Shown here one piece after another: positions 1-39,929 of a stretch of 39,929 nucleotides of DNA. The position numbers and the translations under genes were made by a program. The notes beneath the pieces are model-generated. The model saw only the letters and a list, made by a program, of their open reading frames with translations. It was not told the origin of the DNA and made no database searches. Numbering within the stretch: position 1 is the stretch's first letter; each line of letters begins with the position of its first letter. Source of the DNA: an uncultured Lentisphaeria bacterium (GTDB taxonomy: Bacteria > Verrucomicrobiota > Lentisphaeria > Victivallales > UBA1829); assembly GCA_949282305.1 (NCBI GenBank), contig CASDPB010000031.1:1-39929 (forward strand). Reading direction: 5' to 3'.

Positions 1-391
1 CCTTCCTGAGCTACTTTGGCTTCCAAGGCTTTCAAGCGCTTTTGGAAGGTTTCAAGATCATGACGCTGCCAAACTGACCGGACGCCTCCCGGAGAAATAA
101 ACAAGCCTTCCTTGCGCAATTCGTTGGAAACCCTCTGTTGTCCCAAGGCAGGATTGTCCAGTGCAATTTTTATGACCCGGGATTCGATTTTCGGATCAAT
201 TCAATTTTTAGGATTCGGTCTGTTCAAGCAGACAATATCGCGAAGTGCAAGCTCACCACCTTCCTCATAAAGCTTTTTGAAACGGTAAAAACTGTCTCTG
301 GAGTAGCCAAAGACTTTACACGCTTGTTGTTTTGGCGACTCAACTCCAGAAGTCCCAGTTTCGGTTTAATGATTTTTGCCTCAAGATTCAT
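1..391 (-). pseudogene. IS481-type transposase fragment, frameshifted and with an internal stop
   Basis: Read on the minus strand from the ATG at 391, the frame begins [17 protein letters not shown], as in transposases of the IS481 family (helix-turn-helix N-terminus followed by an integrase core). After about 27 residues the match continues in another frame as [19 protein letters not shown], so a frameshift is present. Further on, a TGA interrupts the second frame between PNPKN and IDPKIES. The second frame then stays open to the window edge (LFISPGGVRSVWQRHDLETF). Only the DNA-binding part is visible; the catalytic DDE region would lie outside the window. With one frameshift and one stop, the copy is probably inactive. 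The family call rests on my recognition of the N-terminal sequence and was not checked by search. Confidence 0.75.
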
Positions 392-424
392 CTGATTATC
401 CTTTCTCTGTTTGATGCTCTCTTA

Positions 425-453
425 AATATAGCATCTTTTTCTTGTTTTGTCAG
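425..453 (-). promoter_or_regulatory. Candidate promoter of the transposase fragment
   Basis: On the minus strand CTGACA (453-448) is followed after 17 bases by TATATT (430-425), about 35 bases before the transposase ATG. Both hexamers match the sigma70 consensus at 5 of 6 positions. A promoter this close to the start is usual near the end of an insertion sequence. The element's terminal repeat was not resolved. Confidence 0.4.
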
Positions 454-654
454 ATGAAGTCTTATCTTTTACAATCTGCACCGCTGACAAGACACAGGGC
501 AACACTTCCAACACAGCGCGGGTTTGGATTTCCAAATCATAAGTTTTTTCCATAAAACACCAACCTTTTTCACTGATTCAAAGGATTCTGGTCCAAGTCA
601 AGTTTCCGGGGTATGGGAACAACCGCGGCTTTTGCATTTTTTTTCAGTCCCCGT

Positions 655-683
655 TTGGCTATTCGGCAAAGTTGTGGTAAATT
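655..683 (+). promoter_or_regulatory. Candidate pgi promoter
   Basis: TTGGCT (655-660) and TAAATT (678-683) are 17 bases apart, each with 4 of 6 consensus matches. Transcription would start near 690, giving a leader of about 30 bases that contains the AAGGAGG ribosome binding site just before the ATG at 721. Confidence 0.35.
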
Positions 684-720
684 ACCTTCTTCAGACACCA
701 AATTTTCAAGGAGGACGAAA

Positions 721-2316
721 ATGGGAACAGAATGGATTGACAGATGTCACAAATATACTTTTATCGACGGCGAAAGCGGATTTCAGATCAATTTTGCCGG
801 GATGAACTTTGCAAACGGGAATATTGACGCTCTCAACGAAAAATTCGTCGGCGTGAATCTTGAAATGCAGAAAATCGAACAGGGAGAAATCAAAAATCCC
901 GATGAGAACAGAAAGGTCACGCATTTTACGGACCGTTCCATCTATACAGGCTCCCCGATTTACAATGAGGTTGAGGATTTTGTCGAAAAAATCCGCACCG
1001 GCGCAATCAAAGGTTCCACCGGCAAGCAGTTCGATGCGGCAATCATCAACGGCATCGGCGGCTCCGCACTCGGGCCGCAGCTTCTCCAGATGGCGATCAA
1101 CGGTCCCTACTGGAACGAACTTTCCGCCGAAAAACGCAATCATTATCTGCGGATCTATTTCCTTGACAACACCGATACGGCGGGACTTTACGATGCGCTT
1201 CAGGTCTGCGACCTCGAAACAACTCTCGTGGTCAACGTTTCCAAATCCGGCGGCACCCAGGAAACCAAGAACAATATGATCGTCTGCATGGAACAGTATG
1301 AGGCGCGTAAGATTGATTTCAAGAAACACGCCTGCGCGATCACCATGCGCGGCAGCGAACTCGACGGACTTGCGCGCGGCAACGGTTGGCTCAAGGTGTT
1401 CGAGATGGCGGAATCCATCGGCGGACGCACCAGCGAGACCAGTATTGTCGGGCACCTTCCGGCGGCTCTTGCGGGAATCGACTTCAAGGATCTTCTCTGC
1501 GGCGCGTGCCACATGGACAAGCTGACGCGCAATCCCCAGCTTTCCCACAATCCCGCCTACATGCTTTCCGCCATGTGGTATCTTGCCGGCGAGGGCAAAG
1601 GCAACCGCAACATGGTCATAGTGCCCTATTCCGACCGTCTGATTCTCCTCTCCCGTTATCTCCAGCAGCTGGTCATGGAGAGCCTCGGCAAGGAAAAAGA
1701 CCTGGACGGCAACACCGTTCATCAGGGGCTGAACGTTTTCGGCAACAAGGGCGGAACCGATGCTCACGCCTTCATTCAGCAGCTCAACGACGGGCGCGAC
1801 GATTTCTTCGTCACTTTCATTGAAGTCCTGGAAGACAGGATGCCCGCACCGATCAGCGGCTCCGTTGCGATGGGCGACTACCTCCACGGATTCATGGTCG
1901 GACTCTCCAACGCCCTGCGCAGCAAGAAACGCCAGGTCATTGAAATGCGCATCAACAAGGTGGACACCTTCAACGTCGGCATGCTGATCGCACTTTACGA
2001 ACGCGCCGTCGCCGCCTATGCGGAACTGATTCATATCAACGCATTCCATCAGCCCGGCGTCCAGGCTTACAAGCTCGCCAGCAAGGGTGTCATCAAGCTG
2101 CTGACCGATGTGGAGTCCAGACTTGCATCCATCGCCCCGTTTACGGGCACCGCCGCCGAACTTGCGGCAAAGCTCGGACTTTCCGACAGCGAGTATGAGC
2201 TGGAAGGCATCATGGCAAAGCTCTCCTGCAACAATGACAAGCGAGCGCTCGCGGTCAACATCCGCCGCGAATGGAACAAGGACAAAGGCTGGGAATACAC
2301 CGTTTCCGCCAAATAA
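721..2316 (+). CDS. pgi: Glucose-6-phosphate isomerase
   Basis: Cytoplasmic glycolytic enzyme that interconverts glucose 6-phosphate and fructose 6-phosphate. The 531-residue protein has the two SIS subdomains of the family. GIGGSALGPQ begins near residue 111, and SKSGGTQET and IGGRTSETS form the phosphate-binding and active-site loops. VMESLGKEKD supplies the likely catalytic Glu, GTDAHAFIQQ the conserved His, and HQPGVQAYKLAS the conserved Lys. The frame is open upstream to 613, but the ATG at 721 is preceded by a strong AAGGAGG at the right distance and gives the normal protein start MGTEWIDRCHKY. The length is near that of ordinary bacterial Pgi (about 550). It is followed 101 bases later by the radical SAM gene on the same strand. 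Confidence 0.93.
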   Translation: MGTEWIDRCHKYTFIDGESGFQINFAGMNFANGNIDALNEKFVGVNLEMQKIEQGEIKNPDENRKVTHFTDRSIYTGSPIYNEVEDFVEKIRTGAIKGSTGKQFDAAIINGIGGSALGPQLLQMAINGPYWNELSAEKRNHYLRIYFLDNTDTAGLYDALQVCDLETTLVVNVSKSGGTQETKNNMIVCMEQYEARKIDFKKHACAITMRGSELDGLARGNGWLKVFEMAESIGGRTSETSIVGHLPAALAGIDFKDLLCGACHMDKLTRNPQLSHNPAYMLSAMWYLAGEGKGNRNMVIVPYSDRLILLSRYLQQLVMESLGKEKDLDGNTVHQGLNVFGNKGGTDAHAFIQQLNDGRDDFFVTFIEVLEDRMPAPISGSVAMGDYLHGFMVGLSNALRSKKRQVIEMRINKVDTFNVGMLIALYERAVAAYAELIHINAFHQPGVQAYKLASKGVIKLLTDVESRLASIAPFTGTAAELAAKLGLSDSEYELEGIMAKLSCNNDKRALAVNIRREWNKDKGWEYTVSAK

Positions 2317-2334
2317 GCAGCTCCGCAAAGCGCA

Positions 2335-2389
2335 AAGGGCAGAAAGACAAAAGTGGCGGATTGCCCGCTCTGTTTTCCTTTCTGCCCTT
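2335..2389. repeat. 12-bp inverted repeat between pgi and the kamA-like gene
   Basis: AAGGGCAGAAAG (2335-2346) and CTTTCTGCCCTT (2378-2389) are perfect inverted copies separated by 31 bases that themselves contain GCGG/CCGC. There is no T run after the stem, so it does not look like a simple terminator. It lies 28 bases before the next start codon and could act as an attenuator or as a processing or stability element. Confidence 0.5.
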
Positions 2390-2417
2390 CCCGTCATTTC
2401 AAGGCAAGGCAATCACC

Positions 2418-3395
2418 ATGACTGAAACTCTTTCCGAAGAACTTCGCGCGGTCATCCGAACATATCCGGTGAAAATAACCGCACATTACAGGTCGCTGAT
2501 CCGTGAAAAAGACGATCCTGTCTGGCGGCAGTGCATGCCGTCGGAGGCGGAACTCGGTCCGCTTCAGGACGCTCTGCCGGACGACGGGCTCGGCGAAATA
2601 CCGCAGAGCCCGTGTCCGCACCTGATTCACCGGTACGCCGACCGGGTGGTGATGCTGACCACGAACCAGTGTTTTGCATACTGCCGTTTCTGTTTCCGGA
2701 AACGTCTCTGGAAAGAGCCGCCGTTCATTGTCACGGAAAAGGAACTGGAGGAAATCACGGCTTATCTGAGGAATCATCCGGAGGTCAGGGACATCCTGAT
2801 TTCCGGCGGAGACCCGCTGACAATCCCGGACGAACAGTTTTTTTCCATATTGGACCGTCTGGCGGCGGTTCCGTCTCTGGAAGTCATCCGGATCTGTTCC
2901 CGCGCTCCGGTTTTCGAGCCGTTACGGATCACGGAAGCATTTGCGGCGCGCCTCGGCAAATGCGAAAAGACCTGGTTCATGACCCATTTCAACCATCCGC
3001 GCGAACTGACAGCGGACTCACTGGAAGCCTGCCGCAGACTGCGGGCAAACGGAATTCCCGTCCTGAACCAGACGGTGCTCCTGAAAGGCGTCAACGACGA
3101 TCCCGCGCTGCTTGCGGATTTCTTTCACACGCTTGCCGCGCACAGGATTCTTCCCCACTATCTTTTTCATATTGATCCGATCCGGGGCGTCGCTCATTTT
3201 GCCACGGGAATGAGGAAAGGACTGGAAATCATGGAATATTTCAGAAAACATCTATCTTCCATTGCAACACCGGTTTTTGCACTTGACTTGCCGGAAGGCG
3301 GCGGTAAAGTTCATCTGTTCCCGGACTACTCCGCGGGAGAGGAGCAGCTCTTCTTTGGACTGGACGGGAAAAAGATCAGGCACCCGCTGGCATAA
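2418..3395 (+). CDS. KamA-type radical SAM enzyme (lysine 2,3-aminomutase / EpmB family)
   Basis: Members of this family use S-adenosylmethionine, a 4Fe-4S cluster and pyridoxal phosphate to move the alpha-amino group of lysine to the beta position, either on free lysine or to supply beta-lysine for modifying elongation factor P. The radical SAM cluster motif CFAYCRFC gives C85, C89 and C92. GGDPLTIPD, HFNHPRELT and VLNQTVLLKGVNDD are family motifs. PEGGGKV places the PLP lysine at K297. At 325 residues it is closer in length to EpmB than to the roughly 415-residue clostridial KamA. The frame is open further upstream, but the ATG at 2418 gives the family-like N-terminus; its AAGG ribosome site is weak. 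No efp or epmA gene is in the window, so the exact substrate is open. Confidence 0.85.
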   Translation: MTETLSEELRAVIRTYPVKITAHYRSLIREKDDPVWRQCMPSEAELGPLQDALPDDGLGEIPQSPCPHLIHRYADRVVMLTTNQCFAYCRFCFRKRLWKEPPFIVTEKELEEITAYLRNHPEVRDILISGGDPLTIPDEQFFSILDRLAAVPSLEVIRICSRAPVFEPLRITEAFAARLGKCEKTWFMTHFNHPRELTADSLEACRRLRANGIPVLNQTVLLKGVNDDPALLADFFHTLAAHRILPHYLFHIDPIRGVAHFATGMRKGLEIMEYFRKHLSSIATPVFALDLPEGGGKVHLFPDYSAGEEQLFFGLDGKKIRHPLA

Positions 3396-3411
3396 CAGAC
3401 AGGAACAGGGC

Positions 3412-5724
3412 ATGGGAAAAACAACGGATCAGCCGGAAAACAGCACATCCAACAGAACGATCAAGGTTCAGCCCGCCGGAAACGGACAGGGGACAATCCG
3501 TGTTTCCGGCACATTCCCCGCCCATATCTTCAGCAGAAAACGGGAAATCGACGATCTGCTTCTTTCCAGAAAACTTTCGGAATATACGTCCGGCGACCTG
3601 GAGTCATCCCCTGAACTCGCAGTCCAGTTGACCGGGCTTGACGGCGAATACGCAACACTTGAGAAATTCGCGGAAGGGGGACAGGCGATAATTTCCGTGG
3701 CGCGCGACAAGAATCTGGGGCGGATCGTCGCGGTGAAATCGCTGAAGAAAAATCTTCAGAATCAGGAGAATGTCGAAAAGGCTTTCATTACGGAGGCAAA
3801 GGTCACGGCACAGCTGGATCATCCGGCAATCATCCCGATCTATGGGCTCAACAACGACAGCGAGGACGGCATTCACCTGGTCATGAAGCTGGTCAACGGC
3901 AAAACGCTCCGGGAATACCTGCGGAATACCGTTCTGAACTATCGGATGAAGGGAATCCGTGCCTTCGATGAAGAGGCGGCTCTCGGCAAGCGCCTTGAAA
4001 TCTTTCTCCATGTCTGCGACGCCATCGCCTATGCACATCACCGGAACATCATGCACCGCGACCTGAAACCGGAAAACATCATGCTCGGCGAATACATGGA
4101 AGTCTACGTCATGGACTGGGGGATCGCCAGAAAGATCCACACTCAGGAGAACTCTCCGCCCGTGCCCTGTGACATATCGGGAACTCCGCGTTATTTTCCG
4201 CCGGAAGCACTGTGCGGCAAAACATGTGACGAACGCTCCGACATCTTCACGCTGGGGCTGATCCTTCAGGAAATCGTGACCCTTCAATTCGCGGTGAAGG
4301 GAGAAAACAACGAACAGCTCATGCACAGAATCGTCAACAATGAACTGGAACCGGTGGAGCATCTCTTCCGCAGGAAAATTGATTCAAGCCTCAAGGCGAT
4401 CATCCGCAAAGCCTGCGCCTATGAGCCGGAACAACGCTATGCGTCCGTAACGGAACTGTCCGAGGACATCCGGCGATATATGAACGGGCTGTCGATCTCG
4501 GCACGCCCGGATGATATTTTCATGAAAACCGCGCGTTTCGCATACCGGCACCGGCGTGGAATGCTGACCGCATTTCTGGCGGTCATGCTTGCCGCTGTTT
4601 CTCTTGCGGCATACTCCATTTACGAACGCCTGCGGCACACGACTGAAATGAGTTTCAGAAATGAAGCCATGAATTCCGTCTACGGAAAAACCGCCGCATC
4701 CGCCGCGGACTTCGATATGACCGCGCTGCACATGCAGGATCTGCTCTGCTCCATTTCGCAGACGGCGAGTTACCTGCTCTGCTACAATACCTCATACGCA
4801 GCAATGACAAAAGCCTTCCATCCGTTTCAGCCGGACAACGACAAGGCAGAATTTCCACCGGGGCTGGTCTACTCCCCGTTTCATAAACGCCAGGCCTCGT
4901 TTGAATGCGGAGTTTACAAAATTGCCCCGGGCGCCGACCTGCCGGAGGTTCAAAAGTTCCTGAAGAAGGTCTCCCCGATTCTGCCGAACATGGTCCGGAC
5001 AGTGCTGGAAAGCCAGCCGGGAATCCATCTCTCCAGAAAAAACTACGAAGAAAAGAAAAAGGAATGGCTTGAGCGGGGACTTCCGGTAAAGGCGGTGTTC
5101 GTCGCCTCAAAACACGGCGTCACAATGCTTTACCCATGGCGCAACACCTATACGGAAGACTACGATCCGCGTAAGCGCCCATGGTACAGGAATGCCTTGA
5201 AAAGCCGGGGACCCGTCTGGGGACACCCCTATGTGGACGAGGATTCCACCTCGGGGCTTTCCATCCCCTGTTCCATGCAGATACGGGATATTCAGGATCA
5301 TTTCTACGGAGTCGCAGGACTGGATCTCTCGTTCAACAAACTGACGGAACACCTCCTGAATGCCGGCAATACGGGCAGCCACGTTCTGGAAAAAGCGATC
5401 ATCAACCCGGAAGGGCGCACCATTCTCTCCACCGCCTCGCAATATTTCAACAGGACATTCAATCCGAAGGATTACATCAACCCCGAGCTGGAAATGCCGC
5501 TGTTCAAGGACAGCATGATCCGCACAATGATCCTGAAGCAGGGAAAAACCTTCGGGCTTTTCCTGACGGAGAAAAACGACCGTGAAATCCTCTATTCCTT
5601 CGCCCATCTGAAAATCTTCAATCTCTATTACGTGGAGGTCATTGATTTTCAGGAACTGCTGAAAAAGGAAGCCGGCACTGGACAGTATCCGGTGCCGGAC
5701 GTTCCCGGCGGAAGCATCCGGTGA
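3412..5724 (+). CDS. Membrane Ser/Thr protein kinase with extracytoplasmic Cache domain
   Basis: Probable signalling receptor of 770 residues. A short N-terminal tail leads into a cytoplasmic Hanks-type kinase: AVKS places the ATP-binding Lys at K109, HRDLKPEN the catalytic Asp at D217, and MDWG the metal-binding Asp at D235. DWG replaces the usual DFG, but all key residues are present. One transmembrane helix lies near 383-405. The rest (about 410-745) resembles a dCache sensor domain: YDPRKRPWYRNA near 585-595, then PYVDEDS and GVAGLDLSF. The likely role is to sense a small ligand outside the membrane and phosphorylate cytoplasmic proteins; ligand and substrates are not evident. The start follows the radical SAM stop by 16 bases, so the two are probably co-transcribed. 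The frame is open upstream, but the ATG at 3412 avoids a large overlap. Confidence 0.85.
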   Translation: MGKTTDQPENSTSNRTIKVQPAGNGQGTIRVSGTFPAHIFSRKREIDDLLLSRKLSEYTSGDLESSPELAVQLTGLDGEYATLEKFAEGGQAIISVARDKNLGRIVAVKSLKKNLQNQENVEKAFITEAKVTAQLDHPAIIPIYGLNNDSEDGIHLVMKLVNGKTLREYLRNTVLNYRMKGIRAFDEEAALGKRLEIFLHVCDAIAYAHHRNIMHRDLKPENIMLGEYMEVYVMDWGIARKIHTQENSPPVPCDISGTPRYFPPEALCGKTCDERSDIFTLGLILQEIVTLQFAVKGENNEQLMHRIVNNELEPVEHLFRRKIDSSLKAIIRKACAYEPEQRYASVTELSEDIRRYMNGLSISARPDDIFMKTARFAYRHRRGMLTAFLAVMLAAVSLAAYSIYERLRHTTEMSFRNEAMNSVYGKTAASAADFDMTALHMQDLLCSISQTASYLLCYNTSYAAMTKAFHPFQPDNDKAEFPPGLVYSPFHKRQASFECGVYKIAPGADLPEVQKFLKKVSPILPNMVRTVLESQPGIHLSRKNYEEKKKEWLERGLPVKAVFVASKHGVTMLYPWRNTYTEDYDPRKRPWYRNALKSRGPVWGHPYVDEDSTSGLSIPCSMQIRDIQDHFYGVAGLDLSFNKLTEHLLNAGNTGSHVLEKAIINPEGRTILSTASQYFNRTFNPKDYINPELEMPLFKDSMIRTMILKQGKTFGLFLTEKNDREILYSFAHLKIFNLYYVEVIDFQELLKKEAGTGQYPVPDVPGGSIR

Positions 5725-5777
5725 AAAATCCGGCTTCCGCGTATATTTCATATTTTTTTACATCCGTATAAAATCCG

Positions 5778-6773
5778 TCAAATCTGCTTCAGCATGTCAT
5801 TTTTCCGGATTTCGGCAATGATTTCATCCACATACCCGAAGGCAAGCCCGGTAACGCTGTCGGCACAGCCGTAATAAATCGCAATCCGTCCCGTTGCAGA
5901 ATCCGTCAGTGCGGCACACGGGAACGCGACATTCGGGACATCCCCCACACATTCATACAGGGTCTGCGGAGACAGCAGGTAGTTGCCTCCCCGTGCAAGG
6001 ACTTTGGAAGGATCTTCCAGATCCAGGAGCATCGCGCCGAAACTGTAGACAAAACCGTTGCAGCTGTTCAGCACGCCGTGATAAAAGACCAGCCAGCCTT
6101 CGCTGGTCTCAATCGGAATCGGACCCGCTCCGACTTTGCGGGACTGCCACGGATACTCTTCGCTGGGAGAGATGATATGGCGGTGTTTTCCCCAATAGAC
6201 CAGATCCCGGCTGCGGGAAAGGTAAATATCACCGAATGCGGTATGCCCCGTATCGCTCGGACGGCTCAGCATGACAAACTCGCCGCCGATTTTGCGCGGG
6301 AACATCACGCCGTTGCGGTTGTAAGGGAGAAATGCGTTCTCCATCTGGTAAAACTCTTTGAAATCAAAGGTATATGCCACACCGATCGTCGGTCCGTGAT
6401 AACCGTTGCACCAGGTGATATAATAGCGGTCGTCAATGAAGCAGACACGCGGATCATAACCGTAGTCAAAATGTTCCAGTCCTTCCGGAGAGTTTTTGAA
6501 CTTGATGGTGTCGTGGTCGATCGTCCAGTGGATGCCGTCGGGACTGAATCCGGCATTCAGCCTCATCTGACGTGCCTTGTTGTCACAGCGGAACACTCCG
6601 GCAAAACCATCTCCGAACGGGACAACGGCACTGTTGAAAATACTGTTGGACGTCGGAATCGCATCCCTGGGGATTACCGGATTCCCGGAATAACGCCATA
6701 ATACATTCTGGCATCCCTGCGGCTTTTCCTCCCACGGAATATTGGGCAGCTCTTTTCCTGCGATCTGGATCAT
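5778..6773 (-). CDS. Glycoside hydrolase family 130 phosphorylase
   Basis: Predicted cytoplasmic enzyme of 331 residues, without a signal peptide. GH130 members mostly phosphorolyse beta-mannosides (for example mannosyl-glucose or mannobiose), releasing mannose 1-phosphate. Family-like features are the five-bladed propeller pattern, FAGVFRCDN near residue 60, [18 protein letters not shown] with the likely catalytic Asp, and the phosphate-binding region [15 protein letters not shown] followed by [10 protein letters not shown] ribosome site AGGAAGAG precedes the ATG. The gene is convergent with the kinase gene and monocistronic as far as can be seen. Subfamily and substrate cannot be fixed by eye. 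The neighbouring AraC gene may control it. Confidence 0.85.
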
Positions 6774-6810
6774 TTTCTCTTCCTTTCTGATACTTTAATT
6801 TAATGTCATC

Positions 6811-6839
6811 TCCGTTTTCCACCCTGTGCGGAAAACGGA
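6811..6839. promoter_or_regulatory. 10-bp inverted repeat in the GH130 leader
   Basis: TCCGTTTTCC (6811-6820) and GGAAAACGGA (6830-6839) are perfect inverted copies with a 9-base spacer, 38 to 66 bases upstream of the GH130 ATG. It lies between the candidate promoter and the gene and could be an mRNA hairpin or the operator of a dimeric regulator. Confidence 0.5.
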
Positions 6840-6923
6840 AAAAACAAATTCCTTCTGACCTTTCGCGCCTCTCTTCCATTCAGACAACTTTGTATGGAAA
6901 AATTGGTGTAAAGCCTTTGAATT

Positions 6924-6951
6924 ACTATATCCTGCAGTCTCCCGATTGCAA
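6924..6951 (-). promoter_or_regulatory. Candidate GH130 promoter
   Basis: On the minus strand TTGCAA (6951-6946) and TATAGT (6929-6924) are 16 bases apart, with 4 and 5 consensus matches. It would give a leader of about 145 bases containing the 6811-6839 inverted repeat. Confidence 0.35.
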
Positions 6952-7140
6952 GTCCAGAAACAGACTGACTTCGTCCGAAATCTAAAATTGTAGAGCCGAA
7001 TGAATCCTCCCGGAATAAAATTCACATAATTGCGAAATCCGAGCCGCGGCAGGATGCTGTGCTTTTTCACAATTCCAATGACAAAAGTCCGCCGCCGGAA
7101 AAACATTCCGGAACTGCCGGAAATCCGGATGTTTCAACAA

Positions 7141-7956
7141 TCATTCGTTCCCAGCGGCATATCCGGTGAACTCCCGACGGTATTCCAGAGGGGAAATCTG
7201 ATATTTTTCCTTGAACAGCCGCGAAAAATAAAACGGGTTGTCGATTCCGCACTGCTCCGCGATGACACTCACCGGATCCGAAGAATGAATCAGCAGGGCA
7301 GCCGCCTTCTGAAGACGGCTGCGGATCAGGAACTGAAGCGGAGGAAGCCCCGCCGTCTCCTTGAACAGACGGCGGAAATGGGTCGAAGTTATATGGCACG
7401 CTTCCGCCTCTTTCTCAAAATTCCAGTCATTCTGCGGATTCAAACGGATCTCATCAATGAGACGCTCCAGATAGGGCATCTGGCATGGCGTCAGCTTCAA
7501 GGCGTCCGCCTTCGATTCGTGCAGCTGAAGCAGAAGGTCTTCATACAGCAGAACCGCACGCGGAGGAACAGGCCCCACACGGCTCGTCAAGGCAATGACG
7601 GAATACATGCTCTGCAGAAAACGTTCCGGATTGCGCACAGGGATCAGCGGGTTTTCCGAATCAAGCTCCATCAGCCCGCTTTCGACATACTTCCGAATCC
7701 GCTCTCCATAGGAACAGATGAAATTATGGTGCCTCGGCCGTCCGTCGACGGAACCGTATTCAAAGAATGCGCCGGGATGCGTAATGAACGCATAGGCGCC
7801 CTCCACGCGGAATTCAGGTCCATCGTTGATCTTCAACCGCAGCGCCCCCTGATAATTGAACTGAATTCCATAATAGAGAGGCACATTGCGAACCGTCGTC
7901 CGGTTTTCCGGCATACTTCCCGCCAGGCTGAAATAATGTTCCGAAAAAAACTCCAT
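7141..7956 (-). CDS. AraC-family transcriptional regulator
   Basis: DNA-binding regulator of 271 residues. The N-terminal part (about 1-160) looks like a cupin-type sugar-sensing domain. The C-terminal 100 residues hold the two helix-turn-helix motifs of the AraC family: WNFEKEAEACHITSTHFRRLFKE, then PVSVIAEQCGIDNPFYFSRLFKE and the closing P.EYRR. It is transcribed away from the sugar operon at 8085, with a shared 128-base intergenic region, which makes that operon its most likely target. GH130 on its other side is a second candidate. The effector cannot be read from the sequence. Confidence 0.88.
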   Translation of the reverse strand: MEFFSEHYFSLAGSMPENRTTVRNVPLYYGIQFNYQGALRLKINDGPEFRVEGAYAFITHPGAFFEYGSVDGRPRHHNFICSYGERIRKYVESGLMELDSENPLIPVRNPERFLQSMYSVIALTSRVGPVPPRAVLLYEDLLLQLHESKADALKLTPCQMPYLERLIDEIRLNPQNDWNFEKEAEACHITSTHFRRLFKETAGLPPLQFLIRSRLQKAAALLIHSSDPVSVIAEQCGIDNPFYFSRLFKEKYQISPLEYRREFTGYAAGNE

Positions 7957-8005
7957 GACAATGCTTCCGATGTTCGTTTTCTATAAAAAGCTGTTTGTTT
8001 TCTTC

Positions 8006-8058
8006 ATTCCAAATCCTGAAAACTGGAATATAATGACAGAAGTTACAATATTCGTAAC
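8006..8058 (+). promoter_or_regulatory. Promoter and inverted repeats upstream of the 8085-12021 operon
   Basis: A perfect TATAAT lies at 8029-8034, but there is no good -35 hexamer at the usual distance, as expected for an activator-dependent promoter. ATTCCA (8006-8011) and TGGAAT (8024-8029) form an inverted repeat over the -35 region. GTTAC (8042-8046) and GTAAC (8054-8058) form another just downstream. These are candidate binding sites for the divergent AraC protein. An AGAGGAG ribosome site precedes the ATG at 8085. Confidence 0.45.
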
Positions 8059-8084
8059 ATGCAAAAAATCAAGAGGAGAACGGA

Positions 8085-9446
8085 ATGGAAGCATTGAAAA
8101 TCGGTTATGCCGCCCTTTCAAAGGCGAGCTGGCGCACGGCAAAAATCGACGCATTGATGGAAGATACCGTGAAGAATCTCTCTTCCCTGGAAAATGCGGA
8201 ACTGCATCATCCGGGAAAACTGCTCACAACGGAAGACGAGGCGGAACAGGCCTGCGAAGAATTCCGCAGAACCGGCATCGACGTCCTTGTCATGCACTTC
8301 ATCACATTCCCCGCGGGAGCGCTGATTCCCGCGACGGGGACGCGCATCGGGAATATTCCGGTGATTCTCCTGGCAAATCCGGAAGAACCGGGAAAGGGAA
8401 AAATGTGGGAGCAAAACTCCTTCTGCGGCGCCAATCTCGGAGCATTTGTCATGAACCGCCTGAAAAAGCAGTATACATTTGTCAGGGCTCTTCCGGACAA
8501 TACGGCAGAAGCGCTGAAGCAGCCGTTAAGCGTGGTGCGCTGTCTCAAGGAACTGCGCTCCCTGCGCATCGGACTGGTCGGCGGACGGGTTCCGGGATTC
8601 TACACATCCAACTTCGATGAAATGAAACTCCGGCGCGAGCTCGGCGTAACGGTGGAAGTCAGCGATGTTGCAGAAGTACTCAGCACTGCCGCAGAACTCG
8701 CGGACGGACAGCTGGAAGAAGCCCGCGCCATTGTAAGAAATTCCGCGGCAGGCGTCTGCGCGGTGACGGATGCGGAGCTTGAAAAAGCGGCACGGCTGTT
8801 CGGCGCCTTCAAGTCGATGGCTCGGAAATACCGTCTATCCGAGTTCGCGGTGCGCTGCTGGCCGGAATTTTCGGATCTTTTCGGCATCGCCCCCTGCGCA
8901 GTGCTCGGGATGCTCAGTGACAACGGCTGGCCGACAAGCTGCGAAGGTGATGTTCCCGGTGCTGTCACAATGGCAATCCTGAAACTGCTCGCCGGAGGCG
9001 GAATTCCCTTCTTCGTCGATCTGATTTCCTATGAGGAAAAGGACAATACGGGAGTCGTCTGGCACTGCGGGGCGGCGCCGAAATCACTCTGCAGGGATTT
9101 CAGGGAAACACAGCTGCGGCTGCACATGCGCGTGGACGGCGGCGACAAGAAAGGCGTCACCAACGACTTTTCTCTGAAAGCCGGGCGCGTCACTCTTGCA
9201 AAACTGGATCAGGCGGCGGACGGTCATTACCGCATGCTGATCGCTCCGGGAACGGCGCTCGACACGGAACCCTATCTGCGGGGAAATCCTCTGCGCATCC
9301 GCTTCGACGATCCGGTGCCGGCTTTGATCGACACGATCATGAAAAAAGGATTCGAGCATCATTATGCCGTCATTCATGCGGATGTGAAACAGGAGCTTCT
9401 GCAGTTCTGCGAATGGATGAACATGGAACCGGTCACAGCGGGATGA
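8085..9446 (+). CDS. L-fucose/L-arabinose isomerase-like protein
   Basis: Protein of 453 residues resembling the short L-fucose isomerase-like family, which interconverts aldoses and ketoses. The N-terminal half has Rossmann-like layers (IDVLVMHFITFPAG, LRIGLVGGRVPGFY). The second half has GMLSDNGWPTSCEGDVPGA and VVWHCGAAPKSLC, with the Glu, Asp and His expected to bind the divalent metal. It is shorter than FucI proper (about 590 residues), so its true substrate may not be fucose. It is the first gene of a four-gene operon with gaps or overlaps of 10 bases or less. It is cytoplasmic, with no signal peptide. Confidence 0.8.
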   Translation: MEALKIGYAALSKASWRTAKIDALMEDTVKNLSSLENAELHHPGKLLTTEDEAEQACEEFRRTGIDVLVMHFITFPAGALIPATGTRIGNIPVILLANPEEPGKGKMWEQNSFCGANLGAFVMNRLKKQYTFVRALPDNTAEALKQPLSVVRCLKELRSLRIGLVGGRVPGFYTSNFDEMKLRRELGVTVEVSDVAEVLSTAAELADGQLEEARAIVRNSAAGVCAVTDAELEKAARLFGAFKSMARKYRLSEFAVRCWPEFSDLFGIAPCAVLGMLSDNGWPTSCEGDVPGAVTMAILKLLAGGGIPFFVDLISYEEKDNTGVVWHCGAAPKSLCRDFRETQLRLHMRVDGGDKKGVTNDFSLKAGRVTLAKLDQAADGHYRMLIAPGTALDTEPYLRGNPLRIRFDDPVPALIDTIMKKGFEHHYAVIHADVKQELLQFCEWMNMEPVTAG

Positions 9447-9450
9447 CACG

Positions 9451-10257
9451 ATGAAAAAATCACAAATTGCAGCACAGTTGTACAGTTTCCGCGATTTCAT
9501 CAAAACCCCGGAAGGCGTGAAGGACACGTTCCGCATTCTCCATGAAATGGGTTACGAAGCGGTTCAGCTCTCTTCCAGCCTCGCGGAAATGCCGGAGGAA
9601 AAACTTGCCGATCTGCTTGCGGAATATTCGCTGTCCCCCTGCTCCGCGCATGAAAACGGCGCGGACATCATCAATAAAACAGAGAAAGTCATAGAAAAAC
9701 TGAAAAAACTGCATTGTTCTCACCTTGCATATCCGGGTCCGCATGTCAATGTAACGGGAGAAGGCGAGGCGCGGGCGTTTGCACGGCTTCTTGACGAAAA
9801 AGCAGGGGAGTTTGCCTCGGCGGGAATCACGCTCGCATATCACAACCACCATGTGGAGTTCAAGCGTTTCGGCAGCAGAACTCTGCTGGAGCTGATCTAT
9901 GAAAATGCGCCGGGACTTGAAGGCGAGCTCGACACGCACTGGATACAGCGCGGCGGTGGAGACCCGGTCAAATGGATCCGGATGCTCGCCGGCAGAATGC
10001 AGGTGCTTCATGTAAAGGATTACGGGGTGGATTCCGCCGACCGCTCCAGTCTCTGGAACGGAAAGCCGGTGATGATGCCCGTGGGATACGGCAATCTGGA
10101 CTGGCGCGGAATCTTCGGAACGGCAGATGCCGCAGGCGTGAAATGGTATGTTGTGGAACATGACGCCGATGTGGACGACCCGTTCGAGTCCTTCAGGAAA
10201 AGTCTGAAATTCATAACAGATAATTTTGCAGAACAGACAGGAGGGAAATCATGTTGA
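9451..10257 (+). CDS. Sugar phosphate isomerase/epimerase (xylose isomerase-like TIM barrel)
   Basis: Cytoplasmic TIM-barrel protein of 268 residues in the AP endonuclease family 2 / xylose isomerase-like fold. It begins QIAAQLYSFRDF. The presumed metal ligands and active-site residues are in YHNHHVEF, ELDTHWIQRGG, LHVKDYG and VVEHD. The family includes hydroxypyruvate isomerase, inosose dehydratase and 3-keto-sugar epimerases or hydratases. Next to a Gfo/Idh/MocA oxidoreductase and ThuA, a role in keto-sugar turnover is the most reasonable inference. It starts 4 bases after the preceding stop and overlaps the following gene by 7 bases, which points to translational coupling. Confidence 0.85.
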   Translation: MKKSQIAAQLYSFRDFIKTPEGVKDTFRILHEMGYEAVQLSSSLAEMPEEKLADLLAEYSLSPCSAHENGADIINKTEKVIEKLKKLHCSHLAYPGPHVNVTGEGEARAFARLLDEKAGEFASAGITLAYHNHHVEFKRFGSRTLLELIYENAPGLEGELDTHWIQRGGGDPVKWIRMLAGRMQVLHVKDYGVDSADRSSLWNGKPVMMPVGYGNLDWRGIFGTADAAGVKWYVVEHDADVDDPFESFRKSLKFITDNFAEQTGGKSC

Positions 10258-11237
10258 AAGTCGCATTGATCGGAGCGGGACGCATGGCAAACGCACATGC
10301 GCCGCAACTTCAGAAAATCGAAAATGTCCAGATCGCGGGAGTGTATGACATTGATCCCGAAAAAAGCAGAGTGTTTGCGGAGCGTTACAATGTCCCGAAA
10401 CAGTATGCCTCGCAGGAGGAATTGCTCGCCGACAGGTCGCTGAATGGAATTCTGATGTGCCATTACTGTCCAGACCACGCGGCGTCCATGACAGCGGCGA
10501 TGAAAGCGGGATTCCGGTATATCTTCTGTGAAAAACCCGCAATCAGGAAAATGGAGGAAGGACCGACGCTTCTCAAAACCGCGGAGCAGTGCGGGGCAAG
10601 GATCATGATCGGCCATCACAGAAAGCATGATGAAATCAACAGGAAAATGCGCGAAATCATCCGCGGCGGCTCGCTCGGGACAATCCGTTTTGCGAAAGTC
10701 CAGTTCTGCAACAACCGGTTCTCACGTGAATGGGGCGATTATTTCGCGGACTATGAACGTTCCGGCGGCACAACGCTCGACATGGTGACACATTACATTG
10801 ATCTGCTGAACTGGTTCTTCGCAACGGAACCGGAGAGTGTCTACGCCCGCGCCGTAATGCTGGAAAAGAATATTCCGCCGGACAGGAAACCTTCGGATTA
10901 CGTCAGCGGAACACTGGTGTATAAAAACGGGATCATCTGCGGTCTGGAGTCCTCCTATCAGCGTTACGGCGTTTCTTATGACAATATCGAAGTTTACGGA
11001 GATGAACGCGCGGTCATCCTGCGGGAAGGCAGACTCAGGCTGTATGGCAAAAAGGAGGTCACGGAATATGACGTCTCCGACGCAATACCCTGCCAGGAAG
11101 AGCAGATGAGGGATTTTGTGAAAATGATGGAAGACGGCAAACCGCGGCAGACAACACTTGCGGAAGGCGTCATGGCAGCAGTAATCGCGCTCGGAATGCT
11201 GGAATCCTCCGAAACCGGGAAAGTGTATCAATTCTGA
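10251..11237 (+). CDS. Gfo/Idh/MocA family NAD(P)-dependent oxidoreductase
   Basis: Protein of 328 residues. The N-terminal Rossmann domain begins KVALIGAGRMANAHAPQL with the GxGxxA dinucleotide-binding signature. CEKPAIRK near residue 95 carries the EKP motif, whose Lys usually takes part in catalysis. GGTTLDMVTHYIDLLNWFF near 170-190 holds the conserved Asp and His of the substrate domain. Members oxidise a hydroxyl of a sugar, inositol or glycoside. An AGGAGGG ribosome site lies inside the end of the previous gene. The operon context (isomerases, ThuA) suggests formation or reduction of a keto-sugar; the substrate is unknown. Confidence 0.88.
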   Translation: MLKVALIGAGRMANAHAPQLQKIENVQIAGVYDIDPEKSRVFAERYNVPKQYASQEELLADRSLNGILMCHYCPDHAASMTAAMKAGFRYIFCEKPAIRKMEEGPTLLKTAEQCGARIMIGHHRKHDEINRKMREIIRGGSLGTIRFAKVQFCNNRFSREWGDYFADYERSGGTTLDMVTHYIDLLNWFFATEPESVYARAVMLEKNIPPDRKPSDYVSGTLVYKNGIICGLESSYQRYGVSYDNIEVYGDERAVILREGRLRLYGKKEVTEYDVSDAIPCQEEQMRDFVKMMEDGKPRQTTLAEGVMAAVIALGMLESSETGKVYQF

Positions 11238-11247
11238 AAGGAAAGCA

Positions 11248-12021
11248 ATGGAGAACCGAATCAAAGTCACGATTTGGAACGAGTTCATTCATGAAAACAC
11301 GAACGAAGCCGCGGCAAAGATGTATCCCGGAGGACTGCATAAAGCCATTGCGCGCGGCATAGCGGCTCCGGACTTCGAGATTCGCTTCGCCACGCTTCGG
11401 CAGGATGCGGAACACGGGCTGTCCGAAGAACTTCTGCGGAACACCGACGTCCTGCTGTGGTGGGGACACTGCGCACATGACCAGGTCAGCGATGAAATTG
11501 TCCGGCGCGTCATACAAAATGTCTGGGACGGCATGGGGCTGATCTGTCTTCACTCCGCTCACATGTCCAAAGTATTCCGCCGTCTGAACGGCACAAGCGG
11601 AAAACTGCACTGGCGCGAAGCGGAGGAACGCGAGCGCATCTGGTGCGTGAACCCGGCACACCCGATCGCAAAAGACGTGCCGGAATCCTTTGTCCTGGAT
11701 TACGAGGAAATGTACGGGGAACCGTTCATGATTGCTCCCGAAGCGCAGGTCGTTTTTCTGTCCTGGTTTGAGGGCGGCGAAGCCTTCCGCAGCGGAGTGA
11801 CGCTTCAACGCGGCAACGGCAGGATTTTCTATTTCCGCCCGGGACACGAAACCTATCCGTCTTTCCATAATGAACATGTTCTGCGGATCATCTCCAATGC
11901 GGTCCGCTGGGCAAAACCGACGGTGCGCACGGCATATCCGAAGACACATCGGGAAGAGTCCTATGAAAAGATTTCCGCAAAGAAACTCTCATTCGGCAAG
12001 GCGGGCATCGTCCTGAACTGA
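11248..12021 (+). CDS. ThuA-domain protein
   Basis: Protein of 257 residues with the ThuA fold, related to class I glutamine amidotransferases. Visible features are VLLWWGHCAHDQV near residue 70, GLICLHSAHMSKVF near 95, and the closing block GRIFYFRPGHETYPSFHNEHVLRII near 192-216. ThuA proteins were named from rhizobial trehalose use and often sit beside Gfo/Idh/MocA oxidoreductases; recent ideas place them in 3-keto-disaccharide breakdown. An AAAGGAAAG ribosome site precedes the start. It is the last gene of the operon and converges with the second AraC gene. There is no signal peptide. Confidence 0.85.
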   Translation: MENRIKVTIWNEFIHENTNEAAAKMYPGGLHKAIARGIAAPDFEIRFATLRQDAEHGLSEELLRNTDVLLWWGHCAHDQVSDEIVRRVIQNVWDGMGLICLHSAHMSKVFRRLNGTSGKLHWREAEERERIWCVNPAHPIAKDVPESFVLDYEEMYGEPFMIAPEAQVVFLSWFEGGEAFRSGVTLQRGNGRIFYFRPGHETYPSFHNEHVLRIISNAVRWAKPTVRTAYPKTHREESYEKISAKKLSFGKAGIVLN

Positions 12022-12188
12022 TGACTCCCCCCGAGCTGAATGCGGGGCATTCGAGATGCCGTGACGGTGACAAAAGTTCAAAACCGCGGGGCGTACTGCC
12101 CTGCGGCACTCCCCGGCATGACTCTGCCGCCACGGCAAAAGAATGAATACAGCCCGAAACGGCAGTCAGGACAGAACCAGGAGGAAGT
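12022..12188. other. Convergent intergenic region with stem-loops
   Basis: GAATGC-GGG-GCATTC (12038-12052) and CCGCGGGGC-GTACT-GCCCTGCGG (12084-12106, one G:U pair) can fold into hairpins. They lie between the convergent ThuA and AraC genes and may act as a two-way terminator, although no clear T run follows. No gene is seen here. Confidence 0.4.
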
Positions 12189-13067
12189 TCATTCCTGCCG
12201 GGGATCAGACTTATCCGGTCGGAAACGCCTGAACATGTATTTCTTTCTGTATTCCCTCGGTGCTTCACAATCCGGATAGCTTTTAAAAAAACGACAGAAA
12301 GAACTTTTGTCCGGAAAGCCGCACCGGATTCCAACTTCGCCGATGGAAAGATCGCTTTCCGTCAGGAGCTGACGCGCCCTGGCATGACGCCGGTTACGGA
12401 TATATTCGCTGGGCGAAAGATGCATTCTCTCCATGAATTTCAGTGAAAATGTCGAACGGTTCAGAGCAACCGCGGCAGACACATTATTGACATTCAGATC
12501 AAAATTTGACAAATTGTTGTCAATATATTCCACCGCCTGCTCAACAGGGTCCCGCATGACACGGTGTTTTTCCTCCAGCGACTCCCCGATATATTCAAAC
12601 AGAGAGAAAATCAAAAACGACGCCCGTCGGACTGAAACAGGATCATCATGCGAAACCAGCGCCATCAGTTTATGATGAATATCGCGGGGAAAGCCGTTTT
12701 TCAGGGAAACCACCCGCGGAAAGCAGTAACTGGCAAACACGGACATGGCAAGCGGTCCGTCAATATTAATCCACGCATTCTGACAGTCTTCCGTTTCCGG
12801 TTTGAAGCGGTGTTCTTCATTGGGATAATAAAAGATCACATCGCCTTCCCGCATGGAGAAAGGCTCCTGAAAAAGAAAAGCCGTTCCCGCCCCCGCGGTG
12901 CAGAACGTCATGCCGATATAATCGGAAAGCAGCGAAGGCACCTCGCCGTCGCTTTCCCTTGCCTCTGTATGCGCCCCTACACTTCTCACATACAACGGAA
13001 GAGGGATGTGCAGGGGCGGTTTTTTCAATGGTCTGGCGATACACTCATACATCACATTTCTTCCCAA
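12189..13067 (-). CDS. AraC-family transcriptional regulator
   Basis: Regulator of 292 residues. The N-terminal part looks like an AraC cupin domain ([34 protein letters not shown]). The C-terminal part has two helix-turn-helix motifs: [26 protein letters not shown]-like, then [25 protein letters not shown] with P.EYRKKY. It is divergent from the prepilin-like plus glycosidase pair at 13167-16929 with only 99 bases between start codons, so this pair is the most likely target. The inducer is probably a sugar released by the glycosidase; that is inference. Confidence 0.88.
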
Positions 13068-13087
13068 AGGATAATTCTGCCAACAGA

Positions 13088-13117
13088 TTGTCTATTGTAT
13101 TTTGAGGAGAATATATT
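13088..13117 (+). promoter_or_regulatory. Candidate promoter of the prepilin-like/glycosidase pair
   Basis: TTGTCT (13088-13093) and TATATT (13112-13117) are 18 bases apart in the region shared with the divergent AraC gene. The AT-rich stretch 13111-13124 offers other -10 choices. A ribosome site AGGAAAAGGAA lies before the ATG at 13167. Confidence 0.35.
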
Positions 13118-13166
13118 ATATTTTCCGGAAAAAGCAATCTTAATACAACAGGAAAAGGAATTTTTC

Positions 13167-13943
13167 ATGAAGAAAAAAACTCCTCCAGGTTCAGAGGTAA
13201 AGAGAGGCGCGGAAACTTCGCTTATTTACTTTACCATGGTGGAACTGCTTGTCGTAATAGCGATCATCGCCGTTCTTGCATCCATGCTTCTGCCGGCACT
13301 GAGCAAGGCACGGGAATCAGCGCGCGCCATCGCATGTCTCGGAAATCAAAGGCAGTGCATACAGGCTCAGTTTCTGTATGCCGACACCTACAAGGTCATC
13401 ATAGGCAAAAGCAAAGCGAACTGGTCCTGGGCAAGACTGTTTGTCCAGGAAAAACTGCTTCCATACGGTCCCGTGATGCAATGCCCGATCCAGCCGTCCG
13501 GAACAGAATTCCGGTTTGCCGAAGGGAAGAAAACAGAGGCCTGGGAATATGATTATTCTTACGGCGTCTACAATACGTGGGTCGAACAGAACAGCTACGA
13601 CCAGACCCATGTCATCCCCCGGCTCGGTGATTTTGTCAATAAAGCCAGCGTTGAACGCTATCTTTATCCCGACAGGATGAAACGTCCGTCAGCCACCATC
13701 ATCATGGGAGACTCGCGCAAGAAGGATTCGCTTGGAGTTTCAGAGTGTTACTCATTCGTCTATACCAACATCAACGCAAACCTTGCGCATCTCTGGCTGG
13801 GACACAAGAACAAGGCGAACTGTGTTTTCGGAGACGGCCATATCGCCGGACTTGACAAAAATTCGCTGGCAAATCAGCTTGTCCCAATCCTTGTCATCCG
13901 CCTTTTTGACGGAACTCCCGTCCAAATCGCCACCCCGGAATGA
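13167..13943 (+). CDS. Prepilin-like H-X9-DG protein (first glycosidase-linked copy)
   Basis: Protein of 258 residues with a class III prepilin signal: a basic leader of about 21 residues, then [30 protein letters not shown], which would be cut before Phe and form the N-terminal helix of a pseudopilin. The Glu at mature position 5 is kept; the residue before the cut is Tyr, not Gly. The C-terminal half holds [15 protein letters not shown], an exact H-X9-DG motif typical of the large prepilin-like families of Lentisphaerota and Planctomycetota. The function of these proteins is not established. It is 31 bases upstream of a secreted glycosidase and very probably in one transcript with it. The frame is open upstream, but the ATG at 13167 has the ribosome site and gives the normal leader length. 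Confidence 0.85.
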
Positions 13944-13974
13944 ACCGCAAATAAAATCAGGGGAGGAAATTGCC

Positions 13975-16929
13975 ATGATTTCTCTTTTCAACATGCTTGT
14001 TTTCCTTGTTCTGGCAAACGGCATTGTCACAGCGGAATCCGCGGAAACGGAATGGAATCCACTTTCCAGGGCAAATGAAATCCGCAGTTGGAAAGTCTAC
14101 AACGGGACGGAATTTCCCGGGGCAAAAGGCAGACTTTCGGAAAACGCCGACGGCAGTCTGCTGCTCTCCGGAAAATTTGAAGGGCGAAGCGTCTACGTCG
14201 CGGCGGCGCTGAGATTGCGCATCACGAATCCGCAGACCAGAATCAAAGTGACAGCTGTCACCGACTGCCGGCTGGCTCTCCGCTGTCAGGATGCGAATGG
14301 GCATTTCTGGCAAACTGCCGCGGTATCTTTAAAAGCGGAGGAGAAATATACGCTGTCCGTCGCACCGGATCAGAAATGGGCGGTCTGCTGGGGCGGAGCG
14401 AAAAAAGGAGGACAGCCGGTTCTCCCCTATCGTCGCATTCAAATCAATGCAATGAGAAATCCTGAAGCCCCGGAAGTGAAACTCCGGATTGATGCGGTTC
14501 AGACTCCGCAGCCCCCGGTCTCTCTGGAACCAATCGCATTGCCGGTGCAGGTTCCGGATTCAGAGGAGCCGCGTTCACCGAAGCTGGTACTGCGCAACAG
14601 CCGGGCTCAGAAACTCCGGCTTTCCGGAGAAATCCGGGTAACAGCCTATGACGAATCCAGCCTTGCAGTCAAAGTAAATCAGGAGCTTCCCGGCAGGGGA
14701 AAAAGCGAGATTGCACTTCCCATTCCGGAAAAGCTCCAGGGCACATGGCGGGTGGCATGGGATCTCGCCGACAGAAGCGCCGGACTCACCTTCAAGGGAG
14801 AAGACCGTTTCAGTCGAATGATTCCGGCAGGAACACTTCCCGGCAGGCCCGCAGGTTTTCTGTTCGGCATCGCCTCCCATCCGGAATATTACTCCGTCGG
14901 AGAACGGGAAAAAATGGCAGAAGCGGCAGCGCTCTGCGGGGCGCACCTTATCCGCACAGATGCACGCTGGACTCATCAGATTCAGCCAAAGCCGAATATC
15001 TGGAACTATCAAATTCTCGACTCCGTTGTCGATATTTTTACCGGAAAAGGCGTTGAAATCCAATTAATTCTAGCCGGCTGCCCGGACTGGGCTGTCGCGA
15101 AAGAGTGGACGCCCAGGAATCCCGCCGCGAAACAGCCGACCCGAGGACGCCGCCCGGATTATGCCGCCTGGCGGGAATTCGTCCGAAAAACGGTCTGCCG
15201 CTATGCAGACAGAATTCATCTCTATGAAGTCTGGAATGAACCGGACACCATCAGTTTTGCAAACTTCGCTACCGAGGAATACATGCGGCTCCAGGAGATT
15301 GCATTCCGGGAAATCAAAGCCGTTTCTCCTGACCTGAAAGTCATCAGCGGCGGACTTGCCAGTTATTCCCCGGGCAAAAAAGAACTTTTTGAACAGATCG
15401 CCCGGAGCTCCAGCTGCGACATTTTCGGCTTTCATGGTCACGGTCGGACAGGAGGTTATCTTCAGCAGCTCAGAGAACTCAGGAGAATTCTCAGGTCATA
15501 TCCGAAACCATGGTATTCCAATGAAACGGCAATTTCATCGCTCTCCTGCGGAGAATATCAACAGGCGGCAACACTTTTCAAGAAACTTTTCGCCGCATGG
15601 GAAAACGGCGCAATCGGCTACACATGGTATAACCTGCGCGAAAAGGGAAACGATCCGGAAAACAGTGAACATCACTATGGAATGCTCACTTACGATTTCA
15701 GGGCAAAACCGGTTTACCTGACCTTCAATATGCTGACAACGCTGTTCAGAGGCGCCCGATTTGCCGGACATTTCCCGCTCTCCAATGATCTGACATCCTG
15801 CTGCTTCCGAGCAGCCAACGGCGACTGGCTTTATCCATACTGGAAATCTGATTCCGTCTCCGAATCGCTCTACGCCATCGGAGGAATCAGTCAGGGCAAA
15901 GCGGAATGGATCGATCTGGTCGGAAACCGCCATCCGGTGCAAATCCATGAAGGTTCCGCCGTCGTCAAAGCCACGGCGGAACCGCGAATCCTGCGAATTC
16001 CGGCACAAGCCGGTCAGCCTTTCCCTTTGGGAAAACTCTTCTCCGGTACCGCAGTGCTGCCGGCTGCCCCCGGCGGAGAGTCAACCTGGGACTTTGTTCT
16101 TCGCAATCCATACACAACACCGCATCGCTGGAAGTTTGCCGCCATACTGCCCGATTCCGTTGCGGCAGCGACGCCATCTGAAATCAGGCTTCAGCCCGGA
16201 GAGGAAAAACATTTCCGCATCCGGGTGAAAACTTCCGCCGAATTCATGTCGCTCAATCCGTCGCAAAAAGTCGCGGTTCTGAAACTTTCCGGAGAGGAGC
16301 TGCGGTTCCCGCTTCAAAGTCAAATCAGAATTCCGCGGGAAAAACTTCCCGAAGCCGCTCAATTCCAGCTTAATCGTGCAGATCAGGTGGTTTCTCTCGC
16401 GGATCATGATCCTCAAAATGCACACCTGTTCTGGCATGGACCCGCCGACCTCGGCGCTGAAATACGGCTCGCGTATGACTCCGATCATTTGAAATTGCGC
16501 GTCGACGTCACAGACGACCGTCACATCGTCAAATATTATGGCGATGCCGCATGGAAAAGCGACAGCATCCAGTTTGCCCTTCTTCTGAATTCTCAGAAAA
16601 GCCCCTGGAAAATCGGAGCATCCCATGCGACTCCGGGACAGCCGAAGATATTTATCTGGACTGCCCCCAAAGGGTTCCATGCGAAGAAAACAGCAATGAA
16701 AATCCGTGCAAGGACTTCACGGGACGAAACTGCGAAACGAACTGTTTACGAGATGGAAATCCCCTGCGCCGCCATCGGTCTGGACCCCCGGAAGACAAAC
16801 AGCATCCGTTTCAATCTGCTGGTAAATGACAACGACGGAGATATGCGGGAGTCCTATATGACTCTTGCCCCCGGGCTGGGCAGCGCCAGTCTTGAAACGG
16901 CAGAATATCCGCTCATTTATCTGGACTGA
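13975..16929 (+). CDS. Large secreted clan-A glycoside hydrolase with C-terminal CBM9-like domain
   Basis: Protein of 984 residues starting after a strong GGGGAGG. A signal peptide (about 1-23) precedes a beta-rich region. A TIM barrel lies at about 298-600. YEVWNEPD near residue 422 gives the likely acid/base Glu E422, and WYSNETAIS the likely nucleophile E517, the arrangement of clan GH-A enzymes such as GH39-like or GH5-like families. Next come an Ig-like or NEW3-like region at about 680-765 and a C-terminal domain at about 795-984 (HLFWHGPADLGAEIRLAYD, DDRHIVKYYG) resembling CBM9/DOMON carbohydrate-binding modules. It should be exported and act on a plant or host polysaccharide; the exact family is unsure. 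It is paired with the prepilin-like gene upstream. Confidence 0.8.
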   Translation: MISLFNMLVFLVLANGIVTAESAETEWNPLSRANEIRSWKVYNGTEFPGAKGRLSENADGSLLLSGKFEGRSVYVAAALRLRITNPQTRIKVTAVTDCRLALRCQDANGHFWQTAAVSLKAEEKYTLSVAPDQKWAVCWGGAKKGGQPVLPYRRIQINAMRNPEAPEVKLRIDAVQTPQPPVSLEPIALPVQVPDSEEPRSPKLVLRNSRAQKLRLSGEIRVTAYDESSLAVKVNQELPGRGKSEIALPIPEKLQGTWRVAWDLADRSAGLTFKGEDRFSRMIPAGTLPGRPAGFLFGIASHPEYYSVGEREKMAEAAALCGAHLIRTDARWTHQIQPKPNIWNYQILDSVVDIFTGKGVEIQLILAGCPDWAVAKEWTPRNPAAKQPTRGRRPDYAAWREFVRKTVCRYADRIHLYEVWNEPDTISFANFATEEYMRLQEIAFREIKAVSPDLKVISGGLASYSPGKKELFEQIARSSSCDIFGFHGHGRTGGYLQQLRELRRILRSYPKPWYSNETAISSLSCGEYQQAATLFKKLFAAWENGAIGYTWYNLREKGNDPENSEHHYGMLTYDFRAKPVYLTFNMLTTLFRGARFAGHFPLSNDLTSCCFRAANGDWLYPYWKSDSVSESLYAIGGISQGKAEWIDLVGNRHPVQIHEGSAVVKATAEPRILRIPAQAGQPFPLGKLFSGTAVLPAAPGGESTWDFVLRNPYTTPHRWKFAAILPDSVAAATPSEIRLQPGEEKHFRIRVKTSAEFMSLNPSQKVAVLKLSGEELRFPLQSQIRIPREKLPEAAQFQLNRADQVVSLADHDPQNAHLFWHGPADLGAEIRLAYDSDHLKLRVDVTDDRHIVKYYGDAAWKSDSIQFALLLNSQKSPWKIGASHATPGQPKIFIWTAPKGFHAKKTAMKIRARTSRDETAKRTVYEMEIPCAAIGLDPRKTNSIRFNLLVNDNDGDMRESYMTLAPGLGSASLETAEYPLIYLD

Positions 16930-16967
16930 ACCTCCGGTTTCTCCAGCAGAACCGTTTTCAGCGCGAA

Positions 16968-16996
16968 GCGGGGGAAGGATTCCAGTCCCTCCCCGC
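16968..16996. other. Stem-loop downstream of the large glycosidase
   Basis: GCGGGG (16968-16973) pairs with CCCCGC (16991-16996), extended by a small internal loop and AGGA/TCC-type pairing. It lies 40 bases after the glycosidase stop. There is no T run, so terminator function is uncertain. The rest of 16930-17189 shows nothing further. Confidence 0.35.
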
Positions 16997-17189
16997 AGCA
17001 AAGTCATCCGCCGGCAGACTGAAAGCCGGAAACTTCCGGGAAAGTCATATCGGTAAATTGCGTCTGCACTGTTTTTCAGAAATTCTCGCGGAATGTCCTT
17101 CACGCATTTCCGCCCGGCACGGACAGGCATTGCAAAATCAATCAAAGCCGACGGAGAAAACACATTTCCATGAAAGGGACTAAAGGAAG

Positions 17190-17265
17190 TGGAGGCGTGG
17201 GTGGGAGTCGAACCCACTACATACGGTTTTGCAAACCGCTCCCTTAGCCGTTCGAGCACCACGCC
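17190..17265 (-). tRNA. trnC: tRNA-Cys (anticodon GCA)
   Basis: The minus strand folds into a full cloverleaf of 76 bases. The acceptor stem GGCGTGG pairs with CCACGCC. The anticodon arm GCGGT-TTGCAAA-ACCGT has anticodon GCA, and the T arm is GTGGG-TTCGACT-CCCAC. The discriminator base is T, as tRNA-Cys requires, and CCA is encoded. The D stem contains a G:U pair. Confidence 0.95.
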
Positions 17266-17271
17266 ATCAGA

Positions 17272-17292
17272 CCATGCTTCGGGAAAGCATGG
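17272..17292 (-). other. 8-bp hairpin in the tRNA-Cys leader
   Basis: CCATGCTT (17272-17279) and AAGCATGG (17285-17292) are perfect inverted copies with a 5-base loop. It ends 6 bases before the mature 5' end of tRNA-Cys, between it and its promoter. It could mark the precursor for 5' processing. Confidence 0.45.
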
Positions 17293-17297
17293 GGGTA

Positions 17298-17325
17298 AAT
17301 ATAATCCTCTCTTTTCAAAAAGCAA
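17298..17325 (-). promoter_or_regulatory. Candidate tRNA-Cys promoter
   Basis: On the minus strand TTGCTT (17325-17320) and TATATT (17303-17298) are 16 bases apart, about 33 bases before the mature tRNA. The -10 has 5 consensus matches. Confidence 0.45.
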
Positions 17326-17354
17326 GTCATTTAAAAGAAAAATAAGTTTTTTTC

Positions 17355-17383
17355 TTGACTTATCCTTCTTTGCAATGTAATCT
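17355..17383 (+). promoter_or_regulatory. Candidate prmA promoter
   Basis: TTGACT (17355-17360, 5 of 6) is followed by TAATCT (17378-17383) at 17 bases or TGTAAT (17376-17381, 5 of 6) at 15 bases. It is divergent from the tRNA-Cys promoter. Confidence 0.4.
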
Positions 17384-17417
17384 ATTCCAACTCAATAATA
17401 ATGGAAAAGGCTTGCAA

Positions 17418-18317
17418 ATGGATGATATTATTTACTGCTGCGTCATGACGGACCGCTCTGAATTCAAAGATGCTTCTCCGGAACTTCTTTCCGCCTTCGG
17501 ATACGACTTCAGCTCCTGGAAGGATGAAGAAACAAAGGAAATCAGGCACACACTTTATTTCTCCAATGAAAAAGACGCAATCGCCGCAATGAACACATTG
17601 AAGGAAAAGAATGAGGAATTCAACTCATTCGGTATTCATTTCACCGATTTCGCCTGCACAAAGCTGAAAAGGGAGGATTGGGCGGAAGTCTGGAAAATCC
17701 ATTTCAAACCGCTTGTTATTTCCGATACGCTTGCAATTACGCCGTCATGGGAACACTTTGAGCCCAAACCGGGACAGGCATTGATCCGGCTGGATCCCGG
17801 AATGAGCTTCGGAACCGGTCAGCACGCAACCACAAAATCGTGTCTGGCTTCGATCGACAGATTCATTTCGGAACTGCACCGGAAAGGACAGCGGGAGATT
17901 TCCATGCTGGATGCGGGATCCGGTTCCGGAATTCTCGCCATCGCCGCACGCAAACTCGGATGCACCCGGGTCGATGCGTTCGATATTGACCCCGATACAG
18001 TCGGCGTCGCACGGGAAAATGCGCGGAAAAACGAGATTGACGATCAGTCTCTTTCCATCACTGCCGCTTCGCTGATGGAATATGAAAGCGACATACAGTA
18101 TGATATTGTCGCGGCGAATATTCTCTCTTCCGCCCTGCTCGCCGGAAGGGAAAAGCTGCTTTCATTCTGCAAACCGGGAACCTGCCTGGTTCTTGCGGGG
18201 ATTCTCGATGCGGAGTATTGCAAAGTCAAAGAGGCATTTGAGTCCACGGGACATTGCACCGAACTTTACAATGTTCTTGAAAAGGAGTGGCGCGGCGGAA
18301 CTTATCTGGTAAAATAA
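17418..18317 (+). CDS. prmA: Ribosomal protein L11 methyltransferase
   Basis: Cytoplasmic SAM-dependent enzyme of 299 residues that methylates ribosomal protein L11. An N-terminal substrate-recognition domain (about 1-100) is followed by the Rossmann domain. MSFGTGQHATTKSCL is a PrmA signature near residue 132. LDAGSGSGILAIAA (D165) is the SAM-binding motif I, VDAFDIDPD the acidic loop, and VAANILSSALL the NxxL catalytic-loop motif. The length matches E. coli PrmA (293). The chosen ATG follows a GAAAAGG ribosome site and gives the usual short N-terminus. The stop lies only 5 bases from the convergent glycosidase stop. Confidence 0.92.
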   Translation: MDDIIYCCVMTDRSEFKDASPELLSAFGYDFSSWKDEETKEIRHTLYFSNEKDAIAAMNTLKEKNEEFNSFGIHFTDFACTKLKREDWAEVWKIHFKPLVISDTLAITPSWEHFEPKPGQALIRLDPGMSFGTGQHATTKSCLASIDRFISELHRKGQREISMLDAGSGSGILAIAARKLGCTRVDAFDIDPDTVGVARENARKNEIDDQSLSITAASLMEYESDIQYDIVAANILSSALLAGREKLLSFCKPGTCLVLAGILDAEYCKVKEAFESTGHCTELYNVLEKEWRGGTYLVK

Positions 18318-18322
18318 TTCCG

Positions 18323-19546
18323 TCACGGACTGCTTTTATTTGTTCCGCCGTTTTCCCCGCCGCGCAGAATCAGCAGCGCATTGCCGAGACGGCGGATCTC
18401 CGGCAGGGTGTAAAGATGGTTGCGGATGGAGCCGGCAGCCCAGATCATGGAAGAACCGCCGCCGTCGAAATCCACCGCATCGCGTGCCCCGAAACGGAAA
18501 GCGACTTCAGCCAGTTCGTCAAAATCCACGCCGACGGCAAGTTCGGGCATCCGCCCGTCGGCGACAATAAAATAAAGGTAATTGTCGTCATAACCAATGA
18601 CGGTGCGCGGGGCATACGTTCTGCGTCCGCCTGCCTTCAGGATCTTTCCGTCCGCGATCAGGCGGGCACGTCCCGATATGGCGGTGCGCACTCCGGCAAG
18701 TCCCGGCTTCGTGTGCAGACACAGCCTGATCTCTTCCCCGATGGCAGGCAGTGCCGTCCCGCGCGGCAGGGAAAGCACATAACGGCCCGGCAGAATCGGA
18801 GAATTCCCCTGCTCCCGGATTTCCGCAATGCGCAGCCGTCTGCTGACGCCGGCTCTGATATATGGTTCTCCGGGTGACGGCTCATCCAGAGGAACCAGTA
18901 TCAGTTCTGCCTGATCGACGGTACGGGTTGACATCCGGTAAACGGGATGTGCCTCCTCGCCGGGCGCCAGGGCAAGACGCGGAGTAAAAAGCATGGCTCC
19001 GCCGGGTCGGATCATGCCGTTAATTCCGAAGGAGACTTTCCTCCCGTCCGGCAGTTCCGCGGTCAGCTCAGGCTGAACTTCGGCAAATCCCAGATGCTTC
19101 AGGTCGGACGCATAAAAAGTCACGCTTCCGCCGGTCCAGGGATATGCAACCTTTTTCTCCGGGGAGCTGACCAGTTCCCCTTCCGAAATCTGGATTCCGC
19201 GCAGTGTTCCCGTATAGTTTGTATCCTCGCGAATGGTAAAGAAATCGCCGTTGACCGCGGCGGCAGGAGTGCCCGGAACAGGGAGATTGCGCGTCTTCAA
19301 CATATCCGGGATCGTGGACAGCCCGAAGACTCTCCTGTTTCCCAGAACGGAAACAATCTGAAGATTTCCGGCGTTCCGCCGAATGCGGAGCGCGTGAAAC
19401 CACTGGGGGCGCGGATTGTTTTCCTTGATTGAAGCATACTCAACCTCCGGAGAAAGCCGTTCCCAATCCGGAGAAAGCTCCTCAGCCTTCGTCGGAAAGA
19501 CAAACAGGAAAATTCCCGAAAACAGCAGAAAAACTGAACGCGCCAC
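18323..19546 (-). CDS. Secreted phosphodiester glycosidase (NAGPA/DUF2233 family)
   Basis: Protein of 407 residues with a signal peptide (MARSVFLLFSGIFLFVFPTKAEE). Family features are AAVNGDFFTI near residue 95, LRGIQISEGELVSSP, RTVIGYDDNYLYFIVADGR and AVDFDGGGSSMIWAAG near 345, as in the luminal domain of the N-acetylglucosamine-1-phosphodiester alpha-N-acetylglucosaminidase (uncovering enzyme) and bacterial exopolysaccharide-linked relatives. The likely role is hydrolysis of a sugar-phosphodiester or related glycan bond outside the cytoplasm. It follows the second prepilin-like gene by 18 bases in one transcript, copying the arrangement at 13167-16929. Confidence 0.82.
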   Translation of the reverse strand: MARSVFLLFSGIFLFVFPTKAEELSPDWERLSPEVEYASIKENNPRPQWFHALRIRRNAGNLQIVSVLGNRRVFGLSTIPDMLKTRNLPVPGTPAAAVNGDFFTIREDTNYTGTLRGIQISEGELVSSPEKKVAYPWTGGSVTFYASDLKHLGFAEVQPELTAELPDGRKVSFGINGMIRPGGAMLFTPRLALAPGEEAHPVYRMSTRTVDQAELILVPLDEPSPGEPYIRAGVSRRLRIAEIREQGNSPILPGRYVLSLPRGTALPAIGEEIRLCLHTKPGLAGVRTAISGRARLIADGKILKAGGRRTYAPRTVIGYDDNYLYFIVADGRMPELAVGVDFDELAEVAFRFGARDAVDFDGGGSSMIWAAGSIRNHLYTLPEIRRLGNALLILRGGENGGTNKSSP

Positions 19547-19564
19547 AGTGCCCTCTCCGCAGAC

Positions 19565-20338
19565 TTAATCCAGGTTGAAATGATTGTCCCGATAACCGGC
19601 GGCGGCAGGATTGACGATATTGCCGTTGCGGTAGGGATTGCGCTGATACGCATCCACGCTGGCGACGGCATATTCATCGGAAACATGCCCGTCCGCCCAG
19701 AGAGTCGTGACCGTGCCGCCGTGCCACGGATTGAGCACACCGAAACTCCCCGCACCGTCCGCGCGGTAGATGTGGTCAAGACGGTAATAACTGCGGTTGG
19801 CTGCTGCATTCGTGTAGCGGGAATCCGCATTCAGGATCGTCTCGGAAGGATGCCTCATGCGGCTGCTGCGTGCGGGAATCCCGTAAGTCAGCGTTTCAGT
19901 GGCTCCGTTTCTGCCGTTGGCGGCGGAACTGCCCACATACCAGAAATTATATCCAAGTCCCGGATAATAGAATCCTGTCCAGTTGTCGGGGATTGCACCG
20001 TAATTGGTATTTGAAAAATTCACGCCGCTGTCAAATTCCACTCCCGGACAGAACAGAGTATTGATTCTCCGGATCAACCCCATCTGCCAGAATACGGAAG
20101 TCCAGACACGGGTTTTCGTATCGCTCTTGAAGTAGACGGGCACATACCAGTCGCTGCTTGACGACAGATAAAGTTCATGCATTGCCGCGAGCTGCCGGGC
20201 GTTGTTCATACAGCTGAGAGCTTTGGCTTTGTCACGGGCTCTGTTCAAGGACGGCAGCAACATTGCCGCCAGAATCGCAATGATGGCTATGACAGTCAAC
20301 AATTCTATCAAAGTAAAGTGATTCCGTGTTTCTTTCAT
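19565..20338 (-). CDS. Prepilin-like H-X9-DG protein (second glycosidase-linked copy)
   Basis: Protein of 257 residues. The class III signal is [14 protein letters not shown] with a short basic leader; cleavage would fall between His and Phe. Glu5 is kept and the hydrophobic helix ends [16 protein letters not shown]. Near the C-terminus, [15 protein letters not shown] contains an exact H-X9-DG motif. The ATG at 20338 is preferred to the in-frame ATG at 20371 because a strong AGGAGG lies 9 bases before it. The gene is 244 bases downstream of gspK on the same strand and just upstream of the secreted phosphodiester glycosidase. It is probably a substrate of the T2SS prepilin peptidase; the function of the mature protein is unknown. 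Confidence 0.85.
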
Positions 20339-20340
20339 GT

Positions 20341-20479
20341 TTGATTTCCTCCTGTAACCATGTCCTTTCACAACACAAAAAAATCAGTAAAATCCGGATT
20401 GCCGTTTACAATAGCAGACACCATGGAGGAAATCAACGCGGCAGAACGGATTCAAACTGTTTTCTCACAAAACGGCAAT
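20341..20479 (-). promoter_or_regulatory. Leader with anti-Shine-Dalgarno and crossing inverted repeats
   Basis: In the leader of the second prepilin-like gene, the ribosome site GGAGGAAATCAA (minus strand, 20352-20341) has a perfect 12-base complement TTGATTTCCTCC (20436-20425). A second perfect 10-bp pair, ATTGCCGTTT (20479-20470) with AAACGGCAAT (20407-20398), crosses it in the order A-B-A'-B', giving a pseudoknot-like or switching topology. A possible promoter also overlaps it: minus-strand TTGATT (20436-20431) and TATTGT (20413-20408), 17 bases apart. Its use would leave element B out of the transcript. Confidence 0.45.
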
Positions 20480-20582
20480 ACAATCCGAATTTATTTTGAT
20501 CAACGGGGACTTTGTGCGTGATTTTCCGGATTTTTCAGCAAAAACAGCGGACAGGCACGGAAAGACATGATGCGGCAGAGGT

Positions 20583-21578
20583 TCAGAACTGCATCCACTC
20601 GATAAACTTCACATTGTTGTCCGAGGCGCCTGTCACATCGAAACGATCGAAGCTGAAAACCAGACGACGGGAAGGCCGTTCCGCTTTCTCCTGCGGACCG
20701 ATTGTCACGGTGTAAGTTCCGCTTTCAATCCAGGAAAGGTAGAAAAGAGAATTATACAGCAATGGATCAAGCTGATCACTGAGCATCGTCCGTTCCCTGA
20801 ACCAGACCTCCCGCGCAGCAATGACCTCTTCAATCTGCTCATCTTCCAGATTGCAGTAAATCTTCAGATGGAGCGGAGACGCCGTAAAGAAATCCGGGCT
20901 GCCGCCGGGGGCGCGCATCAGGCGAACCGTGCTCAGACGGCCGAACTTGTCAGGCGGAAACAAGACGGTGAAGTCTCTGATATAGAAGAATTCCTCGCGA
21001 AGAAGATGGATATTGGAGTTGCGCGGCAGAGGACTCATGTTTTCCGCTTCGTAATCCTCCACCTCCATGCCGTCAATGCCGATCTCATCGTCAGAGTCGT
21101 AATAGTCGGCAATCCGGGTGGCAAGCACTTCCAGCAGGTCAAGAATTTCGGTCTCCGTATCAATGGGGCTTCCCACCCGCTGAAGGGTGTTCCTGTAATT
21201 CCGCTCACTGAAATCCCATCCGGATCTGGCGTCCGTAATCGTGAACTGCACCGTGGTGCCATGATAATCCATCTCATGAATCACGCCGTCCGCCATGTAA
21301 CGGTCATGATCATATTCCGCGTAGTCAAGCACGCCCAGCATCCTGTTGGGGAAAAGATTCTGTTCCGCGGCAAGCAGCCATTGAATGCGGTTGCCCATTC
21401 CCTCATTGATGTAGGAAGACCGCTGCAGCTCCGTATGCGCATTGACATCGTATGTGGAGATCTGCGACAGAATCAGGACTGCGGCAGTCAGCATGCCGGC
21501 AATGAAAATCAGGCAGAGAGCCGCAATCAATGCGGAGCCCGATTCCGTTTTTTTTCTTCTGCAAATCCGCCGTTTCAT
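20583..21578 (-). CDS. gspK: GspK-like minor pseudopilin
   Basis: Last gene of the T2SS operon, 331 residues. GspK is the large minor pseudopilin at the pseudopilus tip. The N-terminus KTESGSALIAALCLIFIAGMLTA is a prepilin helix without Glu5, as is normal for GspK, and it is the only pilin-like protein here with Gly before the predicted cut. The body has an acidic region DDEIGIDGMEVEDYE and blocks such as FTVLFPPDKFGRLSTVRL. Similarity to characterised GspK is mainly in the N-terminus, size and operon position. It begins 7 bases after the gspJ stop. Confidence 0.72.
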   Translation of the reverse strand: MKRRICRRKKTESGSALIAALCLIFIAGMLTAAVLILSQISTYDVNAHTELQRSSYINEGMGNRIQWLLAAEQNLFPNRMLGVLDYAEYDHDRYMADGVIHEMDYHGTTVQFTITDARSGWDFSERNYRNTLQRVGSPIDTETEILDLLEVLATRIADYYDSDDEIGIDGMEVEDYEAENMSPLPRNSNIHLLREEFFYIRDFTVLFPPDKFGRLSTVRLMRAPGGSPDFFTASPLHLKIYCNLEDEQIEEVIAAREVWFRERTMLSDQLDPLLYNSLFYLSWIESGTYTVTIGPQEKAERPSRRLVFSFDRFDVTGASDNNVKFIEWMQF

Positions 21579-21585
21579 ATTTGCC

Positions 21586-22296
21586 TCAGATGGTCAGTTG
21601 CGTGTTTCTGGAATTTCCGGCAGTCCGGCGCAGCCAGATTTCTTTGCGTCCGTCGGTCCATTCCACAGTCATCTGCACTGCAATTGGAATCAGGAAAGTC
21701 CGTGTGCTGTTCGCAGTGGCGGAACGCGGGTTGCTGACGGAAACATTCAGTTCCAGATCCTCCTCCCAGGTATCGTTCCAGACCAGTTCATCATCCTCTT
21801 CAGACGCATAGAGAAAAGTGATTGAGCGTACCCGGTCAGCGAGCACTTCCCGGGAATAGGAGTTCAGTTCCGATTCCTCCTCATCCCACTGCAGACGCGG
21901 ATACTGGGAATATTCGGCAATCAGCTGTTCCTCTTCTACCTTCAGCCGAATGAAAATCAGCGCACCTTTGTCATGCCTGTATGCACGGCGCAGGGATACG
22001 AAATGAATATTGTCTGTTTCCCCTTTGAAAACAACGCGCTCCTGATCCAGAGTCTTGTCCGTCCAGGTAAACGGAATCATATTGCGCACGCAGTTATCCA
22101 TGATACGGTCGATCGCCTGGTAGGTTTTCAGACGGTCGCTGATGCGCACCGTTCTCTGCCAGGCATTGTAGAACGTCATGGAAGCCGTTGCAATAATCAG
22201 CGCGACAAAGATCATGATCGCCATCGCGACGATCATTTCCACAAGGGTGAAAAAACGCTTATTCTTCCTCATCCTCATCACCGATCGCCGATTCAT
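21586..22296 (-). CDS. gspJ: GspJ-like minor pseudopilin
   Basis: Protein of 236 residues. The prepilin signal KNKRFFTLVEMIVAMAIMIFVALIIA has Glu5 and Phe before the cut. The body (YQAIDRIMDNCVRNMIPFTW, then VRSITFLYASEEDDELVWNDTW) has the length and pattern of GspJ, which sits in the pseudopilus tip complex with I and K. The chosen start lies inside the end of gspI (38-base overlap) with AGGA in front; in-frame ATGs slightly downstream are possible. The order H-I-J-K matches the standard gsp operon. Confidence 0.8.
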   Translation of the reverse strand: MNRRSVMRMRKNKRFFTLVEMIVAMAIMIFVALIIATASMTFYNAWQRTVRISDRLKTYQAIDRIMDNCVRNMIPFTWTDKTLDQERVVFKGETDNIHFVSLRRAYRHDKGALIFIRLKVEEEQLIAEYSQYPRLQWDEEESELNSYSREVLADRVRSITFLYASEEDDELVWNDTWEEDLELNVSVSNPRSATANSTRTFLIPIAVQMTVEWTDGRKEIWLRRTAGNSRNTQLTI

Positions 22297-22681
22297 AACT
22301 GATCCTGTCTATTATAAGCTGATCGAGCAGTTCCCCGTCACGTTCCCGTTCCAGTTTGATCACCAGACAGGTCAGCGGAAGCTGACTGACCAGATCGCAG
22401 TATTCTTCCGGAACCTGCTCATCCTCCAGATCCTCATACGACGCAACGATGCGATACCCCTGATAAGGGAAGAACGCCTCCGGAATTCCTCCGGGTTCTT
22501 CATTCAGGAGCATGAAATACTCCGCCGCCTGCGCCAGCATGTGCATCCGTTCCCATTTCTCATAGCTGTTTGCAATTCTGCGCTGGGAAGAGGTCAGCAG
22601 AGTCAGAAGCCCGGTCAGGCTGAGACCGAGAATCGCAAGCGCAACCACGACTTCAATCAAGGTAAAACAAATTCTTCTCAT
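22259..22681 (-). CDS. gspI: GspI-like minor pseudopilin
   Basis: Protein of 140 residues. The very short leader MRRIC precedes FTLIEVVVALAILGLSLTGLLTLL, the typical pseudopilin I helix with Glu5; Cys stands where Gly is expected before the cut. The size fits GspI (about 125 residues). The tail is acidic (GDEDEEE). The start overlaps the gspH stop as ATGA, so translation is coupled. Confidence 0.82.
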   Translation of the reverse strand: MRRICFTLIEVVVALAILGLSLTGLLTLLTSSQRRIANSYEKWERMHMLAQAAEYFMLLNEEPGGIPEAFFPYQGYRIVASYEDLEDEQVPEEYCDLVSQLPLTCLVIKLERERDGELLDQLIIDRISYESAIGDEDEEE

Positions 22682-23238
22682 TCCTCTTCCTCCCCTTCGT
22701 TCTGGATCAGAAGCCCGGTCAGCGGGGAAATGTCGAAAACCTTACGGAGCGTCTGATAGCGCAGTTCAAATTTCAGACTGCCGGACGCACCGCCGTCGGG
22801 GAAAAAGCGGAACACCTCAAACGCTTCCTCCGCGGCTTCGCGTCCCTTGTCGGAAATCTCTGTTCCGAGCTCGAAATTCTCCGGCAGAGTCCACTCGACC
22901 GCGGCAAGTTTCAACTGTTTCTCCTCTTCTTCCTTCTCCTCTTCCTTTGTAGTCTGGAATTCCACGGGAATCTCCATCTTGAATGTGCGCGTTTCCGGAT
23001 AAAACATCACAACACGGTCCCCGCCGTTTTCCATTGCCTGGAAACGCGCCTTGGCACAGAACGCCTCGAACTGCAGTCCGGCGCTGTTCAACTGCTGAAC
23101 GGGAGACTCGCCGCGGAACGAAACCACGGCAAGAACAGTCGTCAGAGCAATGATCGCAATCGCAACCACGAGCTCCAGGAGGGTAAAATGACTCAAAACC
23201 GGAGTGTCTTCCCTCACGGGGAAATATTTTCTTCTCAT
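22678..23238 (-). CDS. gspH: GspH-like minor pseudopilin
   Basis: Protein of 186 residues. The prepilin signal VLSHFTLLELVVAIAIIALTTVLAVV comes after a leader of 17 residues, with Glu5 and His before the cut. The body has the GspH pattern (QLNSAGLQFEAFCAKARFQAMENG, then VVMFYPETRTFKM). A Glu/Lys-rich segment (TKEEEKEEEEKQ) and an acidic C-terminus are additions to the family pattern. It lies 87 bases after gspG, the largest gap between the gsp genes. Confidence 0.8.
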   Translation of the reverse strand: MRRKYFPVREDTPVLSHFTLLELVVAIAIIALTTVLAVVSFRGESPVQQLNSAGLQFEAFCAKARFQAMENGGDRVVMFYPETRTFKMEIPVEFQTTKEEEKEEEEKQLKLAAVEWTLPENFELGTEISDKGREAAEEAFEVFRFFPDGGASGSLKFELRYQTLRKVFDISPLTGLLIQNEGEEEE

Positions 23239-23273
23239 GCAATCCTCCCGCAGACACAGGAAAACAGGCGCGG

Positions 23274-23295
23274 GGAACCTGCAGGCACAGGCTCC
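23274..23295 (-). other. Hairpin between gspG and gspH
   Basis: On the minus strand GGAGCCTG and CAGGTTCC can pair over 8 bases (one G:U) around a 6-base loop. It occupies the only sizeable gap in the gspD-K part of the operon. It may stabilise the upstream mRNA or attenuate downstream expression, giving more of the major pseudopilin GspG than of the minor ones. Confidence 0.4.
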
Positions 23296-23325
23296 CTTTC
23301 CGTTATCATTTCTCCATGAAACGGA

Positions 23326-23757
23326 CTACTTGGTTTCTTCCCAGTTTGCAATATCGGCGTTCTCGCCTTCTCCGCCGGGCTGTCCGTCCGCACCGTAGCT
23401 CATCAGGTCAAATTCCCGGTGCTCGCCGGGAAAGACATAGATGTAGTCATTTCCCCACGGATCTTTCGGCACCGCGGGCTGGAGATAAGGACCGTTCCAT
23501 TTGGCATTCTGGTCGACATTCTCAACCAGAGCGCGAAGCCCCACAGTCGAATCCGGATAGCTGCCGACGTCAAGCCGGAAACCGGTCAGCGCCTCTTCCA
23601 GAAGTTTGATCTGGGTCTTGGCGGCGCCGACGTTCGCCTTCTTGACATAGTTCAGATACAGCGGCGTCGCAATAGACGCCAATGTGACCAGAATAATGAT
23701 CACGACGACGACTTCTATCAAGGTGAAGTCCGTTCTTTTCCATCTTTTTTTTCTCAT
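23326..23757 (-). CDS. gspG: Major pseudopilin GspG
   Basis: Main subunit of the periplasmic pseudopilus, 143 residues, the usual GspG length. The leader MRKKRWKRTD precedes FTLIEVVVVIIILVTLASIATPLYLNYVKKA. GspG signatures follow: AKTQIKLLEEALTGFRLDVGSYPDSTVGLRALVEN, GPYLQPAVPKDPWGNDYIYVFPG, and a C-terminal loop SYGADGQPGGEGENADIANWE resembling the calcium-binding loop. Asp, not Gly, precedes the predicted cut. The start overlaps the gspF stop as ATGA. Confidence 0.95.
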   Translation of the reverse strand: MRKKRWKRTDFTLIEVVVVIIILVTLASIATPLYLNYVKKANVGAAKTQIKLLEEALTGFRLDVGSYPDSTVGLRALVENVDQNAKWNGPYLQPAVPKDPWGNDYIYVFPGEHREFDLMSYGADGQPGGEGENADIANWEETK

Positions 23758-24971
23758 ATTTTGGGTCCTCCCTGGCTTATTGAATTGATTTCCATCATTG
23801 CTACGAAAATAGACACCACAACCACCAGAACTACAAGTGCCAGAAACACAATTACCGCCGGTTCAAACAAACTCAGCAGTCTTTTGATCTTCAGGCGCGT
23901 GTCGCTCTCCAGATGTGTTGCAATGCGCGACAGCATCTCGCCGACCGTTCCCGACTCCTCGCCGACCCGCAGCATCGGCACCATTCCGGACGGAACAAAC
24001 CGGTTATCCGCCAGTGCCGCGGAAAGTTTGGCTCCTCCTTTCAATTTACGCGCAATATCAGCAAACGCCTTGGCGATCACGGGGTTGTGTATAATTCTCC
24101 CGGAGATTTTCACCGTCCGGATGATTTCAACATGGTTCGCGATCAGAATGGAAAGCGTGCGGATGTATTTGCACATTTCCAGATCAACGATAATTCTGCC
24201 GAACAACGGCAGGGAAAGCAGAAATCTGCTGTAATTGTAATGAAACGCCTCCGCTCCGAAAAAACGCTTCAGACCGGTCCATATTCCAACTGCGGCGCAG
24301 GGGATCACCCACCATGCCCACGATGCAAAGGAACTCAGACCGAGCAGGAAATTCATCGAAGGCGGCATTTCGCGCCCCATGTCCAGGAAGATTTTCGCAA
24401 AACGCGGCACGAACACCGTAAACAGGAGAATGGTCACAATCAGCGTAATCGAGAGAATCGCCAGCGGATAAATCGAACTTGAAATGATAAAATCCTTGAG
24501 TTCCTTGCTCTCCCCCATGAACTTGTAGAGCTGTCCGACGACTTCCGGAAGGCATCCGGTCTCTTCGCCGCTCTCAATCAGATTCGCATAATAACCGGGG
24601 AAAAGCGAGCCGTGGGAACGCACCAGTTCCGAAAACTTCTTTCCTTCATGAAGCCCCTGCCGGAGCGAATTGACAAAATCACGCTGTTCCGGTTCGACCG
24701 CGCTTTCGGCAATGATCCCAAGCGCTTTTTCCAGCGGAATAAACGAGTCAAGAAGCGGCGCGAGCTGGCGCGTGAAGTCGTAGGTGTCAATTTTGGAACG
24801 GCGGAACATCAGTCTTCCGCCGCCTCCAACCGACACCTCTCCGTAAAAACGGACGGGGATGACATGGCGGCTGCGCAGCTTGTTCAACGCCTCCTTCTCG
24901 TTGTCTGCCTCGATCAGCATGTCATGGGGCTGCTCGCCCTTCGCCGCCGCCAGATATTTGTAAAGCGCCAT
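23754..24971 (-). CDS. gspF: T2SS inner-membrane platform protein GspF
   Basis: Polytopic protein of 405 residues. It has two copies of the T2SSF cytoplasmic domain: FTRQLAPLLDSFIPLEKAL with ESGEETGCLPEV in the first, and YIRTLSILIANHVEIIRTV with VGEESGTVGEMLSRIA in the second. Membrane segments are SIYPLAILSITLIVTILLF near 170-190, WAWWVIPCAAVGIW near 220 and PAVIVFLALVVLVVVVSIF near the end. GspF links the GspE ATPase to the pseudopilus. It begins 15 bases after gspE. Confidence 0.95.
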   Translation of the reverse strand: MALYKYLAAAKGEQPHDMLIEADNEKEALNKLRSRHVIPVRFYGEVSVGGGGRLMFRRSKIDTYDFTRQLAPLLDSFIPLEKALGIIAESAVEPEQRDFVNSLRQGLHEGKKFSELVRSHGSLFPGYYANLIESGEETGCLPEVVGQLYKFMGESKELKDFIISSSIYPLAILSITLIVTILLFTVFVPRFAKIFLDMGREMPPSMNFLLGLSSFASWAWWVIPCAAVGIWTGLKRFFGAEAFHYNYSRFLLSLPLFGRIIVDLEMCKYIRTLSILIANHVEIIRTVKISGRIIHNPVIAKAFADIARKLKGGAKLSAALADNRFVPSGMVPMLRVGEESGTVGEMLSRIATHLESDTRLKIKRLLSLFEPAVIVFLALVVLVVVVSIFVAMMEINSISQGGPKI

Positions 24972-24986
24972 GAAACAGTCTCCGCG

Positions 24987-26576
24987 TTACAGCTCCGCGG
25001 TGGAGCGGCTGAGCTCCTCCGCCGTCGTGATTCCCGCCGCAACCTTTGCCGCGCCGTCCTGCTGAAGCGTCACCATACCGTGTTTCACCGCAATCTCCTC
25101 CAGTTCGGAACTCGAAGCGTTGCGGTTTACCGCCATGCGCAGGTCGTCATCCAGAAACAGCAGCTCGAAAATGCCGGAGCGCCCCTTGAAACCGCTTCCG
25201 TTGCAGCGGCGGCACTTCACGCCGTGCGCGTCTGTTCCGCTGCCATGACACGCGGTGCAGATCTTGCGGACGAGACGCTGCGACAAGACGCCATACAACG
25301 CTGACGAAACCAGAAAGTTTTCCACCCCCATATCCAGCAGACGAGTCACCGCGCCGACCGCGTCGTTGGTGTGGAGCGTGCTCAGAACCAGATGTCCCGT
25401 AAGCGCGGCATTGATCGCAATATCCGCAGTCTCGCGGTCGCGGATTTCACCGACAAGAATGATGTCCGGGTCCTGACGGACGATGCTGCGGAGCCCGTTG
25501 GCGAAGGTCACGCCGATTTTCGCATTCACCTGCATCTGGCAGAGCCCCGGCATCTTGTATTCCACCGGGTCTTCGACCGTGATGATCTTTTTCCGATTGT
25601 CGTTGAGCTGGCTGATCACGCTGTAAAGAGTCGTGGTCTTGCCGCTTCCGGTCGGGCCGACGACCAGAATCATGCCGTGGGGAATGCTGATAAGACGCCG
25701 GAACTGCGCCAGATGCTCCGGAGACATGCCAAGCGTCTTAAGGTCGAACGTGATTGCGTCCTGATTCAGCAGACGCAGAACAATGCTTTCCCCGGTCAGG
25801 ATCGGAATCGTGCTGATACGCATATCCAGCTCTGCACGGCCGAGCTGCACATTGGTCCGCCCGTCCTGCGGCAGACGGCTTTCCGCAATATTGAGACCGC
25901 CCAGAAGTTTGATGCGGGATGCAATCGCCGGAAACTGATTCAGCGGACAGCTGATGATCTCCGTCAGCACGCCGTCCACGCGACAGCGGACCGCCACATG
26001 ATCCTCGCCGGGTTCAATGTGAATATCGCTGGCGCCCAGTTCAATCGCCTGCGTGAAAATATCATTCACAAGACGCACGATCCTCGCTTCGCCTGCCATC
26101 GTGCGGAGGGCGTTCTCATCGTCCACATCGACCGCCGTCTCCTCCTCTTCCTTCTCCATGCTCTGCGCCTTGCTGAGCATCCGCTCCAGAAAAGTCCGGC
26201 GGACAAAACGGAATTCCGCCTTCAGCTTCCAGCTTTTCCTGACCAGAAAGGAAAGCTGGTCGAGTTCATAGGGATCCACCACGAGAAAAGTAATGGAATC
26301 CTCCTCCCACTCATAAGGAAGACACGCATTCGCATTGAAGAAGTCCAGCGGGGCATTGGGGAATGCCTCCGGCTGACGGATTTCATCCTCGGGCAGCACA
26401 GGCACGCCGTATGCCTCCGAATAGAGGGCGATCAGCTCCGCTTCCGTCGCCCTGGACGACTGAACCAGTGCGCGGTCCCCGTCTCTGGTAGGTGCCGGAG
26501 AATCGGGAAATTTAGCCGCATAGAGCGCTTTGAGACGCTCGCGCGGCGACTGTTTCAACTGCTCAGAAGAGGTCAT
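24987..26576 (-). CDS. gspE: T2SS assembly ATPase GspE
   Basis: Cytoplasmic motor of 529 residues. An N-terminal GspL-binding type domain (about 40-140) precedes the core. VVGPTGSGKTT is the Walker A motif (K313), and QDPDIILVGEIRDRETADIA the Walker B and adjacent Asp/His box region. The zinc-binding four-cysteine motif C440-x2-C443-x11-C455-x2-C458 is present, as in most GspE and PilB proteins. SLSTLHTNDA-type residues (VLSTLHTNDAVGAV) complete the family set. The start codon lies 14 bases inside the end of gspD. Confidence 0.96.
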   Translation of the reverse strand: MTSSEQLKQSPRERLKALYAAKFPDSPAPTRDGDRALVQSSRATEAELIALYSEAYGVPVLPEDEIRQPEAFPNAPLDFFNANACLPYEWEEDSITFLVVDPYELDQLSFLVRKSWKLKAEFRFVRRTFLERMLSKAQSMEKEEEETAVDVDDENALRTMAGEARIVRLVNDIFTQAIELGASDIHIEPGEDHVAVRCRVDGVLTEIISCPLNQFPAIASRIKLLGGLNIAESRLPQDGRTNVQLGRAELDMRISTIPILTGESIVLRLLNQDAITFDLKTLGMSPEHLAQFRRLISIPHGMILVVGPTGSGKTTTLYSVISQLNDNRKKIITVEDPVEYKMPGLCQMQVNAKIGVTFANGLRSIVRQDPDIILVGEIRDRETADIAINAALTGHLVLSTLHTNDAVGAVTRLLDMGVENFLVSSALYGVLSQRLVRKICTACHGSGTDAHGVKCRRCNGSGFKGRSGIFELLFLDDDLRMAVNRNASSSELEEIAVKHGMVTLQQDGAAKVAAGITTAEELSRSTAEL

Positions 26577-28950
26577 TGGACCAGACCTCCTTCGTTGTCA
26601 TCACACGCGGTTTCGCCTGGAACACACCATTGTTCCCGGAAAGACTTTCGTCGAAATCATTCAGAGCCTTCAGCGCATCATTGTAACGGTCAATCAGTTC
26701 TTCGACCTTGTTACGTTCATTGACAATGTATCCGGTTACAAGGACCAGAATTTCAGAACGTTTCGTCGAGGCATCCGTGGAACCGATCAGCCGTCTCAGC
26801 ACGGGAATCTGATTAATGATCGGCACGGAATCCAGACTGTCGTTCTTTTCTTCCTGAATCAAACCGCCAAGTATCATTGTCTTGCCGTTCGCGATTGTCA
26901 TGTTCGTGATAATGCTCCGGTTATTGAGATTCGGATTGGGATTCCCCGAGGAGGAATTGGCATAGTCAACACTTTTGAGTTCCTGTTCCACTTCCAGTGA
27001 AATCAGGTCGTTGCTTGTAATCTGCGGGGTGACGGTAAGGGTTATGCCGGTGTCCTCATATTGATATGTATTGGTCATATTGCCATCCGAAGAGGTATTG
27101 GTAATGGATCCGGTAATCACGGAGATCTGCGTGCCCACATTGATTTTCGCCTCGGTGTGGCTGGACACAAGCAGCTGAGGGCTGGATATGACTTTTACGT
27201 TTCCATTTCCGGCAAGAGCACGGATATAGGCGAATTTGTTGTTCGGATTGTCCGGGTCGGAGAGGAAATAGGTAAAACCTGTTTCCCGGGTCGTCGTGGT
27301 GGTCGTCTCACCGGTCGTCTCGTCTGTTGTCGTGGTGGTGGAGGGCGGAGTCAGATTGGAATAGTTGGTTCCGATCAAAGAGTTGGTCTTTCCGGAATAG
27401 GAACCGGAAAGTTCCAGTCCGAACTGAGTCGATTCCGACAGTGTGACCTCCACGACAAGCACCTGCAGAAGCACCTGTGCGGGAACCACATCCAGACGGT
27501 TGATCAAAGCCTTGATGGAGGCATACGTCCTCGGAGTCGTACGGATGACGAGGCGGTTCAGAACCCCGTCCGCAAAGACGCGGACAGGAGTGTTGAACAC
27601 ATTGGAATTCCGGTCAGTCAAAGTATTCTCCGTGCTGTTGATGTCAATTTGCCCGTTTCTGTTTCGATTGTTGGTGTTGCGGTTGCGGTTTGTCTGGGTG
27701 GAGCTGACCGTTTCCATCTTCGTATTGCCCGTCGTGGTGTCGATCGTAAGACTGGACCCCTGAATGTCATAAATCACCGACAGCGCCTGCGCCAGCTGGG
27801 ATGCCTTGTTATGGCGGACCTTGTAGACAAAAACCCGTTCCTGATCCAGTGAATTTGAACTGTCGAGCAGGTCCACCCACTGTTCGATCTCCTGTATCGC
27901 CTCATCCGTCGCGGCGGACACCATCAGAATGTGCAGACGGTCCAGTCCGCTGATCTGAACGGAACCGGGGGTCTCCGTCTTGTCCGTCAGCTGCTGGACA
28001 TTGAATCCGAGGACAGGAAGAATGGTCTTGAGCTCGTCCGTCAATTTGCTGGGCAGGATATTGGAACAAAGGAGTATTTTGCGTTTCCAGCTGTTTTTCC
28101 CGCTCATGTCAATCACATCAAGAAGCTGTTTGATTTTCGGCATGTTCGCACGGTCATCCGCAATCATGACCGCATTCGGACGGGTCAGTTCCACGCAGAC
28201 GGCATTGTTTCCGACGAACGGCCTGATCTGGTTGACAACCTCTTTCGCAGTCGTATTTTTCAGCGGATAATAAAACAGTTCTCCGGTGCCGTCTTTCGCC
28301 AGACGGGAATCCGCCTGCTGCGCCACTTTCGGCAGCGCCATGATCCGCAGCAGCGTTCCCTCCACCGTGACGCCCGCTCCGGCAAGATTCAACATTTTGT
28401 CAAACGTATTCCAGAGTTCACGGCGCGTCATCTTCTGGTCAATATTCAGCGTCACGACTCCCTTGAGGTCGCTGTCCGCAAGGAAATTGAAGCCGAGCGC
28501 ATCCGCAAAAGAGGGAATCACATCCAGCAGTGGCGCACTGTTGAACACGAGATTGACAGTGACCTCCTCGTCACCGTTCAGAATGATGAAATCGTCGTAA
28601 AAATGAAGCGGCTCCCTGGCTTTCTCCGGCTTGGGCGTCAGAGCCGTCACCGGAATCTTTTCCGTTTTGCTTTTCAGACTCGTTGGAAGCTCCTTGTCGG
28701 AATCCGTCTTGACCAGCTCATCGTCAATGGATTCCGTACTCTTTGTCTCTTTCGGAACCTCCCTCATTTCACTCTTCAGAAATGCAAAGCGGTCCGCCTT
28801 CCCCGGTTCCTCCTTCTCGGTTCCGTCCGAACTGATCTCCTCCATATCCTTCTTGATATGGGAACAGGATTGCAGAAAAACCACGGACAGCGAGAGCAGC
28901 AGGATGCGGAGAAAACGGTGCAGCTTTTGTTTTTGCGGAAAATAAGCCAT
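26563..28950 (-). CDS. gspD: T2SS outer-membrane secretin GspD
   Basis: Protein of 795 residues forming the outer-membrane channel. The signal peptide ends in a possible lipobox with C29 (FLQSC), so it may be a lipoprotein. A charged linker precedes the N0 domain (NLVFNSAPLLDVIPSFADALGF-like, about 130-200) and N1-N3 domains (FYYPLKNTTAKEVVNQIRPFVG, VFVYKVRHNKASQLAQAL). The secretin core includes ISSPQLLVSSHTEAKINVGTQI and MILGGLIQEEKNDSLDSVPI. An Asn/Arg-rich stretch near 418-432 lies in N3, and a Thr-rich stretch near 535-555 lies in the core, both longer than usual. It has 37 bases to the upstream GspC-like gene. Confidence 0.95.
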   Translation of the reverse strand: MAYFPQKQKLHRFLRILLLSLSVVFLQSCSHIKKDMEEISSDGTEKEEPGKADRFAFLKSEMREVPKETKSTESIDDELVKTDSDKELPTSLKSKTEKIPVTALTPKPEKAREPLHFYDDFIILNGDEEVTVNLVFNSAPLLDVIPSFADALGFNFLADSDLKGVVTLNIDQKMTRRELWNTFDKMLNLAGAGVTVEGTLLRIMALPKVAQQADSRLAKDGTGELFYYPLKNTTAKEVVNQIRPFVGNNAVCVELTRPNAVMIADDRANMPKIKQLLDVIDMSGKNSWKRKILLCSNILPSKLTDELKTILPVLGFNVQQLTDKTETPGSVQISGLDRLHILMVSAATDEAIQEIEQWVDLLDSSNSLDQERVFVYKVRHNKASQLAQALSVIYDIQGSSLTIDTTTGNTKMETVSSTQTNRNRNTNNRNRNGQIDINSTENTLTDRNSNVFNTPVRVFADGVLNRLVIRTTPRTYASIKALINRLDVVPAQVLLQVLVVEVTLSESTQFGLELSGSYSGKTNSLIGTNYSNLTPPSTTTTTDETTGETTTTTTRETGFTYFLSDPDNPNNKFAYIRALAGNGNVKVISSPQLLVSSHTEAKINVGTQISVITGSITNTSSDGNMTNTYQYEDTGITLTVTPQITSNDLISLEVEQELKSVDYANSSSGNPNPNLNNRSIITNMTIANGKTMILGGLIQEEKNDSLDSVPIINQIPVLRRLIGSTDASTKRSEILVLVTGYIVNERNKVEELIDRYNDALKALNDFDESLSGNNGVFQAKPRVMTTKEVWSNDLF

Positions 28951-28987
28951 GTTGATTGAGTCCTATGTTATTGTTGAATAATTCTTC

Positions 28988-29947
28988 CTATCGACGTCCG
29001 CGGTTGCGGTTCGTGTTGCTGCGCATGTTGCTGCTGCGGTTCTGCTGAGGCGGATTCTGATTCTGCTGCATCATGCGCATCATCTGCATGTTCTGGAACA
29101 TCTGCATGCGTTGCATGTTCTGAAGCGTCCGAAGCATCTGGGTGCCGGTATTGCCCCGCCGTCTGTTGCTACGGCGGGCGTTCTGCGGTGCATTCTTGGA
29201 GGCGTCCAGCAGTTCAAGCTCCAGCTTGTCACTGCCGCGCGTCAGAAGCACGCTGTCCCGGTTCACTTCGACCAGTTTGTACCCGTTGCTGAGAGTTTCA
29301 CCGAGACGCACATACTGCTTGTATGTCACCTGATTATTTGCCGTGGCAGCCGTCACGTTTGTTCCGATTGCCGGCATTTTCCCGCGGATGCCGCGCACCA
29401 TTCCGCCGTTCCTGCTGTTCCGGAAATTCCTGCCGGACGACTGCGGCACACCGCCCGCCATCTGACCGCCGGGGTGCCCTCCGCCGGGATGTCCCCCGTC
29501 CGGACGCCCGCCGCCGTTCTGGTTCCTGCTGCCGATTCCCATTTGACGTCCCCCCGGCATCCCGGGCATGAAGGGCATAAAACGGTTGTTGTTATTGTTG
29601 TTCCCGGACGCTTTCTGCTTGATGATGGCGCCGACGCAGTCTCCGATCTTGAAAGTTCCGACAAGCGAGAGTTCGACGCGCGTATTTCTGCCGGGGGTGG
29701 CTGCATTCGGACAGCGGTCGGAATTGAAGATATTGGCTTCGAGGATTTTCGCAAGCTGTTCTTTCGGAGTCATCTCTTTCTGAACCGCGGCAGTTTTCGG
29801 CGACGCCGCGGTTTCTTTCTTCTGAGATGCGGGACGTTTCTTCACGGTATACACCGTCTTTGAAGAAGCCGGTTTGAAATGCGACGCAATCCCCCAGACA
29901 AGCATCGAAGCAAGGAAGACATTGAACAGAATCAGAAGTCCCTTCAT
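28988..29947 (-). CDS. gspC: GspC-like inner-membrane protein with low-complexity insertion
   Basis: Protein of 319 residues with an N-terminal membrane helix (about 3-20) and a Lys/Ala/Pro linker. The start of a GspC homology region, ILEANIFNSDRC then RVELSLVGTFKIGDCVGAII (68-109), and its end, VRLGETLSNGYKLVEVNRDSVLLTRGSDKLELELL (213-247), are separated by about 95 residues rich in Gly, Asn, Pro, Met and Arg. A second Met/Gln/Asn/Arg-rich tail runs from about 255 to 319. GspC links the inner-membrane platform to the secretin, and the position just before gspD fits. There is no PDZ or coiled-coil C-terminus. The assignment rests on context and the split HR pattern. Confidence 0.6.
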   Translation of the reverse strand: MKGLLILFNVFLASMLVWGIASHFKPASSKTVYTVKKRPASQKKETAASPKTAAVQKEMTPKEQLAKILEANIFNSDRCPNAATPGRNTRVELSLVGTFKIGDCVGAIIKQKASGNNNNNNRFMPFMPGMPGGRQMGIGSRNQNGGGRPDGGHPGGGHPGGQMAGGVPQSSGRNFRNSRNGGMVRGIRGKMPAIGTNVTAATANNQVTYKQYVRLGETLSNGYKLVEVNRDSVLLTRGSDKLELELLDASKNAPQNARRSNRRRGNTGTQMLRTLQNMQRMQMFQNMQMMRMMQQNQNPPQQNRSSNMRSNTNRNRGRR

Positions 29948-30624
29948 CTCTTTCCCCCCGTCTGCGATGTTGTTTTTACAAGCGCCCCCGTCTTGGGGGG
30001 CAATTCCCCGTCGAAGGCAATGACGCGGATTGTGCCATTGAACGTGAGATTGGTCTGAACGGAAGTGTCAACCGCCGTATTCGTCACGACTTTCGTATTC
30101 TGCTGCGGAGGACGGAACATCAGATTTGCCGTGATGCGCCGCCACGCCAGCCGCGGTTTGATCTCCTGGATTTTCGCAATGAACAGCATCAGATTTTCAA
30201 ACGGCGCGCTGGTCGAAATATCAAGTTCCGCAAAATAAAGGTCATCATTGATCCGCGATGTCCTGACGGAGCCCAGATTGTTCAGACTGAGTTCCGATTC
30301 CTTCGCCGCGGTTTCGACCTTCTGCCGCAGCAGGAGTTCCGGATCGCCGTCCCGTTCAAACTGCCAGCTGTTCTCTATCATGGCACGGTACTTCCGGCGA
30401 AGATCCTCCATCTCCTTGAGTTTCTTCTGCTGAACAAGCTGTTCCGACTCGAATTTCTTAATTTCCCTGCGCAGTCCTTCCTTGCGTCCCTCGTCGGGAA
30501 ACCAGGAGGAGAAACTGCCGCTGAGCTGTGTCAAAAGAAAAATCCAGCTGATAAGAAGCGCACAACACGCCACAGTCAGCTTGCCTTTTCCCGTTTTCAG
30601 AAACTCTTTGAACTTTGCGTTCAT
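29944..30624 (-). CDS. gspM: GspM/PilO-like inner-membrane protein
   Basis: Bitopic protein of 226 residues. A short cytoplasmic tail is followed by a membrane helix (LTVACCALLISWIFLLTQL, about 16-34), a coiled coil (EGLRREIKKFESEQLVQQKKLKEMEDLRRKY), and a ferredoxin-like domain (SSV-type LYFAELDISTSAPFENLMLFIAKIQEI). This is the architecture of GspM and PilO. It overlaps gspL and the GspC-like gene by 4 bases each, as ATGA. The expected role is to pair with GspL in the inner-membrane platform. Confidence 0.72.
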   Translation of the reverse strand: MNAKFKEFLKTGKGKLTVACCALLISWIFLLTQLSGSFSSWFPDEGRKEGLRREIKKFESEQLVQQKKLKEMEDLRRKYRAMIENSWQFERDGDPELLLRQKVETAAKESELSLNNLGSVRTSRINDDLYFAELDISTSAPFENLMLFIAKIQEIKPRLAWRRITANLMFRPPQQNTKVVTNTAVDTSVQTNLTFNGTIRVIAFDGELPPKTGALVKTTSQTGGKR

Positions 30625-31850
30625 TCCTCACCCTCCACCGAAACCAGTTTCAGCGTAATCACGCTTGCCGCATCATTGTTCCGGCGGCGCTGCTGAATCT
30701 GTTCTACCTTCCACGTCTTGAGCGGGCGAAGTATTTCCGGGATATTCAGGCTCTCCGCTTCGCTGCGCATCGTAAAGTCAACACCGCCGTCCGACAGACG
30801 GAAATTCGTCACCAGCACATTGCCGGGCAGAACGGTGGAAAAACCCGCCAGTTTGCCGATCACATCATATTCTCCCGGAGACTGACTGACAACGCGGGAA
30901 AGTTCCCGCAGTTCCTTTTCCGCCGATTTCAGCTTCCGTTGTGCGGTTGTCACCTGGGTACGCAGACGGTTCCGCGTGGCGACAAGAGAAGAATACTCCC
31001 TATGATGCCCGGAAAGCTGTCCGGCAAGTCCCCAGCCGAAATTGATCAGCAGCAGAACAATCAGCAGGGCGGTCAACCTCAGCTGATTGCGAAGACGGCT
31101 CGGACGGAGCTGTTTCGGCAGGATGTTCAGCCCCCCGAACGTATGCCTGGTATCGTCCGCTACGGCAAGACGCGCCGTCAGCAGACACCCCAGCCATTCG
31201 GCGGGATTGAAACCGTAATCCTCCGGCAGAATGAACTCCCTGCGCAACGTCTTGTCCCAGAAGGAAAACCAGTCCGTGGGAAGTTCCTCCGCGGAATGCC
31301 ATTCCCCGTCGGCAAAGTAGAAATCGGGTTCCGCCTCCGGCAGAAAGACCGGTCCGTCGGACTCGCGCAGGGCAAGAAGCGGATAAATAAAGTAATCGGC
31401 TTTTCTGCCGCTCTGGGTAATCATCGCAGCGAGATTTTCCAAGTCCGTCGCAGGAAAGGTGTAGACATTCACCTGCACATTCTCCCCCTCCCCTGCGAGC
31501 TCCACGAATTCCAGTTCATAATTTCCGGTCGTCTGCTGCAGAAGTCTCTGCGGCAGTTCAAATTCCAGCGCATCACGCATCGCCTTGGGCGGAAGCCTGA
31601 CACTGCCGCAGCGGAAAAAGGTTCCGCCCTTGAGAGCACCGGAAATCATCAGCGGGCAGACCCGGCTGTAGCCGACCTTGTGAAGCACCTGTTTCCAGGC
31701 TTTTGCGGGATCGGTTCCGTCATGCGCCTCGGAAGCATACGCTTTCAGGCGAACCCCCTTTGAGTCCCGCCGGAACAGACAGCATCTGACATGATCCGGG
31801 GAAAACAGAAGAACGGCAAACTCTTTTATTTTGGAAAATCTCATATTCAT
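30621..31850 (-). CDS. gspL: GspL-like inner-membrane protein
   Basis: Protein of 409 residues. The N-terminal 255 residues look like a reduced actin-like (PilM/GspL) cytoplasmic domain (LPPKAMRDALEFELPQRLL, DYFIYPLLAL). A membrane helix LTALLIVLLLINFGWGLAG lies near 262-282. A coiled coil follows (RNRLRTQVTTAQRKLKSAEKELRELSRV), then a ferredoxin-like periplasmic domain (LPGNVLVTNFRLSDGGVDFTM). GspL recruits GspE to the membrane. The start has no clear ribosome site; two in-frame ATGs (31850, 31844) are possible. It follows the repeat protein by 13 bases. Confidence 0.72.
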   Translation of the reverse strand: MNMRFSKIKEFAVLLFSPDHVRCCLFRRDSKGVRLKAYASEAHDGTDPAKAWKQVLHKVGYSRVCPLMISGALKGGTFFRCGSVRLPPKAMRDALEFELPQRLLQQTTGNYELEFVELAGEGENVQVNVYTFPATDLENLAAMITQSGRKADYFIYPLLALRESDGPVFLPEAEPDFYFADGEWHSAEELPTDWFSFWDKTLRREFILPEDYGFNPAEWLGCLLTARLAVADDTRHTFGGLNILPKQLRPSRLRNQLRLTALLIVLLLINFGWGLAGQLSGHHREYSSLVATRNRLRTQVTTAQRKLKSAEKELRELSRVVSQSPGEYDVIGKLAGFSTVLPGNVLVTNFRLSDGGVDFTMRSEAESLNIPEILRPLKTWKVEQIQQRRRNNDAASVITLKLVSVEGEE

Positions 31851-31863
31851 TAGATCAAACCGC

Positions 31864-32754
31864 TTACCGCCCCGGCGTGTTTTTCCGTTCCTCTTCCTCG
31901 GATTTCTTCAACAGCGCCATAACGCCGTCACGATACCCGTCGGGGTCTTCCCGGCGAAGAGCGTCCAGTTTCTTCATCTCCTCCGGATATTTCCTGCGGA
32001 GTTCCATAATCCGGCGCATCGGATTCACCCGGCTGCTCCGGGCTGGAACGGCATCTCCGTTCTCAATGGAGCCCAGCCTTCCGCCGCGTCCGGTTTCCGG
32101 CATTTCGATCCCGGCTTTCGTCATCAGCTCCCGGGTCTTTTCAAACGCCGCACGCGGATTGGACGCCCTGAGCTTTTCAATCTCCTCGAACTCGGCCTTG
32201 AACTTGCCGGAAATCTTCAGTTCTTCCAGTTTGAGGCGGATCGACTCCGCAGTCGCAGGCAGTTTCACATTCGCCTTTTTCGCCAGTTCCTCCAGCTTGT
32301 TTTCCACAGCCATACGCTGTTTTTCGATTTCCGCGTATTCCGCCGGATATTTCGCCTTCAGCTCGGCCTCCACAGAAGCACGGGGATTTCTCATGCCTCC
32401 CGGTATTCCCATTCCGCCGCCCGGCATACCGCCCCGGGGACCCATGGCACCATGACGCCCGCCCCGGTTTCCGCGCGAGGAACCGGGAAGTGTCACAGAG
32501 GCTTCCGAGGCGAGCTCACGCATCTTTTCCAAAGCGGCAAACAGATTGGTCGCCTGGAGCTTTTCAATCTCCTTGTACTTTTCCGGATATTTTTTCTTGA
32601 GCTCCGCCTGCGCTTCTGCCCATTCAGCCAGATTGCTCTGCCGTTCCCGACCGTCTCCGCCGCGCTGTGAATGCCGCCATCCGGGTCCTTGCGCGGATAG
32701 CATTCCACATGTAAAAACAAATACCGCGACTGCCAGTATGGTTGTTCTTTTCAT
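31864..32754 (-). CDS. Exported four-repeat protein heading the T2SS operon
   Basis: I do not recognise a named family. The protein has 296 residues and a signal peptide (1-21, ending LSAQ). It holds four degenerate repeats of about 40 residues at 51-90, 131-166, 178-219 and 251-288. Each starts ELKxKYPxEYxEIEKL or similar, continues with a helical LEKMRELAxxA part, and the first three end in a short V/I-x-LP or MP. The repeats are separated by linkers; the linker at 91-125 is rich in Gly, Arg, Met and Pro. The repeats look like paired amphipathic helices. The chosen ATG has CAGGAG in front and gives a clean signal peptide, whereas upstream in-frame starts do not. It is first in the operon, 13 bases before gspL, suggesting a periplasmic T2SS accessory role. 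Confidence 0.7.
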   Translation of the reverse strand: MKRTTILAVAVFVFTCGMLSAQGPGWRHSQRGGDGRERQSNLAEWAEAQAELKKKYPEKYKEIEKLQATNLFAALEKMRELASEASVTLPGSSRGNRGGRHGAMGPRGGMPGGGMGIPGGMRNPRASVEAELKAKYPAEYAEIEKQRMAVENKLEELAKKANVKLPATAESIRLKLEELKISGKFKAEFEEIEKLRASNPRAAFEKTRELMTKAGIEMPETGRGGRLGSIENGDAVPARSSRVNPMRRIMELRRKYPEEMKKLDALRREDPDGYRDGVMALLKKSEEEERKNTPGR

Positions 32755-33219
32755 GAAAACTCCTGAAGGATTTAATTTCTCTTTGCCAGCCCATTTTCCT
32801 TCTAAACGTAACAACACTGCCATTTATTGTGCAAAATTCAAGGGCAAATTATTTTTTTTCCGGATTTTTACGGCAGGCAGAGGGCTGATTTTGCAGGAAA
32901 ACGGGAAGAAAGGGCTGAAAAAATCAAAAAAACGAATTCTCGCCGTTTCCTCCGCTGGCTTCGGTGCTCCCGGTCCGGTGTTCCGGTTTCCCCGTTTGCT
33001 GCGGCATTTCCGCCGTTTCACGATACGGTCGGTGGAAGGCCGGCACAAGGCGGCGGGCTCTTCCCCGTTTCCCGTCCTGCCGTCCGCCTTTTCTGAAAAT
33101 CATTGCTATGCAATGAAATCATGATACGGGGAATCCCGCTTGACATATTGGAAAAATGAAGATAATGTAAAAACGTGACAGAGTGAATTTTATTTGGGAA
33201 AGCAGAAGGTTGACATATT
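32755..33219. other. Divergent intergenic region between the T2SS operon and topA
   Basis: 465 bases between divergent starts. The right end holds the topA promoter. A perfect CATTGC-TAT-GCAATG inverted repeat (33101-33115) just upstream could be an operator. I found no convincing sigma70 promoter for the T2SS operon on the minus strand and no RNA gene. Confidence 0.45.
33140..33168 (+). promoter_or_regulatory. Candidate topA promoter
   Basis: A perfect TTGACA (33140-33145) is followed by GATAAT (33161-33166) at 15 bases or TAATGT (33163-33168) at 17 bases. The leader is about 45 bases. TTGACATATT recurs exactly at 33210-33219, directly before the ATG. The ribosome site is AGAAGG (33204-33209). 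Confidence 0.5.
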
Positions 33220-35784
33220 ATGGATCATAAACTGGTGATAGTGGAGTCTCCGGCAAAAGCCAAAACCATCGGCAAGATGCTGGGACGGGATTATACGATC
33301 AAAGCCTCCATGGGGCATGTGCGGGATCTGCCCGCCCGTACATTCGGAGTGGATATTGAACATGATTTCGCACCGCAGTATGAGGAAAACAGGGAGCGCG
33401 GCAAGAACCTGAGCGATCTGAAAAGCGCCGCAAAGGGGGCTTCCGAAATCTATCTCGCGCCCGACCCTGACCGGGAAGGAGAGGCGATCGCATGGCATCT
33501 GAAGGAAATTTTGTCCAAAGCCAACAAAAAGGCGAAGTTCCACCGCGTCACATTCCATGAAATCACGAAATCCGCCATTGCGAAGGCGTTTCAGTCGCCG
33601 GGCACGATCGACATCGACCGTGTGGACGCGCAGCAGGCGCGCCGCGTGCTTGACCGCATTGTCGGATACATGGTAAGTCCGCTGCTCTGGGGCAAGATCA
33701 AAAAGGGACTGAGCGCCGGGCGCGTCCAGTCCGTCGCACTGCGCCTTGTCTGCGAACGGGAACGTCTGATTCAGGCATTTGTCCCGAAAGAATACTGGAA
33801 CTTCCTCGCCAGATTCTCGCCGGAACAGAATCCGCGCGAACATTTTGAAGCAAAGCTGTTCAAGATCGACGGAGATAAATTTGAAATCGGCAACAAAAAA
33901 GACGCCGACGCCCTCCTGACCGCCGTAAAGGGTGCGGAAAGCTGGACAGTGGAAAACATCGAGACCCAGCCGCGCCGCAAATACGCCGCGCCGCCGTTCA
34001 TCACCAGCACGCTTCAGCAGGCGGCGAGTTCGGCGCTCGGCTTTTCCGCCAATACGACCATGCGCATTGCCCAGCAACTTTATGAAGGCGTGGATGTGGG
34101 CAGAGGCGGGCCGGTCGGTTTGATCACTTACATGAGAACCGACTCCGTGGCGATTGCGATTGAAGCGCAGAACGCCGCCCGCAGTTTCATCGCCGCGAAC
34201 TACGGCCCGGAATACGTGCCGCCGAAACATAATGTCTACAAGTCCAAGGCATCCGCTCAGGGGGCGCATGAGGCAATCCGTCCCACAGACGTCACTCTGA
34301 CGCCGGAAAAGGTGAAGGGTTTCCTTGACGACCGGATGCTGAAACTTTACACTTTGATCTGGCGCAGATTCACCGCGAGCCAGATGGCGCCGGCGGAACA
34401 GCGGCGGACCACGGTAGACGTCGTTGCAAAGGGTTCGGACTCCAGAACTTACGATTTCAGAACCACGGCGACGATCACGACGTTCCCCGGTTTTCTGCGC
34501 GCCTACAACATCAAGGAGGAAGGAGCGGAGGAAGAAGACGAGGAAACCCGTTACGCGGACATTCTGAAAGCGCTGAAGAAGGGGGACGCATGCCGTCTGC
34601 TTGACGCTCTCTCCGAACAGAAGTTCACCGAACCGCCGCCCCGCTTCTCCGAAGCGACACTCATTAAGGAACTCGAACTCAACGGAATCGGGCGCCCGTC
34701 CACTTACGCAACCATTGTCAACACCATTCAGGAGCGCCTGTATGTGCTCAAGGAAAAAGGCAAGCTGATCCCGACGGATCTCGGTTTCCAGATCAACGAC
34801 TATCTTGTTTCAAGCCTGCCCGAACTCTTCCAGGTCGGATTCACCGCGGAAATGGAAAACCAACTGGACGAGATTGAGGAAGGCAGAATTCAGTGGACAG
34901 CCATGATGCACGCATTCTATGACAAATTTGAAAAGTGGCTGAATGCCGCCAAGAGCGTCGGCGCTCCCGAAACATCCAAAGCCACCGCCCTGATGGCGCT
35001 GCTGGAGAACATCTCACAATGGGACGCTCCCGAGAAAGGCACGTCAAAAACCTATGACGACAGGAAATTCTATACATCACTGAAGAAGAGTTTCGACGGA
35101 GGTAAACCGATTTCGGCACGTCAGTGGGAGGCAATGCTCAAGATGGCGGTCAAATATGAAAGCCAGCTTCCGGATCTGGAAAAAGCCGCGGCGGAACACG
35201 GGTTTGCCGCAGACCTCGCGGATGCTGCGCAGGAAATCAGAAAGCGTCAGGCACTGCGGGAGGAATGGCAGGCAAAGCGGGAACAGGCAGCCGCCGCCGC
35301 GCCGCCGCAGAATGACATGGCGGAAGTCTTTGCCGCAATGGATTCCGTTCAGTGGAAGGAACCGGAAAAAGCCGGCAGACGGGTGTACGACGACAAGAAG
35401 TTTTACACGTCGCTCAAGACACAGAGCCAGGGAGGGCGCCCCCTCTCGGAAAAACAGCTTGCCGCACTCGGAAAAATGGCATCGAAGTATCAGGATCAGA
35501 TCCCGAATTTCGAGCGGATCGCTTCCATTCTGAACGTCGTTCCGGCGGAAACGGCTTCTCCGGAAGCCTCCGCCGCCGCAAATGCCATGATGACGGAAGC
35601 CGATGCGCTGCTGGAGAAATTCTCGCATGTCACCCAGTGGAACGAGGCAAGAAAAGTCGGGCGGCGCATTTATGACGATAAAGTGTTTTACGAATCGCTG
35701 GCAAAGCAGCGTTCCGAAGGCAAGGCGCTCAGCGACCGCCAGTTTGCGGCTCTACAGAAACTTGCAGCGAAATACCGGCTTTGA
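33220..35784 (+). CDS. topA: DNA topoisomerase I with triple-repeat C-terminus
   Basis: Type IA topoisomerase of 854 residues that relaxes negative supercoils. The TOPRIM domain starts LVIVESPAKAKTI (E9) with DPDREGEAIAWH (D82, D84, E86). The active-site Tyr is Y304 in TYMRTDS. IGRPSTYATIVNTI and the following core are standard. The usual zinc-ribbon C-terminus is absent. From about residue 591 there are instead three tandem units of 65 to 95 residues, each with W, then (R/K)xYDDKxFYxSL, then LSxxQxxALxKMAxKY. Their function is unknown; DNA binding in place of the zinc fingers is an inference. Confidence 0.93.
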   Translation: MDHKLVIVESPAKAKTIGKMLGRDYTIKASMGHVRDLPARTFGVDIEHDFAPQYEENRERGKNLSDLKSAAKGASEIYLAPDPDREGEAIAWHLKEILSKANKKAKFHRVTFHEITKSAIAKAFQSPGTIDIDRVDAQQARRVLDRIVGYMVSPLLWGKIKKGLSAGRVQSVALRLVCERERLIQAFVPKEYWNFLARFSPEQNPREHFEAKLFKIDGDKFEIGNKKDADALLTAVKGAESWTVENIETQPRRKYAAPPFITSTLQQAASSALGFSANTTMRIAQQLYEGVDVGRGGPVGLITYMRTDSVAIAIEAQNAARSFIAANYGPEYVPPKHNVYKSKASAQGAHEAIRPTDVTLTPEKVKGFLDDRMLKLYTLIWRRFTASQMAPAEQRRTTVDVVAKGSDSRTYDFRTTATITTFPGFLRAYNIKEEGAEEEDEETRYADILKALKKGDACRLLDALSEQKFTEPPPRFSEATLIKELELNGIGRPSTYATIVNTIQERLYVLKEKGKLIPTDLGFQINDYLVSSLPELFQVGFTAEMENQLDEIEEGRIQWTAMMHAFYDKFEKWLNAAKSVGAPETSKATALMALLENISQWDAPEKGTSKTYDDRKFYTSLKKSFDGGKPISARQWEAMLKMAVKYESQLPDLEKAAAEHGFAADLADAAQEIRKRQALREEWQAKREQAAAAAPPQNDMAEVFAAMDSVQWKEPEKAGRRVYDDKKFYTSLKTQSQGGRPLSEKQLAALGKMASKYQDQIPNFERIASILNVVPAETASPEASAAANAMMTEADALLEKFSHVTQWNEARKVGRRIYDDKVFYESLAKQRSEGKALSDRQFAALQKLAAKYRL

Positions 35785-35818
35785 CAGCAGGACAAGGGAA
35801 TCTCTGGGCGGGAAAAAG

Positions 35819-35835
35819 GGAAAGACTCTCTTTCC
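35819..35835. other. Hairpin between topA and the polymerase gene
   Basis: GGAAAGA (35819-35825) and TCTTTCC (35829-35835) form a 7-bp stem with a 3-base loop, followed by a pyrimidine-rich stretch. It may be a weak or partial terminator in the 87-base gap. Confidence 0.35.
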
Positions 35836-35871
35836 GTTTCTTCTGCCTTTCCGCAACACGGGGAGTGAACG

Positions 35872-38073
35872 ATGATGTTTCAGTCTGAAAACAAGGTGAA
35901 GAATCTCTGCGCGCTGGAAGTGGCGGAGTCCGGCGCGGTCACAATGTTCATCCGCAACGGCGATAAAGTGGAAAAGCGCATGGAACAGTTCCGCCCGTTC
36001 CTGCTGATGTCCGCGCCGGATTTTCTGTGCGATATGGACGGCGATGTAAGCGTTACGAAGCTGGAAGGCGACGATCCCTATCAGTTTCTCGCAACGTTCG
36101 GGAATCTTGCGCTTTACGACAAAGCCGTGAAGCTCCTGAAGCAGGTGACGGGATTCAATGCCAGCGCTCCGGGCGCACCGTACCGCCTGTTCACGGACAT
36201 GGTGCAGCAGGCGCTGATGGCGAAAGACATGCGTCTGTTCGGCGGAATGGCCTTTCCGCAGATCCGCCGGATGCAGTTCGATATTGAAACCCTCTGTTCG
36301 CCGGAATTCGACTTCCCGAATCCGAAGCGCGAAGAGGACAGAATCATCATTATTTCCATGTCCGACAGCACCGGCTGGGAAAAGGCGATCAGTCTGGAAA
36401 ACCATACCGAAAAGGAACTGCTTGAGGAGTTCGTCGCAACGGTCCGGGAACGCGATCCCGACATTCTGGAAGGGCACAACATCTTCCGCTTCGACCTGCC
36501 TTACATCGAAGAGCGCGCAAAACGGCACAAGGTGAAACTTCAGCTCGGGCGCGACGGCTCGGTTCCGGCAAAACGCAACTCCCGCATCAGCATTGCCGAG
36601 CGCACCGTCAACTATACCCGTTACGACATCTACGGGCGGCATGTGGCGGACACCTTTCATCTGCTTCTGTTCTACGATGCGATTCACCGCAGTCTGGAGA
36701 GCTACAATCTCAAATATGCGGCAAAGCATTTCGGAGTCGCCGCGCCGGACCGCACCTATGTGGAGGGGGCGGAAATTTCGGCGGCGTGGGAAAAAGACCG
36801 CGAAAATCTGCTGAAATATGCGCTGGACGACGTTCGTGAAACACGTGCATTGTCCGCAATCCTGTCGCCGAGTTACTTCTATCAGGCGCAGCTTGTGCCG
36901 ATCAGCTACCAGAACTGCATCGTGCGCGGCAATGCGACGCGGATCGACGCCCTGCTCGCTTCGGAATATCTCAAAGCCGGCCATGCGCTCCCCGCTCCCG
37001 AACGGGGACGCCCCTTCAGCGGAGCCCTGACGCGGGCGCTGGATTCCGGCGTATTCCGGAATATCGACCACTGCGACGTGCGTTCGCTGTATCCGTCCAT
37101 CATCCTTTCCGAACAATGGACGCCCGCGCGCGACTCTCTCGCCGTGTTCCCGCGTCTGCTGGAACGTCTGCGCACGTTCCGGCTGAACGCAAAGGATTCC
37201 GCGAAAAACGCGAAGACCGCCGAAGAAAAGGATTATTACAGCGCACTGCAGTCGACATTCAAGATTCTGATCAACTCGTTTTACGGCTATCTCGGTTTCG
37301 AGCAGGGCTTCCTGAACGATTACGACATGGCGGAACGGGTCACGGCGCGCGGACGCGAAATCCTGACGCTGATGCTTGACACCCTGGAACGTTCCGGCGC
37401 AAAGATCATTGAAATGGATACCGACGGCATCTATTTCCAGATTCAGAACGCTTCCACGCCGGAATCCATCGGGGCGGCGCTGAAAAAGGCGCTGCCGGAA
37501 GGAATCGAAGTGGATTTCGACGAATCCTACAAGGCGATATTCTGCTACAAGAGTAAGAATTACGCCCTGCTTCACGCGGACGGCAGGATGTCTATCACCG
37601 GGGCGGCGCTGAAATCGCGCGGACTCGAACCGTTCCAGCGGCGTTATATGGAAACGATCATTCATTGTCTGCTGACGCATGACCAGAAGACAATCCGCGA
37701 AACGCATGACTATTTCGCAAAGGCGATTGCGAATCACGAACTGCCCCTGCGCGATCTCGCCAAATCGGAAAATCTTTCGGATTCGCTGGAGACCTACAAG
37801 CGCAAGATGGCGGCGGGCGGCTCCCGCAGAAGCGCGGCGTATGAACTGGCGATCGCCTCCGGACGCGATTACAGACAGGGAGATCAGGTGACATTCTACA
37901 TCACCGGCGAAAAGAAAAAGGTCTCGGTCGTGGAAAACTCCAAACTGCTGTCCGATGCAAAAGAAGGGGAACGCGACGAAAACGTGGCGTACTACCTGGA
38001 CAAGCTGGAGGAGCTCCGCAAAAAATTCGCTCCGTTCCTGGAAGACGACGGAGAACCCGATCTCTTTTCATAA
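35872..38073 (+). CDS. Family B DNA polymerase with 3'-5' exonuclease
   Basis: Protein of 733 residues. The exonuclease motifs are FDIETLC (D137, E139), EGHNIFRFDLPYI, and YALDDVRET. The polymerase motifs are A, CDVRSLYPSII (D402); B, KILINSFYGYLG (K464); and C, EMDTDGIYF (D516, D518). Motif C reads DTDG where most family B enzymes have DTDS. All catalytic carboxylates are present, so both activities are expected. It is shorter than E. coli Pol II (783 residues), mostly in the N-terminal and C-terminal regions. The start has GGGGAG in front. It follows topA by 87 bases on the same strand. A role in repair or damage-linked synthesis is the usual one for bacterial family B enzymes, but is not shown here. 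Confidence 0.9.
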   Translation: MMFQSENKVKNLCALEVAESGAVTMFIRNGDKVEKRMEQFRPFLLMSAPDFLCDMDGDVSVTKLEGDDPYQFLATFGNLALYDKAVKLLKQVTGFNASAPGAPYRLFTDMVQQALMAKDMRLFGGMAFPQIRRMQFDIETLCSPEFDFPNPKREEDRIIIISMSDSTGWEKAISLENHTEKELLEEFVATVRERDPDILEGHNIFRFDLPYIEERAKRHKVKLQLGRDGSVPAKRNSRISIAERTVNYTRYDIYGRHVADTFHLLLFYDAIHRSLESYNLKYAAKHFGVAAPDRTYVEGAEISAAWEKDRENLLKYALDDVRETRALSAILSPSYFYQAQLVPISYQNCIVRGNATRIDALLASEYLKAGHALPAPERGRPFSGALTRALDSGVFRNIDHCDVRSLYPSIILSEQWTPARDSLAVFPRLLERLRTFRLNAKDSAKNAKTAEEKDYYSALQSTFKILINSFYGYLGFEQGFLNDYDMAERVTARGREILTLMLDTLERSGAKIIEMDTDGIYFQIQNASTPESIGAALKKALPEGIEVDFDESYKAIFCYKSKNYALLHADGRMSITGAALKSRGLEPFQRRYMETIIHCLLTHDQKTIRETHDYFAKAIANHELPLRDLAKSENLSDSLETYKRKMAAGGSRRSAAYELAIASGRDYRQGDQVTFYITGEKKKVSVVENSKLLSDAKEGERDENVAYYLDKLEELRKKFAPFLEDDGEPDLFS

Positions 38074-38230
38074 GCAGAAAGCGGCGGAAGCCCGGATTCC
38101 CCTGCGCAGGTTTGACACCGGAGGCGGAATCTCCTTCGGGAAACCATGCCCCCGGAAGAGTCGAAACAGGAAAACGGACTGGCGTTTTGACTGTTCGTTC
38201 CGGTGCGCCGCGCACTCTGCGGAAATCTTT

Positions 38231-38248
38231 CAGAAAATTCTGTTTTTT
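38231..38248 (+). terminator. Weak terminator-like stem after the polymerase gene
   Basis: CAGAA-AA-TTCTG followed by TTTTTT, just before the LacI-gene promoter. The stem is only 5 bp and the loop is short, so termination would be weak. The palindrome CCTGCGCAGG at 38101-38110 is nearby. The rest of 38074-38262 shows nothing further. Confidence 0.3.
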
Positions 38249-38262
38249 CAGGAAAACCCCCA

Positions 38263-38290
38263 TTGACAAAATGGGATTTTCAGTTATAAT
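38263..38290 (+). promoter_or_regulatory. Promoter of the LacI-family gene
   Basis: TTGACA (38263-38268) and TATAAT (38285-38290), both perfect consensus hexamers with a 16-base spacer. The predicted start, near 38297, falls on the operator-like palindrome. Confidence 0.75.
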
Positions 38291-38296
38291 TAATAT

Positions 38297-38314
38297 TGTT
38301 GAAACGGTTCAACA
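38297..38314. promoter_or_regulatory. LacI-type operator
   Basis: TGTTGAAACGGTTCAACA is an 18-bp near-perfect palindrome with a central CG, the layout LacI-family repressors bind. It covers the predicted transcription start of the regulator gene, so negative autoregulation is likely. Confidence 0.65.
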
Positions 38315-38348
38315 TGATAAAAGACAGAAGGGATGAATCGCTGTTGAT

Positions 38349-39389
38349 ATGAAAAACCTCCGGGAAATTGCCGAAGAACTGCATCTGGCACGTTCCACAG
38401 TTTCAATGTGCCTGTCCGCGGACTTGAGCCGGTACCGGCTGAGCCCGGACACTGTGGCAAGAGTCAGAGAATATGCAAAAGCGAACGGCTATGTTCCAAA
38501 CCGTCTGGCACGGAAACTGTCACGCTCCGATTCCAGCGCCGTCGGGCTCATCGTGCTGTATGAAAGCAGTTCCGAAAAGAGCACGCGGGCACTGGAGACG
38601 ACAATGGAGCGCCTGACGGCGGAGGGGCGGGAATTCTTCATCCAGAACGTCCCCGGCAATAAACTGTCGGATGCCCTGCTTTTTCTGAAGGGGATGCGTG
38701 TCCGGGACATCATTCTGTTCGGGCTGATGCGGGAATATCCGCCAAGCGCGGGGAAACTTTCGCCCGCCAACGAACGTCTGAGAAAGGATCAGGCAAAGTC
38801 CGCGGCATTGCTGAAGGAAATGCGTCTCTTTGCCGTCGACTACTCCTTTCCAGTCCCGGAGGATACGCTGTTCCGGGAAAATATCTGCCGCATGGGAATT
38901 GACCGCCGGAAAACGCTGCGGAGCCTGTTCGACGATCTGCTGCGTTCCGGAAAACGGAAAATCATGTGCGACATCAACACCCATGTGGCACTTCCGGAAC
39001 CGGAAAAGTACATCCGCGATCCGCGCTTCATATTTCAAGCCTATGACAACAGGAAACTGTATGAGCACGGAAAAAAATGCGCCGGGGAGTTCATGAAGCT
39101 CCGCGAAGAACTGCAGCCGGAAATCGTTATATTCCATAATGACCGTTCCGCCATCGGCTTTATAGACGAACTGCGCCGCTACGGGCTGAAAGTGCCCCGG
39201 GATGTGGAAGTGATCGGATTCAACAACTCGGAAATCTGCGACTATTACAATCCGCGCCTGACCTCAGTCCGAATCCCCGTGGAAGAAAATACGGAAACAG
39301 TATTGAATGCAGTCCTGAACGATGCCGATGTGGAACCGGTCCGGATTCAGGAGGCGGAAGTCATCTGGCGGGAATCGGCAGCACTTTGA
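38349..39389 (+). CDS. LacI-family transcriptional regulator
   Basis: Regulator of 346 residues. The N-terminal helix-turn-helix and hinge (NLREIAEELHLARSTVSMCL, then VREYAKANGYVPNRLARKLS) are typical of LacI. The rest is a periplasmic-binding-protein-like effector domain: SAVGLIVLYESS, VIFHNDRSAIGFIDELRRYG, VPRDVEVIGFNNSEICDYYNPRLTSVRIP. The start ATG at 38349 gives the family N-terminus although its AAGGG ribosome site is about 16 bases away. An operator-like palindrome lies at its promoter. The next reading frame downstream is a broken prepilin-like gene, so the intended target set may have been a prepilin-like/glycosidase unit beyond the window. Confidence 0.9.
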   Translation: MKNLREIAEELHLARSTVSMCLSADLSRYRLSPDTVARVREYAKANGYVPNRLARKLSRSDSSAVGLIVLYESSSEKSTRALETTMERLTAEGREFFIQNVPGNKLSDALLFLKGMRVRDIILFGLMREYPPSAGKLSPANERLRKDQAKSAALLKEMRLFAVDYSFPVPEDTLFRENICRMGIDRRKTLRSLFDDLLRSGKRKIMCDINTHVALPEPEKYIRDPRFIFQAYDNRKLYEHGKKCAGEFMKLREELQPEIVIFHNDRSAIGFIDELRRYGLKVPRDVEVIGFNNSEICDYYNPRLTSVRIPVEENTETVLNAVLNDADVEPVRIQEAEVIWRESAAL

Positions 39390-39431
39390 ACTGAGAATAT
39401 GAAACAGGAAAATATTGACAGGAGATAAAAA

Positions 39432-39791
39432 ATGACAGCTGAAATTCATCCATCGGCAGGAAACCTTCCCGAAACAGACCGGAAGCATGGGAAATCATTT
39501 GCATTGATAGAATTTCTGGCAGTCGGAACCTGTAAGCAGAACTCAATATTGGCACACCTGCATGATGCAGATGGTTTTCACAGTCTTGCAAAGCGAGTTC
39601 CCTGCCATACATCTGCCTCCAATGCCGGGATCAGCCGTATTTCACGGCGGGAAACGGTCTCCCAAAATTGTTTCCCCGTTCCTCCCGACTTCAGAGTTCC
39701 CTGTTCTTCTGTTCCTACTTCCAGTGTGAAAACAAGAATTTTCACACTGATTGAGTTTCTCATTGTGATTGCGATCATCTGTATTCTGTGA
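39432..39791 (+). pseudogene. Broken prepilin-like reading frame with two prepilin motifs
   Basis: After an AGGAGAT ribosome site the frame encodes a leader and KSFALIEFLAV, a damaged prepilin motif. About 75 residues of non-pilin sequence rich in Ser, Arg, Pro and Cys follow. Then comes a second, better prepilin motif, IFTLIEFLIVIAIICIL, and an immediate stop. A real prepilin-like protein would continue for 200 or more residues and end with H-X9-DG, so this is a truncated or interrupted gene. The two motifs differ clearly at DNA level, which argues against a fresh duplication. It follows the LacI gene by 42 bases. Confidence 0.55.
39558..39749. repeat. Cluster of inverted repeats inside the broken prepilin frame
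   Basis: Four perfect inverted repeats follow one another: CTGCA/TGCAG (39558-39570), GCCGT/ACGGC (39634-39648), GGGAAAC/GTTTCCC (39649-39676) and CAGTGTGAAAA/TTTTCACACTG (39722-39749, 11 bp, 6-base loop). The last one runs into the codons of the second FTLIE motif. They occupy the segment that separates the two prepilin motifs, which looks more like an inserted structured element than protein-coding sequence. Confidence 0.45.
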
Positions 39792-39929
39792 AGCAGATAA
39801 AAAGTTGCAAACATTTCATTATTAGATAGTTTCATTTCTGATACCTCATAAAATCAAAGTTACTGTTGGAATTTCGTTTTATGCAGAAAAATCTCATGTT
39901 TTGTTCTGACAGTCCGCAGGAAAAGCAAG
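39792..39929. other. Window end, no feature seen
   Basis: AT-rich sequence after the broken prepilin frame. No gene, promoter or repeat that I can support. Confidence 0.5.

Follow-up and report, generated by a model that had tools for sequence, protein, structure and literature searches.

The P4R gene and the operon it heads

The window, that is the whole analysed stretch of 39,929 nucleotides, contains a 12-gene T2SS operon in the order P4R-L-M-C-D-E-F-G-H-I-J-K, all on the minus strand. Its first gene, a 296-codon open reading frame, codes for an exported protein of 296 aa that we designate P4R; the coordinates and first place in a 12-gene T2SS operon proposed in an earlier sequence-only reading of this DNA were confirmed. 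The neighbours of P4R are gspL downstream, 13 nt from the P4R stop codon, and topA upstream on the opposite strand in divergent orientation.

31864..32754, minus strand: P4R gene, four-module helical repeat protein of 296 aa, head of the T2SS operon, orthologues found
32760..32764, minus strand: Shine-Dalgarno-like AGGAG 5' of the P4R start codon, from the sequence
32692..32754, minus strand: P4R signal peptide, residues 1-21, from the sequence and an alignment of 22 orthologues, with no conserved lipobox Cys
30621..31850, minus strand: divergent gspL, profile matches PilM (PDB 2ych, E 1.8e-5)
29944..30624, minus strand: divergent gspM, 4-nt overlap with gspL, relatives match T2SSM_b/T2SSM below cut-off
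28988..29947, minus strand: gspC with a long Gly/Met/Arg-rich insert (PF11356, E 9e-8)
26563..28950, minus strand: gspD secretin, N-terminal lipobox LQSC (PF00263; TIGR02517 at E 4.6e-100, slightly under cut-off)
24987..26576, minus strand: gspE (PF00437)
23754..24971, minus strand: gspF (PF00482)
23326..23757, minus strand: gspG-like major pseudopilin, N-methylation motif FTLIEVVVVIIILV
22678..23238, minus strand: gspH-like pseudopilin, from domain search and position
22259..22681, minus strand: gspI-like pseudopilin, from sequence and position
21586..22296, minus strand: gspJ-like pseudopilin, from PF07963 and position
20583..21578, minus strand: gspK-like, pseudopilin-type, from a weak T2SSK_1st match and position

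The best start codon of P4R is at 32754, preceded by AGGAG; a promoter scan 5' of the gene was uninformative, and P4R is present as one copy in its own genome. P4R carries an export signal (MKRTTILAVAVFVFTCGMLSA followed by Q, cleavage between ...MLSA and QG), which was judged by eye, and ORF starts were set by rule. With this signal peptide the expectation of a periplasmic or secreted protein holds. A further membrane segment or anchor was not apparent by eye. The mature protein has a pI of 9.7 and a net charge of +12, its modules being K/E-rich and its linkers basic.

The window's own GspL and GspM gave no gsp family match in Pfam; relatives of GspL match GspL_C/PilN. No GspA/B/S gene was seen in this T2SS operon. 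GspC (28988-29947) carries its Gly/Met/Arg/Asn-rich insert within the HR region and has a Met/Gln/Asn-rich tail. The secretin GspD (26563-28950), with its LQSC lipobox, looks like a self-piloting lipo-secretin, and a simple pattern identified a GspD lipobox in 40 of 52 loci (more by eye), one genus being without it. Since GspD carries its own lipobox, it probably pilots itself.

Modules, linkers and predicted structure of P4R

P4R is composed of four homologous modules of ~45 aa, linked by the Gly/Arg/Met-rich segments that the sequence-only reading had described.

32485..32631, minus strand: repeat R1, residues 42-90, absent from several three-repeat orthologues
32389..32484, minus strand: linker 1, Gly/Arg/Met-rich, residues 91-122, with a pI of about 12, modelled as disordered
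32257..32388, minus strand: repeat R2, residues 123-166, most conserved of the four repeats
32098..32250, minus strand: repeat R3, residues 169-219, from self-alignment, repeat profiles and the AlphaFold2 model
32026..32097, minus strand: linker 2, Gly/Arg-rich, residues 220-243, low model confidence
31888..32025, minus strand: repeat R4, residues 244-289, the part of P4R closest to single-module relatives

Compared with composition-preserving shuffles, the repeat pairs reached z values of 2.6 to 12.9, most pairs lying far above the shuffles and the weakest, R3-R4, giving p about 0.02, and the top self-alignment score was 127 versus a shuffled maximum of 73. Profiles derived from the orthologues matched in every pair of repeats (E 1.9e-9 to 1.9e-17); the repeats thus persist in profile alignment, and the vanishing that would have spoken against the earlier reading did not occur. 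R1 and R2 close in LP and R3 in MP and R4 is without such an ending, just as the earlier reading had it. Residues E139, L157, A158, K160 and P166 of R2 are invariant in the P4R orthologue alignment (A1).

In the AlphaFold2 model of P4R (21 sequences; mean pLDDT 77.9, pTM 0.41), each repeat forms three short helices, the last two of which are fused in R2, with helix breaks first at the Pro conserved in KYP, then at a (D/N)P or N turn. The four degenerate helical repeats proposed earlier are therefore significant by shuffling and profile comparison and are also seen in the model. Most repeat residues have pLDDT >90 and the linkers <50 (disordered), and the helices of R2-R3 modelled by themselves were the same as in the full model. 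Because the pTM is low, the mutual arrangement of the repeats is not fixed by the model. P4R and its orthologues consist of three to four homologous helical modules, joined by linkers that are flexible and for the most part basic.

Relative to three congeners, dN of the repeat codons was 0.11-0.17 with omega about 0.05-0.10 (rough values, as dS is near saturation), and dN was 0.59-0.68 for the linkers, 0.19-0.20 for GspL and 0.17-0.18 for GspM. The modules are under purifying selection and within the genus change no faster than GspL/GspM, with the linkers changing fast; linker 1 is also greatly lengthened in one related genus. R1 is missing in some orthologues and linkers of >150 residues occur in others (one genus), so that the modules are kept and the linkers are free to vary. 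Orthologues of 200 aa with short linkers are common. One genus of the family has additional unlinked P4R paralogues (L170 3079-4131; also L171, L172, L078 and L079), some with very long Gly-rich linkers.

P4R gave nothing above cut-off in Pfam and NCBIfam and nothing significant among PDB sequences, either with the single sequence or with a profile. With Foldseek, neither the whole model nor R2-R3 had a match at E <= 0.001, and VIA-align on the few fold candidates gave Z of 3.0 or less, which speaks neither for a new fold nor against a known one. The Metal_resist/Spy-like family PF13801 scored 17.2 bits on P4R, below its cut-off of 29.2, and matched 3 of 22 orthologues at E up to 1. We also considered PF20849 (TelK_muzzle), weak matches to which occur in 13 of 22 orthologues, and on which the orthologue at L104 (5857-6618) scores 29.3 versus a cut-off of 27. 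TelK is a phage protelomerase located in the cytoplasm, unlike the exported P4R, hence we regard this as coincidence, probably a chance match of helix composition. Our literature search found no paper on P4R or on T2SS accessory genes of Victivallales. P4R is a previously undescribed helical-repeat protein, predicted to be periplasmic.

Linkage to gspL and relatives of the module

Orthologues of P4R were found across its own family and a second family of Victivallales, and in a phylum-wide sample strong matches were restricted to these two families. In the 56 distinct P4R-gspL pairs both genes lie on the same strand with a median gap of 17.5 nt, 45 pairs being separated by <=40 nt and 16 abutting or overlapping. 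The order P4R, gspL, gspM, gspC, gspD, gspE is kept to the contig limit in the loci of named genomes except L108, where the P4R copy is an unlinked paralogue close to the contig end. When 77 GspL sequences were placed in a maximum-likelihood tree, all P4R-headed operons formed one clade (support 100/99), and P4R is absent from 20 of the 20 labelled operons outside it. Within the clade a single entry, L106, was marked as having no P4R; it coincides with L135, which does have P4R, as a long ORF that overlaps gspL by >60 nt. In other Victivallales families and in four genera of the second family the T2SS operon starts at gspL without P4R.

The P4R gene is fixed at the operon head in one T2SS clade, and as far as sampled its linkage to gspL arose once. 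Since the linkage is a single evolutionary event, it is its persistence over a divergent clade (GspL identity <30% at the edges) that counts as evidence and not the number of loci. Loss or separation of linked P4R with the T2SS retained was not seen in the 56 loci with very divergent GspL, a count limited by MAG sampling, as these are mostly metagenome assemblies whose contigs break at Gly-rich linkers. The absence from, or unlinking from, T2SS operons of relatives that would have spoken against the sequence-only reading hence did not occur within the P4R clade. Conservation of the position before gspL stood for this clade but not for the order, whose sister T2SS lineages are without P4R, and for this reason we consider P4R an accessory specific to its lineage rather than a general component of the T2SS. 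The secretion-linked role that had been argued from the tight spacing to gspL is strongly supported by this linkage conserved in 56 loci of one clade.

Low-complexity residues in GspC numbered at least 53 in 40 of 40 P4R-linked loci and at most 52 in 14 of 16 others, with the P4R loci all belonging to one clade; linker length in P4R and in GspC was uncorrelated (rho -0.09). The position directly before gspL is taken in another family by a different exported protein, Arg/Gly-rich and Spy-like (L064 210-719); as a relative of P4R it is unconvincing (hhalign E 2e-4, probability 46%).

The P4R module occurs also in other exported proteins beyond the linked clade. Distant relatives (alignments A7 and A8) are single-module periplasmic proteins, and with an alignment of nine such exported proteins 104 out of 241 genomes from the phylum gave matches; no Pfam model covers those that are ECF-linked. 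In 21 of the 30 relative loci read, a same-strand ECF sigma gene lies at most 1.4 kb upstream, and 16 of these loci also have a zinc-finger anti-sigma-like gene. Outside Victivallales the ECF sigma gene was upstream in 19 of 19 loci, mostly with a zinc-finger anti-sigma gene between.

L188-L213: ECF-linked relatives outside the order, phylum-wide, periplasmic and helical

Comparison with hhalign gave 8e-13 for A1-A7 and 6e-9 for A1-A8, versus 0.03 or worse for reversed or block-shuffled controls. The helix-P-helix-(D/N)P-helix module is common to both groups, as is a signal peptide. The ECF-linked relatives usually have one module and a long C-terminal helix and are encoded with ECF sigma/anti-sigma genes, whereas P4R combines three to four modules with Gly/Arg/Met linkers, lacks a C-terminal coil and lies in a T2SS context. 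As only short charged helices carry this similarity, common descent is likely, not certain. With moderate confidence we derive the P4R module from a periplasmic protein that had one module and was encoded beside an ECF sigma/anti-sigma pair, an arrangement of the envelope-stress type. Two genomes in which a P4R-linked T2SS was not found, L153 (3208-3711) and L154 (2872-3399), code for lipoprotein-like proteins that are rich in Cys and carry one or two modules.

Possible roles of P4R in secretion

P4R probably serves secretion as a dedicated helper. Our preferred reading, to which as a whole we assign a probability of roughly 0.4, is that it is a dedicated, lineage-specific T2SS accessory of Victivallales, a periplasmic ATP-independent chaperone or adaptor whose module is of ECF-linked descent. 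P4R might act in this way in the periplasm, and we prefer such an activity since its modules are small, helical, multiple and carried on flexible basic arms, and since its closest relatives lie in seemingly envelope-stress operons, Spy being the best-understood chaperone of that kind. Spy is a small helical, periplasmic and ATP-independent chaperone that has a basic client surface and is induced by envelope stress (PMC8144458). Like P4R, the proteins of the Spy/CpxP/CnrX group (PF13801/PF07813) are small, helical and exported, but P4R has no significant sequence match to Spy/CpxP or any chaperone, and neither its whole model nor R2-R3 gave a usable fold match, be it to the four-helix cradle dimer of the Spy type or to another chaperone, and with Pfam below cut-off and no fold match we do not claim it as a member of the Spy family. 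CnrX also functions with an ECF sigma factor. Since the ECF-linked relatives are without known function, their context is no proof of chaperone activity.

We propose, more tentatively still, that P4R represents a new T2SS component family, in which an ECF-linked, envelope-stress-type module was recruited once and multiplied into a multivalent, flexible-armed dedicated chaperone or adaptor. The module of such a periplasmic protein would have been duplicated and recruited a single time to the head of the Victivallales T2SS operon. On the preferred reading, the helical modules, each a weak binder carried on a flexible basic arm, would together hold exoproteins, pseudopilins or the periplasmic portions of GspC/L/M and would keep them competent for delivery to the machine or for its assembly, and the operon-head position may set the dose of P4R jointly with the assembly platform.

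The main rival to a chaperone or adaptor, although we think it rather unlikely, is a scaffold on peptidoglycan, an analogue of GspB/OutB tying the secretin or the assembly platform to the wall by its polyampholyte modules and basic linkers. There is a precedent, as the T2SS scaffold OutB binds peptidoglycan via a polyampholyte C-terminal extension, the periplasmic part of some GspB proteins is polyampholyte only, and GspB/OutB resembles P4R in being a periplasmic T2SS accessory of restricted distribution with polyampholyte segments (PMC9239104). The K/E-rich modules, the basic linkers and an operon without a visible GspA/B/S gene fit such a role. However, P4R shows no evident membrane anchor beyond its signal peptide and no sequence relation to GspB/OutB, and in Pfam neither a known peptidoglycan-binding domain nor a T2SSC-like HR domain was found in P4R, the latter being absent also from the families listed for its orthologues.

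It is improbable that P4R is an operon hitchhiker, the gene of an unrelated envelope protein captured once before gspL and staying for the promoter. The single origin of the linkage would suit this, as would the unlinked repeat proteins retained in some T2SS-less genomes (L077, L153, L154), from which it follows that the module has uses beyond the T2SS; the lack of loss or separation across very divergent GspL speaks against it, within the limits of MAG sampling. We give about as little credit to P4R as a substrate that the T2SS itself carries out, e.g. a surface or matrix protein whose operon place would serve co-expression: the signal peptide and the Gly-rich linkers of >150 residues in one genus, like those of some surface proteins, would agree with it, but the short-linkered orthologues are common, the modules are about as constrained as machine proteins, and linked P4R was never seen apart from the operon within the clade. 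Less credible again is a sensor of envelope stress or secretion load that still senses, as its ECF relatives presumably do, and signals the load on the T2SS to a regulator. The ECF sigma genes ahead of all sampled single-module relatives outside the order support it, whereas no sigma/anti-sigma gene was seen beside the T2SS-linked P4R genes (in the window the neighbours are gspL and topA), and the architecture now has several modules and has lost the C-terminal helix. Pilotins are lipoproteins, and the suggestion of the sequence-only reading that P4R is a pilotin-like factor targeting the secretin to the outer membrane is very improbable, since P4R, although like GspS/AspS an exported T2SS accessory protein encoded in the operon, shows no conserved lipobox Cys where the signal peptide would be cleaved, as judged from 22 orthologues, and GspD, itself a predicted lipoprotein here, has its own N-terminal lipobox in most loci.

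The known T2SS accessory factors GspA, GspB, GspN and GspS have been defined mostly in proteobacteria. Victivallales are gut bacteria with the cultured genus Victivallis, and a well-conserved extra component in this order suggests that the T2SS outside the usual models has unrecognised parts. P4R suggests one origin for such parts, namely the recruitment of an envelope-stress-type periplasmic protein, and as a P4R orthologue exists in Victivallis, its role is in principle genetically testable.
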